A DNA stretch of 64,000 nt from Alkalibacter rhizosphaerae (GCF_017352215.1 NZ_CP071444.1:992001-1056000); one strand, 5' to 3'. Shown: positions 1-64,000, counted from the stretch's first letter. Program-made: numbers and translations. Notes: generated by a model not told the origin, from the letters alone.

Positions 1-23
1 TCTTCTCTTTTTTCGTGTCCAAA

Positions 24-51
24 CAAAAAAAGCAGAAGGTTTGCCTTCTAC
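24..51 (-). terminator. Intrinsic terminator of the ars operon
   Basis: On the minus strand an AGAAGG/CCTTCT stem with a four-base loop is followed by a run of seven T. It overlaps the last codons of arsC, so the operon ends here. Confidence 0.7.
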
Positions 52-446
52 TTTTCTGCTTCGATCCGACGGATCAGTTCTTCCACTTTCACCTGGATCA
101 GATCCCTGGTTTTTTCATAATCCTCCAAAGGTCCGCCGGACGGGTCATCCAGACCCCAGTCTTCCCGATGGCTGCAGGGGATGTAGGGACACTCCACATT
201 GCAGCCCATGGTGATCAGATAGTCCACTTCCGCCGGGATCTCCTCCAGCAGCTTGGGACGATGCCCCTCCATGGAGACGCCGGCATTTTCCATGGCCTTT
301 ACCGCCAGGGGCTTCACCTCCGGATAATTTTCCGTACCGGCGGAATAGGCTACCATTATGTGGCTTCCCAGGTGATTGGCCCAGGCCTCCGCCATTTGGG
401 ACCGGCATGAATTGTGAACGCAGATGAATGCGACGGTTTTTTTCAT
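48..446 (-). CDS. arsC: Arsenate reductase, thioredoxin-coupled (LMW phosphatase fold)
   Basis: This cytoplasmic enzyme reduces arsenate to arsenite for export. The 132-residue protein opens with the phosphatase-type P-loop CVHNSCR (Cys9 to Arg15), and the segment GCNVECPYIPC supplies the further cysteines that relay the disulfide in the thioredoxin-dependent class. The DDPSGG segment matches the family's general-acid loop. I chose the second of two nearby ATGs because a GAGG motif lies nine bases before it, whereas the first ATG abuts the ribosome site. It is the last gene of arsR-acr3-arsC. The family assignment is firm; a plain tyrosine phosphatase role is unlikely given the operon. Confidence 0.93.
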   Translation of the reverse strand: MKKTVAFICVHNSCRSQMAEAWANHLGSHIMVAYSAGTENYPEVKPLAVKAMENAGVSMEGHRPKLLEEIPAEVDYLITMGCNVECPYIPCSHREDWGLDDPSGGPLEDYEKTRDLIQVKVEELIRRIEAEK

Positions 447-464
447 ATACATCTTCCTCTCTAT

Positions 465-1523
465 TTACAGTGTTTCTTCTATAAACCAATGTCTGGTGGA
501 ATTGGCGATCTTCACCAGGGTCAACATCACCGGTACTTCCACTAAAACTCCCACAACGGTGACCAAGGCCGCCCCGGATTGCAGTCCAAACAGGCTGATG
601 GCCACCGCCACTGCCAGTTCAAAGAAATTGGAGGCGCCGATCATCCCGCAGGGTGCGGCAATGTCGTGGGGCAATTTGACGATCTTTGCCCAAAAATAGG
701 TGATGAAAAAGATGAAGAAAGTCTGGATGATCAAGGGCACGGCGATCAGCAGAATGTTTAGCGGATTTTCAATGATCACCCTGCCCTGGAAGGCAAAGAG
801 AATGATCAAGGTCAGCAACAACCCGGTGATGGTCACATTGCTGAATTTGGGGATATAGGTATTTTCAAAATAATCCAATCCCCTGTTTTTCGTAATGACA
901 TTTCTGGAGACCACTCCCGCCACCAGGGGAATGACCACAAATAGTACGATGGACAAAAACAAGGTCCCCCACGGAACGGTAAGGCCTGTGACCCCCAGCA
1001 AAAATGCCACGATGGGTACAAAGGCGATGAGGATGATCAAATCATTGGTGGCCACCTGGACCAAGGTATATGCCGGATTTCCTTTGGTCAACTGGCTCCA
1101 GACGAAAACCATGGCCGTACAAGGAGCTGCACCCAGCAGCACGGCGCCGGCCAGGTACTGCTTTGCCAACTCTCCGTCGATAAATCCCGAGAAGATCCCA
1201 TGAAAAAACAAATAGGCGAATCCAAACATGGTGAAGGGCTTGATCAACCAGTTGATGATCCAGGTCACAAACAGACCTTTCGGGTTTTCCCCCACCTTCT
1301 TCACGCTTTTAAAGTCCACCTTCAGCATCATTGGATAAATCATCAACCAAATCAATACCGCCACGGGCAAAGACACGTTTTCCACTTCGAATTGCTGTAA
1401 AAATGCAGGAACTTGTGGCAAATATACCCCGATGAGTACGCCGGCAACCATGCAGAGGGCCACCCATAGGGACAAGTATCGCTCAAAAAAACTAATGGCA
1501 GAGTTTGTTTCTTTCTTTTTCAA
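465..1523 (-). CDS. acr3: Arsenite efflux transporter, ACR3 family
   Basis: This inner-membrane carrier exports arsenite made by ArsC. The 352 residues form about ten hydrophobic helices. The signature GAAPCTAMVFVWSQL, around residues 135-150, carries the conserved cysteine needed for transport in ACR3 proteins. The start appears to be TTG, preceded at good spacing by GAAGGTG. It lies 13 bases after arsR and 18 before arsC, so the three are co-transcribed. It is ACR3 rather than ArsB, judging by length and this motif. Confidence 0.93.
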   Translation of the reverse strand: MKKKETNSAISFFERYLSLWVALCMVAGVLIGVYLPQVPAFLQQFEVENVSLPVAVLIWLMIYPMMLKVDFKSVKKVGENPKGLFVTWIINWLIKPFTMFGFAYLFFHGIFSGFIDGELAKQYLAGAVLLGAAPCTAMVFVWSQLTKGNPAYTLVQVATNDLIILIAFVPIVAFLLGVTGLTVPWGTLFLSIVLFVVIPLVAGVVSRNVITKNRGLDYFENTYIPKFSNVTITGLLLTLIILFAFQGRVIIENPLNILLIAVPLIIQTFFIFFITYFWAKIVKLPHDIAAPCGMIGASNFFELAVAVAISLFGLQSGAALVTVVGVLVEVPVMLTLVKIANSTRHWFIEETL

Positions 1524-1536
1524 TGCATCACCTTCT

Positions 1537-1860
1537 TCATGATTTTTTGCACCCCAATGGGTTTTCTTCCAGACAAATGCAGTCTCCGGTAGAAGAACCC
1601 AGCAAGGACAGCATTTCCACCAAAGTGGTCCATTCTTTCTCGTTCAAAGAATAATGGCTCCATGTCCCTTCTTTTCGAACATTCACCAGGCCACAGTCCA
1701 TGAGCACCTTCATGTGATGGGACAGCGTAGGCTGGGTGAAGGTGAAATGAGGAAGGATCTCACAGGCACAGCGCTCTCCGCAAGACAAAATCTCCACGAT
1801 CTTGATCCGATGGGGATCCGACAACCCTTTCAATATTTTTGACAATCCTTCATGATCCAT
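1537..1860 (-). CDS. arsR: ArsR-family arsenite-responsive repressor
   Basis: This 107-residue winged-helix protein should repress its own operon and release DNA on binding arsenite. The segment CGERCACEIL carries the CxC metal site at the start of the recognition-helix region, as in classical ArsR, and TQPTLSHHMKVL is the helix-turn-helix. The C-terminus has a further cysteine pair (CIC) and one single Cys. It is the first gene of the ars operon. A palindromic site sits over the transcription start just upstream. Confidence 0.92.
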   Translation of the reverse strand: MDHEGLSKILKGLSDPHRIKIVEILSCGERCACEILPHFTFTQPTLSHHMKVLMDCGLVNVRKEGTWSHYSLNEKEWTTLVEMLSLLGSSTGDCICLEENPLGCKKS

Positions 1861-1882
1861 AAATCAGCCTCCCATCTTTTAT

Positions 1883-1931
1883 ATAGACAACTATCTATGT
1901 ATAGAATAAACCATGCCAGTACAACGGTCAA
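1883..1931 (-). promoter_or_regulatory. ars operon promoter with ArsR-type operator
   Basis: On the minus strand TTGACC and TATTCT are separated by exactly 17 bases (1903-1931). Immediately downstream, at the expected transcription start, lies ATAGA-N6-TCTAT (1883-1898), an inverted repeat of the kind ArsR proteins bind. Promoter and operator are read from the sequence; binding is inferred from position. Confidence 0.7.
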
Positions 1932-2020
1932 TCGTTTCTAAAAAAACTTAACATACAATTAACATTCGATCCCATTTCCTTTTCCACAACAAATAATCGG
2001 GGACGATCGGTTCTTTTTCC

Positions 2021-2049
2021 TTGTATTACAAAAAACCCTTTTGTATAAT
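2021..2049 (+). promoter_or_regulatory. Sigma-A promoter of the symporter pair
   Basis: TTGTAT and TATAAT are separated by 17 bases, about 70 bases before the small accessory gene. No terminator or operator is visible in the short leader. Confidence 0.7.
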
Positions 2050-2118
2050 AGGGAACAACTGTATATTCATGCAATTTTTTATAACATATTCTATTGGACC
2101 TGCGGAAAGGAGTATGCC

Positions 2119-2238
2119 ATGTTTGGCTTGAAAGACCCTATCATTGCCTTATGCTTTGTCTCCACCTTTGGATTGTTGATATTCAACATTGTCTTTGGCA
2201 TCCGAAAATACAATCAAGAGAGGAGGCGAAAACCATGA
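2119..2238 (+). CDS. Symporter small accessory peptide (39 aa)
   Basis: A one-helix membrane peptide of 39 residues with a hydrophobic core (residues 8-28) and a basic tail, KYNQERRRKP. Starts of this kind, just before an SSS-family symporter and overlapping it by ATGA, are typical of the small accessory subunits annotated with sodium:solute symporters in Clostridia. A longer in-frame start upstream lacks a ribosome site, whereas GAAAGGAG precedes this ATG. The role, assembly or stability of the partner, is inferred from context. Confidence 0.75.
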   Translation: MFGLKDPIIALCFVSTFGLLIFNIVFGIRKYNQERRRKP

Positions 2239-3821
2239 ATCTAAGTCCGGGAACCTTTTTATTGACGGCCTTACTCTTTTTCGGAGCAGTGGCCTACACT
2301 TCCTATCTTGGGCATAAAAAAACCACCAACGCCCTGGACCTGACCGTAGGGGGACGAAACATGGGCGGTTTGTTCATCGCCTTGTCCTACGGAGCCAGTC
2401 TGGTGAGCACCTCCGCCATCGTCGGCTTCGGCGGCGTGGCGGGACTTTACGGCTACAGCCTCTATTGGGGGATCTTCGGCAACATGCTGGTAGGTACACT
2501 CATCGCCTTTACCGTCTTTGGACCCAGAGTACGACAACTTGGAGAAGAACTGGGTGCTCAAAGTTTTCCGGAGCTGTTGGGCAAGCGCTTCAACAGTCCC
2601 TTGCTGCAACGATCCGTCGCCCTGATCATTTTTGTTTTTCTTCCGGCTTATACCAGCATCATCCTCATCGGAGGAGCCAACTTCATGTCCGGTGCCATCG
2701 GGATCGAATTTCGAACCAGCCTGCTGATCATTGCCAGCATCGTTCTCCTCTATGTTCTTTACGGAGGTCTCATCGGTGTCATTTATACGGACGCCCTGTT
2801 GGCGGTGGTCATGTTTATATCCGCCCTCTTGCTGCTGATCACCCTGATTTCACGCTTGGGAGGGATCACCAACGCCCACGAGATCTTGAACAGCATCACC
2901 CATCTGATCCCCCAAGCCCTTCAAGATCAAGGTCACCAGGGCTGGACTTCCATGCCGGTGACCGGATCTCCCATCTGGTGGTCCGTCATGAGCACCCTGG
3001 TGTTGGGGATCACCATCGGAACCCTGGCCCAGCCCCATTTGCAGGTGAAGTTCATGGCCGTAAAAAACCGGAAAAATCTTTACATCGGCATTGTAGGTGC
3101 CGCTATCTTCATCTGGATGCTGACAGGAGGATCCGTGCTGGCCGGAATTTTCAGCAACGCCTACTTTTATCTCGAAAAGGGACAGATCGCCCTGGAGGCG
3201 GCCGGTGGAAATGTGGACATGATCATCCCACAGCTGATCGCCTCCATGATGCCGGAATGGTTCGTCTACCTCTTCCTGTTCGGATTGCTGGCAGCCACCT
3301 TGTCTTCCACTGCCTCTCTCCTTCATTTGCAGGGAGTAGCTTTGGGAAAAGACATTTTGGCGCTTCGTAAAAATGAAAAATCAACACGACCCAAGACCAT
3401 GATCCAGTGGGGTACGGCAGCCGGTCTGGTTTTGGCCGTGATCCTGGCCTTTGTTCTCCCTTCCAACATCATCGCCCGGGCAACGGTCTTCTGGTTTGGT
3501 CTTTGTGCCATTTGCTGGCTGCCAAGTTTCATAGGAGCCCTTTTTTGGAAAGGTTCCACCAAGGAAGGAGCTTTGGCAAGTCTGTATACGGGTTTGATCT
3601 TCACCCTTTTCTGGTATGTTTTCATCAAAGCATCGGAAGCCATCCCACTAGGCATTTCAAAAGCCCTGACAGGAAAAGAAGTTCTCCTGGGTCACCCATT
3701 CCGAACCATGGATCCCCTGATCTTGGGCATTCCACTGACCACCCTGGTCTTTGTTGTTGTCTCCCTGGTCAGCGCCAGACAGCAAAAAAAAGAAGATCAA
3801 GGTGCCTCCAATGCGGCGTGA
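2235..3821 (+). CDS. Sodium:solute symporter (SSS family)
   Basis: This 528-residue integral membrane protein has about 13 hydrophobic helices and couples solute uptake to sodium. The region GGRNMGGLFIALSYGASLVSTS, residues about 35-60, is the SSS helix-1 region that lines the substrate and sodium sites. The start follows GGAGGCGAAAACC and overlaps the accessory gene by four bases, so the pair is translationally coupled. Nothing nearby identifies the substrate; PanF-, proline- and carboxylate-type symporters all share this fold. The gene ends at a strong shared terminator. Confidence 0.87.
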   Translation: MNLSPGTFLLTALLFFGAVAYTSYLGHKKTTNALDLTVGGRNMGGLFIALSYGASLVSTSAIVGFGGVAGLYGYSLYWGIFGNMLVGTLIAFTVFGPRVRQLGEELGAQSFPELLGKRFNSPLLQRSVALIIFVFLPAYTSIILIGGANFMSGAIGIEFRTSLLIIASIVLLYVLYGGLIGVIYTDALLAVVMFISALLLLITLISRLGGITNAHEILNSITHLIPQALQDQGHQGWTSMPVTGSPIWWSVMSTLVLGITIGTLAQPHLQVKFMAVKNRKNLYIGIVGAAIFIWMLTGGSVLAGIFSNAYFYLEKGQIALEAAGGNVDMIIPQLIASMMPEWFVYLFLFGLLAATLSSTASLLHLQGVALGKDILALRKNEKSTRPKTMIQWGTAAGLVLAVILAFVLPSNIIARATVFWFGLCAICWLPSFIGALFWKGSTKEGALASLYTGLIFTLFWYVFIKASEAIPLGISKALTGKEVLLGHPFRTMDPLILGIPLTTLVFVVVSLVSARQQKKEDQGASNAA

Positions 3822-3842
3822 TCTACAAATTTTATACAAAGA

Positions 3843-3875
3843 AAAAGCCTTTCCAGTTGGACCGGAAAGGCTTTT
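3843..3875. terminator. Bidirectional terminator between converging genes
   Basis: A perfect 12-base stem (AAAAGCCTTTCC with its complement, nine-base loop) is followed by T-rich sequence on both strands. It serves the symporter on the plus strand and the GPH transporter on the minus strand. Confidence 0.88.
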
Positions 3876-3909
3876 TCTTTATTTATGTTAGTTCTTTGAT
3901 TGGTTTCTT

Positions 3910-5280
3910 TTATTCTTCGGTTCCATTTCTTGCTTCCAGATCTGCCAGGATCTGCGGCATTTCTTTTGTCAATCGGGACAGGAAGAACAAGCAGATTACA
4001 GCCAGTCCGGATGCCGCAGCGGACAACCATGTAAATGTGAACATGATGGCGCTAAGTGCTCCTTCGGTTTGCGTCTCTGCTCCACCGACATATCCGCCAA
4101 CAGCCAAGGCCGTTGTTACGATGGCTCCACCAAGACCCAGACCAATTTTTTGACCCATGCTGGTAGCGCTGAAGATCAAGCCTTCTGTTCTCATGCCAGT
4201 TTTCCACTCGCCATATTCTACGACGTCACTGGTATATGCCAAACGGGTTCCAAGCATGGCTGCCGGTCCGGCACCTCTTAAAATTGCAGACAAGATCAAA
4301 ATCGGCATGGATGTCGGTGCGATCAAGGGCACCAAACCACCGGCTACCTGCAGGAACATTCCAAGGAATGCGATGCTGGCTTTTCCGATTTTTCTGGAAA
4401 GAGGAGTCAAAATCAACATGGCTCCAAACATTGCTGCAAAAATGATGGACATGAAAGGTCCCATGAAAGCCGGGTTATGAAGGATCCAGATCATGTAGTA
4501 GATGTTGATGGCCATAAATGCCGGGAACATCCAGGAAGATACTTGAAGCAAGGTTACCCATACCCAATATTTGTTGGTCAACAAAACTTTGAATCCTTGT
4601 CCAACAGTAAGTTTCTTTTCTGCTGCCGCTTGCTTAGGTTTGTGCTCTTGTACTTTTTCTCGAGTTCCAAAGAAACCGACATACATCAAAGCACCAGCCA
4701 GAATAGCCATGATTCCGAAGAATCTGAAATAACCGCCATTGTCTCCGCCAAGTGCTGCGATGGCGCCGACGACAAAGAAGTTCCCCAATACTGCAGTCAA
4801 GCTACCAAATGTCTGACCGACCATGTTCAATCGAAGACGCTGGTCACCACGGCTGGTGATCCTGGATGTCAACGTTTGCAACGGGATGGTTACTGCGGTA
4901 GAGAAGAAGAATGCGACCGCATTATAAACAACGAATGCGTAGACAACTTTTCCTGTAACACCGATATCCGGCATCCAGAACAGCAAGACCATGGACACGA
5001 CTGCCGGAGGAGTCATCCAAAGCAGCCACGGTCTTGCTTTACCATGCTTGCTCTTGGTTTTGTCCACCATAAAACCGATGATGATATCTGTGACGCCGTC
5101 CAACAACCTGGAAACCAACATGATCGTTGATACAGCAGCCAACGGAATAAGTGCAATATCCGTCCAGAAATAGGACAAGTAGTTTGCGGACAAACCACCG
5201 ACTTGCAAACCCATGTAGGCCAAACTAAATGCTAAAAGTTCCTTGGTACTAACAATACCTTTTCCATTATCTTGTTCCAT
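3910..5280 (-). CDS. GPH-family sugar/glycoside:cation symporter (MFS_2)
   Basis: This 456-residue, 12-helix carrier belongs to the glycoside-pentoside-hexuronide group. The segment SRLLDGVTDIIIGFMVDKT (around residues 58-76) is the hallmark cation-binding helix with its acidic residues, followed by the family loop KHGKARPWLLW. The gene stands alone, with no glycosidase or kinase beside it, so the substrate is unknown. Its promoter carries a palindrome between the -35 and -10 boxes, suggesting repressor control. A more distant GPH paralogue lies near the far end of the window. Confidence 0.87.
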   Translation of the reverse strand: MEQDNGKGIVSTKELLAFSLAYMGLQVGGLSANYLSYFWTDIALIPLAAVSTIMLVSRLLDGVTDIIIGFMVDKTKSKHGKARPWLLWMTPPAVVSMVLLFWMPDIGVTGKVVYAFVVYNAVAFFFSTAVTIPLQTLTSRITSRGDQRLRLNMVGQTFGSLTAVLGNFFVVGAIAALGGDNGGYFRFFGIMAILAGALMYVGFFGTREKVQEHKPKQAAAEKKLTVGQGFKVLLTNKYWVWVTLLQVSSWMFPAFMAINIYYMIWILHNPAFMGPFMSIIFAAMFGAMLILTPLSRKIGKASIAFLGMFLQVAGGLVPLIAPTSMPILILSAILRGAGPAAMLGTRLAYTSDVVEYGEWKTGMRTEGLIFSATSMGQKIGLGLGGAIVTTALAVGGYVGGAETQTEGALSAIMFTFTWLSAAASGLAVICLFFLSRLTKEMPQILADLEARNGTEE

Positions 5281-5405
5281 GAATTCACCTTCTTATATTT
5301 ATTTTCTATAATCTAAGAAACCAACATTCTGTCCGAGCCCTGATGTCCGAGTGAACTACGCCCCCCCTTTTGCATGTTTTAAACTTCGTTTAATCTTCTG
5401 TAGTC

Positions 5406-5436
5406 TATATAATCACAATTAATTGTAATGTGTCAA
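5406..5436 (-). promoter_or_regulatory. Promoter of the GPH transporter with internal palindrome
   Basis: On the minus strand TTGACA (5431-5436) is followed after 17 bases by ATTATA, or after 19 by TATATA. The spacer contains the perfect palindrome ACAATTAATTGT (5415-5426), well placed to block RNA polymerase if a repressor binds it. No regulator gene is adjacent. Confidence 0.55.
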
Positions 5437-5567
5437 GCATTTTTAAGTTTTTAAATAAAATATTTTTATAAATTTATATGTATATAAGATTATGATTTGT
5501 TTTTAACATTCTTTCTATCCTCCAGCTGGGCTCAAAAAACCTCAAAGCATTGGAACATCTGGCTTCC

Positions 5568-5706
5568 AAATAGTTTGACATCCACCAAAAATTTCATTTT
5601 CAGCAATCACTTCCTCTTTATTCGTTAAATTTTGATTCAAATCCTTCTCTTTTAGAAAATACTTTATCATTTTCAATAAATAGTTTGACGTCCACCAAAT
5701 TTCATT
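5568..5706. repeat. Imperfect 29-base direct repeat in a gene-free gap
   Basis: Two copies, 5568-5598 and 5678-5706, share AAATAGTTTGAC(A/G)TCCACCAAA and a following TTTCATT, offset by 110 bases. They lie in a 594-base gap (5281-5874) that otherwise holds the GPH promoter and two terminators and no convincing gene. The intervening sequence is AT-rich. They could be remnants of a mobile element or a pair of binding sites; I cannot tell which. Confidence 0.6.
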
Positions 5707-5726
5707 ACTGATCCTTTTATGAAAAA

Positions 5727-5749
5727 ATGCTGTTGCAAAACAACAGCAT
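5727..5749 (-). terminator. Terminator-like hairpin, minus strand
   Basis: A perfect nine-base stem, ATGCTGTTG with CAACAGCAT and a five-base loop, is followed on the minus strand by six T (one shared with the stem). It lies about 125 bases after the N-acetyltransferase stop, behind a nearer terminator, so it may be a back-up or belong to a lost transcript. Confidence 0.65.
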
Positions 5750-5849
5750 GATTTACACATGATAAAGCCAAAAACTTGTATTCAATTTTAAATGCAGCTG
5801 TTTTCTTTCCCAGATGCGGCTTTTGAATATACACGCAGTGTAACAAAAA

Positions 5850-5865
5850 AAGAGCTTTCGCTCTT
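5850..5865. terminator. Terminator after the N-acetyltransferase gene
   Basis: A short AAGAGC/GCTCTT stem with a four-base loop is flanked by A and T runs on both sides. It ends ten bases from the stop codon of the gene. Confidence 0.6.
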
Positions 5866-5874
5866 CTTTTTTTC

Positions 5875-6675
5875 TTATCTGGAAGATGCCTTTTCCAGGT
5901 AATCATCCTGCAGGGTGATCCCATAGTATTTTTCCAGTACATTGTTGATCTCAAAGTCGCTGTTCATGGTTTTTTCCGTTACCAAACCGTTTTGGATGAT
6001 CTTCAGGTTGTTGTCGAAGATGGACACCCTACCCTTTTCCGTAGGCATGGTGCACATGATCACCTTTCGGAAAATGGAATTGGGATGGGTGGACGTAAAC
6101 CAGTTGGCGATGTCGTAGTCCATGGCATGGCAAGGTTCCGACGTGAAGGAATAAACCGTCTCGTATTCGTCGCCTGCTTTGAATTCCATGACATATTCAT
6201 ATAAAGGATCCGTTTTGATGCGGTAGAAACGACCAAACTGCTCCTGGTCCACTCCTTCCACCAATTTGACCGGCGCGATGGGTCCGTTGCCTCCAAAGCC
6301 GACATCCGCCATCCATTGCTCTCCGTCGATCTCCACAATGATGACCTGATGAGATCTTCCGCTGTAACCAAACCCGGGGCGATACACTCGGGCAAAAACA
6401 TCGGACACCTGGAATCCCACTTCTTTAAGCACATGAGAAAAGAGTCCGTTCATTTCAAAACAGTATCCTCCCCGCTTGTTGAGAACGATCTTCTCAAAGA
6501 GATCATCCCGGTCCAGGGAAATGGTTTTCCCTTGCAGTTGATCCAAGTTTTCAAAAGGAATGTGGGTGACATGTCCTACATGCAGGTCATGAAGCAACTT
6601 GGCATTGACCTCCAACTCCCCGTTATAATCGATCCGCTCCAGATATTCTTTCACATTGAATTTGCTATTTTCCAT
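5875..6675 (-). CDS. nat: Arylamine N-acetyltransferase
   Basis: This cytoplasmic enzyme transfers acetyl from acetyl-CoA to arylamines, hydrazines or related amines. The 266-residue protein has the full catalytic triad: Cys72 in RGGYCFE, His109 in GRSHQV and Asp124 in ADVGFG. The start chosen follows GGAGG at seven bases; a longer in-frame reading upstream has no ribosome site. Length is normal for bacterial NATs. It is a single gene, divergent from the ABC exporter. The physiological substrate cannot be read from sequence; detoxification or polyketide-like acylation are both known in the family. Confidence 0.92.
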   Translation of the reverse strand: MENSKFNVKEYLERIDYNGELEVNAKLLHDLHVGHVTHIPFENLDQLQGKTISLDRDDLFEKIVLNKRGGYCFEMNGLFSHVLKEVGFQVSDVFARVYRPGFGYSGRSHQVIIVEIDGEQWMADVGFGGNGPIAPVKLVEGVDQEQFGRFYRIKTDPLYEYVMEFKAGDEYETVYSFTSEPCHAMDYDIANWFTSTHPNSIFRKVIMCTMPTEKGRVSIFDNNLKIIQNGLVTEKTMNSDFEINNVLEKYYGITLQDDYLEKASSR

Positions 6676-6861
6676 TTTTTCCTCCATTTGTATAGTATTG
6701 TAGGGATGCAATAGGACGGTTTTTTCGTAAACCATCATACATATAGATTAAATAATAAACCATGTCTTGTAAAATGTAAACGTTTTTTTAGTTATTGAAA
6801 AGCAATCAGCCCTGTGTTATGTTTTGAGTATAATACAAGACTTAGGAGGAGGAAAACGGCC

Positions 6862-8589
6862 ATGACCAAACTCTACGATCATTTGAAGCCTTACGCCGGC
6901 CCCATTCTGTTTGCCATCTTTCTGCACATCATCCGGACGATCACGGAGCTTTTTCTTCCCACCATTACTGCAGACATGGTCAACAACGGCATCACTACCG
7001 GCAACGTAAACTACATTTTACAGTTGGGCCTGCTGATGCTGGGGGTGGCCCTGCTCTCTTCCATCGCCTCCATTTCCGCTAATTACCTGTCTTCCAAAGC
7101 AGCCAACGGATTCACAAGGGACTTGCGCCAGGAAGTCTTTACTCAGGTGGAACATTTTTCCCTCCATGAATTTGACCGGTTTGGCACTTCCTCCCTGATC
7201 AACCGAACCACCAACGACATCGCACAGGTACGGACCCTGCTGGATTTCGGTCTTCGAATGAGCATCATCGCCCCCATCATGAGCATCGGCAGCGTCATCA
7301 TGGCCTACCGGAGGGATCCGGGCCTGGCCTTGGTATTTGTGGTGGTCATCCCCGTCTTGGCTCTGATCATCATTGGCGTGGTCTATAAAGGCCTTCCCCT
7401 CTTTGAAGCGGTCCAAAAGAAATTGGATGAAATGAACCTGATCCTGCGGGAACGTCTCTCCGGCATCCGGGTCATTCGGGCCTTCCACCGGGAATCGGTG
7501 GAGAAAGAGCGTTTTCAACACAAAAACACGGACTACACTCTCACATCCATCGCCGTCAACCGGATCATGGGAGCCATGATGCCCATGGTCACCCTGACCA
7601 TGAATCTGGCCATATTGCTCATCGTCTGGTTTGGAGGATTTCGCATCATGGAAGGACACATGATGGTGGGGGACTTGATGGCCTTCATTCAATATGCCAT
7701 GCAGGTCATGAGTGCACTGATCCTATTAACCAGGGTCTTCCTGATTATTCCCAAGGCCATGACCAGCTGGGGCCGGGTCGGACAAATTTTAGATACGGTG
7801 CCGGAGATCACAGATCCCCAAACTCCGCTGGAACCGGAAGCCGTTCATGGTCATGTTCGATTCGACAAGGTGGACTTCTACTATCCGGGGGCGGAATTCC
7901 CCGCTCTGTCGGGCATCTCCTTTGAAGCCAAGCCAGGAGAGACCACCGCCATCATCGGAAGTACGGGGTCTGGAAAAACCACCCTGGCATCTCTCCTCCT
8001 GCGCCACTATGATCCCACCAGCGGTTCCATACAAGTGGATGGAGTGGACATTCGGGACATGAAGCAGGAGACCCTCCGTTCACAGGTCGGATACACGGCC
8101 CAACGGACCCTCTTGTTTTCCGGTTCCATTCGGGAAAACCTTCTCTGGGGAAAAGAGGACGCCACGGATGAAGAACTGGAGGATGCCTGCCGCATCGCCC
8201 AGGCCAAAGAATTCATCGACCGCCTTCAGGAAGGCTACGACCACCAGCTGAGTCAGGGGGCGAAAAATCTTTCCGGCGGACAAAAGCAGCGTCTGGCCAT
8301 GGCCCGGGCCCTGGTAGGGAAAACGCCCATCCTCCTCTTTGACGATTCTTTCTCCGCCCTGGACTACACCACGGAAGCACGTCTCCGACTCGCCTTGGCA
8401 CAGGAAATGTCGGATCGGACTCTTTTGGTCATATCCCAACGGATCAACACTGTCATGGAGGCGGATCAGATCCTGGTCATGGATACAGGCCGCATCGTGG
8501 GACAAGGGACCCATGAAGAATTGCTGAAGACCAATCCTGTCTATCAGGAGATCGTGGCATCCCAGCTGAACAAGGAGGAGATCGCATGA
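6862..8589 (+). CDS. Heterodimeric ABC exporter, subunit with degenerate ATP site
   Basis: A 575-residue half-exporter: six membrane helices (about residues 1-310), then a nucleotide-binding domain with Walker A GSTGSGKTT (366-374) and signature LSGGQ. The catalytic glutamate after Walker B is replaced by aspartate (Asp495 in LLFDDS) and the switch histidine by glutamine (Gln526 in ISQRI). This is the degenerate-site pattern of TM287, LmrC and BmrC. It overlaps the next gene by ATGA, and the two form one exporter. Likely substrates are drugs, lipids or peptides. The start follows GGAGGAGGAAAACGGCC. Confidence 0.92.
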   Translation: MTKLYDHLKPYAGPILFAIFLHIIRTITELFLPTITADMVNNGITTGNVNYILQLGLLMLGVALLSSIASISANYLSSKAANGFTRDLRQEVFTQVEHFSLHEFDRFGTSSLINRTTNDIAQVRTLLDFGLRMSIIAPIMSIGSVIMAYRRDPGLALVFVVVIPVLALIIIGVVYKGLPLFEAVQKKLDEMNLILRERLSGIRVIRAFHRESVEKERFQHKNTDYTLTSIAVNRIMGAMMPMVTLTMNLAILLIVWFGGFRIMEGHMMVGDLMAFIQYAMQVMSALILLTRVFLIIPKAMTSWGRVGQILDTVPEITDPQTPLEPEAVHGHVRFDKVDFYYPGAEFPALSGISFEAKPGETTAIIGSTGSGKTTLASLLLRHYDPTSGSIQVDGVDIRDMKQETLRSQVGYTAQRTLLFSGSIRENLLWGKEDATDEELEDACRIAQAKEFIDRLQEGYDHQLSQGAKNLSGGQKQRLAMARALVGKTPILLFDDSFSALDYTTEARLRLALAQEMSDRTLLVISQRINTVMEADQILVMDTGRIVGQGTHEELLKTNPVYQEIVASQLNKEEIA

Positions 8590-10457
8590 GCAACCAACAA
8601 CGAACAGCAGGACCCGGCAACCAGCCTCCAGGGATCCCTTCCGGCGGAGGACGCCTGGGGATGACTGGACCGGCGGAAAAGCCCAAGGATTTTAAAGGGA
8701 CCCTTCGTCGACTTTTTGCTTATATCCTTCCCTACCGCAACCGACTTTGGATCGTCCTGATCACTTCCGTCTTTGGCACCTCCTTTGCCATTGCCGGACC
8801 AAAGATCCTGGGTCTGGCCACCACCACCATCTTCAAGGGGATGCCTGCCCTTGGCTCCGGAGCCGCCTGGACCATTGACTTTTCCTACATTGGCCGGATC
8901 CTTTGGATCCTGGCCGGCTTGTACCTGTTCAGTTCCCTGTTCAGCTATCTGGAAACCTACATCATGGCCAAAGTGGCCCAGGACATCGTCCGGGACATGC
9001 GTACCGATCTCAATGAAAAGCTGGGCAGATTGTCCCTGTCCTATTACGACAGTCATTCCCATGGAGACATCTTGAGCCGTGTCACCAACGACATGGACAT
9101 GGTGGGTGCCACCTTGCAGCAGACCCTGACCCAGTTTATCACCAGCGTCATCACCATTGCAGGGATCGTTGTCTTGATGCTCACCATCAGCCCCTGGATG
9201 ACCCTGATCACCCTGGTTACTCTGCCTCTGACCTTCTACACCACGTCCAAGATCGCCAAGACGGCACAGAAAAACTTCGCGGCACAACAACGGGATCTGG
9301 GTCTGCTCAACGGCCATGTGGAGGAAATGTATGGCGGTCATGTGGTGGTGAAAAGCTTTGGTTATGAAGAAAAGTCAATCCAGCAATTCCAGAAGATCAA
9401 TCACCGGCTGTATGATTCCGGCTGGAGGTCCCAATTCATGGCCACGTCCCTCATGCCCTCCATCGGATTCATCAACAATATTGGCTACATCCTGATCTGC
9501 GTATCCGGTGCCATTTTCGTCGCCCGGGGAACCATTCCCATCGGGGACATGCAGGCCTTTATACAGTACTCCCGACAGTTTACCCAACCCATCATCCAGT
9601 CGGCCAACATCGCCAACGTGATCCAGTCCACCATTGCCGCAGCAGAGCGTGTCTTTGAAGTTCTGGACGAAGAAGAAGAATCGCCGGATCCGGTGTGGAC
9701 AAAAGCTCCTTTTCAACCAACAGGTCGGATCGCATTTGACGACGTCCATTTTTCCTACGTTAAGAGCGAACCTTTGATCGCAGACCTGAAGGTCACCATC
9801 CAGCCAGGCCAGACCGTGGCCATCGTCGGTCCTACAGGCGCCGGAAAAACCACCCTGGTCAACCTGCTCATGCGGTTTTACGACATCGACCAGGGCACAA
9901 TATACCTGGATGACACGGACATTCGTTCCCTTCCCAGGGGAGACCTGCGAAGCCAGTTTGGCATGGTGCTGCAGGATACCTGGCTCTTTAAAGGAACCAT
10001 CCGGGAGAACATCGCCTACGGTAGAATGGATGCAAGGGAAGAAGAAATCGTTGCTGCTGCCACTGCCGCCAGGGCCGACCACTTCATACGGACCCTGCCC
10101 GAAGGTTATGACACCGTCCTCAACGAGGATACCAGCAACATCTCCCAGGGACAAAAGCAGCTTTTGACCATTGCCCGAGCGGTTTTGGCGGATCCCAAGA
10201 TCCTCATTCTGGATGAAGCCACCAGCAACGTGGATACCCGAACGGAACTGCTCCTGCAGCAGGCCATGCAGGATCTGATGAAAGGACAGACAAGCTTTGT
10301 CATCGCCCACCGCCTCTCCACCATTCGAAATGCAGACATGATCCTGGTCATGGACCAGGGCCGCATCGTGGAAACGGGGACCCACGACGAACTGCTGGCT
10401 CGGGAAGGTTTCTACCATCGCTTATATCGAAGTCAATTTGAAAAAAACGTTTCCTGA
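8586..10457 (+). CDS. Heterodimeric ABC exporter, catalytically competent subunit
   Basis: A 623-residue partner of the preceding gene. A proline- and glycine-rich N-terminal extension of about 35 residues precedes six membrane helices. The nucleotide-binding domain has Walker A GPTGAGKTT (415-423), catalytic Glu544 in LILDEA and switch His575 in VIAHRL. Its own signature is the weakened ISQGQ (519-523). Walker A and B here therefore pair with the intact LSGGQ of the partner to form the single working site, while the other site is degenerate. This matches the TM287/288 arrangement exactly. Confidence 0.93.
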   Translation: MSNQQRTAGPGNQPPGIPSGGGRLGMTGPAEKPKDFKGTLRRLFAYILPYRNRLWIVLITSVFGTSFAIAGPKILGLATTTIFKGMPALGSGAAWTIDFSYIGRILWILAGLYLFSSLFSYLETYIMAKVAQDIVRDMRTDLNEKLGRLSLSYYDSHSHGDILSRVTNDMDMVGATLQQTLTQFITSVITIAGIVVLMLTISPWMTLITLVTLPLTFYTTSKIAKTAQKNFAAQQRDLGLLNGHVEEMYGGHVVVKSFGYEEKSIQQFQKINHRLYDSGWRSQFMATSLMPSIGFINNIGYILICVSGAIFVARGTIPIGDMQAFIQYSRQFTQPIIQSANIANVIQSTIAAAERVFEVLDEEEESPDPVWTKAPFQPTGRIAFDDVHFSYVKSEPLIADLKVTIQPGQTVAIVGPTGAGKTTLVNLLMRFYDIDQGTIYLDDTDIRSLPRGDLRSQFGMVLQDTWLFKGTIRENIAYGRMDAREEEIVAAATAARADHFIRTLPEGYDTVLNEDTSNISQGQKQLLTIARAVLADPKILILDEATSNVDTRTELLLQQAMQDLMKGQTSFVIAHRLSTIRNADMILVMDQGRIVETGTHDELLAREGFYHRLYRSQFEKNVS

Positions 10458-10469
10458 TAATTTTTTTGG

Positions 10470-10516
10470 TTGTTTAAACAAAGAATCTTTGGTAAAATAT
10501 ACCCTTATAGGGTATA
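10470..10516 (+). promoter_or_regulatory. Promoter with CsoR/CstR-like operator
   Basis: TTGTTT (10470-10475) and TAAAAT (10493-10498) are separated by 17 bases. The -10 box runs into TATACCC-TTATA-GGGTATA (10498-10516), a perfect inverted repeat covering the transcription start. G/C-tract repeats of the form ATACCC-N-GGGTAT are the binding sites of the CsoR family, including the persulfide sensor CstR. No such regulator is encoded within this window, so it must act from elsewhere. Confidence 0.72.
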
Positions 10517-10560
10517 TGGATCTTGTTCATGTATTTCTTATTAGAAAAGGAGGTATTTCG

Positions 10561-11079
10561 ATGCAAAAAAAAGACAATGCTTGGAACCCCTATATCGCAG
10601 GGGCATTAAGCGGAATCGTACTTATTTTCAGCGTATTGCTGACCGGCAACTATTTCGGCACATCCACGTCTTTTGTCATGGTTCTCGGCATGTTGGAGAA
10701 AGTCCTCAGCCCGGAACGATTTGTACAACTGGCATATTTTAAAACCATTCCCACCACTCTTCACTGGCAGATCCTTTTTGTCCTGGGGATCTTGGTGGGT
10801 GGATTCATCGCTGCAAAAATGTTTGGCGATTTCTCCATCCAGGCCATACCGGAACGATGGAAGACCCGTTTTGGGTCGTCCAAACCTAAAAGATATGCAG
10901 TGGCCTTCATTGGAGGGATCATCTCCATGTTTGGGGCCCGTTTGGCGGGAGGCTGCCCGTCTGGACAACTCAGTGCCTCTGCATTGCTGTCCGTCAGCGG
11001 ATTTACGGCCATGATCCTGTTCTTCATCTTCGGGATCGCCACAGCAACCTTGGTATACAGAGGAGGGAACAAACGATGA
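10561..11079 (+). CDS. YeeE/YedE-family membrane protein, first half
   Basis: A 172-residue membrane protein with about four helices. The motif GARLAGGCPSGQ (about residues 125-136) holds the conserved cysteine of the YeeE/YedE sulfur-transport domain; in TsuA (YeeE) such cysteines pass thiosulfate through the membrane. The start follows AAAGGAGGTATTTCG; a longer upstream reading would run back into the exporter gene. It overlaps the next gene by four bases. Together the two supply the halves found in one polypeptide in Escherichia coli. The CstR-like operator upstream fits a role in sulfur or persulfide handling. Confidence 0.85.
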   Translation: MQKKDNAWNPYIAGALSGIVLIFSVLLTGNYFGTSTSFVMVLGMLEKVLSPERFVQLAYFKTIPTTLHWQILFVLGILVGGFIAAKMFGDFSIQAIPERWKTRFGSSKPKRYAVAFIGGIISMFGARLAGGCPSGQLSASALLSVSGFTAMILFFIFGIATATLVYRGGNKR

Positions 11080-11600
11080 TTTTGATATATGGACTGATCA
11101 CAGGGATCCTTTTCGGATTCTTTCTGCAACGAGCCCGGGTCATTCGTTTTGACAAGCAAGTGGGCGCACTGATGCTCAAAGACATGACCATTGCCAAATT
11201 TATGTTCACGGCCATACTGGTGGCCATGGTTGGACTATATTTCATGGACGATCTTGGTTTGATCCAAGTGGCCGGCCGGGAACTGATCCTGGGAGCCATC
11301 ATCCCTGGTGGTGCCCTCTTCGGCATCGGCTGGGCATTGATCGGATATTGCCCAGGCACCGGTTGGGCCGCTCTTGGAGAAGGACGAATCGACGCTTTCT
11401 TCGGTCTGCTGGGCGTTTTTGCAGGTGGATTCGTTTATTCGGAAGTATATCCATTCCTGCGCGACACCCTGTTCACCTGGGGAAACATGGGCAGCCCCAC
11501 CATCCCGGAAGCATTGGGAGTGAATCACTGGTTCATCATCGTTCCTTTGATCGTGGTAGTGGCTTTGGCCTTCCGCTGGTTGGAAAAAATCAACCTGTAA
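11076..11600 (+). CDS. YeeE/YedE-family membrane protein, second half
   Basis: A 174-residue membrane protein with the second conserved cysteine motif of the family, GYCPGTGWAALGEG (about residues 90-103). It starts inside the stop codon of the first half (ATGA), so the two are translationally coupled and probably assemble one to one. The inferred role is uptake of thiosulfate or a related reduced sulfur species. No rhodanese or TusA gene adjoins, which would have strengthened the case. A bidirectional terminator follows. Confidence 0.85.
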   Translation: MILIYGLITGILFGFFLQRARVIRFDKQVGALMLKDMTIAKFMFTAILVAMVGLYFMDDLGLIQVAGRELILGAIIPGGALFGIGWALIGYCPGTGWAALGEGRIDAFFGLLGVFAGGFVYSEVYPFLRDTLFTWGNMGSPTIPEALGVNHWFIIVPLIVVVALAFRWLEKINL

Positions 11601-11620
11601 TTTTCAGATCAACGACAAAA

Positions 11621-11657
11621 AACAACGCCGGATCCTTTTTAAGGACAAGGCGTTGTT
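11621..11657. terminator. Bidirectional terminator
   Basis: AACAACGCC pairs with GGCGTTGTT over nine bases, with A and T runs on the outer sides and a second small stem inside. It ends both the YeeE pair and the opposing six-gene operon. Confidence 0.82.
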
Positions 11658-11660
11658 TTT

Positions 11661-12122
11661 CTATGCTTTCCTTTTTTGCCAAACGTTGACGGCTCGTTTT
11701 CCAAACAGGTAGATCTGCACCAAACTGGCCATTAGGATGATCCCAAAGGCCATGGCCCCCACCTTGGGTGCCAGCAGGGCCATTTCCATGCCAAAGGCGG
11801 ACATTTGGTTTTGGACCAGATAAGTGGTGGCCTGATAGAGGTCTCCTCCGGGGATCAAGGGCACCAGCATGGGCACCAGGAAGAGGATCACCGGTGCTTT
11901 CACCACCCGGGCCAGTATTTCCGACACCAGGGATACGGTGAAGGTGGCGGCAAAAAAACCGAAGATCTCCGCCCCGCTCCAGTGGGCCGCCAACAGATAC
12001 ATCCCCCATACAAGGGACCCTCCCAGACCGCAAAGGATCAGTTTATAGCCTCGAACATGGAACATGACGGCAAAACCCAGGGAGCAGAAAAAAGACATGA
12101 TGACAGCGATCCATTCGCTCAT
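11661..12122 (-). CDS. Threonine/serine exporter, small subunit (ThrE C-terminal domain)
   Basis: A 153-residue, roughly five-helix membrane protein matching the ThrE_2 half of the threonine/serine exporter family; the segment VKAPVILFLVPMLVPLIPGG is typical. In many Clostridia the two halves of ThrE are separate genes, as here. The start ATG overlaps the stop of the upstream half by four bases. It is the last gene of a six-gene minus-strand operon. The export role is from the family; substrate choice between threonine, serine and small peptides is not visible. Confidence 0.85.
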   Translation of the reverse strand: MSEWIAVIMSFFCSLGFAVMFHVRGYKLILCGLGGSLVWGMYLLAAHWSGAEIFGFFAATFTVSLVSEILARVVKAPVILFLVPMLVPLIPGGDLYQATTYLVQNQMSAFGMEMALLAPKVGAMAFGIILMASLVQIYLFGKRAVNVWQKRKA

Positions 12123-12883
12123 AGGATACCACCTCCAAACCAGGTCATCACCAAAGCAAAGCCGAAGGAAATGGCCAGAGACCGAAGGATGGCATCCCCC
12201 AGACCCATGATGCCGGTGACCAGGTCTCCGTTGATCATGTCCCGCAGGGAAGTGGTGAGCAGGATCCCAGGGATCAACAACATAATGTTTCCAATGATGA
12301 TCTTGTCCATGTGTTCTCCAAGACCCAAGGCGATGAACCCCAGAGCACTTATCCCAACGGCAGCAGAGGCAAAGAAGTTCAGAACGATGGTTTTCAGCCC
12401 GATCTTGCGGGCCAGGCGGACCGCCAGGCGTAGGATCAATCCGCATAGAAATGCGGTGATCCCATCGGCCACCGTACCACCAAAAAAGACGGAAAATGCA
12501 CCGGAGACCATGCCGTAGTTGAAAAACATCACCCATTCGTTATAGCCTTTGGTCTGCTGGATATTCTCCACTTCCCTTGCCAGATCCTCTTCTTTTATTG
12601 GGCTGGCGCAGGCTCTTCGAGACAGATGATTGATCTTTTCGATCTTGTTCATGTCGGTGGCGTATTGAAGGACCCGCCGGGTCTGGGTGAGGACCGTCCC
12701 TTCGGGCAAATGGGCGCTGGCAGTGATGTTGGAGGTGATGGAAAACACATCCACCCTGGTAAATCCGTAGGCCAGTCCCATCCTCTTTACCGTATCCTCC
12801 ACCCGATTGACTTCCGCTCCGGATTGAAGCAGAAGTTCTCCCAGATCCATGATGGCGTTGAAGATGCCGCCTTTATTCTCCAT
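12119..12883 (-). CDS. Threonine/serine exporter, large subunit (ThrE N-terminal domain)
   Basis: This 254-residue protein has the soluble ThrE_1 region (residues 1-120, with GELLLQSGAEVNRVEDTV) followed by about five membrane helices. It pairs with the overlapping small subunit to form the complete exporter. The ribosome site GGGAGG sits six bases before the ATG. Its first bases overlap the end of the frameshifted GNAT gene by 11, so it depends on that transcript. Its place behind an LRR-VWA-MoxR set is unusual for an amino-acid exporter. Confidence 0.87.
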   Translation of the reverse strand: MENKGGIFNAIMDLGELLLQSGAEVNRVEDTVKRMGLAYGFTRVDVFSITSNITASAHLPEGTVLTQTRRVLQYATDMNKIEKINHLSRRACASPIKEEDLAREVENIQQTKGYNEWVMFFNYGMVSGAFSVFFGGTVADGITAFLCGLILRLAVRLARKIGLKTIVLNFFASAAVGISALGFIALGLGEHMDKIIIGNIMLLIPGILLTTSLRDMINGDLVTGIMGLGDAILRSLAISFGFALVMTWFGGGIL

Positions 12884-13420
12884 GGGATCCTCCCTTTTGT
12901 TCCATCGTATTTATCGTCTTTTGGTACCCCAACCGCAAGGACCCGTTTTCCAGGCGAACCACCCCACAATAGCGAAATCCCTGCTTTTCCAGAAACCGCC
13001 GCATGGGCAGGTTGTCTTCATGGGTGTCGATGCGGATGTTCTTGCATCGCTCCCAGCACCAGTCCAAACAGCGGGAGGCCACTCCCTGCTCTCTGGACCC
13101 CACGGCGATCCGGTGGATCACCCCGTAGGGACCTTCTTCCCGCCAGGTTCCCTCCACCAGTTGGTCATAGGTGGGATCCACTTCCTCCGGCGCAAAGTAA
13201 AAGACGCCCACCACTTCTCCCAGGTAGGTACAGACATGGCTTTTCCCCTGCCTGATATCTTCCAGGATCTGCTCCTCGGGGGATGGTTTCCCTGCCACTG
13301 ATGGGGGTTTCCACTCTCCCGCATGAATGCCCGGGCCTGGGCATAGACTTCCATCACCTGGGGAAGATCCTGCCGGGTGGTCTTTCGTATGTTCCATTCT
13401 TCTTGTCTATGATCTTTCAT
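12873..13420 (-). pseudogene. GNAT-family N-acetyltransferase, frameshifted
   Basis: The first 46 or so residues, starting MKDHRQEEWNIRKTTRQDL, lie in one frame and the rest, from SPEEQILEDI to the C-terminus, in the next. The switch falls at a run of five C on the coding strand (13278-13282); adding one base restores a 182-residue protein. The C-terminal frame holds the acetyl-CoA region HRIAVGSREQGVASRCLDWC and the family ending IRIDTHEDNLPMRRFLEKQGF. It sits six bases after the MoxR gene. Either a real null allele or a homopolymer error in the sequence. Confidence 0.85.
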
Positions 13421-13426
13421 GGTCCG

Positions 13427-14938
13427 TTATATCTCCAATTCATCGATTTCTTTTAAAATATTAGCCTGTTTTTCATGAAACATGAGCTTTTTGTTGTGCC
13501 GGTAATAATCCGCAGACCCCTGGGTGGCAATAAACTTGGCGCTGTAGTAGTTGGCCGTTAGTTCCGCCACCAGCATGCGGACCTCCCGGCCGTCCCCGAA
13601 GACGTCCTCCGCAAATTGGAAGAGGTGGTGGAGCTGGTCGGAAATGGTTTTTGCTCCCGCTTTCATCTGACCCACCATGGCGTCAAAATCTTCCCGCATG
13701 GTGGAAAAGGCTTCCTGATGCCTGGTGATCTCTTCTTTCCGGCAAGTCCGTCGAACTTCCCGCAGAGCCCGGAGGATCCGCTGGTATCCATGGCGCCCCT
13801 GTTCGGACAGGCTGTTGGCCTTTTCCTCCCCTTCCATGGCCAGCCGCTGCTGACGGATATGGCTTTCCAGAAGGTCATCCACATCTTTTTTCGCCAGATC
13901 GCAATCGATCTTCACCTGTTTCATCACCTGGATATAGTCCCGCAAAAAATGTTCCGTCCACTGATGATAACGGATGGATTCCTGGATGGATTCCAAGAGG
14001 AGACTCAATAGGGAGATCCGTTCATCCCCGTCTGCTTCCCTGGCCTTTTGCCGCACATCGGAGGAAGCTTTTCCCTCCAGGATCTCCTGGATGCGGTAGT
14101 CTTCCTTGTACTTGTTGTAGAGCTGGTAATAGGCGGAAAAGCCTCTGGCAGTCTTGTCGTGTCGCAGGTACTGGCCCACCACTACCAGATCCACATCCAG
14201 CTCTTCTTCTTCGTAGAGCCGGATGGCCTCCGACAAATCTTCCCAGCCCCTGGCGGTGACGAAGGACTTTCCGTCCACGGTCGTCTCCATGACGTAAAAG
14301 TCATCCTTTTTAATGTCCAGATAGGATAGGATAGAACCATGGATCCCTTTGGTGGATGCGTAGTTTTTCCAGACGCCGTAATCCTCCTCCACTTCCAGGA
14401 TCTTTAACCGGTCCATGGTGACCACGTCGAATTCCCGGACGGATCGATTGTATTCCGGCGGATTACCGGCGGTGACCACCACCCAGCCATCAGGGACCTG
14501 GTGACGACCAAAGACCTTGTATTGGAGAAATTGGAGCATGGCTGGAGCCAGTGTCTCGGAGACGCAGTTGATCTCATCCAGAAATAGGATCCCTTCTTCC
14601 TTGCCGCTTTCTTCCATGGTGTCATATACGGATGCGATGATCTCGCTCATGGTATATTCACTGACCACGTGGTCCTTCCCCCCGTATTGTTTGTGTTCGA
14701 TATAGGGAAGACCCAGGGCGCTTTGTCGGGTGTGATGGGTCATGGAATAGGAAACAAGGGCCACCCCCAGTTCCTGGGCGATCTGCTCCATAATGGCCGT
14801 TTTTCCGATCCCCGGTGCCCCCAGCATGAAGATAGGGCGTTGGCGCACGAGGGGGATCTTGTAGCCTCCGAATTCGTCTTTCTTCAGATAGATTTGAATG
14901 GCATGCTTGATCTGATCCTTTGCCTGTTGTATGTTCAT
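13427..14938 (-). CDS. MoxR-type AAA+ ATPase
   Basis: A 503-residue cytoplasmic ATPase. Walker A is GAPGIGKT (40-47), Walker B ILFLDE (117-122) and sensor-1 asparagine N159 lies in TAGNPPEYN. The AAA+ core fills residues 1-260; the rest is a long, charged, mostly helical region unlike short MoxR proteins. In the MoxR group such ATPases act with a VWA partner to insert cofactors or remodel protein complexes. Here the VWA partner is the directly upstream gene, overlapping by ATGA. The client is unknown; the LRR protein at the head of the operon is a candidate. Confidence 0.88.
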   Translation of the reverse strand: MNIQQAKDQIKHAIQIYLKKDEFGGYKIPLVRQRPIFMLGAPGIGKTAIMEQIAQELGVALVSYSMTHHTRQSALGLPYIEHKQYGGKDHVVSEYTMSEIIASVYDTMEESGKEEGILFLDEINCVSETLAPAMLQFLQYKVFGRHQVPDGWVVVTAGNPPEYNRSVREFDVVTMDRLKILEVEEDYGVWKNYASTKGIHGSILSYLDIKKDDFYVMETTVDGKSFVTARGWEDLSEAIRLYEEEELDVDLVVVGQYLRHDKTARGFSAYYQLYNKYKEDYRIQEILEGKASSDVRQKAREADGDERISLLSLLLESIQESIRYHQWTEHFLRDYIQVMKQVKIDCDLAKKDVDDLLESHIRQQRLAMEGEEKANSLSEQGRHGYQRILRALREVRRTCRKEEITRHQEAFSTMREDFDAMVGQMKAGAKTISDQLHHLFQFAEDVFGDGREVRMLVAELTANYYSAKFIATQGSADYYRHNKKLMFHEKQANILKEIDELEI

Positions 14939-16212
14939 CTCTTCAACTCCTGTTCTCCCAATGTGATCTTGATGGCCCAGGATGGGACCTGGGGCCCTTC
15001 TTCTTCCTCCAAAAAAACGAAGGCTGTATCATAATCCGGTTTCTTTCCAGGAAACCGACCGTATCCGTCGGTAAAATAGATCAGCCCTTTCAGGTTTTCC
15101 AGTGCACCCGTCTCCACAAGCTGATCCACGTATTCAAAAACCGGACGAAAGTCCGTCCCGCCAAGCCCGATGATCTGCAGATCTTTCAAATAGGCGTTGA
15201 ACTCCTCCGTGGATGTGATGTGGGTCACCTGCTGGACCTTGTTGTCGCTCATGACGATGTAGATGTTCACCTTCTGAAAAAAACTGCCGGTGTTTTGAAG
15301 AATGGAATAGGTTTTTTCCAAAAACGACTGAATCAGCTCTCCAGAGCAGGATCCGGAAGTGTCCAAGGCGATGACAAAGTCCCGGATCCGGGTCTCTTCC
15401 GCATATTCCAAGGGCTCCACCAGGGGCATGTTGCCGTAGAGTTCCATGCCGTAGGTGTAGAACACGTAATCGAATTCGTCGTCGTTGATCTTCATTTCTT
15501 CATGGAGAACGGCAAATTTTCGCAGAAAGGCTTCGTAGTTGATCCGGTCCCGGTGAACTTGCCGCAAGTTTTGAATCAGTCCGTCGGATCTGGATGCCAG
15601 GGCTTTGGAATAAGTCTCCAGATCTGTTTTCACCTGCTGGCTCAACTGTTTCCATTCGTCCATCCGACCGAAACCTTTGGATTCTTTCCAATAGTCGTGA
15701 TGGTCCCGGAAAAACAGGGTTTCCAAATTCCTTGTCTCTTCTTCCTCTAAAGAGGTCTCTTCCAGATGATGGTAGATGTTCTCCGCCATCCCCTTCAGAT
15801 CCCGTTTTTTCCATTGTTCCAAGACTTCTTTTTCCTTCCCGTCCCGATAGGTCCTACACATCCCCAACTGAAGCTGCAGGATGATGTCTTCCACCACCAT
15901 GTCGCAGGCCAGGTCCCAATGACGCTTGTTTTTGCCATCCGCCGTAAAGGGATGGGCCAAGATGCAGTGAAGGACCATGTGGAGCAGATCTCGAGCCGGC
16001 TCGTTTCGTTCTTCCTTGAACTTTTTCAGCAGATACCGGGGCTGAAAATACACATCCATGGTGTTGGTCCCCAGGGCCTCTTCCGAAACCGGGGTCCACC
16101 GGCATCTATGGAGGGCCCGATCCAAAAAACGCAGGGACAGGACCAAGCTGTCTCTTGCATCCTGGAGCAATTCCAAGGCCAGGATCTCCATTCTTTCTTC
16201 TTTGGCGTCCAT
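14935..16212 (-). CDS. VWA protein with degenerate DUF2201-type metallopeptidase region
   Basis: A 425-residue protein of two parts. The N-terminal half resembles the DUF2201 putative metallopeptidase domain, but the HExxH motif reads HMVLH (78-82), with methionine for the catalytic glutamate; His87 is kept. The C-terminal half is a VWA-like domain with an intact MIDAS: DTSGS (284-288), the GGTDF threonine, and the aspartate of FTDG. The start follows GGGAGGAAACC; a longer reading would overlap the LRR gene. VWA partners commonly dock on MoxR ATPases, and the ATPase follows at once. Expect metal binding but no proteolysis. Confidence 0.82.
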   Translation of the reverse strand: MDAKEERMEILALELLQDARDSLVLSLRFLDRALHRCRWTPVSEEALGTNTMDVYFQPRYLLKKFKEERNEPARDLLHMVLHCILAHPFTADGKNKRHWDLACDMVVEDIILQLQLGMCRTYRDGKEKEVLEQWKKRDLKGMAENIYHHLEETSLEEEETRNLETLFFRDHHDYWKESKGFGRMDEWKQLSQQVKTDLETYSKALASRSDGLIQNLRQVHRDRINYEAFLRKFAVLHEEMKINDDEFDYVFYTYGMELYGNMPLVEPLEYAEETRIRDFVIALDTSGSCSGELIQSFLEKTYSILQNTGSFFQKVNIYIVMSDNKVQQVTHITSTEEFNAYLKDLQIIGLGGTDFRPVFEYVDQLVETGALENLKGLIYFTDGYGRFPGKKPDYDTAFVFLEEEEGPQVPSWAIKITLGEQELKR

Positions 16213-16225
16213 GGTTTCCTCCCGT

Positions 16226-17344
16226 CTAAAAATCGATGTCCCAAGGGTCATCCAGACCCTTGATCCCTTCATCCAATCCAAATCGTCGGTTTTGCACTTC
16301 CAGTAAATACAGCATGCAATGGGTGGCCTGTTTGCGGGATGCCTCTTCCAGCAACCCGTGGATGTTGTCCGAATCGACAAGATCCAGTTCTTCCATCACA
16401 TGGAGTCCGTCCACCCCATCCACTTCCAAAATCTTGCGAAAGATGGCGTCCTGATGCCGGACCAGCTCTTCCCGATAAACTCCTGTGGCTTCCGGTCCTG
16501 GCTGAAAAGATCCCATGGCATAAGAGAACAGCAGATCCTGCAGCTGCCGATGATCGAAGAGGATTTCCATGGACCTGGAAGATCCCTGATATGCGCGCAG
16601 GGTCCTTCCCTCCAGGATCCGACGCAGTCCGGACAAAACCTCGTCGGGCAGCTCCTGGTGGATGGGGATGGATACCTTTTCCAGGTACTTCCCCCTCCCG
16701 AAGGCCCACTCACCCATGCCGACAAGCGACTCCGACAAGGTCAACTCTGAAATGGGACATCCATAAAAGGCATGATTGCCTACATAGGTCACCGACTTAT
16801 CCAGGAAAAGGGCATCCAGGCCCTTGCAGCCCCAAAAAGCCTCTCCGACAATTTCTTTCAGTGTTTCCGGCGAATGAAAGGAACCGTTCCACCCAGGCGG
16901 TGCCGCCAAGAGTCGGGTTCCGTCTTTTGTGTATAAAATGCCATCCAACACCTTCCAGTGGGGATGGTCCTCCGCCAATGCCAAGGCGGAGAGCTCCTGG
17001 CATCCTTCCAGAAAGTGGGGACCCAGCTCCTGCAAGCCACCCGGCAACTCCAGCTCCTTTAGGCTGCTGCAATTTTTAAAAGCACTTCCTCCAAGGACCT
17101 CCAGGGTCTGGGGAAGTTTTATTCGCTGCAAACGGGAGCAACCGGACAAGGCATACCAACCCAATGTCTTCATGCCTTCCGGCAGGATCAGCTCCTCCAG
17201 ATCCCGATGGTTGGAAAAGGCCCATTCTCCAATGGACGTTACCGGCAGATCTTCCATGCTCTTGGGAACTTTCAACCGTTCCACCGCCGGACCTTCCCAA
17301 CCGGTGACCTCCACTTCCCCCATTTTTATTTGATAGGTAAACAT
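16226..17344 (-). CDS. Cytoplasmic BspA-type leucine-rich repeat protein
   Basis: This 372-residue protein has seven or so BspA-like LRR units (about residues 30-235), recognisable by repeats such as IGEWAFSNHRDLEELILPEG and AFYGCPISELTL. The C-terminal 130 residues are helical, with no LRR pattern. There is no signal peptide or anchor, so unlike most BspA proteins it stays in the cytoplasm. It heads a six-gene operon, with AGGAGGAGATGAC before the ATG and 13 bases to the VWA gene. A target-recognition or adaptor role for the MoxR-VWA pair is inference from position. Confidence 0.8.
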   Translation of the reverse strand: MFTYQIKMGEVEVTGWEGPAVERLKVPKSMEDLPVTSIGEWAFSNHRDLEELILPEGMKTLGWYALSGCSRLQRIKLPQTLEVLGGSAFKNCSSLKELELPGGLQELGPHFLEGCQELSALALAEDHPHWKVLDGILYTKDGTRLLAAPPGWNGSFHSPETLKEIVGEAFWGCKGLDALFLDKSVTYVGNHAFYGCPISELTLSESLVGMGEWAFGRGKYLEKVSIPIHQELPDEVLSGLRRILEGRTLRAYQGSSRSMEILFDHRQLQDLLFSYAMGSFQPGPEATGVYREELVRHQDAIFRKILEVDGVDGLHVMEELDLVDSDNIHGLLEEASRKQATHCMLYLLEVQNRRFGLDEGIKGLDDPWDIDF

Positions 17345-17413
17345 GTCATCTCCTCCTGTCTACCCTCCCATTATATTCCACTTGATTGGATTCGCAAAGG
17401 GGTCCACAAAAGA

Positions 17414-17443
17414 TTGGACACCAAGGTTGAAATGTTGTAAAAT
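17414..17443 (+). promoter_or_regulatory. Promoter of the glycyl radical enzyme gene
   Basis: TTGGAC and TAAAAT are separated by 18 bases and lie about 55 bases before the start codon. The leader is AT-rich with no clear operator. Confidence 0.55.
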
Positions 17444-17499
17444 AAAACCAAATCATCAAATTTAAATGTATTTAATCCAACATACAAGGAGGCAAAACC

Positions 17500-19950
17500 A
17501 TGACAACACCCAAACCCGTCACCCCCAGGATCCAGAAGATGCGCCAGCTGGTCCGGGACCGGATCATCCAAATCGACATGGAGCGGGTCCGACATGTTAC
17601 GGAATCCTATAAGAAAAACGCAAAAGTACCCCCCATCGTCAAGATCCCCATGGCCACCTATGACATCTGTTCCAAGATGACCTGCCGGGTGGAAGATTTT
17701 GAGATCATCGTGGGGAACATCGGCACGGAATTTCTCGGCTGCGGCATGTGGCCGGAATGGGACGCCAGCTGGCTATGGCAGGAATTGGAGGACGGCTCTC
17801 TCTGGAACATGGAGGAAGACGGCCTCTACCACCGGACGGATGCTTCCGGCGTCCACATGACCCTCCACCCCGCCGACCGGGAAGAGTTCATGACCTACCG
17901 GGACTACTGGAAGGACAACACCATCACCTCCAACATGGACCACTGGGCTCCTGACGGTAGCGACGAGATCATCGAGCTGGGCGTCACTTCCTACATGACC
18001 GGCATGGAGCGGGCACAGATCGCCAGCGGCCATCTCATCCCGGGATTTGAAAAGATCCTTCAGGTTGGTTACGGAGCCATCCGCAAACAGGCCCAGGACT
18101 GGATGGACGACCACAAGGGCAACCTCATGGGAGAGGATCTCAACCGCTTCCTCTTCTACAAGTCGGCGGTCCTGGTCTGCGACGCCGCTACCGCCATGAT
18201 CAAAAATTATGGAAAAGCCTGTCTGAAAAAGGCGGAAGCCTGCACAGACCAAGAGCGAAAAACAGAACTTCTCCAAATGTCCGATTCTCTGGAGTGGATT
18301 TCGGAAAATCCGGTTCGGACCTTTTGGGAAGCCTGTCAGGCCACCATCCTCTACCAGCTGCTATTGTATATGGAGGCCCGTCATCCGGCCCTGGCCTTCG
18401 GCCGCTTCGACCAATACACCTGGCCCTACCTGGAAAAGGACTTGGAAGAAGGCCGATTGGATCCAGACCAGGCCCAGGAGATCGTGGATGCCTTCTTCTT
18501 GAAATCCAACTGCTTCTACCGGGCATCCAATCCGAAAGTGGCCGCCGTCACCGGCATCGGTGTGACCTATCACCACACCACCATCGGAGGGGTGGATCCG
18601 GATACTGGAGAGGATTCTTCCAATCCGGTGACCTTCATGGTGCTGGATTCCATGAGCCGACTCATGCTCCACGATCCCACCATCTCCCTGCGGATCAACA
18701 AAAACACTCCAGATGCCTTGTGGGACAAGGCCATCGAGACCACCCGCTTGGTAGGAGGGCTGCCCCTGTTTCAAAATGATGAAGTGATCATCCCCAGCCT
18801 CATGGAAGAACTGGACTTCACCCTAAGGGATGCCCGAGACTACGGCATCATCGGATGCCAGGAGATCGTCGGCTCCGGCAACGACTACCCTTGCGGCAAC
18901 GGCCTCCACGGAAAAGCCGGACTGGGAAGCCACGGCACCATATTGCTTTGCGCTCTGAACAACGGCGTCAACCCCATGAACGGAAAATCCGGCGGTCTGG
19001 AGACGGGTTACCTTTACGACATGGAGTCCTTTGAGGAGGTGAAGGCCGCCTACAAGGCCCAGTTCGACTACCTCCACAAATGGTCGGTGACCATCCAGAA
19101 CTACTGCGAATATCAATCCATGCAGCACGCACCCCACGCCGCCCTTTCCATCTCCATCGACGGGTGTATGGAATCGGGAAAAGACTGTACCAGCGGTGGG
19201 GCAAAATACAACTCCTACGGCGGTACCGCCACAGGCCTGGCTACGGTGGCCGATTCCCTGGCCGCCATCAAGCATTTGGTGTTCGATGAAATGATCTGCA
19301 CAGCCAGAGAACTATACGATGCCGTCATGAAAGATTGGGAAGGTTTTGAGACCCTTCGCCAACGGGCCCTCCACGATGTCCCCCATTACGGCAACGATGA
19401 TCCTTACGCCGACGACTTGATGAAATGGGTCTGCGATATCTACTATGACAACTGCAAGGAATGCTACAGCACACGGAGCAAGTACTACAAGGCCGGTTTA
19501 TACGGCGCTTCCAACCATGTGATCCAGGGCTTTGGGACCTGGGCCACTCCCGACGGACGAAAAGCGGGGACCCCCTTGGCAGATGCCACGTCACCGGCCC
19601 AGGGACGGGATCAAAACGGACCGACAGCAGTGTTCAATTCCTGCTGCACCATCGATCACGGCAAATTCATGGACGGCATCGCACTAAACCTGCGGATCCA
19701 CCCCAACGCCCTCCGATCGGAAGAATCCAGGATCTCTTTGCGGGAGATGACCAAGACCTACTTCGAAAAGGAAGGAATGGAGGTCCAGTACAATGTGGTC
19801 AGCGCTGATGTGATGCGGGCAGCCCAGAAGGAGCCGGAAAAGTACAACGATCTGGTGGTCCGCATTGCCGGATACTCCGCCTATTTCAATGAACTTCCCA
19901 CACCCATGCAAAACGACGTGATCAGTAGAACGGAAAATCAAATTATTTAA
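17500..19950 (+). CDS. Glycyl radical enzyme of unknown substrate (PFL-like)
   Basis: This 816-residue enzyme has the thiyl/glycyl pair of the family: Cys453 in IIGCQEI with Glu455 two residues on, and Gly791 in RIAGYSA near the C-terminus. Cys-x-Glu marks the eliminase and decarboxylase side (diol dehydratases, choline and isethionate lyases) rather than pyruvate formate-lyase, which has two adjacent cysteines. GCQE differs from the usual GCVE or GCIE, so I do not assign a substrate. The start follows AAGGAGGCAAAACC. No activating enzyme, microcompartment shell or transporter shares its transcript, so activation must come from elsewhere. Two terminator-like hairpins follow. Confidence 0.9.
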   Translation: MTTPKPVTPRIQKMRQLVRDRIIQIDMERVRHVTESYKKNAKVPPIVKIPMATYDICSKMTCRVEDFEIIVGNIGTEFLGCGMWPEWDASWLWQELEDGSLWNMEEDGLYHRTDASGVHMTLHPADREEFMTYRDYWKDNTITSNMDHWAPDGSDEIIELGVTSYMTGMERAQIASGHLIPGFEKILQVGYGAIRKQAQDWMDDHKGNLMGEDLNRFLFYKSAVLVCDAATAMIKNYGKACLKKAEACTDQERKTELLQMSDSLEWISENPVRTFWEACQATILYQLLLYMEARHPALAFGRFDQYTWPYLEKDLEEGRLDPDQAQEIVDAFFLKSNCFYRASNPKVAAVTGIGVTYHHTTIGGVDPDTGEDSSNPVTFMVLDSMSRLMLHDPTISLRINKNTPDALWDKAIETTRLVGGLPLFQNDEVIIPSLMEELDFTLRDARDYGIIGCQEIVGSGNDYPCGNGLHGKAGLGSHGTILLCALNNGVNPMNGKSGGLETGYLYDMESFEEVKAAYKAQFDYLHKWSVTIQNYCEYQSMQHAPHAALSISIDGCMESGKDCTSGGAKYNSYGGTATGLATVADSLAAIKHLVFDEMICTARELYDAVMKDWEGFETLRQRALHDVPHYGNDDPYADDLMKWVCDIYYDNCKECYSTRSKYYKAGLYGASNHVIQGFGTWATPDGRKAGTPLADATSPAQGRDQNGPTAVFNSCCTIDHGKFMDGIALNLRIHPNALRSEESRISLREMTKTYFEKEGMEVQYNVVSADVMRAAQKEPEKYNDLVVRIAGYSAYFNELPTPMQNDVISRTENQII

Positions 19951-19970
19951 GGAAAAATGTGAATTTTAAA

Positions 19971-20009
19971 AAATCGGCATCCAGTTTTTACAACCGGGTG
20001 TCGATTTTT
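19971..20009 (+). terminator. Terminator of the glycyl radical enzyme gene
   Basis: A 10-12 base stem including two G-U pairs (ATCGGCATCC with GGGTGTCGAT) is followed by five T. It lies about 20 bases after the stop codon. Confidence 0.7.
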
Positions 20010-20029
20010 CGTTTCTGGATAGAAAATGC

Positions 20030-20070
20030 AAAAGTCGATGCCAAGTCTTGGAAACTCGGAATCGACTTTT
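20030..20070. terminator. Second hairpin, terminator-like
   Basis: AAAAGTCGAT pairs with ATCGACTTTT over ten bases around a 21-base loop; the stem resembles the first hairpin in sequence (TCGGCATCC, TCGATGCC). It ends 14 bases before the next promoter and may insulate it. Confidence 0.5.
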
Positions 20071-20083
20071 CAAAATTCGTCGT

Positions 20084-20112
20084 TTGTTTTGCTTTATTGG
20101 ATCTCCTATAAT
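20084..20112 (+). promoter_or_regulatory. Sigma-A promoter of the two-repeat protein gene
   Basis: TTGTTT and a perfect TATAAT are separated by 17 bases, with the start codon 21 bases beyond. Confidence 0.75.
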
Positions 20113-20132
20113 GGTGCAAAAAGGAGATCATC

Positions 20133-20840
20133 ATGAAAATAAGTGAAATAGCTCAAATAATGGAAAACTTAAAAGAATTTGAATGTTGGACCGGCAGTTT
20201 TGATAACTTCGATTATCTGATCGGTATCAAACCGCCGACAGTGAAATCATCCTCCAGGAAAGGAAAAGATTATGTATTTGTACGATTTTTCCAGAAAAAA
20301 CGTGAATTGGTCAAATTATTTACAAAGGCGGAAGATGTGATCAACGACATCTATTGCGAATCATTCAATCCGTTGGATCCTTCCACTGCAGCAAAACACC
20401 TTTTTCCACGCCCGGGACACATCACCACGAATGTCCCCATCCCTACACCACCCATGCGAAATCCGGGCTCCTCTCCACTAATGGAGGGTACAGATCCCCT
20501 CATTGCGGTAAATACATTGAACAATATACTCAGTGAACTGGGGACCTATATTTACGGCTATGGCGAATGCAAGGACTATGCCTATCTGTTATCTCAGCCC
20601 ACACCCACAGAAAGAGAATATGCGCCGAAAAAGGGTCTTTATGCTTTAATCCGATTCAACAAAACAGAGATGCTGACCGTACACTTCAATCGGTCGGAAG
20701 AGGTGCAGCCTTACATCTTCTGCATGTCCATGGATATATTGCAATTCAACGAACCCTTTGATGTTGCTATGGAGCGAGTTTATGAGAAATCCGCCAAGCA
20801 ATTTAAAAACCGAGTTCGAAAGCCTGTCGCCGTCCATTAA
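20133..20840 (+). CDS. Unrecognised protein with two internal repeats (235 aa)
   Basis: I do not recognise this protein. It has no signal peptide or membrane helix. It is built from two related units, about residues 12-75 and 133-195: both run DY-L-(12-14 residues)-KG--Y-(F/L)(V/I)RF-K-E-F--(A/S)E-V--I-C. The repeats are joined by a proline- and threonine-rich linker around residues 85-125. It has its own strong promoter and an AAGGAG ribosome site, and reads as a single-gene unit that converges on the collapsed glycyl radical enzyme remnant. The repeats suggest an intramolecular dimer, perhaps a small-ligand sensor; this is only inference. Confidence 0.75.
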   Translation: MKISEIAQIMENLKEFECWTGSFDNFDYLIGIKPPTVKSSSRKGKDYVFVRFFQKKRELVKLFTKAEDVINDIYCESFNPLDPSTAAKHLFPRPGHITTNVPIPTPPMRNPGSSPLMEGTDPLIAVNTLNNILSELGTYIYGYGECKDYAYLLSQPTPTEREYAPKKGLYALIRFNKTEMLTVHFNRSEEVQPYIFCMSMDILQFNEPFDVAMERVYEKSAKQFKNRVRKPVAVH

Positions 20841-20855
20841 TGGCCCCGGATCCTC

Positions 20856-21336
20856 TCAAACGGCATTTTCCGTCCTGCAGATGATGTCGTCCTGGTTGTT
20901 GACGGCGGCAGGGTGGATCCGCAGGTTGAGGGCGATCCCGTCCATATATTTTGTATGGTCAAAACACAGGGTGGAGTTGAAAACGGCAGTAGGGCCGTTC
21001 TCGTCTCTGCCCTGGGCCGGTGACGTGGCATCTGCCAGGGGTTCTCCCGTTTTTCGGCCGTCCGGCGTCGCCCAGGTGTGATATCCCGATTCCACTGCCC
21101 AAAAAATTCTTTCCCTTGTTTCCAACGATGATCTCAAAATCCTCTATGCGAACCGTTATCTTGGAGCAGATATCCAAAGCGGCAAGCGGTCGTTTGATGA
21201 TGGGCACCACATGTTCGTTTCTCTGATAGGACTCCGTGATGATCATGGCTCGCTCCGAGTCCGTCTGAATGACCCGATCCCGGATCAACTCCCGCATATG
21301 CAGGATCCGATTGGTTGCCGGTCTGAATTCATACAT
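20856..21336 (-). pseudogene. Collapsed glycyl radical enzyme gene (internal deletions)
   Basis: The 5' part encodes an N-terminus like that of the intact glycyl radical enzyme (MYEFRPATNRILHMRELIRD through RIEDFEIIVGN to FLGSG). It then jumps, with a frame change, straight to the C-terminal region (HTWATPDGRKTGEPLADATS to DGIALNLRIHP). A second deletion removes the glycyl-radical segment and rejoins at the last residues, CRTENAV. About 650 of 815 codons are gone, including the active-site cysteine and glycine. It still has a ribosome site and lies downstream of the glycerol-dehydrogenase-like gene, so it was probably the last gene of that catabolic operon. Confidence 0.9.
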
Positions 21337-21448
21337 GTTCCGATCACTCCCTATGATTATTTATCATATTCAAAATATAAGATCACTATATCGTAATTCG
21401 GGGAGAGAATTCATCTTTCTTGAGAACAAACCTATATTTACAACTTTT

Positions 21449-22555
21449 TTAAATCAGTTTCCCGCCGGCTTTGTACATTTTACCGATGGCATCTGCTGTT
21501 TTATAGGCACCTAAAACCATTTCGAAAGTCACGTCCGAGGGACTGTTCTGGGTGAACACTTCCTGCAAGACGGCCTCCGTCATGATGTTGTATTCCTCCT
21601 CCGTCAGATCCGTCAAGCCCATGTCTTCCAATGTGACTGGCAATCCCACATCCACGCAGAATTGGAAGACTTCATCCAGTTCCTCGTTGGAGGCACCATT
21701 CATCACCATCTGGCAGCAAGTTGAAAAAGCCACTCCTTCCCCGTGATAGACCTGTTCTTCCCGGTCCGGCAAGGCCAGGGTCCCGAAGAAAAAGCTATGA
21801 TCGATGGAGCTGCCGTTGTTTTCAAAGCCCAGACCGCTCATGAGGATGTTGACTTCGATGACAGCATTGAATGCATGGGTGATCACCTGCTGCTCCGCCG
21901 CTTTCTTGGCCTGTCTTCCGTATTGCATCAACATGTCGTAGGACAGCTTGGCGATGGCCAGGGCCGTATGGGTCCCTTTCGCCCCAAAGTGATTGTCGTA
22001 GTAATGATCGTAGCACACCTTACCGCCGATGTAGGTGGACAGGGCATCTCCCATGCCGGCCACGGTCAAGCGCACCGGGGAATACAGGATGACCCTGGTA
22101 TCCACCAGGACCAGATCCGGGCTTTCGGGAAAGTTCAATACTTCCTCGATAGTACCGTCCTCCCGATACAACAGGGATGCCGCGCTGGTGGAAGCATCGC
22201 TGGCGGCTATGGTGGGAACGATGACTACACGGATCCCGCACTGATGGGCCACCACTTTTACCGTATCCGCCACTTTTCCTCCGCCGACGCCGATGATGGC
22301 CTGGGAGCCGGAGTCTTTGACCATCTGGATCAATCGATCCACTTCCGCCCAGCTGCACTCTCCGCCAAATTCTTCAAACACCAGGTCTTCCGCTTCCATC
22401 ATTGCCTCTTGGATGATTTCCTTCAAACTTGCCAGTCGTCGGGGACTGCCCACCACGAAAAAGCGGGTTCCCATCCAGTTCACGTGCTGATGCATCTTTT
22501 CCAATTCTCCATATCCCTGAACATAGCGGTTGCAACTACCGAATATCTGTGTCAT
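21449..22555 (-). CDS. gldA: Glycerol-dehydrogenase-like iron/zinc alcohol dehydrogenase
   Basis: A 368-residue NAD-dependent polyol dehydrogenase. The nucleotide loop is GVGGGKVADTVK (89-100) and the metal ligands Asp170, His253 and His271 (GMGDA, IDHS, YHGEG) line up with those of Bacillus glycerol dehydrogenase. The usual reaction is glycerol to dihydroxyacetone, but diols and hydroxyketones are also used. Its start follows GAGGAGGATGAAAA. It sits between the ABC importer and the ruined glycyl radical enzyme, all in one direction, which suggests oxidation of a polyol or of a product of the lost enzyme. Confidence 0.85.
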   Translation of the reverse strand: MTQIFGSCNRYVQGYGELEKMHQHVNWMGTRFFVVGSPRRLASLKEIIQEAMMEAEDLVFEEFGGECSWAEVDRLIQMVKDSGSQAIIGVGGGKVADTVKVVAHQCGIRVVIVPTIAASDASTSAASLLYREDGTIEEVLNFPESPDLVLVDTRVILYSPVRLTVAGMGDALSTYIGGKVCYDHYYDNHFGAKGTHTALAIAKLSYDMLMQYGRQAKKAAEQQVITHAFNAVIEVNILMSGLGFENNGSSIDHSFFFGTLALPDREEQVYHGEGVAFSTCCQMVMNGASNEELDEVFQFCVDVGLPVTLEDMGLTDLTEEEYNIMTEAVLQEVFTQNSPSDVTFEMVLGAYKTADAIGKMYKAGGKLI

Positions 22556-22605
22556 TTTTCATCCTCCTCGATTTGTACTTCTTTCTTTCATTATAACGGA
22601 AAGAA

Positions 22606-22621
22606 AGTGCCCGAAGGCACT
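22606..22621 (-). terminator. Terminator after the ABC importer operon
   Basis: AGTGCC-CGAA-GGCACT, a stable six-base stem with a four-base loop, is flanked by A-rich and T-rich tracts and lies 25 bases past the binding-protein stop codon. Readthrough to the dehydrogenase remains possible. Confidence 0.65.
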
Positions 22622-22646
22622 CTCTTTTCCAATTGGTTGTCTCTTA

Positions 22647-23978
22647 TTATTTATTTGCTGCGTTGTACTCTTCAATGGTCATGATGTCCCATTCTCCTGC
22701 CAATGCGAAAGCTGCGTTGGCATCATAGTACTCGTCCACGTTCCCGGCATGGATCGCCATGGTGGGTGTGAAGGAGTTGGACGGCAAGTTGTTGGCGTCA
22801 AAACCTTCAGCATACATTTTGTGGATCAGTTCCACGATTTTTTCTCCATTATAATATGGAATGTTGGTTGCAGTAGCAAACAAGGAACCTTCCTTGATGT
22901 ATTCCAGTGCTTCTCTTGTTCCATCTGCTGCGCAAACGATCTTGATGTCTTCGCCTGCTGTCAAGCCTTGTTGACGAACTTCCGTCAGGGCTCCCGGCAG
23001 CATGGTGTCTGTTTCCACCAACAGAATATCCATGTCTGGATTTGCTGTCAGCAAGTCGGAAGATGCAATTTGACCTGCGGCTGCGTCCGTGCTTTCGCCA
23101 GTGCCGTATCCTACAAAGTCAAGGGGCATGTCTGTGCCGACCAGATTTCCTGTGTCCCGAATGGTGATCCAGGCTTCATATGCTTCCAAAACGGCATCCC
23201 ACTTGGTTTCATAAGGTTTGCCTTCGATCTCAGCTGCTTTATACAGATAACCGGCGATCAAGCCAGTGGTTCTGCTTTGAGCATCGGCACTGTCCATCAT
23301 GCTGAGGGCAAAGCCCATCTTCAGCGGTTCTGATCCTGCTGTATACAGCTCTCCTGCTGTAAAGAGACCTATTTCATACCCGGAGTTGAAGCTGCCGGAG
23401 ATAACGTTGGTGACGATGGGATAGGACGGATCTGCAGGTCTCGGTCCGGTTACGATGACCGGAATGCCTGCCTGTACGGCACGAGTGATGTCCGCTACTG
23501 TAGAGTCCAGCTCAACAGCGTTGAGTACGATCACATCTACGCCTTGAGTGATGTAGGTATCCATTTGGGTCAACTGGGTCTGCAGGTTGAAGTTTGCATT
23601 TTGATCCAGGAAGGTATAGCCATATTTTTCCGCTGTTGTTCTAGCGGAACCGACCATCTCTTCAAAGAAAGTACTTCCCAAGAAAGCTCCTGCCCAACCG
23701 ATGGTAACATCGTCTTTTTGTTCGACGGGCAATGCTTTTTCAATGTCGGATCGATCATCGTAAGACAAAGGCTGCAATCCGGACAGTGGAAGCCGGTCTG
23801 ATTTAGCCATCAGCTGATCGAATGCGCTGATCTCTTCTCCTCCGTTGTCTCCATTGGCGGGATCATCGGAACCTCCGTCCCCGTTGTCTGCGTCGCCGCC
23901 ACCACAACCGATCAGTGACGCACTCAGCATAAGAAGCACCAGCAATAGTGCCAACCACTTGAATCTTTCCCTTTTCAT
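22647..23978 (-). CDS. Sugar-type ABC importer, periplasmic-binding lipoprotein
   Basis: A 443-residue exported lipoprotein. A basic and hydrophobic signal ends at SLIGC, with Cys25 as the lipid-bearing residue, followed by a Gly/Asp/Asn-rich linker. The mature part has the ribose-binding (peripla_BP_4) pattern, including IGWAGAFLGSTFFEEMVGS and the ALEYIKEGSLFATATNIPYY segment near the end. It is longer than typical RbsB by about 100 residues, in the linker and N-terminal part. It is third in the operon ATPase-permease-binding protein. Substrate not determinable; sugars, polyols, autoinducers and nucleosides all occur in this class. Confidence 0.9.
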   Translation of the reverse strand: MKRERFKWLALLLVLLMLSASLIGCGGGDADNGDGGSDDPANGDNGGEEISAFDQLMAKSDRLPLSGLQPLSYDDRSDIEKALPVEQKDDVTIGWAGAFLGSTFFEEMVGSARTTAEKYGYTFLDQNANFNLQTQLTQMDTYITQGVDVIVLNAVELDSTVADITRAVQAGIPVIVTGPRPADPSYPIVTNVISGSFNSGYEIGLFTAGELYTAGSEPLKMGFALSMMDSADAQSRTTGLIAGYLYKAAEIEGKPYETKWDAVLEAYEAWITIRDTGNLVGTDMPLDFVGYGTGESTDAAAGQIASSDLLTANPDMDILLVETDTMLPGALTEVRQQGLTAGEDIKIVCAADGTREALEYIKEGSLFATATNIPYYNGEKIVELIHKMYAEGFDANNLPSNSFTPTMAIHAGNVDEYYDANAAFALAGEWDIMTIEEYNAANK

Positions 23979-24036
23979 TTGTTAACCTCCTTCATTTATA
24001 TTATCCGATCTTCTATGAACACCGGATATATACCTA

Positions 24037-25071
24037 TCAAGCCGATTTTCTCGACGTAATGCCTTTCAATAAAACTGCTACGATGATAATGGCCGCTTTA
24101 ACCACCATTTGGGGATAGGTGGGCAAGCTGATCAAGTTCATGATGTTTCCGATAACGGCGATGATGAATACACCGACAACGGTAAAGGAGACCCGTCCCT
24201 CTCCACCAAGGAGGCTGGTTCCACCAATGATGACGGCGGCTATGGTGGTCATGTTGTAGTCCACGCCGGCCGTTAGAGGAGTTGCCGTACCTGTTCGCGC
24301 CGTGATGATCACTCCGGCGATCCCGCTGAGGATCCCGCTGATCACGTAGGCGCTGAAGATGTACTTTTTCGTATTGATGCCGGAAAGTCGTACTGCCGTT
24401 TCGTTGCTACCTGTGGCCATGAGCAATCGTCCAAAGGTGGTGTAGTTCATGATAAATATGAACAAAATAACAATAAAGGCCGCTACATATATGGGATAGG
24501 GGATGTTGAGCAATGGGTCACCATGCTCGGCAAATCCGGTAAAGGCCGTCACTGCCGGTTTCGATCGATCCAAAAGGATCGTCGACCCTTTTGTTATGAT
24601 GAAACCCACTCCCTGAAAGGCCATCATGGTGGCCAACGTGGTGATGATGGGCTGGATCTTGACGACGGAAACAAGGAATCCGTTGAGAATGCCGATCCCG
24701 GCTCCGCAACCAACTCCGATCAATATGGCCAGTGCCAGACCTCCGTAACTGTCGCTCAGGCCCCAGTTGCTCAAGGAATACGCAACCATGATGCTGCTGA
24801 TGGCAGCAATGGAGCTGACGGACAAGTCGATCCCGCCGGTCAAAAGAACCATCATGACACCAATGGCGATGATCATGTAGGTGACCTGTTGCCTCACCAA
24901 GTTGGAGATGTTTCTTGTCGACATGAAAATATCTGATATCAAGGATGCAACGATGATCAATCCCACAAGGATCAACACAGGATAGTAATTGATCAAAAAT
25001 CGTTTCATCTTACTGGAAAAATCATCGTTCAGCAATGCTCCCTCTTCGGTCTTATCCTTTTTCCACTTCAT
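24037..25071 (-). CDS. Sugar-type ABC importer, permease (RbsC-like)
   Basis: A membrane protein of about 344 residues with eight to ten helices of the BPD_transp_2 type; the run LLTGGIDLSVSSIAAISS is the characteristic glycine- and serine-rich helix, and the EAA-like region reads NGFLVSVVKIQPIITTLATM. I place the start at the second ATG, with GGGGG eight bases ahead; a start seven codons earlier is possible. Either start overlaps the end of the ATPase gene. It forms the channel of the importer encoded by the flanking genes. Confidence 0.9.
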   Translation of the reverse strand: MKWKKDKTEEGALLNDDFSSKMKRFLINYYPVLILVGLIIVASLISDIFMSTRNISNLVRQQVTYMIIAIGVMMVLLTGGIDLSVSSIAAISSIMVAYSLSNWGLSDSYGGLALAILIGVGCGAGIGILNGFLVSVVKIQPIITTLATMMAFQGVGFIITKGSTILLDRSKPAVTAFTGFAEHGDPLLNIPYPIYVAAFIVILFIFIMNYTTFGRLLMATGSNETAVRLSGINTKKYIFSAYVISGILSGIAGVIITARTGTATPLTAGVDYNMTTIAAVIIGGTSLLGGEGRVSFTVVGVFIIAVIGNIMNLISLPTYPQMVVKAAIIIVAVLLKGITSRKSA

Positions 25072-26614
25072 TTTTTGTAACCCCCATTGCATATTTTATT
25101 ATGTTGATCTCTGACAGCTCTTCTTTTTTCAACTCACCAACGGTCCTTCCTTCCCGAATGACAAAGGATCGGTCGCACATACCGATGATCTCCGCCATCT
25201 CCGAGGAGATCATGATGACGGCGTAGTTTTTTTCCACCATGCCGTTGATCAGTTTAAAGATCTCCGTTTTGGAGCCTACATCCACACCTCGTGTCGGTTC
25301 ATCCAAAATCAACACCCTGGTCGAACCGGCCAGCAATTTGGCCAAGGCCACCTTTTGCTGGTTTCCACCGGAAAGACTCTCTACGTTGTTGTTCAGAGAA
25401 GCTGCCTTGATCCCCACTTCATCGGAAAATTCGCCGACAAATTTCTTTTCTCTATTCAAATTAAGGCAGCTGGCTCGTGAAAAGTTGTTCAAACAAGTGA
25501 TCGTCACATTGTGCTTGATGGGCATCCTAAGCAGGACCCCCTGGCTTTTTCGGTCTTCCGGCAACAACCCGACTTTGTTTTTGAAGGCGTGTTTCGGGGA
25601 GCGAAAGCGAATGGGTTTCCCATACAGCTCCACTTCACCGCTTTCCAGGTCATCGATGCCCAGCATGGCTCGGACGGCTTCCGTTCGACCGGCACCGACC
25701 AGACCACTTAATCCCACTACTTCACCGGCCCGAACATCGAAGGAGATGTCCTTTACCATGATGCCGGCTTTCAAGTGGCTCGCTTTTAGTATAACGTCGC
25801 CAATGACGGCATTCCTTGGGGGAAAGAAAGTATCCAGATTCCGCCCGATCATCATGTTGACCAATTCTTCTTCCGTCACGTCGTCCCCATTGACTGTATC
25901 TACCAGTTGACCGTCTTTCAGCACCGTGATGCTGTCGGCCAACTCGAAGATCTCTTCCAATCGGTGGGAGATATAGATGATGGATACCCCATCCTCCCGC
26001 AACTGGTTCAATAGCTCAAAGAGCTTCCGAACCTCTTTCATGGTCAACACGGCGGTGGGTTCATCCAATACCAACACTTTGGAATTTCTGGTCAATGCCT
26101 TGCAAATTTCAACGATCTGCTGATAGGCTACGGTAAGATTTTTGACCTTATCCTCTACGTCGATCTCCCCAAAGCCCAATTTTTCCAAATAGGTCTTTGC
26201 CCGCTTGCGGAGATCCTTCCAATCTACCATGCCTTTTTTCGTATTGAATTCATCCAGAAAAATATTTTCCATGACAGACAGATCCGGGATCAGGGAAATT
26301 TCCTGATAAATGACGGAGATCCCAAGATCCAGTCCTTCTTTGGGCGTCCGGATGCGAACTTCTTTTCCACTGATCTTCAAGGTGCCTTCATCGTGGCCCA
26401 ATGCTCCTGCCAAGATCTTCATTAAAGTAGACTTGCCGGCTCCGTTTTCTCCAACCAGTGCGTGGATCTCCCCTGGTTTAACACGAAAAGTCACATCGTT
26501 CAATGCATGGACCCCTGAAAAGCTTTTTGAGATGTGACACATCTCCACCTGGTACTCCTGATCGTCCCCAGAACATTCCCGTTCCAAAACCGACGATGCT
26601 TCTTGAGCTGTCAT
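25052..26614 (-). CDS. Sugar-type ABC importer, tandem ATPase (RbsA/MglA-like)
   Basis: This 520-residue protein has two fused nucleotide-binding domains. The first has Walker A GENGAGKST and Walker B VLVLDEPTA. The second has the divergent P-loop GLVGAGRTE, signature LSGGNQQK and LILDEPTRGVDVG. This pair is diagnostic for ribose/galactose/xylose-class importers. It is the first gene of the operon, with AAAGGAGGATACGG before the ATG. The gene upstream is the URO-D-like protein, about 300 bases away. Confidence 0.93.
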   Translation of the reverse strand: MTAQEASSVLERECSGDDQEYQVEMCHISKSFSGVHALNDVTFRVKPGEIHALVGENGAGKSTLMKILAGALGHDEGTLKISGKEVRIRTPKEGLDLGISVIYQEISLIPDLSVMENIFLDEFNTKKGMVDWKDLRKRAKTYLEKLGFGEIDVEDKVKNLTVAYQQIVEICKALTRNSKVLVLDEPTAVLTMKEVRKLFELLNQLREDGVSIIYISHRLEEIFELADSITVLKDGQLVDTVNGDDVTEEELVNMMIGRNLDTFFPPRNAVIGDVILKASHLKAGIMVKDISFDVRAGEVVGLSGLVGAGRTEAVRAMLGIDDLESGEVELYGKPIRFRSPKHAFKNKVGLLPEDRKSQGVLLRMPIKHNVTITCLNNFSRASCLNLNREKKFVGEFSDEVGIKAASLNNNVESLSGGNQQKVALAKLLAGSTRVLILDEPTRGVDVGSKTEIFKLINGMVEKNYAVIMISSEMAEIIGMCDRSFVIREGRTVGELKKEELSEINIIKYAMGVTKNEVEKG

Positions 26615-26806
26615 TCCGTATCCTCCTTTAAACTGTTCATGATCGATTCTCTCTATTCATGCGTTCTTTTCATCAATGGTGACTCCTGCCAGTTCATATA
26701 TACACTTCCCCATCTTGACGTAATCGTTTCCATCTAATTAAAAAATTATATATTACTGGTTTTTTCTATATTGTAATTTTATCGAGCTTTTCTGGCAATG
26801 ATTGAA

Positions 26807-26845
26807 AGTGACATCTCTTGACGGGAAACGTCCTGTAATGTCACT
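26807..26845. other. Long two-tier hairpin between URO-D-like and ABC genes
   Basis: AGTGACAT pairs perfectly with ATGTCACT, and inside it GACG pairs with CGTC around a GGAAA loop. There is no T-run, so it is not an intrinsic terminator. It lies in a 302-base gene-free gap (26615-26916) that otherwise is AT-rich with no other feature I can support. It could be a 3' stabilising structure, an RNA switch element or a protein site. Confidence 0.55.
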
Positions 26846-26916
26846 CTGTCGTTAATTAATTAACTATTCCAGTTTCATTATTTTTGCTAATTTTTGTTTT
26901 TTTAGCTATGTTGCAC

Positions 26917-28257
26917 TCAATATACCATGTTGGCGAAAAACTGGAATATGCCATCAGAAATAAGGTCATACTCATCTCTTCCATGTTCGGACATATTGGG
27001 ATGTAGTTCCTTATATTTGTTGAAGGTCGGGAAATACTTCGATTCTGTCTTTCGGTACGGAGCGATAGAATAGTCGTTTTTATTAAATCTTTCTCCAGCC
27101 AGCTCTCCTGGGTTGTCATATACCGCATAATCCCGAACAAATTCTGTCAATGCAGAGAGGTTTTCCATATTCACATCGCTGATCACCACCGGAAGTTTGT
27201 CAAACCCGAAAATATACTTGCCTCCAGGTGCCAGGATATCTATATACTCTTTGGCCAGATCCAAGCACTCTGATTTCGTTTTGTTTTTAAGCGCCGTCAA
27301 AGGATACAAGCCTGTTAGTATAAATTTATCTCCCAGCTTGTCTTTGATGGTTTTGGGATCCCCGTATTCAAACCAGATCACAGTATTGGTCGGCAACTCC
27401 TGCAAATAATCCAAATATCGAGTCCAGTCCGACTCACAAAAGATGGTGCAGTGGATCCCTTGTGCCGCATAATGATGGATCAGATTCTTAAAAGTCGGCC
27501 ACCACAACTCCTCAAAATCTTTGGTCCTCATGAATGGAGGCATGTGAAGCGGCAAAAATACCCGCCCATATTTCGAGGATTTTGACGGCAATCCTTTTCT
27601 ATAGGCAAATTCGTAAAGTGCTTCACAGGATTCCTTGATGTCATTTCGATGTCGTCGGACATCTTTGCTGATCCCGGAAAAGCTTCTCAACTGATCGGAC
27701 AAATAATCGAAAGGTGCTTCTGTCATCGTGCTGGAATTGGGAGGATGACTAAAATATCCGTACTTCTTGATCATATCTCCCATTATTTCGAATGAAACAT
27801 TCATGTCCCGTTCGCTTTTTTTCATCCCCAAAGATAGTGCAATGGCGGTCAAAATAGGATTTTCACCAGCCAACTCCTTGAATTGTCTTGGAATCACCCT
27901 TTCAATAATGCAATCCAGTGGATTTTCGATCAAATAGGCATAATCTTCTTCCATCATCCCAACAACTTCCGGGTGTTGTACGAATCCGTCGCTGGATAAT
28001 ACATAAGACTGGGATCCCAGAAACTGATACATCCCCGGCAATCGAATGGATGTATTGACAGGACAAACATCGCTATAGAGGGTCTGGCAAACTTTTTCCA
28101 CGGACGATCGGATCAAGCCAGGATTCCACTGCATATCCGCCATATCAAGCTTTCCAAATTGTGCCGCCGCTTCAAATTCCAAACTGACACTCACTGGAAC
28201 ACGCTTGGGGATAAGACCATCATACACATCTTTAAAAATTTGTTCTTTTTCATTCAT
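26917..28257 (-). CDS. URO-D-like protein, paralogue 1 (uroporphyrinogen decarboxylase superfamily)
   Basis: A 446-residue cytoplasmic protein with the URO-D superfamily barrel, related along its whole length to the second copy near the end of the window. Shared landmarks include DYLSDQLRSFSGISKD, FEYGDPK, KLGDKFI, GLYPL and FVRDYAVYDN-like. The His-x-Cys zinc site of corrinoid-linked relatives such as MtaA is absent: the corresponding region reads CTIFCESDWTRYL. It is too long and divergent for heme-pathway HemE. The start follows AAAGGAG; an upstream GTG lacks one. A TetR gene precedes it and a sugar-type importer follows. Function unknown, probably catabolic. Confidence 0.8.
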   Translation of the reverse strand: MNEKEQIFKDVYDGLIPKRVPVSVSLEFEAAAQFGKLDMADMQWNPGLIRSSVEKVCQTLYSDVCPVNTSIRLPGMYQFLGSQSYVLSSDGFVQHPEVVGMMEEDYAYLIENPLDCIIERVIPRQFKELAGENPILTAIALSLGMKKSERDMNVSFEIMGDMIKKYGYFSHPPNSSTMTEAPFDYLSDQLRSFSGISKDVRRHRNDIKESCEALYEFAYRKGLPSKSSKYGRVFLPLHMPPFMRTKDFEELWWPTFKNLIHHYAAQGIHCTIFCESDWTRYLDYLQELPTNTVIWFEYGDPKTIKDKLGDKFILTGLYPLTALKNKTKSECLDLAKEYIDILAPGGKYIFGFDKLPVVISDVNMENLSALTEFVRDYAVYDNPGELAGERFNKNDYSIAPYRKTESKYFPTFNKYKELHPNMSEHGRDEYDLISDGIFQFFANMVY

Positions 28258-28307
28258 AGCGGAACTCTCCTTTAACATTGATTGAATTCTTTTCACAATA
28301 GTTCTGT

Positions 28308-28355
28308 ATTATATTTTTTATATAATGCAATACTTACAATATTAGAACATGTTCT
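28308..28355 (-). promoter_or_regulatory. Promoter region of URO-D-like paralogue 1 with palindrome
   Basis: A minus-strand TATAAT lies at 28308-28313, about 50 bases before the gene. About 30 bases further upstream is the perfect 12-base palindrome AGAACATGTTCT (28344-28355), a plausible operator for the adjacent TetR protein. No good -35 box is visible. Confidence 0.45.
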
Positions 28356-28372
28356 TTTTTTAAAATAACAAA

Positions 28373-28398
28373 AAAACCGATTGCTGTCAACCGGTTTT
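28373..28398 (-). terminator. Terminator of the TetR gene
   Basis: AAAACCG pairs with CGGTTTT around a 12-base loop, followed on the minus strand by seven T. It separates the regulator from the URO-D-like gene, which therefore has its own promoter. Confidence 0.7.
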
Positions 28399-28414
28399 TC
28401 AGGATATGTCGCCT

Positions 28415-29086
28415 CTAAAAATATGGGTACTGCAATGTTATATCGAAAATATCTTCTTCCTCTACTTTGATGGCATGGCAAATCGGCAAAACTGTTTTCA
28501 AAATGGCATTGATCTCTGTATTGGAAAACCCCAACTGTTGAAGATGCTGCACATTGAAAATGTATATGGCCTTGTCAACATCATGAATGAGCCCGCTCTT
28601 GATTCCTACAACCAACTGCTGGTACATTCCAATGTAAAAAAGACTTTCCACCATCAAGGACTCATTATCCTTATTCAATTTCAGATACTCATTTTTTCTC
28701 GCAAATTGCATGAAAATCGTATCTTTCATAATATCTGTCAGCAAGCCTTCCTGGCTAACATCAAACATAAAACGTATCAATTTGGGATTGGACACTTCTA
28801 CCAAAACCGATGTACACAGATATACCGTATCCGCTTCAATAGTGTTCAAGTCCAATTTCGAATAGATTCTTCGAATTTGTGTATAAAAATTTTTGCTGAA
28901 CTCCAGATACAGTGCTTTAGCTATGTCCGCCTTTTTTTTAAAATAATAGGTGATAGACCCCAAGGACCCGCCCGATCGGCCTGCAATATCTCGCATGGTT
29001 GTCTTTTTGTAGCCTTTTTCATTGAATAGACTATACGCTGTATCCAAAATAAACTGTTTATTTTTCCCATATCTGTGGGACTTCAT
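28415..29086 (-). CDS. TetR-family transcriptional regulator
   Basis: A 223-residue regulator. The N-terminal TetR helix-turn-helix is clear: FILDTAYSLFNEKGYKKTTM then DIAGRSGGSLGSITYYFKKK (about residues 12-55). The C-terminal ligand domain is not recognisable. I start at the second ATG, five bases after GGTGG. An extended -10 (TGATATAAT on the minus strand, 29118-29126) lies upstream. It sits directly before the URO-D-like gene, which it probably controls together with the importer operon. The same pairing of a TetR gene with a URO-D-like gene recurs at the end of the window. Confidence 0.87.
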   Translation of the reverse strand: MKSHRYGKNKQFILDTAYSLFNEKGYKKTTMRDIAGRSGGSLGSITYYFKKKADIAKALYLEFSKNFYTQIRRIYSKLDLNTIEADTVYLCTSVLVEVSNPKLIRFMFDVSQEGLLTDIMKDTIFMQFARKNEYLKLNKDNESLMVESLFYIGMYQQLVVGIKSGLIHDVDKAIYIFNVQHLQQLGFSNTEINAILKTVLPICHAIKVEEEDIFDITLQYPYF

Positions 29087-29292
29087 ATAACCACCATCCA
29101 CTATGTAAATTTAGATTATTATATCACACTGGAGAGAGGGATATTCACCCACCAAGTCTTCGCCATGGATCTTTTTATGTTATAATATTAACAATATAGC
29201 CGTTCATCGTCTTGAAAATTTATTATATATTTACAAATTATCATGGTATACTGAGTGAAATATTTTGATCAACCAACGAAAGGAGCTTAGTT

Positions 29293-30509
29293 ATGGGGTT
29301 AAAAGGAAAAGTATTGATCGCACAAAGTGGAGGCCCAACGGCCGTCATCAATCAGAGTCTGGTAGGGATCGTGGCGGAAGCACGAAAATTCGCCCAGGTC
29401 GACCGGGTCTACGGTGCACTGCGTGGAGTGGAAGGGATCCTCAATGAAAACTTCCTGGATCTGACACAAGAAACCACCCACAACCTGGAACAGGTGGCGA
29501 AAACACCTTCTTCCGCCCTGTTGTCCACCCGAGTCAAGCCGGATACTGCCTACTGCAAGGAAATGTTCAAAGTCATGAAGGCCCACGATATCCGTTATTT
29601 CTTCTATATCGGCGGCAACGACTCCTCCGATACGGCGCGGATCGTCAACGAGGAAGCCAATGCAGCCAACTACGACCTGAGGGTGATCCATGTCCCAAAA
29701 ACCATCGACAACGACCTGGTCCTAAACGATCATACACCGGGTTTTGGATCTGCCGCCCGATTTGTGGCACAGGCATTTATGGGCGTCAATCTGGATGTAC
29801 GTGCCCTAAACGGCGTCTACATCGGCGTCGTCATGGGCCGACACACCGGGTTTTTGACTGCCTCCTCTGCAATAGCCCGAAAATACGAAGCGGATGGACC
29901 CCACTTGATCTATCTGCCGGAGCGAACCTTTTCCATGGAGCAATTTCTCCTGGATGTAAAATCTGTTCACCAAAAATACGGATACTGCGTCGTGGCCGTT
30001 TCCGAAGGCATCACCGATGAAACTGGTACGCCCATCGCGGCTAGCCTGAATAAAAACTTGGACAAGGACGCTCATGGCAACATCACCCTGTCCGGAACGG
30101 GAGTGTTGGGGACCTGCTGGCCAATGAGATCAAGTCCAAGTTGAACATCTCCCGAGTGCGAAGCGATACCTTTGGGTACCTGCAGCGTTCTTTCCTGGGT
30201 TGCGTATCCGACGTAGACCAACAGGAAGCCAGGGAAGTAGGAGAACGGGCTGTCCAAATGGCCATGTGGAACGATGTGGACGGGTCCATGACCATACGAC
30301 GGATCGGAGACTATTCTGTCAATTTTAAACTTGCAGCTTTTGAAGACATCGCCGCCAAAACCAAGTACATGGCCGATGAGTTCATCAACGAAAGGGGCAA
30401 TCATGTCACCGACGCTTTCAAGTTTTACGTGCGGCCTTTGCTTGGTTCCGGTTTACCGCAGCCCTCCTGGGTACGGGCACCTATCGTGGAAAAGATCCTC
30501 AGAAAATAA
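29293..30509 (+). pseudogene. pfp: PPi-type 6-phosphofructokinase, frameshifted
   Basis: The first frame gives residues 1-274 of a phosphofructokinase, the second the last 130. They join at a G-run (30108-30111), where one added base restores GTGVLGDLLANEIKSK and a 405-residue protein. IGGNDSSDT (106-114) and Lys136 in PKTIDND are the substitutions that mark the pyrophosphate-dependent class; ATP enzymes have GGDGS and PGTIDND. The reaction is reversible phosphorylation of fructose 6-phosphate in glycolysis. Loss would be surprising in a central enzyme, so a sequencing error is likely. Confidence 0.88.
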
Positions 30510-30524
30510 CCTTCCTGCTGTTTT

Positions 30525-30553
30525 TTGACAAATGACCTCCCAATGAATATAAT
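30525..30553 (+). promoter_or_regulatory. Perfect consensus sigma-A promoter
   Basis: TTGACA and TATAAT are separated by exactly 17 bases and drive the LytS/LytTR pair. It lies 15 bases after the phosphofructokinase stop codon. Confidence 0.9.
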
Positions 30554-30583
30554 ACTTTCAACGATACCATTGGGAAGGATGGA

Positions 30584-31831
30584 ATGATGAAAACTCCAAC
30601 ATTGCTGTTTGTCATGAATGCCTCGATCTTGCTGCTATTGGTATTGGTGTTTCCTGCCGCCAGAATTCCCATGGCATTAGTCGCGCTGTTGTTTGCATGC
30701 AATTATTTTATTCTAAAAAAAATAGATATTGGTTCACACAAATCTGTCTTATCAGAGGACCCGTCGGCGAAGGGATCTCCATCGAAAGATCTCCTTCCAG
30801 GCACCATGACGGATCTTCTGAAAGACATTGCCAAGGCAGATGCCGTCGCATGGACGGATTCCCAAACCATCACCGCCTACTCCGGTTTTTCCTGTCCGGA
30901 TTATTCCATTGGCAATAAGATCCCCCTGGTTCGCATGACCCGCGCTATGCAACAGGGCGAAACCCAAATACTTCGGAACAAAAGAGCTTTTGACTGCGTC
31001 CGCTCCACCTGCGAATGTCCCTTTACATCCGGTGTACTGGTCCCTTTAAAACAGGGGGATGAGATCACCGGATCTTTGGGGTTTTTTTGTACCAAAAAAG
31101 GAGGTGCCTCCACCGATTTCGTGGAAACCTGCGAATCCCTGGCTCAATTGGTGAGTCTGCAAATGCAGCACCGGGAGTTGGAGCGACAGGTCCAATTGAC
31201 CACGGAGGCCCGATTGGATGCATTGCAGGCCCAGGTCAATCCCCATTTTCTCTTCAATTCTCTCAACGCTATCAACATGTACGTCTTGAAGGATCCCCAG
31301 GTTACCCGGGAGTTGATCCGCCGACTGTCCTCTTTCTTGCGCTACACTTTGGGAAGCACCGACCGTTTTACCACCGTTGGAGAAGAACTGAAGGTGGTTC
31401 AAGACTATCTGATCATTGAAAAGGCCCGCTTTGGCGAACGACTGACCCTGATCACCGATGTGGATGAAAATCTGAAAAAAGTTAAGATCCCCATTTTGTC
31501 CATTCAACCCTTGGTCAACAACGCCATCATCCATGGCCTTGTTCCGAAAGAAGGAAACGGACTTCTTCGCATCCGCATTCGAAAAATATACGACGAAGTG
31601 GAAATTTCCGTCGTCGACAACGGTATAGGGATCGAAGAAGACCGGTTGGAAAAGCTCTACGACAAAGGTTACGGTTCCGGATTGGGTGTAGGAATCTACA
31701 ACCTGCACGAGCGGCTGCGGCTGCTCTATGGCAACAAGTACGGTCTTCATATCACCAGCGCCTTGGATCAAGGAACAAACGCGACCTTTAAGATCCCCAT
31801 GTCTTTGGAAGAAGGAGTGAATAACCGATGA
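30584..31831 (+). CDS. LytS-type sensor histidine kinase
   Basis: A 415-residue kinase. Two short N-terminal hydrophobic segments (about residues 5-45) replace the usual five-helix LytS sensor. A GAF-like domain follows (about 70-205) with a cysteine cluster, CVRSTCECP. The phosphoacceptor is His in NPHFLFNSLN of the His_kinase family, and the ATP domain has NAIIHG and DNGIGI boxes. Its last bases overlap the response regulator by ATGA. The downstream acetate genes are opposite in direction, so they are candidate but unproved targets. The cysteines could sense redox or a metal. Confidence 0.9.
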   Translation: MMKTPTLLFVMNASILLLLVLVFPAARIPMALVALLFACNYFILKKIDIGSHKSVLSEDPSAKGSPSKDLLPGTMTDLLKDIAKADAVAWTDSQTITAYSGFSCPDYSIGNKIPLVRMTRAMQQGETQILRNKRAFDCVRSTCECPFTSGVLVPLKQGDEITGSLGFFCTKKGGASTDFVETCESLAQLVSLQMQHRELERQVQLTTEARLDALQAQVNPHFLFNSLNAINMYVLKDPQVTRELIRRLSSFLRYTLGSTDRFTTVGEELKVVQDYLIIEKARFGERLTLITDVDENLKKVKIPILSIQPLVNNAIIHGLVPKEGNGLLRIRIRKIYDEVEISVVDNGIGIEEDRLEKLYDKGYGSGLGVGIYNLHERLRLLYGNKYGLHITSALDQGTNATFKIPMSLEEGVNNR

Positions 31832-32568
31832 CACTGAAAGCATTGATCGTGGATGACGAATACCCGGCAAGGGAAGAATTACGCTATCTATTGAGCCGGT
31901 TGGAGGGAGTGGAAGTGGTGGGAGAAGCCACCAACGGGAAAGAGGCCCTGGCCTTGATCACCGCACTGGATTACGACATGGTTTTTCTGGATATCAACAT
32001 GCCTCAAATGGACGGGATGGATCTGGGAGAGAAAATAAAAGAATTGGAGGACCCTCCAGCCATCGTATACATAACCGCATACGATCAATATGCCCTTCAG
32101 GCTTTTCGGGTCAATGCCGTTGATTATCTGCTCAAGCCCATTGAAGAAGAAAAACTGAGTCATGCCGTTGAACGGATCCGGAATCGGTTCAAGACGACGG
32201 TGAGCCCCAAGAAACAAGACCTGCCTAAGGAACCGATCCAGCGACTGTCCGTCGAGCAGGGAGGCAAGATCGTCCTTCTGGATGCTGTGGATGTTTATTA
32301 TGCCTTTTCCGAAGGAAGTTATGTCTATGTCGCAACGGACCAACAGAAATATCTGACCAAGTATACTCTCCAGGCTCTGGAAGAAAAATTGGATCCCAAA
32401 CTTTTTTTTCGATGCCATCGCAGCTATCTGGTCAACTTGAAAAAAATAAAAGAAATCGCCCCTTTTTTCAAAGGGACGTACAATATTCGCATGACCGACA
32501 AGAACAATACCCAGATCCCCGTCAGCCGAAGACAAGCCAAGCATTTAAAGCAGATCCTGGATCTATGA
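31828..32568 (+). CDS. LytTR-family response regulator
   Basis: A 246-residue regulator: receiver domain with acidic VDDE near the start, phosphoacceptor Asp55 in FLDINMPQMDG and Lys in LLKPI, then a LytTR DNA-binding domain (about 145-245) with FFRCHRSYLVNLKKIK. It is the partner of the overlapping kinase gene. In related bacteria such pairs control lrgAB, cstA or pyruvate transporters; none is here. Its stop overlaps the stop of the opposite gene by six bases, with no terminator between. Confidence 0.92.
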   Translation: MTLKALIVDDEYPAREELRYLLSRLEGVEVVGEATNGKEALALITALDYDMVFLDINMPQMDGMDLGEKIKELEDPPAIVYITAYDQYALQAFRVNAVDYLLKPIEEEKLSHAVERIRNRFKTTVSPKKQDLPKEPIQRLSVEQGGKIVLLDAVDVYYAFSEGSYVYVATDQQKYLTKYTLQALEEKLDPKLFFRCHRSYLVNLKKIKEIAPFFKGTYNIRMTDKNNTQIPVSRRQAKHLKQILDL

Positions 32569-33546
32569 GTTGGGAAAAAACTCTTCTTTGGTGACGGAAC
32601 GAAGAAGGCGCAGTGTCTCCGTTGTCTCCTGCCACTCGCCGTCCCAGTTTTCCAACAACACCTTCGAGGGCAACTGATCCTTGTTGGCAAGCATTCGCCA
32701 GCGAAGCATCCTTTCCAGGGTATTCTTCAGATCTTGGGAAAACTCCGAAGAAAAAATCGATCTGCCTTCCAAATAGTCAATGCGCCGACAAGTATTTGTC
32801 TCTACGCATTGATTTTTTATGGCAAAAACACGAACACAATCCACCAAATGAACCAACCATTCCGTTTTTACATTGATCCTGTCGTTTCTCAAAGGGTTTC
32901 CAATGGCTCCCGAACAGGCATCCTGGGCTAAAAAAGTCAGAAAAAGCGGTCGCCTGCGAACGGCTTCCATGAGTTCCTGACGAAGCTCCACGGCCATATC
33001 CAGGGATCCGTACATGCCTCGAAAATCCAGAAAAATAGTTAAGTTTCGAATGTTTTCACTCGTCGGCTTTTCCACCCACTGTTCCACTCGTCGTCTCCAA
33101 AATTCCGTACTGCCCCTCCAGAAATCATTTTCTGCCATGACATCCCCGGGACACAAAGCGAATCCCAAGGATGCCAAAGCCTGGTTTGCCTTTTGTGCAA
33201 AGACCTGAAAATATCGCTCCACTTCCTTTTGTTTGGCAGGATCATCCACCGCCTGGTGGATCAATCCGTTGTCCTGATCCGTTCGATAAACCTGTTCCCG
33301 TCTGCCTCCACTTCCAAGAACCATCCAACAAAAGCGCACCGGTGGATAGCCTTCCTCTTTTTTCAAGGATTCCACCAATTCATTCAACGCATCCTTCTTC
33401 TTCCGATCATAGGCATCATTGAGCTGTTTCAACTGGTCGAAAAAATCTTCACCTGTACTTGAACCAGCATCAAACCAATTCTTGATTTTATCATCCGTAT
33501 CCAATCGATCAAACAGCAGGGATACATCATTTTCAGATAAGGGCAT
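32563..33546 (-). CDS. DUF294-type nucleotidyltransferase
   Basis: A 327-residue protein with the GlnD-like nucleotidyltransferase motif GSGGRREQVYRTDQDNGLI (about residues 80-98), where glycines, the arginine pair and the DxD metal ligands are all present. The C-terminal part is the DUF294 substrate-binding helical domain. The cyclic-nucleotide and CBS domains that usually precede this pair are absent. The start follows GGAGAGGAAAACA. It is the last gene behind the acetate-type symporter. In other bacteria this protein is encoded with the same symporter and an exonuclease; a regulatory nucleotidylation role is presumed, not shown. Confidence 0.85.
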   Translation of the reverse strand: MPLSENDVSLLFDRLDTDDKIKNWFDAGSSTGEDFFDQLKQLNDAYDRKKKDALNELVESLKKEEGYPPVRFCWMVLGSGGRREQVYRTDQDNGLIHQAVDDPAKQKEVERYFQVFAQKANQALASLGFALCPGDVMAENDFWRGSTEFWRRRVEQWVEKPTSENIRNLTIFLDFRGMYGSLDMAVELRQELMEAVRRRPLFLTFLAQDACSGAIGNPLRNDRINVKTEWLVHLVDCVRVFAIKNQCVETNTCRRIDYLEGRSIFSSEFSQDLKNTLERMLRWRMLANKDQLPSKVLLENWDGEWQETTETLRLLRSVTKEEFFPNS

Positions 33547-33631
33547 TGTTTTCCTCTCCTTCTCGCAAGCAATGGAGCAGACCAAAACCGGTCCACTCCA
33601 TTATATCATGCATCCATTGTGCGGTATTTCT

Positions 33632-35326
33632 TTAATGATCTCCCTGGGGCTCGCCGGAACCTTTAGGGATCCGAATGTTTTCCACCATCTCCTGGATGTC
33701 TTGGGGCGGTTCTTTCGTACTTCTGGAAACGACAAATCCTACAGCGAAATGAAGGACCATTCCCACAATGCCGATCCCTGCTGCATCGATGCCGAAGAAG
33801 CTTTCAATGATGGGCGTTTCTGTTCCCAACAAAGGTACGGACTTCATCAACACCAACATCACGACGGTGAACACCAGACCGGTAACGATACCTGCGGTGG
33901 CACCTTCCCGATTATGCCGCTTGTCGAAGATCCCCAAAAATATGGCCGGAAACAGACTGGCAGCAGCAATGCCGAAGGCAAAGGCGACAACTTCTCCAAC
34001 AAAGCCCGGAGGATTGATGCCGAAGTATCCGGCAGCCAAAACGGACAGGAAGATCATGACCCGAGCCACTCGCAACCGCTGTTTCTCCGTGGCATTTCTG
34101 TTGTAGATCTTGTAATAGATATCATGGGACACGGCGCTGGACATGGCCAGAAGCAACCCTGCCGCCGTGGACAATGCCGCGGCCAGACCACCGGCAGCCA
34201 CCAATGCTATGATCACTGGACTGAGTTGGGCCACTTCCGGCGTGGACAATACGATGATGTCCTTGTCGATATTCACTTCATTGGTCGCCGGATCTCCGGA
34301 CAGACGATAGACGCCATCCTCATTCACGTCGTTCAATCCCAACAAACCCGTAGTGCTCCATTTTTCCACCCACTCGATCTGTTGGATCTCTTCCACCGGT
34401 TGGTTGTGGACCGTATCGATGATGTTGAATTTAGAGAACATGCCTACGGCAGGTGCCGTCGTATACAAAATGGCAATGAACAGCAAAGCCCACACGGCAG
34501 ACCATCTGGCTCCCTTTACCGTTTTTACGGTATAGAACCGGGTGATGACGTGAGGCAATCCAGCGGTCCCCACCATCAAGGCCATGGTCATCATGAACAC
34601 ATTCAACTTGCTCATGTTTTGAAATGGCAAAATGTACTCTTTCAACCCGGCTTCGATCTGGGCTTCTCCCAAACGCTGGGCGACATCGCTGAAGATCATG
34701 CCGAACTGGGGTATGGGATTTCCCGTCAGCTTGAAGGAAATGGCCACTGCCGGCACCACAAATGCCACGATCAAGATGAAGAACTGGGCCACCTGTGTCC
34801 AGGTGATCCCCTTCATTCCACCTATAACGGCAAAGAACATGATCAAGGCCATACCAATAATGACGCCGATCTCGATGTTTACGCCCAGATACCGGCTGAA
34901 GACGATCCCCACGCCCCGCATCTGACCGGCTACGTAAGTCAGGGAAACAAAAATAGTGGCGATGGCGGCGACGGCTCTGGATTTATTGGAGTAAAAACGG
35001 TCTCCAATAAAATCAGGAACGGTATATCGACCAAATTTACGAAGATAGGGTGCCAACAGCAACGCCAAAAGGACATATCCGCCGGTCCATCCCATCAAGT
35101 AAACCGTTCCGTCATACCCTAGAAAAGCAATAAGTCCGGCCATGGACAAGAACGATGCGGCAGACATCCAGTCTGCTGCGATAGCTGCTCCATTGGCAAT
35201 AATGGGCACGTCGTTTCCCGCCACGTAAAAACTCTTTGTATCAACGGCTTTGGCCCACCATCCTATATAGGCATACAAACCAAACGTCAACATTACAAAA
35301 ATCAAGGTCAATACTTCTACACTCAT
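33632..35326 (-). CDS. Acetate-type sodium:solute symporter (VC_2705 family)
   Basis: A 564-residue membrane protein of the SSS superfamily with about 13 helices. The opening MSVEVLTLIFVMLTFGLY and the helix with AADWMSAASFLSMAGLIAF are characteristic of the large symporters paired with DUF4212 subunits. The partner DUF4212 gene lies 28 bases upstream. With acetyl-CoA synthetase in the neighbouring operon, uptake of acetate or a similar short carboxylate is the best inference. It is distinct from the 528-residue SSS protein near the window start. Confidence 0.9.
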   Translation of the reverse strand: MSVEVLTLIFVMLTFGLYAYIGWWAKAVDTKSFYVAGNDVPIIANGAAIAADWMSAASFLSMAGLIAFLGYDGTVYLMGWTGGYVLLALLLAPYLRKFGRYTVPDFIGDRFYSNKSRAVAAIATIFVSLTYVAGQMRGVGIVFSRYLGVNIEIGVIIGMALIMFFAVIGGMKGITWTQVAQFFILIVAFVVPAVAISFKLTGNPIPQFGMIFSDVAQRLGEAQIEAGLKEYILPFQNMSKLNVFMMTMALMVGTAGLPHVITRFYTVKTVKGARWSAVWALLFIAILYTTAPAVGMFSKFNIIDTVHNQPVEEIQQIEWVEKWSTTGLLGLNDVNEDGVYRLSGDPATNEVNIDKDIIVLSTPEVAQLSPVIIALVAAGGLAAALSTAAGLLLAMSSAVSHDIYYKIYNRNATEKQRLRVARVMIFLSVLAAGYFGINPPGFVGEVVAFAFGIAAASLFPAIFLGIFDKRHNREGATAGIVTGLVFTVVMLVLMKSVPLLGTETPIIESFFGIDAAGIGIVGMVLHFAVGFVVSRSTKEPPQDIQEMVENIRIPKGSGEPQGDH

Positions 35327-35354
35327 TACGTCACCCTCCTATCGGCTCCAAGCC

Positions 35355-35618
35355 TTATTCTTCCACATCAAATTCTTTGTCCAGCTTGCCCATTCTCCAA
35401 GCATAAAAAGCAACAATGGCCACAAAAGTCAAAATGGATCCCTGATGAGCAAACCAGAAAGCCAGGTTCACACCAAAGAAAGAAATCTTGCTGAGTACGT
35501 CGCCTAGAAGGATGACCGCCCCATAAGACACAGCAGCCCAAATGATCAACAGGTTGCGGATCAGCGCCACGTTCCTTTTCCAATATTCTTGCATGCTTTT
35601 GTCGTTTTCTTTATTCAT
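35355..35618 (-). CDS. DUF4212 small symporter subunit
   Basis: An 87-residue protein with two membrane helices (about 20-45 and 52-75). EYWKRNVALIRNLLIIWAAVSY is the family's opening helix region. Members are always found before a VC_2705-type symporter, as here, and are thought to be its small subunit. The start follows AAGGAGGCAGAACG. A longer in-frame reading upstream has no ribosome site. Confidence 0.9.
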   Translation of the reverse strand: MNKENDKSMQEYWKRNVALIRNLLIIWAAVSYGAVILLGDVLSKISFFGVNLAFWFAHQGSILTFVAIVAFYAWRMGKLDKEFDVEE

Positions 35619-35791
35619 CGTTCTGCCTCCTTGGAATTTCTTTGTCTCATGATACCCGGATTTTTTTATTAACGAAATGAAAATCTGTTGGACGGACATC
35701 CTGGACCTGTCAACGCTCCATCTTTTCCCATGAACGGCTCCACACCCTTTCCTGGACCGTTCATCTCTTGAATGGAACCGTTTACAAAGAA

Positions 35792-35813
35792 AAAAGCCCC
35801 ATAAGGGACTTTT
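35792..35813 (-). terminator. Probable terminator after the exonuclease gene
   Basis: On the minus strand AAAAGTCCC and GGGGCTTTT form a stem with one mismatch around a four-base loop, followed by T. It directly abuts the stop codon and separates two blocks of the acetate island. Confidence 0.55.
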
Positions 35814-36485
35814 CTAAAATTCCGACGGCAAAATCAGCCGTTTGCTCTTCTGCATCCTCCGCAGACTCTCCAAGGTTTCCACATTTTGTTCTTTTAGGGC
35901 TTCCAGGGCAAGAAGGAATACTTCCGCAGATAAAATGGCATCTTCCAATGCATGGTGTTCCACCAGGATGCTGCACTCCAGAAATTCGGCGATGTGGAAT
36001 AGGCTCTTGTTTTCCAGTCCGGGGTAGACCAGGGAAACGATCTCCCTGGTATCCAGCCATTTGTTCATCCAATCGGGGGCAATGGACGGTTTCTTTAAAA
36101 AGGACAAGTCAAAGGTGATCGCGTGTCCGATGGCTACAGGATTTTCCGTATCCCGTATGCTCCAATCCACAAACTCCTTCATCACCGATTCAAAGTCGGG
36201 GGCCGATGCTACGGCATCATCATCGATACCCGTCAATTCTCTGACCACTTGGGGGATCTCCTTGTCGGGATTCACCAAAGTATAAAAAGCATCCTCCCGA
36301 AGGATCTTTCCGTTTTTGATTTTTACGGCTCCCAGGGAGATGATCCGATCTCCCCGTTGTACGTGAAAGCCTGTGGTCTCCACGTCCAAGGCAATAAAAT
36401 CCCGTTCCAGCAAGATCTTCTGCCTGGATGTTTTCTTTTGTGCATTGTTCTCTCCCCATTGCTGGAAAAAATTGCGGATCCCCAC
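35814..36485 (-). CDS. DnaQ-like 3'-5' exonuclease
   Basis: A 223-residue DEDDh exonuclease. Exo I reads FIALDVETTGF, exo II includes GHAITFDLSFL, and the catalytic His-x5-Asp of exo III is HALEDA. This matches the epsilon-like proteins that accompany the DUF294 and symporter genes in other bacteria rather than the polymerase III proofreading subunit itself. The start is GTG and shares one base with the TAG stop of acetyl-CoA synthetase (TAGTG), after a GAGGAGG site. Its role in acetate metabolism, if any, is unknown. Confidence 0.88.
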   Translation of the reverse strand: MGIRNFFQQWGENNAQKKTSRQKILLERDFIALDVETTGFHVQRGDRIISLGAVKIKNGKILREDAFYTLVNPDKEIPQVVRELTGIDDDAVASAPDFESVMKEFVDWSIRDTENPVAIGHAITFDLSFLKKPSIAPDWMNKWLDTREIVSLVYPGLENKSLFHIAEFLECSILVEHHALEDAILSAEVFLLALEALKEQNVETLESLRRMQKSKRLILPSEF

Positions 36486-38383
36486 TACTTTCCTCCTCGA
36501 ATCATCAATTCATCAATGACCGTCACATCCAAAAGAGTGCTGGTATCCCCCAATTCCCGGCCTTCCGCCACATCTCGGAGAAGTCGGCGCATTATTTTCC
36601 CGCCTCTGGTCTTTGGGAGGTTCTTTGTAAAATACACCCGCTCCGGTTTGGCAAAAGAACCGATCTCCTCGACGATCCGTTCTACGATCTCCTGCTCCAA
36701 TGCTTCGCTTGGGGAAGCCCCCTCCGTCAATGTGACAAAAATGCAGACGGCACTTCTCTTGTTTTTGTCGTTCATGCCGATGGCTGCCGCTTCGGAAGCC
36801 AAAGGATGCATCAATACGGCACTTTCCAGTTCTGCACTGCCCAACCGGTAACCGCTGACGTTGATCACATCGTCCACCCGGCCTGAGATCCAGTAATAGC
36901 CGTCTTCGTCCACATACGCGCCGTCTCCCGTATAGAAAGCTCCATCAAAAACGGACCAGTAGGTGTCCAAAAACTTCTGGGTGTCCTTGTAAATATTTCG
37001 AATCATGGACGGCCAGGGTTTTTTGATCACCAGATATCCGTTTCTTCCTCTGGGAACGGGCCGGCCTTCATCGTCCACCACTTCCGCAGCGATCCCCGGA
37101 AGGGGCGTTGCCACCGAACCGGGTTTCAAGGACGTCATCCCGGGCAGTGGGGAGATCATGATGGATCCCGTCTCCGTCTGCCACCAAGTGTCTACAATGG
37201 GACAACGACCCTTCCCCACTTCTTCATAAAACCAGGTCCATGCTTCCGGATTCATGGTCTCCCCAACAGAACCCAACAATCGCAAAGTGGAGATGTCATG
37301 GTCGGCAAACCATTTGTTTCCCCACTTCATGAACATTCGAACAGCCGTTGGCGAAGTATAGAATATGGAAACCCCGTATTTTTCGATGATTTCCCAGATT
37401 CGGTCCTTCTGCGGAAAATCGGGAGCTCCTTCATATAAGATCACCGTGGCTCCATTGGACAAGGGACCATACACCGTATAACTGTGGCCGGTGATCCATT
37501 CGATGTCTCCGGCGCACCAATAGACATCCTCTTCCTTGATGTCCAGGACACTGTAATGGGTGGAGCTGGCTCCGGTCAAGTATCCTCCCGTCGTATGGAC
37601 CACCCCCTTGGGTTTACCCGTGGCACCGCTGGTATATTTGATAAAGAGAGTATCCTCCGAATCCATGACTTCCGCTTCGCAGTGGTTATCTGCATAATTC
37701 ATCAACTCATGATACCAGTGATCCCGATTTCTCTTCATTCGGATGGCATTTGCTACTCTGGAAACCACTACTACCGTTTCCACCGACGGACATTCTTCCA
37801 GGGCTTCATCCACCTTGTCTTTTGTACGGATCACTTCTCCCCGACGCCAATATCCATCCGCTGTCAACAGTATTTTGGATTGGCTGTCCTTGATCCGTTC
37901 CGCTAGTGCGTGCGGTGCGAATCCCCCAAAAACCAGGCTGTGTATGGCTCCGATCCTGGCGCATGCCAACATTGCCACAACGGCTTCCGTCATGACCGGC
38001 AAGTAGATGGTGACAATGTCCCCTTTTTCGACCCCCAATTCCTTGAGCACGTTGGCGAATTTGGAGGTTTCCCGGTGCAGATCCTTGTAGGTCATGACCT
38101 TTTGGTCTCCCGGTTCCCCTTCAAAAATCAAGGCTGCCTTATTTTTTCTCCAGCTCATCAAATGACGATCCAAACAGTTGTAAGAAGCATTGATCTTGCC
38201 ATTGACGAACCATTTGACAAAAGGAAACTCCCCTTCCAGCACCTGATCCCAAGGTGCAAACCAATCCAACCGGGAAGCCTGCTCTTCCCAGAATTGCAAA
38301 TCGTCGAATACTTCTCGTTCCGTAGTATAGTTGGCCTGTTGTACGAATGCATCTTGGGGCGGGTAAATTTTTCGTGGAACCAT
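36485..38383 (-). CDS. acsA: Acetyl-CoA synthetase (AMP-forming)
   Basis: A 632-residue enzyme that makes acetyl-CoA from acetate, ATP and CoA. It has the AMP-binding motif YTSGATGKPKGVVHT, the adenylate region DTWWQTETGS, and the C-terminal lysine of PKTRGGKIMRR that is acetylated to switch the enzyme off. The start follows CCAGGAGGTCGTATAC. Anaerobes often use acetate kinase instead, so this suggests high-affinity acetate scavenging, in line with the symporter genes downstream. No deacetylase or acetyltransferase partner is adjacent. Confidence 0.95.
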   Translation of the reverse strand: MVPRKIYPPQDAFVQQANYTTEREVFDDLQFWEEQASRLDWFAPWDQVLEGEFPFVKWFVNGKINASYNCLDRHLMSWRKNKAALIFEGEPGDQKVMTYKDLHRETSKFANVLKELGVEKGDIVTIYLPVMTEAVVAMLACARIGAIHSLVFGGFAPHALAERIKDSQSKILLTADGYWRRGEVIRTKDKVDEALEECPSVETVVVVSRVANAIRMKRNRDHWYHELMNYADNHCEAEVMDSEDTLFIKYTSGATGKPKGVVHTTGGYLTGASSTHYSVLDIKEEDVYWCAGDIEWITGHSYTVYGPLSNGATVILYEGAPDFPQKDRIWEIIEKYGVSIFYTSPTAVRMFMKWGNKWFADHDISTLRLLGSVGETMNPEAWTWFYEEVGKGRCPIVDTWWQTETGSIMISPLPGMTSLKPGSVATPLPGIAAEVVDDEGRPVPRGRNGYLVIKKPWPSMIRNIYKDTQKFLDTYWSVFDGAFYTGDGAYVDEDGYYWISGRVDDVINVSGYRLGSAELESAVLMHPLASEAAAIGMNDKNKRSAVCIFVTLTEGASPSEALEQEIVERIVEEIGSFAKPERVYFTKNLPKTRGGKIMRRLLRDVAEGRELGDTSTLLDVTVIDELMIRGGK

Positions 38384-38511
38384 GTATACGACCTCCTGGA
38401 AATTTCTCATTTGCTTACATTATACTGTTTTTTTGCCGGAATTACAGCAAAGGCAGACCAAAGGTATTTCCCTCTTGCTGAAAGGCAAGTATCCGAAGAT
38501 GAACGGTCAAA

Positions 38512-38541
38512 GATCCCGGCGGGATGAAAACCGCCGGGATC
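38512..38541 (-). terminator. GC-rich terminator hairpin
   Basis: GATCCCGGCGG pairs perfectly with CCGCCGGGATC around an eight-base loop. The T-tract on the minus strand is short (TTT), so termination may be partial. It lies 18 bases past the flavoprotein stop codon. Confidence 0.65.
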
Positions 38542-38558
38542 CAAATATTTGATGTATC

Positions 38559-40127
38559 TTATTTGTTTTCTTCCAAAATAGTATCTGTCGCTTCTCTCGC
38601 CCACACCAAGGCTCGGCCATGGCTGTTGCCATTGAGCAAGAGTGGATAGTCCACTCCGTACAGACCGCCGGAAACGTTACCCACTGCCAGCAGACCGGGA
38701 ATGGGTCGATCGTTTTTGTCCATGACGCGCATCTTTGGATCGATAATGACGCCTCCATGGACATTCAACAGGGCAGGTCCCCATTTCAGTGCATAGTAAG
38801 GGGGTTTGTCGATGCTGGTGAGCAGCTCCGGACGTTTGCCATAGTCCAGATCTTTTCCCTGCTGGTACAGCTCGTTGTATCGTGCTACTGTTGCTTTCAA
38901 GTTTTCCACCGGCACTTCCATCTGTTCCGCCAGTTCTTCCAGGGTATCCGCTTTAAAGCAGGTGCCTTTTTTCACGTATCGTTCGATGGCTTGGTCGATG
39001 CCGTTGTCCTTGCTCCATTCCTGACCGTAGATGGCGCCCAAAGGTTCGCTGAATTGTCCGCCGGCAATGTTGACCCGTTCTCCTACCTCGTCGAACCACT
39101 TGGCATCAAAGATGGAGTAGGCCCAATCCCCTTCCGGCTGCATCAGGCAGCGAATGGCTTTTGCCTGGACCCAGGTGTCCTCGTTCATGAAGCGTTTTCC
39201 CTGTCGGTTCACGTGAAGGAAGAAGAAGGCATACAGGGAATAGGCGATCAAATGAAGGGATAATGCCCACGCCGGATCTTCAAAAGCCGCTCCGGCCCAG
39301 TAAGCCATTTTATGTCCGTCACCCGTGTTGAGTCCCGGAGGATAATATCCGTTTCGCTTGGGCTTCAGACCCAAAGGAGAGAAAGCTTCCAACATTTCCG
39401 GATTGCCTCCGATGTCTCCCGTTGCCAGAACAACGGCCTTGTTCCCGCGATACCGGCGATACTTTCCGTCTTCTCCCTTGGCGATGAAGGCCACCACCCG
39501 GTCTCCCTCTTTTTCCAATTGCTCCACCCGGGTATTTCGAACGATCTGATTCCCCCCGGCGAGGATCTTATCCTGCAAGATCTCGCACATGAGCATGGCA
39601 CCGTTGTATTTGTATCTGCTGTTTTCCGTTCGTACAATGAAATGGGTCCCCGCATACTCCGTAAAGTCCGGTCCCTTGTAGTTGCCGCCAAACAAGAGAG
39701 GGATCACTTCTCCTTCGGCCAGGTCCAGCAACCACTCAAAAGCCTCTTCGCTTTTGTTGATGTAGAGCCAAAGAAGATCTTCATTGACCCTGCTGCCGCA
39801 AATGCGCATCCAATCCCTGGCAAATTGTTCCTTGTCGATCGTGATGCCGTGTTCCCGCATGACCCTGGAATCCAGGGAGGCGATATGGGCGCCTCTGGCT
39901 ACCAAACCCTTGTATTTTTCTACAACGATGACGCTGAGTCCCTGTTCCGTACATCGAGCTCCCGTTCCAAGACCGGCGATCCCTCCACCGACGATTGCCA
40001 CATCGGCTTCCAGGGTCTCTACGATCTCTTCTTCCGGAATGGGTGCCGGTATGGTTTCCCAAGAGTACTTTTTCTTCTCTTCCTTGGCATTGCTTTTAGC
40101 GGTTTCGATGAAATCCATCATGGGCAT
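38559..40127 (-). CDS. Soluble flavoprotein reductase (fumarate-reductase-like FAD protein)
   Basis: A 522-residue FAD protein of the FAD_binding_2 group. The dinucleotide fold reads DVAIVGGGIAGLGTGARC (about residues 42-59); later parts include ATGDIGG and the C-terminal GNVSGGLYG. The capping region differs from standard succinate dehydrogenase. There is no signal peptide, heme motif or FMN-attachment site, and no iron-sulfur or membrane partner gene adjoins, so it must take electrons from a soluble donor. Reduction of an enoate, or oxidation of an organic acid, is likely but unspecified. It is followed by a GC-rich hairpin. Confidence 0.82.
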   Translation of the reverse strand: MPMMDFIETAKSNAKEEKKKYSWETIPAPIPEEEIVETLEADVAIVGGGIAGLGTGARCTEQGLSVIVVEKYKGLVARGAHIASLDSRVMREHGITIDKEQFARDWMRICGSRVNEDLLWLYINKSEEAFEWLLDLAEGEVIPLLFGGNYKGPDFTEYAGTHFIVRTENSRYKYNGAMLMCEILQDKILAGGNQIVRNTRVEQLEKEGDRVVAFIAKGEDGKYRRYRGNKAVVLATGDIGGNPEMLEAFSPLGLKPKRNGYYPPGLNTGDGHKMAYWAGAAFEDPAWALSLHLIAYSLYAFFFLHVNRQGKRFMNEDTWVQAKAIRCLMQPEGDWAYSIFDAKWFDEVGERVNIAGGQFSEPLGAIYGQEWSKDNGIDQAIERYVKKGTCFKADTLEELAEQMEVPVENLKATVARYNELYQQGKDLDYGKRPELLTSIDKPPYYALKWGPALLNVHGGVIIDPKMRVMDKNDRPIPGLLAVGNVSGGLYGVDYPLLLNGNSHGRALVWAREATDTILEENK

Positions 40128-40201
40128 TGCACCTACTTTTCTTTAGATTTTATAATAATGATATTTCTTATTATATCATCCGGTACGACGTTCTTTAATC
40201 C

Positions 40202-40789
40202 CTAATTTTGAATTTTGTCAATTTTTTTATCCTTTTTTGTCCATCGCTCAAAGAGGAGCACCATCCATCCAAATGCAAGAAAGAACATGGCCCTCTGCCA
40301 TATTCCTGCTAGAGAAGATACTCGAAAAATCAAAAGAGAAAGAAGAATGGACGCCAAACCCATGAGAATGGCCCCTATCCGATCCTCCTTTTCTTTCTCG
40401 ATAAAAGCGACAGAAATGGCGAATAGGGTGAACGCAGTTCCCACAACGGAAGCAAAAATAGAATGAAGCTGGTCTTCCAACATGTTGAAGGAAAGACCTT
40501 CCACAATAGGGCGATGCTGAAATATACCCGTCCCCATCAGTGCCAAGCCGAAGACGATCAGGGCGATCCGCTGAAACCAATATCCATTAAAGGCACGCCA
40601 ACCCGACAGGATGGTGGCCGATCCCAACAACAGGAAGGTGGCGTTCATAATCCATGCCAGCGGTGCATGCTGGGCTCCCAAATGACTGGTGGTGTTTAGC
40701 AGAATGCGATATTCATCTACGCTGAAGGAAGGGAGAACCAAAGATACTCCAATCAACAGAACAAACGCAAGTTTCAACAGGCGGTTCAT
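40202..40789 (-). CDS. DUF998-type membrane protein
   Basis: A 195-residue protein with about six membrane helices, resembling DUF998 proteins; SSHLGAQHAPLAWIMNATF-like and HRPIVEG segments fit that family's first and third loops. Function unknown. It starts within the stop codon of the upstream DUF5655 gene (ATGA overlap), so both are made together. Confidence 0.72.
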   Translation of the reverse strand: MNRLLKLAFVLLIGVSLVLPSFSVDEYRILLNTTSHLGAQHAPLAWIMNATFLLLGSATILSGWRAFNGYWFQRIALIVFGLALMGTGIFQHRPIVEGLSFNMLEDQLHSIFASVVGTAFTLFAISVAFIEKEKEDRIGAILMGLASILLSLLIFRVSSLAGIWQRAMFFLAFGWMVLLFERWTKKDKKIDKIQN

Positions 40790-41166
40790 TTGTTCACCAT
40801 CCATTCGTGAGCTTCCAAAATCCATCCCATGAGTTCCTCATCCAGCTCCGTTTCTTTGCTTACGATGGTGTGATGGGTCCAGCGACCGGGATAAGGTTCT
40901 ACTGCTTCAATCAAACGAGAATGGCGGATCTCATGATCCAATCCAAATGACACCACCAGGTATTCTTCCGGTCGTCCCTTGATCCCATCCCGGATGGGCA
41001 GCCATACCCAGCAAAAAGGCCGAGGATCACAAAAACTGATCTGACTTTTTTGTACTTTAAAAAAAAGCGAGCCATATCGTTGTCTCAACATCCCATCCAA
41101 TGTCAGGAAGAGGGATTTCAGCTGCGGCTTTTTCGCAAAAAAAAGATCCAATTTTTCTTGATCCAC
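40786..41166 (-). CDS. DUF5655-type small protein
   Basis: A 126-residue soluble protein. KVQKSQISFCDPRPF and the later VEPYPGRWTHHTIV match the DUF5655 pattern, a family of unknown function common in Bacillota. The C-terminus is a helical stretch, ELDEELMGWILEAHEW. It lies 30 bases after the flavodoxin gene and overlaps the DUF998 gene, so it seems part of the same transcript. Confidence 0.75.
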   Translation of the reverse strand: MDQEKLDLFFAKKPQLKSLFLTLDGMLRQRYGSLFFKVQKSQISFCDPRPFCWVWLPIRDGIKGRPEEYLVVSFGLDHEIRHSRLIEAVEPYPGRWTHHTIVSKETELDEELMGWILEAHEWMVNK

Positions 41167-41196
41167 CAGCGTTCACCTCCAATTCTACATCCACTT

Positions 41197-41682
41197 TTAA
41201 GATTTCACCGAAGCCAGGACCTGCCCTGCAAAAGACTCCGCATCCCTAATATCCTTTGCATCCGGATGCCCCTGGGCCTGTTTCCCCATCCAATGGAATA
41301 CTTTCTTGTCCGAAAATTCCCTGGCGTCAAAGCTTCCCTTGCAGGCAAAACTACCCATCACTTTTGCCCTTTTTGTGCGCAACAACCTGATCAACCGGTT
41401 GTTGTAGAACTTCATGCCAACACCACTGGTGGAAAAAACAAAAACATTCTGTTCCTGCAGATCCCAGGCTTCCACGGCTCGAAACAACTTTTTGGACATG
41501 CTTTCCCGGTATACTCCCGATCCGATCCCGATCAGGTCGTACTCTCCCGGATCCATGCTGGAATCTGAAACTGCTGCAAGAGGCATCGCTTTCCCACCGA
41601 CCTTTGTCGCCATGGCTTCTGCGATCCTTGCTGTATTGCTTCTATAGTTGGAGCAGTAGACGATCAATATTTTCAGATCCAT
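41197..41682 (-). CDS. Flavodoxin-family protein
   Basis: A 161-residue flavodoxin-like protein. The FMN phosphate loop is VYCSNYRSNTARIAEAM (about residues 8-24), a variant of the T/SxTGNT motif, and GIGSGVYRESM supplies the second flavin loop. The ATG lies in TGATG, sharing one base with the stop of the radical SAM gene. Translational coupling suggests that it donates electrons to that enzyme, since many radical SAM enzymes need a flavodoxin. This partnership is inference. Confidence 0.82.
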   Translation of the reverse strand: MDLKILIVYCSNYRSNTARIAEAMATKVGGKAMPLAAVSDSSMDPGEYDLIGIGSGVYRESMSKKLFRAVEAWDLQEQNVFVFSTSGVGMKFYNNRLIRLLRTKRAKVMGSFACKGSFDAREFSDKKVFHWMGKQAQGHPDAKDIRDAESFAGQVLASVKS

Positions 41683-42806
41683 CAAAACATCATCTCTCCC
41701 GGTTTGTACCCCTCCGGCAGTTCTTCTTCCTGCAAAAATTCGAAATTTTCATCCCTCAGGATCGGCAAAAATGCTTCATAGGGGATCCTGGTGAATTCGC
41801 AGGCGTAATTGCTGCCGCCAAATGACATTCCGTTTTTGGCCCCCAGGTTCAGTCCCCGTGCAAACTTGGTGTCGTTGGAACAGTCATGGACGACCATGTC
41901 CCACTTTTCCTCCACTGCCTTTTTCATGAATTGCAAGGTCCCTTCTCTGCTCCAAATTGGCGAAATATAACCATGTCTGGAAATGTACATGTTCTCCCCT
42001 TCATAATTATGGATGTTGTTCCCGTTCAAATGGAGTTCGGCACAATTGATGAAGTCGATCCCCGTATCTAAAATTTCTTGTTTTTTCTCAAAAAAAGTCT
42101 GATAGAATTCCGAAGTCATGGGCGTTTCGATCCCCACATTGGGGATGAAGGCCTTCGCCAATTTCATGTTTTCGATCACCTTGTCGGAAACATTGGTGGC
42201 TCCCAGATTGAAGCGGATCTCATCCAGACCTGCCTCCCCCAAGGTCTTCAGGTTTTCCTTTGTGGCAAGGGTGCCGTTGGTGTACATGTGCTGATGGATC
42301 CCGGCTTTCTTGAACTTGCGTATGATCGGGTAGTATTTTTCGATTTCCATGAAGGGTTCCAGGTATACGTAGGAAATGCCTGTTGGTTTTTCCTGGATCG
42401 AGAGGAGAAGATCCATGTCCTTTTCGTAGAATTTTGTGCCCCCGATCTCCCACAATCCTTCCCCCACGGGTGGTTGATCTTCCAATTCCCCATAGTTGTA
42501 GCAAAACTTGCAGACGATGTTGCACCGGTTGGTCTTGCGAACAGCACTTAGCCCGGTCCCCGTCAGGCAGGAACGGCAACCCGGCGGGAATTTGCTTCCG
42601 TCCCCTACATACAGGGTCCGGTTGTCCAAGTTTTTCAAATCCTGTATTTCCGATATGAGTTTTTCATGTCGATGATTTACCACCGCTTCGATCTGTGCAA
42701 AGGTGGCATAAACGATCTCCTGCTGTCGAACCATCAGTTCCTCCTCTTCCGGCAGCATGCTAAAAAATTCAAACCAGGTCAATGCGTCTTTCTTTGATAT
42801 TTTCAC
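41682..42806 (-). CDS. Radical SAM protein of unknown reaction
   Basis: A 374-residue enzyme. The radical SAM cluster motif is Cys95-x3-Cys99-x2-Cys102 in NRCNIVCKFCYNY. A further pair, Cys77 and Cys80 in PPGCRSC, lies just before it and could bind another cluster or zinc. The barrel continues with YVYLEPFME and MYTNGT, the usual SAM-binding strands. I choose a GTG start six bases after GGGAGG; the longer reading overlaps the previous gene. It has no PFL-activase features (short length, ferredoxin insert), so it is not an obvious activator for the glycyl radical enzyme. Confidence 0.85.
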   Translation of the reverse strand: MKISKKDALTWFEFFSMLPEEEELMVRQQEIVYATFAQIEAVVNHRHEKLISEIQDLKNLDNRTLYVGDGSKFPPGCRSCLTGTGLSAVRKTNRCNIVCKFCYNYGELEDQPPVGEGLWEIGGTKFYEKDMDLLLSIQEKPTGISYVYLEPFMEIEKYYPIIRKFKKAGIHQHMYTNGTLATKENLKTLGEAGLDEIRFNLGATNVSDKVIENMKLAKAFIPNVGIETPMTSEFYQTFFEKKQEILDTGIDFINCAELHLNGNNIHNYEGENMYISRHGYISPIWSREGTLQFMKKAVEEKWDMVVHDCSNDTKFARGLNLGAKNGMSFGGSNYACEFTRIPYEAFLPILRDENFEFLQEEELPEGYKPGEMMF

Positions 42807-42846
42807 TTGTGTCCTCCCATTATCAACGATGTGATCCTTGGATATC

Positions 42847-43176
42847 TTACCCCAACTTGTCTCCTTTTTCAACAGGCTGTTCCGGCTGGATCAATACCAC
42901 TCCTTGTTTGGAATAGGTTCCCAGCACCAGTACCTCCGAGAGAAAATTTGCGATCTGTCTGGGTGGAAAGTTCACAACGCAAAGAACCTGCTTTCCCAGC
43001 AAATCATCCAGTCCATAACATTCGGTGATCTGGGCGCTGGATTTCTTGATCCCTATTGCTTCTCCCAGGTCGATCCACAACTTGTAGGCCGGTTTTTTCG
43101 CATCCTCAAAAACTTCCGCCTTGACGATTTCTCCGACCCTTATATCCAATGCCAAAAAATCTTCGATTGCTGCCAT
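42847..43176 (-). CDS. csaA: CsaA-like tRNA-binding-fold protein
   Basis: A 109-residue OB-fold protein of the tRNA-binding family. DIRVGEIVKAEVFEDAKKPAY-like opening, GIKKSSAQIT and the ending GVVLIQPEQPVEKGDKLG match CsaA, a small chaperone-like protein linked to secretion in Bacillus. The same fold occurs at the C-terminus of methionyl-tRNA synthetase, but the length here is that of the free-standing protein. The start follows GGAAGGAAGA. Confidence 0.88.
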   Translation of the reverse strand: MAAIEDFLALDIRVGEIVKAEVFEDAKKPAYKLWIDLGEAIGIKKSSAQITECYGLDDLLGKQVLCVVNFPPRQIANFLSEVLVLGTYSKQGVVLIQPEQPVEKGDKLG

Positions 43177-43239
43177 TCTTCCTTCCTTTCCATCCCTTTT
43201 CTTCAAGTTTACTTCGTCTCTACTTTAAGCTTACTCCCT

Positions 43240-43950
43240 CTACTCCTTTGGTTTAAACGTCCATCCCTCATCTCCGGAATAGATCATCTGCTTGGTCATG
43301 CCCCCATCAATGCAGATGTTTTCCCCGGTGATAAATCCGGCTTTCTTAGAACACAGGAAGAGGACCATGTTGGCAATGTCCAAAGGATCCCCCACACGAT
43401 GCACCGGATGCTGCAAGGCGTCCGGCCCGTTGTATTTGGTAAAATTCGTATCGATCCAACCAGGAGAAACGGAGTTCACCCGAACTTTCCCGGCCAAGGT
43501 GACGGCCAGGGCATGGGTCAAGGCAGAGATCCCTCCCTTAGCCGCCGTATAACTTTCCGTGTTCGCCTGGCTCATCCGGTCCCTGGAAGAGGATATATTG
43601 ACGATGGATGCTCCAGGCGCAAAATGATCCCGAAAAAGTTTTGTCAGGAAAAAGGGTGCAGTGACTCCGACCCGGAGCGCTTCGTTGAATTGTTCATAGG
43701 AACAATCCTCCAGCCCCTTCATCCGGGGCAGGGCGTTGTTGATGAGGTGATCCACCTTGCCGTGATCGGCGATCACCTTTTTGGCAAAAGCAAGAAGATC
43801 CTCCTCTTTTGACACATCTCCCACAAAATACGGATTTTCTTTTACATCGATGATGCACACAGCAGCTCCATTCTTTTCAAATTCTTCCGCCATGGTCTTT
43901 CCAATGCCACTGGCTCCACCAGTGATGACCACTACCTGGTCTGTGAACAC
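43240..43950 (-). CDS. Short-chain dehydrogenase/reductase
   Basis: A 236-residue NAD(P)-dependent oxidoreductase of the classical SDR type: cofactor motif TGGASGIGKTM near the start, INNALP (a variant of NNAG), catalytic Ser in NISSSRD and the YxxxK pair in SYTAAKGG. An acidic residue after strand 2 (CIIDVKE) favours NAD. I choose the GTG start behind AAGGGGGCG; another GTG nine codons upstream has a weaker site. Substrate not identifiable. Confidence 0.88.
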   Translation of the reverse strand: MFTDQVVVITGGASGIGKTMAEEFEKNGAAVCIIDVKENPYFVGDVSKEEDLLAFAKKVIADHGKVDHLINNALPRMKGLEDCSYEQFNEALRVGVTAPFFLTKLFRDHFAPGASIVNISSSRDRMSQANTESYTAAKGGISALTHALAVTLAGKVRVNSVSPGWIDTNFTKYNGPDALQHPVHRVGDPLDIANMVLFLCSKKAGFITGENICIDGGMTKQMIYSGDEGWTFKPKE

Positions 43951-43985
43951 GGCATGTCGCCCCCTTCTATCGATCACTCTTCATT

Positions 43986-45419
43986 TTACTTCACTTCCAA
44001 CTGACCCATCATTCCCGCTTCCTCATGCTCCAGGATGTGGCAATGATACATGTATACACCCTTGTGCTGAAACTGGACGATGACCCGTACCGTTTCGTTG
44101 ACCCCTACAAAAACCGTATCTTTCCATCCTTGTTCATTGGGATCCGGCGGAGCTCCGTTGCGGCTGAGTACTTGAAACTGGGTGCCGTGTATGTGGAAGG
44201 GATGACCTGTCGTTCCCATCATCATTCTTCCAGTGGTGGTGATCTCCCAGATCTCCACGTCGTCAAGAACCACGTTGTCGTCGATCCGATCCATGTCAAA
44301 CTGGCGGCCGTTGAGAGTCACCATGTGTCCCATGCCGTCCAATTCAATAGTTTTTATTCCCGTGGCGGAGCTTTCTTCCATTTTTTCGATCACCGCCAAG
44401 GTTTCCGGAACGGTGGAAGGGTCTTCCCGGTCCCCTCCGATACGGAAGGTCATGATTTCTTCCTCTCCGGTCTTAAATGCTACCACGTCTCCGTCATCGT
44501 AGGAAGAAAAATCAATGACGATCTCTGCCCGCTCTCCCGGCGAAAGAAACAATCCTTCCTTTTCAACGGGTTTCTCCAACAGTCCCCCGTCGGATGCGAT
44601 CTGTTGGAATCCCTTCCCGTCGGACAATTGGAGGTAATAATTTCTGGCATTTGCACCGTTTAGGATCCGAAACCGTATTTTTATAGGTTTCACGTCCAGA
44701 TAGGGAGTAATGGCACCGTTGACCATGAGATGCTCTCCAAAGGCACCGTCCATCATATTGTCGTAATACAGGAAGGAACCATTGTCATTGAAACTTCGAT
44801 CCTGGAGGATCAACGGGATGTCGTTTACTCCGTATTCACTGGGAAGTCCCAGCGACTGGCTGTTTTCATCCTCAATGATCAGCATTCCTGCCAGACCGTA
44901 ATAAACCTGCGTCGCCGTTGTCCCGATCACATGAGGATGGAACCACAGGGTTGCTGCCGGTTGATCAATGGTGAAAGAAGGTTCCCAGATCCCTCCCGAA
45001 GCGATGGGTTGATGGGGACCTCCGTCTTCTGTTCCAGGCACTTCCAGTCCATGCCAATGAACCGACGTGGGTTCCTTCAATTCGTTGGTCACTTTCATAT
45101 GGACTTCTTCTCCCCGCTGCAATTTGATGACCGGTCCCAGGTAGTTCCCGTTGTAACCCATGGTCAGCGTCTCCACACCATCAAAGAAGTTCATGGTGCC
45201 ATGCCTGGCAACGAGGTTATAGGATGCGATCCCCGCTTCCGGATTTTCATCTTCCAGCAATTCTGGAATGGGCAGCGCCTGCAGTGCGGAATCTCCTCCG
45301 TTACCCGACCCTGGATCTTCCGGAAGATCCGACGGACCTCCTGAAAAGAAGACCCAAAAACCTATCAGAAACAAGACCACTCCCAAAACCAGTCCCACCC
45401 ATATTCCTTTGTTTTTCAT
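43986..45419 (-). CDS. Membrane-anchored multicopper oxidase
   Basis: A 477-residue extracytoplasmic oxidase held by an N-terminal helix (residues 7-26) and a Gly/Pro/Asp linker. All four copper-binding motifs are present: HWHG (121-124), FHPHVIG (His161, His163), HPFHIHG and HCHILEHEEAGMM (His459, Cys460, His461, His465, Met470). Members oxidise cuprous ions or phenolics using oxygen. A methionine-rich stretch, RMMMGTTGHP, fits a cuprous oxidase. It lies 25 bases after the copB gene. It implies at least periodic contact with oxygen. Confidence 0.92.
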   Translation of the reverse strand: MKNKGIWVGLVLGVVLFLIGFWVFFSGGPSDLPEDPGSGNGGDSALQALPIPELLEDENPEAGIASYNLVARHGTMNFFDGVETLTMGYNGNYLGPVIKLQRGEEVHMKVTNELKEPTSVHWHGLEVPGTEDGGPHQPIASGGIWEPSFTIDQPAATLWFHPHVIGTTATQVYYGLAGMLIIEDENSQSLGLPSEYGVNDIPLILQDRSFNDNGSFLYYDNMMDGAFGEHLMVNGAITPYLDVKPIKIRFRILNGANARNYYLQLSDGKGFQQIASDGGLLEKPVEKEGLFLSPGERAEIVIDFSSYDDGDVVAFKTGEEEIMTFRIGGDREDPSTVPETLAVIEKMEESSATGIKTIELDGMGHMVTLNGRQFDMDRIDDNVVLDDVEIWEITTTGRMMMGTTGHPFHIHGTQFQVLSRNGAPPDPNEQGWKDTVFVGVNETVRVIVQFQHKGVYMYHCHILEHEEAGMMGQLEVK

Positions 45420-45444
45420 CAAAACACCTTCCTCTTTTGTATTT

Positions 45445-47504
45445 TCATCGATCGTCGATCTTTAAGAATCTGGCATTGATGGATACGATGACCGTACTGA
45501 GGGACATGAGGACAGCACCTAAAGCAGGACTGATCACCACTCCCTGCTCGTAGAGGATCCCTGCAGCCAAAGGCAGGGCGATCACGTTGTAGCCGGTGGC
45601 CCAAATCAGGTTTTGGATCATTTTTCCATAGGTGGCCTTGGACAACTTGATGATGTTCACCACGTCCAGAGGATTGCTCTTGACCAGGATGACATCGGCC
45701 GTTTCAATGGCCACATCGGTTCCTGCTCCAATGGCGATCCCCAGATCCGCCATGGCCAGGGATGGGGCATCGTTGACGCCGTCTCCCGTCATGGCGATCT
45801 TCTTGCCCTCTTTTTGGAGGGCTTCGATCTTCTGGGATTTTTCCTGTGGCAGCACTTCAGCAATGACTGTTTCCATGCCCAACTGTTTCCCAACATAGGA
45901 GGCCACTCTCTCATTGTCTCCCGTCAGCATGATGGATTCGATCCCCATGGACTTCAACGTTTGGACCGCCTCCCGGGCCGTATCCCGTACCATGTCGGAT
46001 AAGGCGATGGATCCGATCAATTCCTCCTCGCGAAGGACGAAGACTACGGTTTTCCCTTCCCGGGCCAACCCTTCGTAATGATCCTCGTCAAAATCGATGC
46101 CTTTCTCCCGGACATATCCAGGGCTTGCGATCTCGATCTTTTCCCCGTCCAACATAGCTTGAAGTCCTCTGCCGGTCAGGTTTTGATAGTCTTTCACTTC
46201 TTTTGCCTGTAAGCCTCGATCTTCCGCCTGCTTGATGATCCCCTTGGCAATGGGATGCTCCGAGTTGGCCTCTACAGAATAGGCAATGGTCAGAAGTTCT
46301 TCCCGGGACACGCCTACTTCCTTCATGTCCGTTACGCCAAATTGTCCTTCCGTCAGGGTCCCCGTCTTGTCAAAAACAACGGCGTCGATCTTTCTTGCAT
46401 TTTCAAAGGCACCCCGGTCCCGGATCAACAGACCCTTTTTTGCGCCAATGCTGGTGGACACTGCCGTTACCAGTGGCATGGCTAGTCCCAGTGCATGAGG
46501 ACAGGAAATGATGATGACGGTGACCGCCCTCTCCACGGCAAAGGACAGTTCCCTGCCAGCCAGGATCCAGGCAACGAAGGTGATCGTTCCCACCGACACG
46601 GCAATATAAAACAACCATTTGGCGGCAAGATCCGCCAATCGTTGGGTTTTCGATTTCGATTCCTGGGCTTGCTGCACCATCCGGATCACCTGGGACAGGA
46701 AGGTGTCTTCTCCCACTTTCTCCACTTCGAACCGCAAGATGCCTTCTCCGTTGATGGATCCGCCGATGATCTCGTCCCCTTTTTCCTTCCGGACCGGCAC
46801 GGATTCGCCGGTGACCATGGATTCGTTGACTTCGGAACTTCCATCATAGACGATGCCGTCGATGGGGATCTTTTCTCCCGGTTTTACCAGCACCCGGTCT
46901 CCCGCCTGGAGTTGCTTAACGGGTACTTCTTCGTTTTCGCCGTCCTCATTGATTCGATGTGCCGTCTCCGGCATCAGTTTGATCAGTTCATCCAGTGCAT
47001 TGGATGCACCCATGACCGATCTCATTTCGATCCAATGTCCCAGCAGCATAATGACGATCAGTGTGGCCAGCTCCCAGAAAAAATCATTGCCCCCAGAACA
47101 AAAACGGTCAGGGTGCTGTATACATAAGCAACAGAGATGGCAAAAGCGATCAATGTCATCATGGCAGGCTCCCTGTCTTTGAGTTCGTCCCGGGCTCCGG
47201 TCAAAAATGGTTTTCCTCCGTAGATAAACAGGATGGTGGAAAGTCCCGTCAATAGATAGGAATCGCCAGGAAAGCGCCAATCCACTCCCATGAACATCTG
47301 GATCATGGGGGACAGGATCAACACCGGTACGGTGATAATCAAAGAGATGAAGAACCTTCTTTTAAAATCCTCCACCATCATGGCGTGATGGTCGTGATGT
47401 CCTTCGTGATCTTCTGCACCATGGTCCTCCTTCTTCTGGTTTTGATGGTGACCAGAATGATCCATCGATCCTTCTTGATGATCGTCGTGTTTTTGTTTTT
47501 CCAT
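45445..47504 (-). pseudogene. copB: CopB-type copper-translocating P-ATPase, frameshifted
   Basis: The gene reads in two frames that join at a run of five C on the plus strand (47090-47094); one added base restores a 686-residue protein. The first frame gives a histidine-rich N-terminus (HSGHH, HEGHHDHHAMM) and two membrane helices. The second gives the rest: CPH in SCPHALGLAMP, phosphorylation site DKTGTLT and GDGVNDAP. CPH plus the His-rich start marks the CopB subclass that exports copper. It precedes the multicopper oxidase gene. Either a real inactivation or a base-calling error. Confidence 0.9.
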
Positions 47505-47666
47505 GACTTCTCCCTTCTTTCACTTGACAAAGCATTTCTTTGTGGTCTTGCATTTTCTTTATTGGAAATTTGATGCTACAATATGTCATATACCCAACCC
47601 AAACCGAATCTATCGATATGGAAAGAAAAAGTGCCCTCAACAACACGCTGAAAAGGAGGCCCCATT

Positions 47667-48308
47667 GTGTTTGAACTGAAACATGTTACGTACAGGAATA
47701 TTCTGGATATCCCAGAGCTTCGACTTGAAAAGGGAAAGATAACCAGCATCCTTGGAGAAAGCGGAAGCGGAAAAACGACGTTGCTACGTCTCCTCAACAA
47801 GATGATCTCCTGTAATTCTGGAGAGATCCGATACGACGACCAGCCCTTACAAAACATCCCTTCCATTGAATTGCGCAGCAATGTGGTCATGCTCCCCCAA
47901 CAACCGGTAATCTTCTCCGGAACGGTTCGGGACAATCTGTTGATCGGCCTGAAATTCGCCCGCAAAGATCTGGTAGATGATGATACTCTTGGTCAAATAT
48001 TGCAAATGGTCCACTTGAACAAGGGCTTGGAGGAGGACGGCGACAAGCTGTCCGGTGGAGAAAAACAGCGTCTGGCATTGGGAAGGGTGATCCTCCTGGA
48101 TCCGGAGGTTTATTTGCTGGACGAGCCGTCATCGGCTTTAGACGAAGAAACGGAGAAGATCATCATCGAAGAATTGGTCGCCCATTCCAGAAAAAATCAC
48201 AAGACGCTGATCATGGTGACCCATTCCAGGGGGATCGCAGAAAAATATTCGGACGCGATCGTCAGGATCCATGATGGAAAGATCGTTGAAAGAGAGGATG
48301 TGGATTAG
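47667..48308 (+). CDS. fetA: ABC transporter ATPase, FetA/YbbL-like
   Basis: A 213-residue ATPase with Walker A GESGSGKTT, signature LSGGEKQR and Walker B YLLDEPSSALDEE. The start is GTG, seven bases behind AAAGGAGG. It abuts the FetB gene, and the pair matches the E. coli FetAB exporter, which lowers cytoplasmic iron and helps under oxidative stress. It is divergent from the copper genes. Confidence 0.88.
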   Translation: MFELKHVTYRNILDIPELRLEKGKITSILGESGSGKTTLLRLLNKMISCNSGEIRYDDQPLQNIPSIELRSNVVMLPQQPVIFSGTVRDNLLIGLKFARKDLVDDDTLGQILQMVHLNKGLEEDGDKLSGGEKQRLALGRVILLDPEVYLLDEPSSALDEETEKIIIEELVAHSRKNHKTLIMVTHSRGIAEKYSDAIVRIHDGKIVEREDVD

Positions 48309-49106
48309 ATGGATACGGTGTTGAAACTACAATTTTCCCAACTGGTTGCAGCATACATTTTTGTCGTTCTTGTCCTGGTGATCGTACGACGGAAAGGGAT
48401 CCCCAGAGAAAAGGAGATCCTCATCGCCACGATCCGAATGACGCTGCAGCTGGTGTTGACAGGATATGTTCTGGTGTATGTTTTCGGCTCTCCGTCTCCA
48501 ATGATCACCTTGGTCATTCTATCAGCAATGGAGATCTTTGCTGTACACAACATCATACAAAGAACGAAAATCCTTCTGCCTTTTCGACTCAAGCGGATCA
48601 TCGCCTTTTCCATGATCACCGGAACAGTTTCCTGTTTGCTCTATTTTCTTTTGATCGTGGTCGGGATCAACCCATGGTACGACCCCCAATACTTCATCCC
48701 CCTGGCCGGCATGCTCATCGGCAATTCCATGACCGGAATCTCCTTGGGGGTAGGGAATCTTCTGGAGGGAATGACATCAAAAAAACACCTGGTGGAAGGG
48801 GCGCTGATGCTTGGCGCAACGCCGAAAATGGCCACAAAGGAAATCGTAAACAACGCTTTTGATTCTGCCATTCTGCCCACCATCAACTCCATGGTGGGCA
48901 TGGGGATCATTTTCCTACCAGGCATGATGACCGGACAAATACTCTCGGGCACCTCCCCCGTGACAGCCATTGGATATCAGATCGCAATCATGATGGGGAT
49001 CCTCGGCAGTGTTTCCATAACCGTGATCCTGTTTTTGCATCTGGGCTACCGATCTTTCTTCAATGAACAAAGCCAGTTCGTGGAACTCGAGGAGGCAACA
49101 AAATGA
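48309..49106 (+). CDS. fetB: ABC transporter permease, FetB/YbbM-like
   Basis: A 265-residue membrane protein of the UPF0014 family with about seven helices. IPLAGMLIGNSMTGISLG and the cytoplasmic segment LMLGATPKMATKEIV match the family, and LPGMMTGQILSG is its conserved late helix. It begins at the base after the FetA stop codon. Iron is the known substrate in E. coli; another metal is possible here, given the copper genes next door. Confidence 0.9.
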   Translation: MDTVLKLQFSQLVAAYIFVVLVLVIVRRKGIPREKEILIATIRMTLQLVLTGYVLVYVFGSPSPMITLVILSAMEIFAVHNIIQRTKILLPFRLKRIIAFSMITGTVSCLLYFLLIVVGINPWYDPQYFIPLAGMLIGNSMTGISLGVGNLLEGMTSKKHLVEGALMLGATPKMATKEIVNNAFDSAILPTINSMVGMGIIFLPGMMTGQILSGTSPVTAIGYQIAIMMGILGSVSITVILFLHLGYRSFFNEQSQFVELEEATK

Positions 49107-49173
49107 TCCAAGGCAGATCCTCCTGAATAATTATCGACTTTTAGGGAATAATAAGTATGTACCAAAAAAGTAG

Positions 49174-49216
49174 AAAGGAGAGCAAGGCCACTTTCCTATG
49201 ACCTTGCGCTGACAGA
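49174..49216 (+). promoter_or_regulatory. Hairpin-bridged ribosome binding site
   Basis: The only good Shine-Dalgarno, AAAGGAG (49174-49180), is 35 bases from the start codon. Between them GCAAGG (49182-49187) can pair with CCTTGC (49202-49207). Folding this 26-base hairpin leaves a nine-base spacing to the ATG. The loop also holds an ATG that opens a four-codon reading frame (49198-49212) ending three bases before the gene. Both are read from the sequence; control is inference. Confidence 0.55.
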
Positions 49217-50145
49217 TGAAAAAAACTATTTTATTTGGATTGCTCGTATTCATGATCATTTTCTCTTCTGCTTGTTCTCCACAGGAGGAAACGCAGAAAG
49301 GACCGGTGACCGTGGCCACCATGATCGACTCGGAAGGCGCCATCTTAGGCAATATGCTCCTTCTTTTGATGGAGGATGACGGCTTTGAAGTGGTGGACAA
49401 AATTGGATTTGGAACACCGGATATTTTAAGAAAAGCATTGGAGTCCGGTGAGGTGGACCTGGTGGTGGATTACACTGGTTCCGGACAGTATTATGGGGCT
49501 GAAGCCGATGCAAAGACCTGGTCCGATCCAATGCAGGGCTACACAACTACCCGGAATTTCGATAAAGAGACCAACAACATCGAATGGTTGACCCCGGCGG
49601 AAGCAAACAATACGGAGATGTTGGCCGTAACCAAAGAATTTGCACAGGAACAGGACCTTCGCACCATGGAAGATTTCGCCGACTATGTCAACGACGGCGG
49701 CACGGTGAAATTGATCTGTTCCGCCAGTTTCGCCGACAACCCTCTGGGACTTTTGGGATACCAGGAAGCCTATGGTTTTCAATTGACAGCAGATCAGATG
49801 ATCGTCTTGTCCCATGGAAACACCGCAGAAATGCTCAAGGCACTCTATGAAGGCAGCGATGGCGTAAACGTGTCCCTGGTATACGGTACCGACGGATCTC
49901 TGCAGGAAATGGACATGATCGTCCTTGAAGATCCGCAAAACGTTCCTCCCGTATATTTGCCCACTCCTGTTTTGCGAGGTGAAGTTGCTGAAGAATATCC
50001 GGAACTTCGGGACCTGTTCACGGAAACCTTTGCATCATTGGATTTGGAGACATTGCAGTCCTTGAACGCCAGAGTGGCTTTTGGCGGTGAAGACGCCAAA
50101 ACCGTGGCTCAAGAATACCTGGAAGAGAAAGGTCTGATGGATTAA
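49216..50145 (+). CDS. Betaine/quaternary-amine binding lipoprotein (YehZ/OpuCC-like)
   Basis: A 309-residue lipoprotein with signal ending at SSAC (Cys20). The mature part has the OpuAC/QAT-type substrate-binding pattern: TVATMIDSEGAILGNMLLLL, then DLVVDYTGSGQYYG and the late segment PPVYLPTPVLRGEV. It supplies the first component of a four-gene importer for glycine betaine, choline or carnitine-like solutes. An in-frame stop directly upstream fixes the start. The unusual leader suggests translational control. Confidence 0.87.
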   Translation: MKKTILFGLLVFMIIFSSACSPQEETQKGPVTVATMIDSEGAILGNMLLLLMEDDGFEVVDKIGFGTPDILRKALESGEVDLVVDYTGSGQYYGAEADAKTWSDPMQGYTTTRNFDKETNNIEWLTPAEANNTEMLAVTKEFAQEQDLRTMEDFADYVNDGGTVKLICSASFADNPLGLLGYQEAYGFQLTADQMIVLSHGNTAEMLKALYEGSDGVNVSLVYGTDGSLQEMDMIVLEDPQNVPPVYLPTPVLRGEVAEEYPELRDLFTETFASLDLETLQSLNARVAFGGEDAKTVAQEYLEEKGLMD

Positions 50146-51351
50146 ATGGAGACAAGAGGAAAAGCCAAGGAAGGGATCCATGGATTTGGTCTGTTGCTGA
50201 TGGCAGTCGGCATCCTGAATCCTTCCTTCCTGATCTTGCGGCCAAACCGCATCGTATCCGGCGTCTCCTTGAATGTTTTTGCCGCAGGAGAAGATCCGTT
50301 CTTTTTTCTGACGGCACTTTTTTTCATCATGGGATTTTTCATAGTTGCTTCCGTTTCAAACAAACATCCCTGGCCGGAGTTGATGGGCATGATCCTTGTG
50401 TCATGGATCTTTCTTCTTTTCATCGGGAGAACTTCATTCAGCCTACTGGCGGATCAACCAACATCGGCCCGCATATCCCTGGGCATGGGTTTTTGGCTGG
50501 TCTTGGGCGGAATCCTGATTTTATTGCGGCAAAAAACCTCACTTCTCCAAGAAAGGTACCATCATTCTCGTCTGGGCATATGGATCCCTTCCCTGGTGTT
50601 TGCCATTTTTTTCATAGGCTTATCCTTTTTTTTCATATTGGGGTGGCTGGATTCCATCTCTATCATGGGGGAATTGGCCAATCAAGGCTCTCGAATTTGG
50701 ACCGAATTCATCCGCCACATGCAGCTGACGCTCCATGCCGTGCTCACTGGAATATTATTGTCTTTTTTGCTGGGATACGGTGCTTATAAAAAAGAATGGA
50801 TCGAACGTCCTGTCAATCTCGTCGCCAACTTTTTTCAAGTGATCCCCACCTTGTCTCTTTTGGGATTGTTGATGGTCCCCCTGTCCATGCTGGCAGTGGC
50901 TTTCCCCATCCTGAAAGCCTTAGGCATCAACGGGATCGGATACTTTCCTGCCTATGTCGTATTGACAACTTACACCCTGCTGCCTTTGACGAATCATATC
51001 CTGGCCGGATTTCGAAGCATTTCTCCCTTGATTTTGGAGGGGGCCCGGGGAATGGGCATGACCTCCCCTCAAATACTTTATCGCATCGAATTGCCCCTTG
51101 CCCTTCCAGCCATCTATACGGGGATCCGGACGGCTTTGGTCCAGACCGTGGCAAACACCATCTTGGCAGGTTTGGTAGGTGGAGGCGGACTTGGCGCCCT
51201 TCTATTCCTTGGACTGGCCCAATCGGCACTGGATCTGGTGGTCGTTGCCTCCTTGTTGGTGGTGCTGGTGTCCGTATCCCTCAATCTGGTCATGGCAGGA
51301 CTTGAAGAAACCGCAAAAAGCTGGCAGCACAAGGAGGACTACAATGATTGA
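50146..51351 (+). CDS. Betaine-type ABC permease, large (YehY-like)
   Basis: A 401-residue permease. The C-terminal 210 residues are the BPD_transp_1 domain, with EAA loop EGARGMGMTSPQILYRIELP. The N-terminal half adds about five helices not found in OpuCB, as in E. coli YehY. It begins at the base after the binding-protein stop codon, so translation is coupled. It overlaps the ATPase gene by eight bases. Confidence 0.87.
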   Translation: METRGKAKEGIHGFGLLLMAVGILNPSFLILRPNRIVSGVSLNVFAAGEDPFFFLTALFFIMGFFIVASVSNKHPWPELMGMILVSWIFLLFIGRTSFSLLADQPTSARISLGMGFWLVLGGILILLRQKTSLLQERYHHSRLGIWIPSLVFAIFFIGLSFFFILGWLDSISIMGELANQGSRIWTEFIRHMQLTLHAVLTGILLSFLLGYGAYKKEWIERPVNLVANFFQVIPTLSLLGLLMVPLSMLAVAFPILKALGINGIGYFPAYVVLTTYTLLPLTNHILAGFRSISPLILEGARGMGMTSPQILYRIELPLALPAIYTGIRTALVQTVANTILAGLVGGGGLGALLFLGLAQSALDLVVVASLLVVLVSVSLNLVMAGLEETAKSWQHKEDYND

Positions 51352-52294
51352 TATCAAAAGCGTCTATAAGAGTTACGGAGAACAGCCGGTGCTGACAGGT
51401 TTTGACTTGTCCATTGAAGAAGGTCAGTTGTGCATGTTGTTGGGACCCTCCGGATGCGGCAAATCCACTTTGTTGAAGCTGATCAACCGTTTGATCCTGC
51501 CTGATTCCGGTTCCATTTTGGTGGATGGGATACCAATAGAAAATGTGGCGCCGGAGATCCTTCGACGAAACATGGGCTATGCCATACAAGGCGCAGCTTT
51601 GTTTCCTCATATGCGAGTGGCTGAAAACATCGCCGTCGTTCCCCAATTGATGAACTGGTCCAAAGAAAAAACGGCATCCCGGATCCAGGAACTCTTGGAC
51701 TTGGTGGGTCTGCCCTCTTCCTTTGCAAAAAAATATCCCTACCAGCTTTCCGGTGGAGAGGCACAGCGGGTAGGCGTGGCTCGAGCGCTGGCAGCAGATC
51801 CGGCCATCCTCCTGCTGGATGAACCTTTCGGTGCTTTGGACCCGGTGAGCCGTCTTCAACTGCAAAAATCTTTTTTGGAGATCCAGCAGAAACTGAAAAA
51901 AACCGTAGTCTTTGTGACCCACGATGTGGGAGAAGCCGTTCGCATGGCGGATTTTCTGGTGTTGTTGAAAGATGGCAAAGTCGTTGCCAAGGGACATCCC
52001 TTCGACATCATCCGGGAGGCAGAAAACACCATCCGGGACTTTCTCGGCAACAGCTATACCCTGGAACTGTTGGAAAGGATCACCATGGAGGATCTGGTGA
52101 GACATGCAACACCCATGGAACTGGATGTCCACTCTTCCGGGTTGATGACATTGAGTTCGGAGAGCACGTGCAAGGAATTACTATCCTTCATGTTGATGAA
52201 CGGCAAAAATGAGTTGCTGGTGAAGTGGAACGATCAGGTTTTACGCTTCCGGTTCGAAGATATCCTGGCTTCCTTTGGAGGTGGCAACCGATGA
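51344..52294 (+). CDS. Betaine-type ABC ATPase (YehX/OpuCA-like)
   Basis: A 316-residue ATPase: Walker A GPSGCGKST, signature LSGGEAQRVGVARAL, Walker B ILLLDEPFGALD and switch His in FVTHDV. The C-terminal 70 residues are shorter than the tandem CBS domains of OpuCA that sense ionic strength; only a fragment-like region remains. The start chosen, eight bases inside the permease gene, follows AAGGAGGACTACA. A longer upstream reading is a shadow of the permease. Confidence 0.9.
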   Translation: MIDIKSVYKSYGEQPVLTGFDLSIEEGQLCMLLGPSGCGKSTLLKLINRLILPDSGSILVDGIPIENVAPEILRRNMGYAIQGAALFPHMRVAENIAVVPQLMNWSKEKTASRIQELLDLVGLPSSFAKKYPYQLSGGEAQRVGVARALAADPAILLLDEPFGALDPVSRLQLQKSFLEIQQKLKKTVVFVTHDVGEAVRMADFLVLLKDGKVVAKGHPFDIIREAENTIRDFLGNSYTLELLERITMEDLVRHATPMELDVHSSGLMTLSSESTCKELLSFMLMNGKNELLVKWNDQVLRFRFEDILASFGGGNR

Positions 52295-53028
52295 AGAAAA
52301 AGATGGGACAAAAATTTTGGATCAGGGAATTGCTGCTCCTGGCAGCACTCGTCGTCATGATCAAGGAATATGACGTTTTTGAACTTTGGTTGAAGGATGT
52401 TTTAAACGTGGACAAGGCGTCTGTAGAATGGGTCCCACTCCAGGATCTTGTTGTCCAGTACCTTTTCATCGTCCTTGTTTCCATCTTTTTCGCTGCGTTG
52501 ATCGGATTCTCTTTTGGGTCCTTGATCCACTTGTACCAGTGGAACGGTTTGCGGGAGTTGGCCATCATGCTGGGCGGCTTGGGCGTTACCTTTCCTACCG
52601 TAGCCATCATGGCATTGTTGGTGCCTGCCATGGGATACGGTTATGAGCCGGTGATCCTGGCCTTGATCATTTATGGGATCTTTCCCATACTCACTGCCAC
52701 TTTAGATGGATTTCGAGAAGTGGATCAAGAGATCGTACTGGCTTCGAAAGCCATGGGCATGAACAAATTTCAAGTTTTTTGGAAAGTAGAGATCCCGTTG
52801 GCAGCCTCTTTGATCCTGGCCGGACTGCGCACCTCCACCATTATCAGTATTGCTGCTGCCACCATAGGCGCCACCGTCGGTGCAGGAGGATTGGGACTGC
52901 CCATTGTAACCGGAATCCGAACCAACAACCCGGTGCTCATTTTAAAAGGAGCTCTACCGGTCATGCTCATTGCAATGCTTGTGGACCGGCTCTTTTATCG
53001 ACTTGAACATGCCAAAAAGTGGCAATAG
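52291..53028 (+). CDS. Betaine-type ABC permease, small (YehW/OpuCD-like)
   Basis: A 245-residue permease with six or so helices and EAA loop LASKAMGMNKFQVFWKVEIP. It forms the channel with the large permease. The ATG overlaps the ATPase stop by four bases after a GGAGGTGGCAACCG site. It is the last gene of the four-gene importer. Confidence 0.9.
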   Translation: MKKKMGQKFWIRELLLLAALVVMIKEYDVFELWLKDVLNVDKASVEWVPLQDLVVQYLFIVLVSIFFAALIGFSFGSLIHLYQWNGLRELAIMLGGLGVTFPTVAIMALLVPAMGYGYEPVILALIIYGIFPILTATLDGFREVDQEIVLASKAMGMNKFQVFWKVEIPLAASLILAGLRTSTIISIAAATIGATVGAGGLGLPIVTGIRTNNPVLILKGALPVMLIAMLVDRLFYRLEHAKKWQ

Positions 53029-53087
53029 TTTTCAACTTCCAGGATCCTCGTACTCGATGATCAAGACACTATTATTGCAACGTATAA

Positions 53088-53109
53088 AGAGGCCGCATCT
53101 GCAGCCTCT
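53088..53109 (-). terminator. Possible terminator after the ferritin-like gene
   Basis: AGAGGC pairs with GCCTCT around a ten-base loop, followed on the minus strand by TTTAT. The stem is short, and no strong terminator serves the opposing importer operon. Confidence 0.45.
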
Positions 53110-53132
53110 CTCTAGTTTCATATCATTATGCT

Positions 53133-53438
53133 CTATTTTTTCAGCTTCTCGATCTCTTCTTCCACTTCTTCCGCACCTTCTGCGTAAAACTTTTCCTCAT
53201 CCGGATCCAATTCTTTCAATAACCGCAAAAACTCCCCGGCGTGGACCCTCTCCTCATCGGCAATGTCTTTCAATACTTCAATGGCCAATTCGTTGTCTGT
53301 GGACTCTGCCAGCTGCATGTACAATTGGATCGCTTCGTATTCTGCCGCGATCATGAAACGAATGGCGCGGATCAGCTCCTCTTTGGTGATCTTCGTGTCT
53401 TTCTTTGCTCCTGCGAATGGATGCCCAAAATCTGGCAT
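53133..53438 (-). CDS. Small ferritin-like (rubrerythrin-type) protein
   Basis: A 101-residue protein made of two helices plus an acidic tail (EGAEEVEEEIEKLKK). EYEAIQLYMQLAE and the second helix DEERVHAGEFLRLL give the Glu and Glu-x-x-His ligands of a di-iron site, but only half of a four-helix bundle, so it must dimerise. The size, MPDFGHPF start and half-bundle resemble encapsulin-associated ferritins, though no encapsulin gene is in the window. Iron storage or peroxide removal is likely. Confidence 0.82.
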   Translation of the reverse strand: MPDFGHPFAGAKKDTKITKEELIRAIRFMIAAEYEAIQLYMQLAESTDNELAIEVLKDIADEERVHAGEFLRLLKELDPDEEKFYAEGAEEVEEEIEKLKK

Positions 53439-53456
53439 GTGATTTCCCTCCTTATT

Positions 53457-54281
53457 TTAAATAATCAAGTGGCTTCCGGTAGAAAGGTACCCGATCCTTT
53501 TTCCCATGATGGCTTTCAACCTTTCGTACGCTGCCAGGCCAGTACAATGACACGTGTAAAACTTTGCACCCGTATCCAACAATTCCTTTGCAAGGGTGTC
53601 AATGGAAGCGGGATCTTCTGATCGATTTTTTGATCGATTGTACAAGTGAAATCCTCCAATGACGTAATCCGGCATGGCGTTTTTCCACTTGTAATAGTGA
53701 TCGATGACATTCAATATGCCCTTGTGGGCGCAACCGGCGATCAATATATCTTTGCCAGCTTCATGAAGGACCAGATTCTGCTCATGGGAAAAATCATCCC
53801 GCACCAAGGTTCCGTTACCCTTCATGTACAGGTCCTTGTTCCATGTCGGATTGTGATTCGTTCCCTCAACACCGGAGAAAATTTCTGCTTCATCATCTAT
53901 TTGGCAAGTTTCATCCAAGAAAATAAACCGGTCTGAACGCAAGAGCCCCTTGTCCAACCCGATGTACTTCCTGTCTCCGTTGGGACGGGTGGAATAATAT
54001 TCTCCGAATGCATGCCTGTGTATGTGCACTTTTGTTTCCTCGTTTTGTTCCAAAAACGTATGGATTCCGTCGCCGTGGTCATAATGGCCGTGAGAGATGA
54101 CTGCGATATCTACTTTAGAAAGATCAACGTCCATTTTCTTTGCATTTTCTGAAAACAGGCTGCTGGCACCTGTATCAAACAATACTTTGTGTTTTTGAGT
54201 TTCGATATGAAGGCTGAGTCCATGTTCGCTGCGAAATTCTTCCGATATGGCTGTGTTTTCGGCCAGTGTTTTAATGATCAT
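53457..54281 (-). CDS. Metallo-beta-lactamase-fold hydrolase
   Basis: A 274-residue enzyme with the metal motif SHGHYDHGDG (His64, His66, Asp68, His69) after FDTGAS. Its general form, with late CHCTGLAAYERLK, resembles the group that includes the archaeal dihydropterin-phosphate (RFA-P synthase-like) proteins. Substrate unknown. Its start overlaps a 16-codon leader frame with a far better ribosome site, and the promoter is flanked by repeated operators, so expression seems tightly controlled. Confidence 0.85.
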   Translation of the reverse strand: MIIKTLAENTAISEEFRSEHGLSLHIETQKHKVLFDTGASSLFSENAKKMDVDLSKVDIAVISHGHYDHGDGIHTFLEQNEETKVHIHRHAFGEYYSTRPNGDRKYIGLDKGLLRSDRFIFLDETCQIDDEAEIFSGVEGTNHNPTWNKDLYMKGNGTLVRDDFSHEQNLVLHEAGKDILIAGCAHKGILNVIDHYYKWKNAMPDYVIGGFHLYNRSKNRSEDPASIDTLAKELLDTGAKFYTCHCTGLAAYERLKAIMGKRIGYLSTGSHLII

Positions 54282-54321
54282 GACTTATGACCACCGATCC
54301 CTTATGATCACCTCTTGGCAT
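54271..54321 (-). CDS. Leader ORF of 16 codons overlapping the MBL gene
   Basis: ATG eight bases after AAAGGAGG opens the peptide MPRGDHKGSVVISHDH, whose TAA lies inside the start region of the MBL-fold gene (11-base overlap). The MBL ATG has no comparable ribosome site of its own. The leader probably feeds ribosomes to it by coupling. There is no homologue I recognise. Confidence 0.5.
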   Translation of the reverse strand: MPRGDHKGSVVISHDH

Positions 54322-54339
54322 GGGGTCCACCTCCTTTAT

Positions 54340-54395
54340 TATTGACATATGTTCATTATGATTCCATTATATTACTTTTAGGGCATATGTCAATA
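54340..54395 (-). promoter_or_regulatory. Promoter flanked by a perfect 12-base inverted repeat
   Basis: On the minus strand TTGACA (54388-54393) and TATAAT (54366-54371) are separated by 16 bases. TATTGACATATG (54340-54351) and its exact complement CATATGTCAATA (54384-54395) flank the core: one covers the -35 box, the other falls just after the transcription start. Each arm has a CATATG centre like MarR-type operators. No MarR gene is in the window. Confidence 0.65.
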
Positions 54396-54406
54396 AACAT
54401 TTCGCT

Positions 54407-54946
54407 TCAAGGACCTTCTCCTTGGGTCTTCTGCACCACACTTATAACGATCCCGGCACAAGCAATGCCCAAAAGAATCCCTCCCACGATATCGGAAGGA
54501 TAGTGGACCAGATAATAGAGCCGGGACAAAGCGATCCCTACAGCAAGCAGCAGGAAGATCCAGGCCCTTTTCCCGGATCGATACACCAAAATACTGGCTG
54601 CTGCAAAAGAAGAAGTGGTATGTCCGCTCGGGAAGGAAAAGCCCCTCGTTTTATCAAGGATCGTTGGAAACAGGTCGTATGCTTCAAAGGGTCTTATTCG
54701 ACCGAACAAGGGTTTGAGGAGGATCTCTCCAAATATCAGCCCCAGCATCAACGCTGCCAGTACCATAAATCCAGTTTTTCGAAATTCTTTTTTTGCAATG
54801 AGAAAAACTGCGAACAAGATCCATATGATCCCATAATCACCGATGCGGGTCAAAAATAAAAAATTGGATCCAATATGGGATGATGGATATGATTCTGGAT
54901 GAAATGGAGTATCTCCAGATCCAACGCGGGAATCAAATTCATTCAT
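54407..54946 (-). CDS. PAP2-family membrane phosphatase
   Basis: A 179-residue membrane protein with five or so helices and all three PAP2 motifs: KPLFGRIRP, PSGHTTSS and SRLYYLVHYPSD. Likely substrates are lipid phosphates or undecaprenyl pyrophosphate, on the outer face of the membrane. It overlaps the upstream GNAT gene by eight bases (ATGAATGA). Confidence 0.9.
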   Translation of the reverse strand: MNEFDSRVGSGDTPFHPESYPSSHIGSNFLFLTRIGDYGIIWILFAVFLIAKKEFRKTGFMVLAALMLGLIFGEILLKPLFGRIRPFEAYDLFPTILDKTRGFSFPSGHTTSSFAAASILVYRSGKRAWIFLLLAVGIALSRLYYLVHYPSDIVGGILLGIACAGIVISVVQKTQGEGP

Positions 54947-55499
54947 TTTCTCCTATAAATTCATCTTTCAGTATTCCATAGAAAAATTCACTGTACCACA
55001 TCTTTTTATCTCCTACACGATCAAATCGATTGTTGATGAAATGCCCTTCCCGTCGCATCCCCACGTGCTCCATGACTTTTGCACTTGCCAGATTGTCCGC
55101 ATTGCATTCTGCATGGATGCGGTGCAGGTCCAAGTCTTCAAATCCGAATTTCATGATGGCTTTTACGGCTTCCGTTGCATAGCCCCGGTTCCAGTGATCT
55201 CGATGAAAACACCAGCCCAGCATGCCTGTGGATCTTCTCTCATCGTCCAGATAAAGACCGCAATTGCCGATCATCTGCTCCGTCTCTTTTAAAGTAACGG
55301 CAAATTCATAGATTTTCGGCGGTTCTTCTCTCCACCAATTTTCCACCATCTCCAAATACCCTTTTGCAGTTTCTTTCGTATATGGTCCAAAAATCATGTA
55401 GGTCATGTTTTCCGGTACGGACCCATAGCTGTAGAATGCATCAAAATCCTCCACCCCCAGTGGGCGCATGTGTAATCTTTCCGTTTCCAACGTGATCAT
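54939..55499 (-). CDS. GNAT N-acetyltransferase, RimJ/RimL type
   Basis: A 186-residue acetyltransferase opening with METERLHMRPL-like ITLETERLHMRPL. The acetyl-CoA motif is WCFHRDHWNRGYATEAV, followed by HRIHAECNADNLASAKVMEH, both typical of the RimJ/L protein-acetylating group. The start follows AGGAGAGGAGATGGAATC. The target is unknown. Confidence 0.9.
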   Translation of the reverse strand: MITLETERLHMRPLGVEDFDAFYSYGSVPENMTYMIFGPYTKETAKGYLEMVENWWREEPPKIYEFAVTLKETEQMIGNCGLYLDDERRSTGMLGWCFHRDHWNRGYATEAVKAIMKFGFEDLDLHRIHAECNADNLASAKVMEHVGMRREGHFINNRFDRVGDKKMWYSEFFYGILKDEFIGENE

Positions 55500-55541
55500 G
55501 ATTCCATCTCCTCTCCTAATGTCGTACTCGTAGATGAATAC

Positions 55542-56549
55542 TCAAGAAAGCTCCCCTCGAAGCTTGTCATATCTCTCTTTTTCCCTCTTCAAAAGATTTG
55601 GCACGTCCAACCCGTAGGGACACTTGGTTTTGCAGCTGCCGCAATCGATGCAGTCATGGATCTTTTCCATTTTTTCACTCCATGCCTCCGTCAAAAACGG
55701 TGCTGCCGGTGCCCGGGTCATCAACAGGCTGACTCTGGCACATTGGGGTATGTCGATCTCAGCTGGACAGGGCAGACAATATCCGCAGCTTCTGCAAAAG
55801 TCGCCGGACAAACCTTCCCTGGCCTTTTCGATCAAGGAAGTCAAATGTTGATCCCTTGCTGGTGGATCCTTCTCCAGTTCCAAAAACTCTTCCAATTCCC
55901 TCATCTTTTGGATCCCATAGATGGGAACGACATTTTTCTGATCCATCATGAAGCCGAAAGCCGCCCTGCTGTCGTTGATCAGTCCTCCCGACAAGGCTTT
56001 CATGGCGATAAATCCCGTATCCGTTCTTTCGCATTCGTTGACCAACTCCATTTCCTGTTCTCCCGAAAGAAGGGAAAAGGGAAACTGCATGGTCTCGAAC
56101 CAACCGGTGCGGACGGCTTCAAAGGCCAGGTCGATCCGGTGATTGGTAATGCCGATATGCCTTATTTTGCCTTTCGCCTTCTGCTCCAACAAGGCATCAA
56201 CGATCTCCTCCGAGGGCAGTTGGGCCGGGTTGTGCAGTTGGAAAATGTCGATATAATCGGTCTTCATCCGTTTCAAACTTTTATCCATGTTTTCCAGGAT
56301 CACTTTTTTCTCCACCATGGCTGATTTTGTAGCGATGATGATCTCGTCTCGAACATCCGACAACGCATATCCTATTTTTTCTTCGCTGTCCGTGTATCCG
56401 TTGGCCGTATCAAAAAAATTGATGCCGCTTTCATAGGCCTTTTGAAGGATCTGTCGAGATTCCTCAAATGAGATCCTTTGGATAGGCAATGCACCAAAAG
56501 CCGTTTTGCTCACCATCAGATTGGTTCTTCCTAATCGTATTTTTTTCAT
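55542..56549 (-). CDS. Aldo/keto reductase with C-terminal 2[4Fe-4S] domain
   Basis: A 335-residue two-domain protein. The aldo-keto reductase barrel carries the tetrad Asp and Tyr (FFDTANGYTDSEEKI), Lys (IATKSA) and His (FQLHNP). The C-terminus has two cluster motifs, CRSCGYCLPCP and CIDCGSCKTKCP. Such ferredoxin-like fusions are common in anaerobes and may let the enzyme use ferredoxin or a flavin partner. The start follows GGAGGAGGTGCAAC. Confidence 0.9.
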   Translation of the reverse strand: MKKIRLGRTNLMVSKTAFGALPIQRISFEESRQILQKAYESGINFFDTANGYTDSEEKIGYALSDVRDEIIIATKSAMVEKKVILENMDKSLKRMKTDYIDIFQLHNPAQLPSEEIVDALLEQKAKGKIRHIGITNHRIDLAFEAVRTGWFETMQFPFSLLSGEQEMELVNECERTDTGFIAMKALSGGLINDSRAAFGFMMDQKNVVPIYGIQKMRELEEFLELEKDPPARDQHLTSLIEKAREGLSGDFCRSCGYCLPCPAEIDIPQCARVSLLMTRAPAAPFLTEAWSEKMEKIHDCIDCGSCKTKCPYGLDVPNLLKREKERYDKLRGELS

Positions 56550-56565
56550 GTTGCACCTCCTCCGT

Positions 56566-56904
56566 TCAAAAGTTCCTCAAATCCTTTTGTTCTTCTGCAT
56601 CTTCATCCAACGCTTCAATATAAAAACTGACTGGACGAAATCCATCGTTGCAGGAGATCATGGCAGATCTTTTGTTTTTCATCCACCCGTCATAGAAATT
56701 TCCCCCTCCGTGAGCCAGGGTCATGACAAAGGAGGACATGCTCTCCCATGCGCTGTCGCACAATCCTTCCGGCTTCAGCCATCCGTTGGCAATGAAAACT
56801 TGACCTTCCTCCATATGGCATGCATGATCGATGGGGTTTTCATACATTTCCGATAGATCTTGATAATGTGTTTTTCTCATCACGGTTATTCTGCACTTTT
56901 TCAT
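56566..56904 (-). CDS. TIGR04076-family small protein
   Basis: A 112-residue protein resembling the TIGR04076 family: opening KKCRITVMRKTHYQDL and the cysteine-bearing LCDSAWESM. Function unknown; members often occur near redox enzymes in anaerobes, and here it lies just upstream of an iron-sulfur aldo/keto reductase. The start follows GGAGGGACCCT and overlaps the stop of the DUF4180 gene by four bases. Confidence 0.78.
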   Translation of the reverse strand: MKKCRITVMRKTHYQDLSEMYENPIDHACHMEEGQVFIANGWLKPEGLCDSAWESMSSFVMTLAHGGGNFYDGWMKNKRSAMISCNDGFRPVSFYIEALDEDAEEQKDLRNF

Positions 56905-57293
56905 AGGGTCCCTCCTTCGATTGTTTGGATGCATGCACCTTCCAACATCTTGATCCCTTCCTCAAAATCAGCAGCAAAGAAAATAGAATTCCCATTATTG
57001 CATTCGTACATGAAATCCTTCAAGGCCTTGCTTTCGTATCCAGAAAAGTCGCCGACAACAGCCAGCTTGATTTGATAATTGATGAATTTTTGAAGGATCT
57101 CACCAGCAATACCGTTACGGAGCACAAAAAAATCTTCGCTCATACTCTCTTTTTCCAGGATCATCTTGTTGCAATTTGTTTCGTATTTCATTGTCATCAT
57201 TAGGTCTAGTGCAGATTGCCCATCGGTGATCATAACATCGTCGTCTTCGATATATGCAATGGAATCATGGACTCCCACAAAAGTGTATTTCAT
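56901..57293 (-). CDS. DUF4180-type protein
   Basis: A 130-residue soluble protein matching the DUF4180 pattern, with DGQSALDLMMTMKYETNCNK and the conserved VVGDFSGYESKALKDFMYEC. Function unknown. It overlaps both neighbours by four bases, so three small genes form one coupled string. Confidence 0.78.
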   Translation of the reverse strand: MKYTFVGVHDSIAYIEDDDVMITDGQSALDLMMTMKYETNCNKMILEKESMSEDFFVLRNGIAGEILQKFINYQIKLAVVGDFSGYESKALKDFMYECNNGNSIFFAADFEEGIKMLEGACIQTIEGGTL

Positions 57294-57643
57294 ACCTTTT
57301 CTAGCTCCTTTGCAGAGTTTTCATTGGTACGACTGAGCCATCCTTCCAGCAGCACACCATACAATACACCGGCAACGAAACTGACCGGATCTTGAAATCC
57401 CGTGGAGCTGTAGAATGCAAAGGAAACCAACAAACCCATTACTCCTCCTCGAAGCAAAGCCTTGCTTCGCACCGTTTTGACCCAGGGTGCACCAATGAGA
57501 AGACCGATGATGACACGGTTGTACCACAGGGAAAATACAAAATCAGCAGGTGCGGTAAAATCAGAGCGTATAGATGCTCCCACGACGCAAACGACACCCA
57601 ATAAAGCTCCACCTATTAAGGAATGTACCATTCTCTTTTTCAT
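57290..57643 (-). CDS. Unrecognised small membrane protein
   Basis: A 117-residue protein with about four hydrophobic segments, the first at residues 8-24. I do not recognise the family. The start follows GAAAGGAG. It heads a short coupled string with the DUF4180 and TIGR04076 genes. Confidence 0.7.
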   Translation of the reverse strand: MKKRMVHSLIGGALLGVVCVVGASIRSDFTAPADFVFSLWYNRVIIGLLIGAPWVKTVRSKALLRGGVMGLLVSFAFYSSTGFQDPVSFVAGVLYGVLLEGWLSRTNENSAKELEKV

Positions 57644-57711
57644 TTTTCGGCTCCTTTCGACGATCTACTGCCATATCTCCAACATAAGAGATTTTCGCTT
57701 GCTTGTTGGTC

Positions 57712-58409
57712 TCATTCAGTGAGGAAGTCCCGGATGGCTTCCACCGTGATATTCTGCTGCACTTCACTGGAAATGGTGGCATCCGGATCCCCCTTTTGCT
57801 TGCCATAATTTCCGAACTGAGCATGGTTGCCCCCTTCGATCACTACAATGTTTTTGGTATAATCGATTTTTTCTGCCACACTTGTATTGAAAGTGCCATA
57901 GATCGTCAACGCATCTTCTTCCGGATATCCTCCATAGATATAGGCACCCAGCAAAATCAGTCCCTGACCTTGTCTTGATTCTTCGATGCGTAGCTGCTGG
58001 CCATGGCTCCACCCATGGAGTGACCACCAATATACCAGTGTTCAATATCCGGAAAATCCTCCATGATCTCATGGGCAACATTGGAATCAAAAATCGCCAT
58101 GTTGAAAGGCATGTCAACCAGGATGCAGGTGATCTCGCTGCTTTGTGCGATTTTATCAAGCAGCGGTAAATAGGCGAAATGTTCCACTTTAGCACCGGGG
58201 TAGAAGATCAGTGCCGTGTCTCCAGGATCAGGTGGGGTCACAATGACCAGTTCGTCCTGGACACGGATTCGATCTCCTTCTTCCAATAGAGCTAGAGCCT
58301 CCTCCTCTGCCTTGTAATAATTCGATGCATAGATGAGAAAACCGCCGATCAGCATGACCATGACCAACCCTATGACAATGAATGCGTTTTGGATCCGTTT
58401 TTTCATCAT
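57712..58409 (-). pseudogene. Membrane-anchored alpha/beta hydrolase, frameshifted
   Basis: The first frame gives an N-terminal anchor helix (about residues 8-27), then a hydrolase core with PGAKVEHFAYLPLLD and the nucleophile elbow GGHSMGGAM. It stops at KVRD; the next frame continues GLILLGAYIYGGYPEED to a normal end with the catalytic His in GGNHAQFG. One extra base near 57960-57966 restores a 232-residue protein. It resembles the exported alpha/beta hydrolases of Bacillota. A real mutation or a sequence error. Confidence 0.82.
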
Positions 58410-58479
58410 ATGGCTCTTCCTTTCACCGTTTCCGTTTCTGTTATTATATCATCTCTTATTCATACCCATCTTGCATATC

Positions 58480-58629
58480 TCAATCATGCCTGCCAACGGA
58501 CTCTAAATCCTTGTCCCACTTGGAAAGTTTCAAATACACCACGCAGATCACAATACCGACAACAGTGGCGATGGGGGTGGCAAGACCTACCTTGAACATG
58601 ATGAAAAGGCATGTCCATAGATCCGACAC
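58480..58629 (-). CDS. Candidate small membrane protein (49 aa)
   Basis: An open frame with a GTG start encodes about 49 residues: one long hydrophobic helix (CLFIMFKVGLATPIATVVG, then IVICVVYL) and a charged tail, LSKWDKDLESVGRHD. The composition is that of a one- or two-helix membrane protein, not a random shadow. The ribosome site is weak (AAAGG two bases before GTG), so the exact start is unsure. No family recognised. It fills most of a 293-base gap. Confidence 0.4.
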   Translation of the reverse strand: MSDLWTCLFIMFKVGLATPIATVVGIVICVVYLKLSKWDKDLESVGRHD

Positions 58630-58702
58630 GCCCTTTGCATCTAGTCTTTTCTTCTTGGATCCTTAAATATCCGGATCCCAATGATTCTACCCGCTTATTT
58701 GC

Positions 58703-60211
58703 TTACCATTGTCGGAAATCCGCTAGACCTTCCTCTTTGGCCCTTTTTGCCAAAGCAGTGTACAGGCCATATCCATGCTCTTCACAGCATTGGGTATAGG
58801 AAGGATCCACTCTTTCGTTTCGCGGCAACGGTACATCCTGGTCGATGAGGATCTCCTGTACTTTCTTTATGTCCACATTCCGTACATTGGTGCCGTCCAG
58901 GACGGCGACAGCAGCAGCCACGCCTGCGGCTTGGCCGGTTCCAACGCATTGGGGAATCAAATTGACCCAGTCGATGGCAACATCATCCGCCGACAAATGT
59001 CGTCCCGGACAGAGCAGGTTTTCCACAACTTGAGGAAGGATCGCTCTAAATGGTATTTCCACAGGGCCGCAGTCGTTGATCTGACAAATGGTGGAATGCC
59101 AGGCAATGACATCGTCATGCTGTTTGGCAAATGCCCAGTCATCGGCACTCATGATGTACTCTCCTTTTAAACGGCGGCTGCATCGGGTCCCCAACTGTGG
59201 GGCAATGTCATAAAGAAAAGCATGTCGAAAAGCGACAGGACAGGCTTCTTTCAAATAGGCCATAATTTCCCGCATGGTTGCCCGGGTATTGATCTCCGTG
59301 GCCGACATATCCTCGATGTTGGTACAATCCCTGTTGGCATGCCAGTTGTTGATCCAACAAATGTCGTTTTGATTGGATGCTATGGGCATGCAACGGAATC
59401 CTGCAATTTCTGCCAAACGGCCGTTGATAGCTTGAGCTTGTTGGGGATGGGACAGGCGCCACTCATAGAAGACATCCCAGTCGATCCCTCCGATGCGCCA
59501 AACCAGTGCCGTCGTGCTGGAACGAGTCTCTGCATCGGAAAGACTGGCAAAGGGCGCCCCTGTCTGACTATAAAGATCTCCATCCCCCGTCGCATCGATG
59601 ACGACTTTTGCAAGCAAAGCTTTTCTTCCTTCCTTGCTCTCAAAAATCACGCCTTTCACTTCATTGTCTTCCATGATGGGCTTGGTGCCCCAGCTGTGAT
59701 ATTGGACCCGAATGGCATCCTTGTGTTCCAAAAGCATTTTGTCCATTTCAATTTTGAGCTGGTTGGGTTCAAAATAGACGGCACGAACCAGCCTTTTGGA
59801 ATCCCGGGTGATCTCATTTCCATCCTTGTCTTTTGCCCAATATGTTCCCCTGCTGACGCAGTCGTGGATGGCAGCCCACCGGTGCAAAAGGGCCGGATCT
59901 TCACTGCCGCACTCTTCCAGCCGCGGCGCCAATACCGCATTTGGTATTCCTTCCAGACGAGTGAACCACTCTTCCTGGATCCCTCGAACGAATTGTTTGT
60001 CATACCAGGAAAGATCGGGAACCATGATGACATATCCACCAGTGGCGTCTCCACCCATATAGCCATATCGCTCCATGATTACGATATTTTTTGCTCCGGC
60101 ACGGGCGGCGGCAATGGCGGCGCTGTGACCGGCCGCACCTCCACCAACGACCAAAATATCGCATTCATCATAAACGGGCAGCGTGTTGGATGTTTCCACA
60201 TAGGTTTTCAT
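58703..60211 (-). CDS. FAD-dependent oxidoreductase (FAD_oxidored type)
   Basis: A 502-residue flavoprotein. The FAD fold is CDILVVGGGAAGHSAAIAAARAG (residues about 18-40), followed by RYGYMGGDATGGYV, the FAD_oxidored hallmark. DATGDGDLYSQTGAPF is the second flavin contact and LCPGRHLSADDVA the C-terminal region. There is no signal peptide. It is downstream of the GPH transporter and URO-D-like genes in the same direction, so it probably acts on the imported compound. A strong terminator after the transporter implies a separate promoter. Confidence 0.87.
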   Translation of the reverse strand: MKTYVETSNTLPVYDECDILVVGGGAAGHSAAIAAARAGAKNIVIMERYGYMGGDATGGYVIMVPDLSWYDKQFVRGIQEEWFTRLEGIPNAVLAPRLEECGSEDPALLHRWAAIHDCVSRGTYWAKDKDGNEITRDSKRLVRAVYFEPNQLKIEMDKMLLEHKDAIRVQYHSWGTKPIMEDNEVKGVIFESKEGRKALLAKVVIDATGDGDLYSQTGAPFASLSDAETRSSTTALVWRIGGIDWDVFYEWRLSHPQQAQAINGRLAEIAGFRCMPIASNQNDICWINNWHANRDCTNIEDMSATEINTRATMREIMAYLKEACPVAFRHAFLYDIAPQLGTRCSRRLKGEYIMSADDWAFAKQHDDVIAWHSTICQINDCGPVEIPFRAILPQVVENLLCPGRHLSADDVAIDWVNLIPQCVGTGQAAGVAAAVAVLDGTNVRNVDIKKVQEILIDQDVPLPRNERVDPSYTQCCEEHGYGLYTALAKRAKEEGLADFRQW

Positions 60212-60377
60212 TTTTTCAACACTCCTTTAATGTTTTGTATAAAAAGATCTTCGATCTCTGTATAACTATCAAGCATAGTCCAACAATCTTTTCTTGTAAT
60301 TTTAATTCCCTTTAAAATTATTATATGTTTCTCTTTAGGAATATGCAATCTTATCTGGAACTCCACCTAAAAAAAAG

Positions 60378-60403
60378 GAGGCACTGCTTCATTGCAGTAC
60401 CTC
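60378..60403 (-). terminator. Terminator after the second GPH transporter
   Basis: On the minus strand GAGGTACTGC pairs with GCAGTGCCTC (one mismatch) around a six-base loop, followed by eight T. Confidence 0.82.
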
Positions 60404-60434
60404 AGCTTATTCTTTTTTTTGATAATTAATCTTT

Positions 60435-61847
60435 TTATTTGGCTGCGTTGAGTGCCGCTTCTCTCATCGCCGCTTCTCTTTTGTTGTTTTCCGCTGCGTA
60501 GAATGCGGACTGTTCATCGGTAAGCTTGTAGGCAAACATGGCTAAAAGGAAGGTGATGGCCAGCAATGCTGCCGGTACCAATCCAAACAACATCATAAAG
60601 CTTCTTGAGAAGGCATCGGTGACCACCATCCCGGCTTCATAACCAATTAGAGCAAGGCCATAACCTACTGCAGTTCCACCGGCCATAAATCCAATTTTGA
60701 TGGGCCAGTTCATAACCGTCAACGCCATGGTTCTGTTGTCTTGGCCTGTTGTGTAGTAACCGTACTCTCCACAGTCCAGGAAGTAGTTGATCGCGAAGCA
60801 TCGGTAAATGGCTTCTGCACCTTTGATCAAGCTGGCAAATACCACCAAGGCCCACAGATTATTTAAACCGAGGAGCCAGATCCCCACATAACAGAGAAGG
60901 GAAAGACCGGAACTGAACATAAGCGTACCTTTTTTCCCAAGCTTTCTTGCAATGGCAGGTGCCACAAGGCTGAACAGGAATGCACTGATTCCTTGAACCG
61001 TCAGCAGCAGGGTCATTACTGCAAATCGTCCTGTAACCACATTAAAGTAATAGGCAACAAGAGGCGTATAAATTTGCGTACCTACGGTCATGGAGGTGAT
61101 CATGAAAAACATGACGATCATCTGGTTGTTGGTTATGATGGACTTGAACATGTCCCGTACAGGGGGAACGTTTTTGATTTCTGCCTTTTCCCTGGGAATA
61201 TCGTACTTTTTCATGACCGGGAAGAGCATGAAGAAACTGAGGGCCATAAACAGGGCGCCATAAACTACGATGGTGAGGGCATAACCATTGGCTTCGCCGA
61301 AGTTGCCCCCGAAGAACTCGATCAAGGGAATGGTGATGGCACCAAAAATGATGGTGATCATTGCCGAGAACTGACCGTTTCGAGCATTCAAAATCTTACG
61401 AGTTTCCATGGAAGTACCGGCCATTCGCTGTAAAAGTCCTCCCTGAGAGGTTGCACGGAAGTTCATTCCAAAGTGCAAGGTGCAATAAAAGATGGAAACA
61501 AATATCAATCTTCCGATGGAGGAAGGTATGATGCTGTTCGTGTTAAGAAGCTGCAACAAGGACCCGAAAAACAGCGTAAATGTTGTGATCCTAAGCCATA
61601 AAGCGTATTTTCCATGTTTTTTGCTGTGTGTTTTTTCAATGATGCTGCCTGCAAAAATGGCAACCCCATAATCCATCAATTTTGTAACAAGCATTGCTGT
61701 TGCCATGGCAGCTGCAGAGATGCCCAAATACTCGGTCATAAACATCATTCCGTACATGACCGGGATCAGGTGCACCATGGCCGAAACGGCGTTGGGCAAC
61801 GCAAAGGACATGATTTCGAAGTTTGAAAGTACAGTCTTTTTTTCCAT
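60435..61847 (-). CDS. GPH-like MFS transporter, paralogue 2
   Basis: A 470-residue, 12-helix carrier with the GPH pattern in weaker form: TKLMDYGVAIFAGSIIEKTHS in place of the usual helix-2 acidic motif, then KHGKYALWLRI. The charged C-terminal tail is alanine-rich (NNKREAAMREAALNAAK). It follows the URO-D-like gene in the same direction, with AAGGAG before the ATG, and so is the probable importer for that module. Sequence similarity to the GPH protein near the window start is low. Confidence 0.82.
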   Translation of the reverse strand: MEKKTVLSNFEIMSFALPNAVSAMVHLIPVMYGMMFMTEYLGISAAAMATAMLVTKLMDYGVAIFAGSIIEKTHSKKHGKYALWLRITTFTLFFGSLLQLLNTNSIIPSSIGRLIFVSIFYCTLHFGMNFRATSQGGLLQRMAGTSMETRKILNARNGQFSAMITIIFGAITIPLIEFFGGNFGEANGYALTIVVYGALFMALSFFMLFPVMKKYDIPREKAEIKNVPPVRDMFKSIITNNQMIVMFFMITSMTVGTQIYTPLVAYYFNVVTGRFAVMTLLLTVQGISAFLFSLVAPAIARKLGKKGTLMFSSGLSLLCYVGIWLLGLNNLWALVVFASLIKGAEAIYRCFAINYFLDCGEYGYYTTGQDNRTMALTVMNWPIKIGFMAGGTAVGYGLALIGYEAGMVVTDAFSRSFMMLFGLVPAALLAITFLLAMFAYKLTDEQSAFYAAENNKREAAMREAALNAAK

Positions 61848-61938
61848 TTATATTCTCCTTATAGTATAAGATAATAGCGAAACACAACTATGTTCTTACT
61901 TATTTTCCCACACCTTGTTCCCGAGCGGGCTGGTATGG

Positions 61939-61990
61939 ATTGAGCCAAGTCCCTGGCAACGCAGTCGTTGCCAGGTATTTTTTGCTCAAT
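61939..61990. other. Nested perfect hairpin between URO-D-like and transporter genes
   Basis: CCTGGCAACG and CGTTGCCAGG (61952-61961, 61966-61975) form a perfect ten-base stem with a CAGT loop. Outside it, ATTGAGC (61939-61945) pairs with GCTCAAT (61984-61990). On the minus strand, the direction of both flanking genes, there is no T-run, so it is more likely an RNA stability or attenuation element than a terminator. Confidence 0.6.
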
Positions 61991-62026
61991 TGAAACAATG
62001 GGTGATGAAAATTTACATATGTAGTG

Positions 62027-63400
62027 TTAAACAAGCAAGTTCAAATAAAAACGAAGACTGGCCATGTCATAATTGTTCAGGTGTTCTTTCATGCTGTCCG
62101 GTGTCATGGGGTATTTTGCCTTATAGGCATCCCAATCGGTCAAATACTTGGATTCAAACTTGCCGAAATCGGGATCGATCTCATAATTCTCGCTGTTGAG
62201 CTTTCTACCATAGCTTTCACCTGCGTTGTCATAAACAGCATAATCCCGAAGGAACTCCGTCAATGCTCGATAATTTTCCAGGTTGATGTCGCTTAACATC
62301 AATGGTCCCTTATCAAAACTGAAGATATAGCCTCCTCCTGGCAGCATGATGTCGCAGATCTCTTTCGCCTTGTCGATGACCTGTTGTTTGGTGCCTCTTT
62401 TCAACAGATCCAACGGATACAATCCCTTGATGATGAATTTGTCTCCCAATTTTTCTTTGACCAGCTTGGGATCTCCGTATTCAAACATCATGACGGTCCC
62501 TGCTGGAAGTTCCTGCAAGATATCCACATATCTCATCCAGTTGTCTTCCAGGAATGGCGAGGTTCGGATCCCTCGTGCGGCATATTGCTGTACGATCTTC
62601 AAATAGCTTGGCAACCACACTTCCACAAAATCCTTCTCTCTCATGAAAGTAGGCATGTGCAACGGCATTCCCACGGCACCCTCCGGAGATGGATTGGAAG
62701 GTAATCCCAACTGGAACATCAATGGCATCAATGCCTCGCATGCTTCCATGATCTGGGTCCTGTTTCTTCGAATATCCTTGCTGATCCCGGAAAAGCTTCG
62801 AAGTTGATCGGACAGGAAGTCGTATGGCGCCGCAGTAAATCCTCCAGATCCTGCTGGTGCGCCCTGGTAATAGCCGTATTTGTCGATCAGTCTCTTCATA
62901 ATGGGAATGGTGTTTCCCAATTGTCGATTGTTTTCAGCCTGCACTGCGCTGATACTCAAGGACCTTCTGACTGGATCATCCAAACCAAGAGCCTTGTGCT
63001 GTCTCGGCAAAACTTTTTCTAAAATGCAGGCATAGGGGTCTGCGATCAAGTCTGGATATTCGCTTTCTTCCATTCCAACAACTTCCGGATGTTGCATGAA
63101 ACCGTTGCTTCCCATTTGAAAGGACTGGGAATCGATGGCCTGATATCCTCCTGGAATCCTTGAAGCCAGACTTGCAGGCATCATGGGACAGGTGTCGGAA
63201 TAAATCAGTTGTGCCGCTTCATCTGCTACGGAATCCAGCAAGCTATAGTCGAATTGAACTTCCAACAAGTCCAAGTTTGCATATTCCGCAATGATCCGTG
63301 GATTCAGGGCAAAGGAAACGGGCATCCGCTTGGGTATGATGTTGTTGAAAAGATCCGAGAAGAGCTGGTTTCTTTCCTGCTGCAGTTCTTTTACTGACAT
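62027..63400 (-). CDS. URO-D-like protein, paralogue 2 (uroporphyrinogen decarboxylase superfamily)
   Basis: A 457-residue cytoplasmic protein, clearly homologous end to end with the copy at 26.9-28.3 kb; both share FDYLSDQLRSFSGISKDIRRN-like, HPEVVGM, FEYGDPK and RDYAVYDN. The zinc site of MtaA-type methyltransferases is missing, with SPFLEDNWMRYVDIL at that place. The N-terminus, KRMPVSFALNPRI, is the family's usual start. The ribosome site is AAAGGAGG. It is divergent from a TetR gene and preceded by a strong promoter with a palindromic operator. Its reaction is unknown. Confidence 0.82.
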   Translation of the reverse strand: MSVKELQQERNQLFSDLFNNIIPKRMPVSFALNPRIIAEYANLDLLEVQFDYSLLDSVADEAAQLIYSDTCPMMPASLASRIPGGYQAIDSQSFQMGSNGFMQHPEVVGMEESEYPDLIADPYACILEKVLPRQHKALGLDDPVRRSLSISAVQAENNRQLGNTIPIMKRLIDKYGYYQGAPAGSGGFTAAPYDFLSDQLRSFSGISKDIRRNRTQIMEACEALMPLMFQLGLPSNPSPEGAVGMPLHMPTFMREKDFVEVWLPSYLKIVQQYAARGIRTSPFLEDNWMRYVDILQELPAGTVMMFEYGDPKLVKEKLGDKFIIKGLYPLDLLKRGTKQQVIDKAKEICDIMLPGGGYIFSFDKGPLMLSDINLENYRALTEFLRDYAVYDNAGESYGRKLNSENYEIDPDFGKFESKYLTDWDAYKAKYPMTPDSMKEHLNNYDMASLRFYLNLLV

Positions 63401-63482
63401 AGTAACCTCCTTTGATCGAATGATTTTGATAATGACAGATGTCGATTTCGATAAATTTGTAACCTGTAGTTGTTTTGTAATT

Positions 63483-63558
63483 TTAACCGGTTAAGTACAT
63501 TGTAAAACTCGCCCTCTCAATTGTCAATAAAAAATTGTAAAATATTTTAACCGGTTCA
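63483..63558 (-). promoter_or_regulatory. Promoter and two AACCGGTT operators between URO-D-like and TetR genes
   Basis: On the minus strand TTGACA (63522-63527) and TACAAT (63499-63504) are separated by 17 bases. The perfect palindrome TTAACCGGTTAA (63483-63494) covers the expected transcription start. A second copy, TTAACCGGTT (63547-63556), lies 20 bases upstream of the -35 box. AACCGGTT cores are common TetR operators. A plus-strand TATAAT (63621-63626) seven bases before the TetR gene could be its -10 box. Confidence 0.75.
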
Positions 63559-63632
63559 TTTTATACAAAAACTTGCTTCAAAATTTACAGAGTGTACTAG
63601 ATTAATTGAAAAAAAAACAGTATAATAAAAAA

Positions 63633-64000
63633 ATGACAACTCCAAACGAAAAAAAACAAACCCCAAAATCAAAAATACTGGAAGTCGCAACCAAGTTGTT
63701 TTACGACCACGGTTATAATGATACTTATCTGGAACACGTGGCGGAACTATGCGGGATCACCAAACCGCTGATTTCCTACCATTACGGTTCCAAGGTCGAC
63801 CTGGCACGCGTGGTGGCGGAAACCTACGCAAAGGAAAACAAAAACGTCATAGCGTTCAAGCTGTACAAATACTATCACGACCAAAAAAAGTATGACCTTC
63901 AAGTTTCCACTGCCGTCGAGATCCGGTTGACTCAGATGCTGAATCTTGTGGACAAAAACGTGAATCGGTTCTACGTGGAGAGGATCAACGCCAATTATGA
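63633..64000 (+). CDS. TetR-family regulator, truncated by the window end
   Basis: The first 122 residues of a TetR protein run to the window edge without a stop. The helix-turn-helix is clear: ILEVATKLFYDHGYNDTYLE followed by HVAELCGITKPLISYHYGSK. It is divergent from the URO-D-like gene, with two palindromic sites between, and probably represses both. The start has only a poor ribosome site, A-rich sequence, which is common for autoregulated repressors. Confidence 0.87.
   Translation, partial: MTTPNEKKQTPKSKILEVATKLFYDHGYNDTYLEHVAELCGITKPLISYHYGSKVDLARVVAETYAKENKNVIAFKLYKYYHDQKKYDLQVSTAVEIRLTQMLNLVDKNVNRFYVERINANY

Follow-up and report, generated by a model that had tools for sequence, protein, structure and literature searches.

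The real unit at this locus consists of three genes, which encode a BspA-type LRR protein, a DUF2201-type VWA protein and a MoxR-like AAA+ ATPase. The three genes lie in a stretch of 64,000 nucleotides from Alkalibacter rhizosphaerae (NZ_CP071444.1, 992001-1056000; hereafter the window), of which positions 11661-17344 hold six tightly packed minus-strand genes. All six of the genes reported in a first-pass annotation of this DNA were present, and each was named by Pfam. The genes and their flanking signals are as follows.

17370-17397, minus strand: sigma-70-like promoter match upstream of the LRR gene, TTGCGA-16-TATAAT (10/12, a consensus match only)
16226-17344, minus strand: LRR component, BspA-type, 372 aa (Pfam LRR_5, 113 bits against a cut-off of 27.7, 1.2e-32)
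14935-16212, minus strand: VWA component, DUF2201-type, 425 aa (Pfam PF09967, 8.1e-14; PF13203, 4.2e-7)
13427-14938, minus strand: MoxR-like AAA+ ATPase, 503 aa, with a C-terminal extension of ~200 aa (Pfam AAA_5, 9.9e-8)
12873-13420, minus strand: GNAT acetyltransferase, frame broken, outside the conserved machine (Acetyltransf_1, 31.1 bits)
12119-12883, minus strand: ThrE, large part of a split threonine/serine exporter, outside the conserved machine (PF06738, 4.1e-64, 216.8 bits)
11661-12122, minus strand: ThrE_2, small part of the split exporter, outside the conserved machine (PF12821, 2.7e-31, 108.9 bits)
11617-11661, minus strand: terminator hairpin with a T-run, 3' of the last gene, ThrE_2 (-23.5 kcal/mol, z -6.55)

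The three-gene unit and its neighbours

The spacing given in the first-pass annotation was reproduced, with a gap of 13 bases between the LRR and VWA genes, an overlap of 4 between the VWA and ATPase genes, a gap of 6 between the ATPase and GNAT genes, an overlap of 11 between the GNAT and ThrE genes and an overlap of 4 between the ThrE and ThrE_2 genes; the gap of 6 depends on a GNAT start that lies in another frame. The single terminator at the end of the cluster was likewise found as a strong hairpin (z -6.55). A short divergent intergenic stretch (17345-17499) with promoter matches on both strands separates the LRR gene from a plus-strand gene (17500-19950) that we take to encode a glycyl-radical-type enzyme.

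The VWA protein was used to search 61 related genomes, 12 of which contained a relative, one of these a weak match only. In each of the eleven strong loci that lie outside the window, genes for the LRR protein and the ATPase adjoin the VWA gene. A species-level collection with one genome per species yielded at least 588 stretches with relatives of the ATPase, the best 80 of which, nearly all labelled Clostridia and many from animal guts, were combined with the eleven strong loci to give 91 loci. Open reading frames were called mechanically, and LRR genes lying under longer antisense frames were located by six-frame search. The VWA/ATPase pair is accompanied by a gene for an LRR protein or for its C-terminal module in 83 of the 91 loci; three of the remaining eight end near the ATPase gene at a contig edge, and loci in which no recognisable LRR partner was found include L078, L104, L231 and L232. 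The order is VWA-ATPase-LRR in 52 loci, with LRR-VWA-ATPase and other orders in the remainder. The comparison of Clostridia neighbourhoods that the first-pass annotation had proposed showed recurrence of the trio but not a constant gene order, and since the order varies the trio is not frozen synteny. The pattern was the same in 30 held-out stretches, drawn from 28 additional genomes that may share species with the discovery set. Locus counts are not independent events, since the loci are related and the 80 retained were the best matches. The genome of A. rhizosphaerae encodes only two LRR_5 proteins, which argues against LRR abundance as the cause of the adjacency. No further conserved partner was found, no other family occurring in more than 17 of the 91 loci, and the family that reached this number is a generic ABC ATPase. 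Correlations between distance matrices (Mantel), with shared species history left in, were 0.92 for ATPase and VWA, 0.86 for ATPase and module and 0.81 for ATPase and LRR.

A run of five C (13278-13282) interrupts the GNAT frame, leaving the first ~45 residues (start at 13420) and the remainder (ORF 12873-13397) in different frames. The acetyltransferase assignment therefore holds for the Acetyltransf_1 domain but not for an intact gene. Both halves are continuous in one frame in the congener (L026), and the window copy is either a pseudogene or a homopolymer assembly error. The two-part amino-acid exporter was borne out by Pfam, which placed ThrE and ThrE_2 in neighbouring genes. Relatives of GNAT and ThrE adjoin the trio in one of the 91 loci, that of the congener, which has the same six-gene order as the window and is also the only one of the eleven strong loci with these neighbours; none was found beside the trio in the 30 held-out stretches. 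Two of the three genomes of the genus contain both the trio and the GNAT-ThrE block and one contains neither, and a functional link confined to this lineage is conceivable. The functional tie to export and acetylation suggested by the first-pass annotation was rejected on these frequencies and on the broken GNAT frame; the location of GNAT and ThrE beside the trio is not supported as a functional link and is taken as a local accident, the two being bystanders.

Domains and conserved sites of the three proteins

The sites discussed below are located as follows.

16253-16495, minus strand: C-terminal helical module of the LRR protein, approximately residues 284-364 (profile A4)
16229-16252, minus strand: flexible acidic/hydrophobic C-terminal tail of the LRR protein, DDPWDIDF (residues 367-372 with pLDDT below 50, predicted disordered)
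15967-15981, minus strand: degenerate metallopeptidase motif of the VWA protein, HMVLH (HxxxH lacking Glu; sequence comparison)
15349-15363, minus strand: MIDAS of the VWA protein, DTSGS, with T353 (15154-15156) and D382 (15067-15069)
14798-14821, minus strand: Walker A of the ATPase, GAPGIGKT (conserved in 12/12)

The LRR protein was predicted by AlphaFold with a pLDDT of 94.2, and its best structural match was the LRR domain of pneumococcal PcpA (Z 22.6, rmsd 3.6, 251 residues aligned, residues 3-262), a BspA-type surface protein; TpLRR, also of this type, matched with Z 18.8. The trio protein shares the LRR_5 solenoid with PcpA and TpLRR but, unlike them, lacks an export signal and carries a C-terminal helical module linked to the VWA/ATPase pair. 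A crude hydropathy test (not SignalP) revealed neither a signal peptide nor a membrane segment in the window protein, the maximum 19-residue hydropathy being 0.81, and by the same kind of test a hydrophobic N-terminus was present in 2 of 79 LRR relatives versus 175 of 744 other ORFs. These results, together with the recurrence of the trio, uphold the proposed grouping of a cytoplasmic LRR protein with the VWA protein and the MoxR-like ATPase.

The module, of ~90 residues, is common to the LRR proteins. Of 393 Clostridia genomes searched with profile A4, 25 were positive, comprising 24 of the 27 genomes positive for the VWA subfamily (E < 1e-60) and one of the 366 VWA-negative genomes, the match in the latter being borderline. 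Of the 24 genomes having both, 23 have the module within ~8 kb of the VWA gene. By this profile search, the module is a diagnostic partner domain all but confined to genomes that have the VWA/ATPase pair (24/25). The module is followed by a short tail with a terminal acidic/hydrophobic pattern (WDIDF, FDFSL, FELDW, FTLD) that was found in 56 of 79 module proteins versus 43 of 744 other ORFs and in 13 of 25 held-out proteins, the latter being the fairer figure since the discovery sequences had served to define the pattern.

Of the three proteins, the LRR protein shows the lowest conservation; at 60-70% identity of the ATPase, identity averages 55% for the VWA protein and 38% for the LRR protein. 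The repeats range from few to many, the length of the protein also varies widely, and several LRR or module genes are present in 10 loci, with copies distant from the VWA/ATPase pair in two genomes (G389 and G288). The role in target choice that the first-pass annotation assigned to the LRR protein fits this fast evolution, variable repeat number and multiplication. In two expanded clusters (L058, 4365-18518; L071, 3009-13804), a single VWA/ATPase pair is surrounded by several LRR or module proteins together with a DUF4132 protein. DUF4132 and LRR repeats occur on the same chain beside the machine at L093 (4525-8436; 1304 aa) and L108 (4461-6908; 816 aa, with a weak LRR match). Proteins combining LRR, WGR and DUF4132 are known from Leptospira (PMC11674859).

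The VWA protein (AlphaFold pLDDT 86.4) scored 52.3 bits with the DUF2201 VWA profile (cut-off 26.4) and 30.3 bits with DUF2201_N (cut-off 23.2). The VWA fold was recovered by structure search (Z 14.7, rmsd 2.8, 164 residues aligned, residues 222-425) and extends to the C-terminus; no credible solved relative was found by sequence. The matches of the two structure searches were all taken up by the LRR and VWA domains and thus do not bear on the fold of the LRR C-terminal module or of the VWA N-terminal domain. The MIDAS residues DxSxS-T-D are invariant in 63 of 63 aligned relatives. The N-terminal domain falls in a putative metallopeptidase family, but the catalytic Glu of HExxH is present in none of 90 readable trio-type proteins versus 11 of 12 other DUF2201 proteins, and position 108 has changed from Asn to Glu in 89 of the 90. 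Since the two histidines, H78 and H82, are fixed together with D104 and E108 in the 63 relatives, a metal site devoid of peptidase activity is plausible in the N-terminal domain. Residues 246-269, just before the VWA domain, are highly conserved and predicted with low confidence, and might be a part that folds against a partner.

The Walker A, Walker B, sensor 1 and Arg finger motifs of the ATPase are conserved in 12 of 12 proteins. The label MoxR is loosely true, the AAA_5 profile being over its cut-off (32.5 bits) but AAA_3 falling short (13.4 versus 27 bits); bpMoxR is just sub-threshold (25.9 versus 27 bits). The only solved relative found by sequence was Midasin, over 42 residues. A mobile and a phage origin were considered and rejected: plasmid matches, among those listed, covered no more than ~55% of the ATPase at 23-29% identity, and IMG/VR matches were 20-31% identical. 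Seven short unannotated faecal records named 'Bacteriophage sp.' (H16-H22; MT837836, MT835935, MT837993 and others) match the ATPase at 42-61% identity and are perhaps bacterial contamination of virus preparations.

Relation to known MoxR-VWA systems

The trio resembles the published MoxR-vWA ternary systems (VMAP, iSTAND, FtsH, beta-propeller, iSTAND2 and TERNS3; PMC7159879, PMC8195603) in combining a MoxR-clade ATPase, a vWA protein with a MIDAS and a third protein, conserved but fast-evolving, all from neighbouring genes. It is placed outside the published classes because its third protein is an LRR_5 protein with its own helical C-terminal module and its vWA protein has no C-terminal effector domain. 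The published classes have been reported mainly from multicellular prokaryotes (PMC7159879, PMC8195603), whereas the trio occurs in anaerobic Clostridia, both gut and environmental ones, and its gene order is not strict. No LRR-type MoxR-VWA ternary system was found in the literature on MoxR, vWA, LRR, BspA, DUF2201 and DUF4132.

NorQ/NorD, CbbQ/CbbO and RavA/ViaA likewise pair a MoxR ATPase with a VWA partner, and NorD and CbbO share the DxSxS-T-D MIDAS with the trio protein; unlike the trio, these systems are two-part, act on known enzymes and have no LRR component. To our knowledge, the VWA partners in the NorQ, CbbQ and RavA pairs do not contain a DUF2201_N domain.

Other DUF2201 proteins of Clostridia (L195-L204, L208) have the same two-domain VWA architecture and mostly lie beside a MoxR-like ATPase gene, often with a third gene. 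They differ from the trio proteins in keeping HExxH and Asn 108, and their ATPases are ~130 aa shorter and are separated from those of the trio by a long branch of 2.8 substitutions per site, the longest in the tree (with a low support of 0.21). A gene for an SNF2-type helicase of ~1150 aa lies directly upstream of the pair at L195 (5799-11774) and L197 (5833-11853), with L204 similar by size. At L198 (6484-9827) and L199 (5653-8906), and similarly at L200, the pair is preceded by a DUF4116 protein of ~257 aa, which is another repeat protein as third partner. A classical HExxH pair at L203 (2934-7444) has genes for a radical SAM protein and an LRR_5 protein ahead of it, and the LRR association is therefore not unique to the trio subfamily.

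The yehF-yehQ cluster of E. coli K-12 brings together the YehL ATPase, the YehP VWA protein and the DUF4132 protein YehI, and some trio loci also have DUF4132; unlike the trio, the cluster has no annotated LRR protein. Close kinship with the cluster was not supported, YehL and YehP matching the trio proteins over generic motifs only, with hhalign probabilities of 20.6% (ATPase) and 1.0% (VWA) against single-sequence targets.

Proposed mechanism and alternatives

We put at about even the prospect that the LRR protein, VWA protein and ATPase form a three-part ATP-driven remodelling machine, with the LRR protein as an exchangeable receptor that docks by its module and tail. The ATPase would form a ring, to which the VWA protein would be coupled as NorD is to NorQ. 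In NorQD a finger of the VWA protein enters the pore of the ATPase ring (PMC9976466) and the MIDAS is thought to bind acidic residues or an acidic patch of the target (PMC13036017, PMC9976466), while MIDAS mutants of CbbO cannot activate rubisco (PMC4660213); it is by analogy with these systems that the VWA protein is proposed to connect the ring with a ligand. The LRR solenoid would bind the target in the cytoplasm, the helical module would dock the receptor, and the acidic tail would be presented to the MIDAS or to the pore, after which ATP hydrolysis would remodel or release the target. An exchangeable cytoplasmic receptor is favoured because the LRR protein is the least conserved component, varies in repeats, has been multiplied and has no export signal. 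An extension of the proposal, in which one core of ATPase and pseudo-metallopeptidase-VWA protein serves rapidly changing LRR receptors through a common module and tail as an AAA+ surveillance machine, is offered tentatively as a possibility.

Alternatively, the LRR protein could be a dedicated client or a fixed structural subunit into which the ATPase and VWA protein assemble or insert something. Co-inheritance of the trio fits a dedicated client equally well, and known MoxR-VWA pairs mature one partner enzyme, as NorQD does cNOR (PMC9976466). We regard this explanation as unlikely, given the wide variation in repeat number, length and copy number of the LRR proteins and the finding that module and tail are also carried by DUF4132 proteins or LRR-DUF4132 fusions (L058/L071, L093 and L108), which makes them more like a shared handle than parts of one client.

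The invariant H78, H82, D104 and E108, retained despite loss of the peptidase Glu and with E108 in place of the Asn of peptidase-like relatives, are also consistent with a machine for metal or cofactor insertion, in which a metal bound at the HxxxH/D/E site of the VWA protein would be delivered to an enzyme by the action of the ATPase; metal insertion is known for MoxR-VWA pairs such as NorQD (PMC13036017). The neighbours of the trio in the 91 loci include no conserved metalloenzyme family, however, and a role of this kind is judged improbable.

The shared MoxR-VWA core and the fast-evolving, sometimes multiplied third component recall the VMAP and iSTAND ternary systems, which are predicted conflict systems (PMC7159879), and the LRR protein might accordingly sense invaders as part of an immune system. 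Against this, Pfam identified no effector domain in any of the three proteins, no close relative was found on plasmids or in IMG/VR, no partner family recurs in the 91 loci, and neither the LRR nor the VWA protein was matched by a PADLOC model. The searches gave no sign of a mobile defence island, although the layout resembles that of predicted conflict systems, and we consider an immune function quite improbable. The view of the first-pass annotation, that all six genes serve a single function whose product is also acetylated and exported, agrees with the tight packing, the one terminator and the shared order in the congener but is scarcely credible with GNAT and ThrE in one of 91 loci and in none of the held-out loci, and with the GNAT frame broken.

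The lost peptidase Glu provides a clean marker separating the trio machine from ordinary DUF2201 pairs. With three genes, clear motifs and a tail of under ten residues, the trio would be a small system for probing target choice by MoxR-VWA machines. The proposed LRR machine would extend the ternary systems by a class that has a classic recognition fold as its third part and would give a BspA-type LRR protein a cytoplasmic role. If receptors are indeed swapped on a common core, the cell would retarget protein remodelling by adding LRR genes, comparable to the retargeting of other AAA+ machines by interchangeable adaptors.
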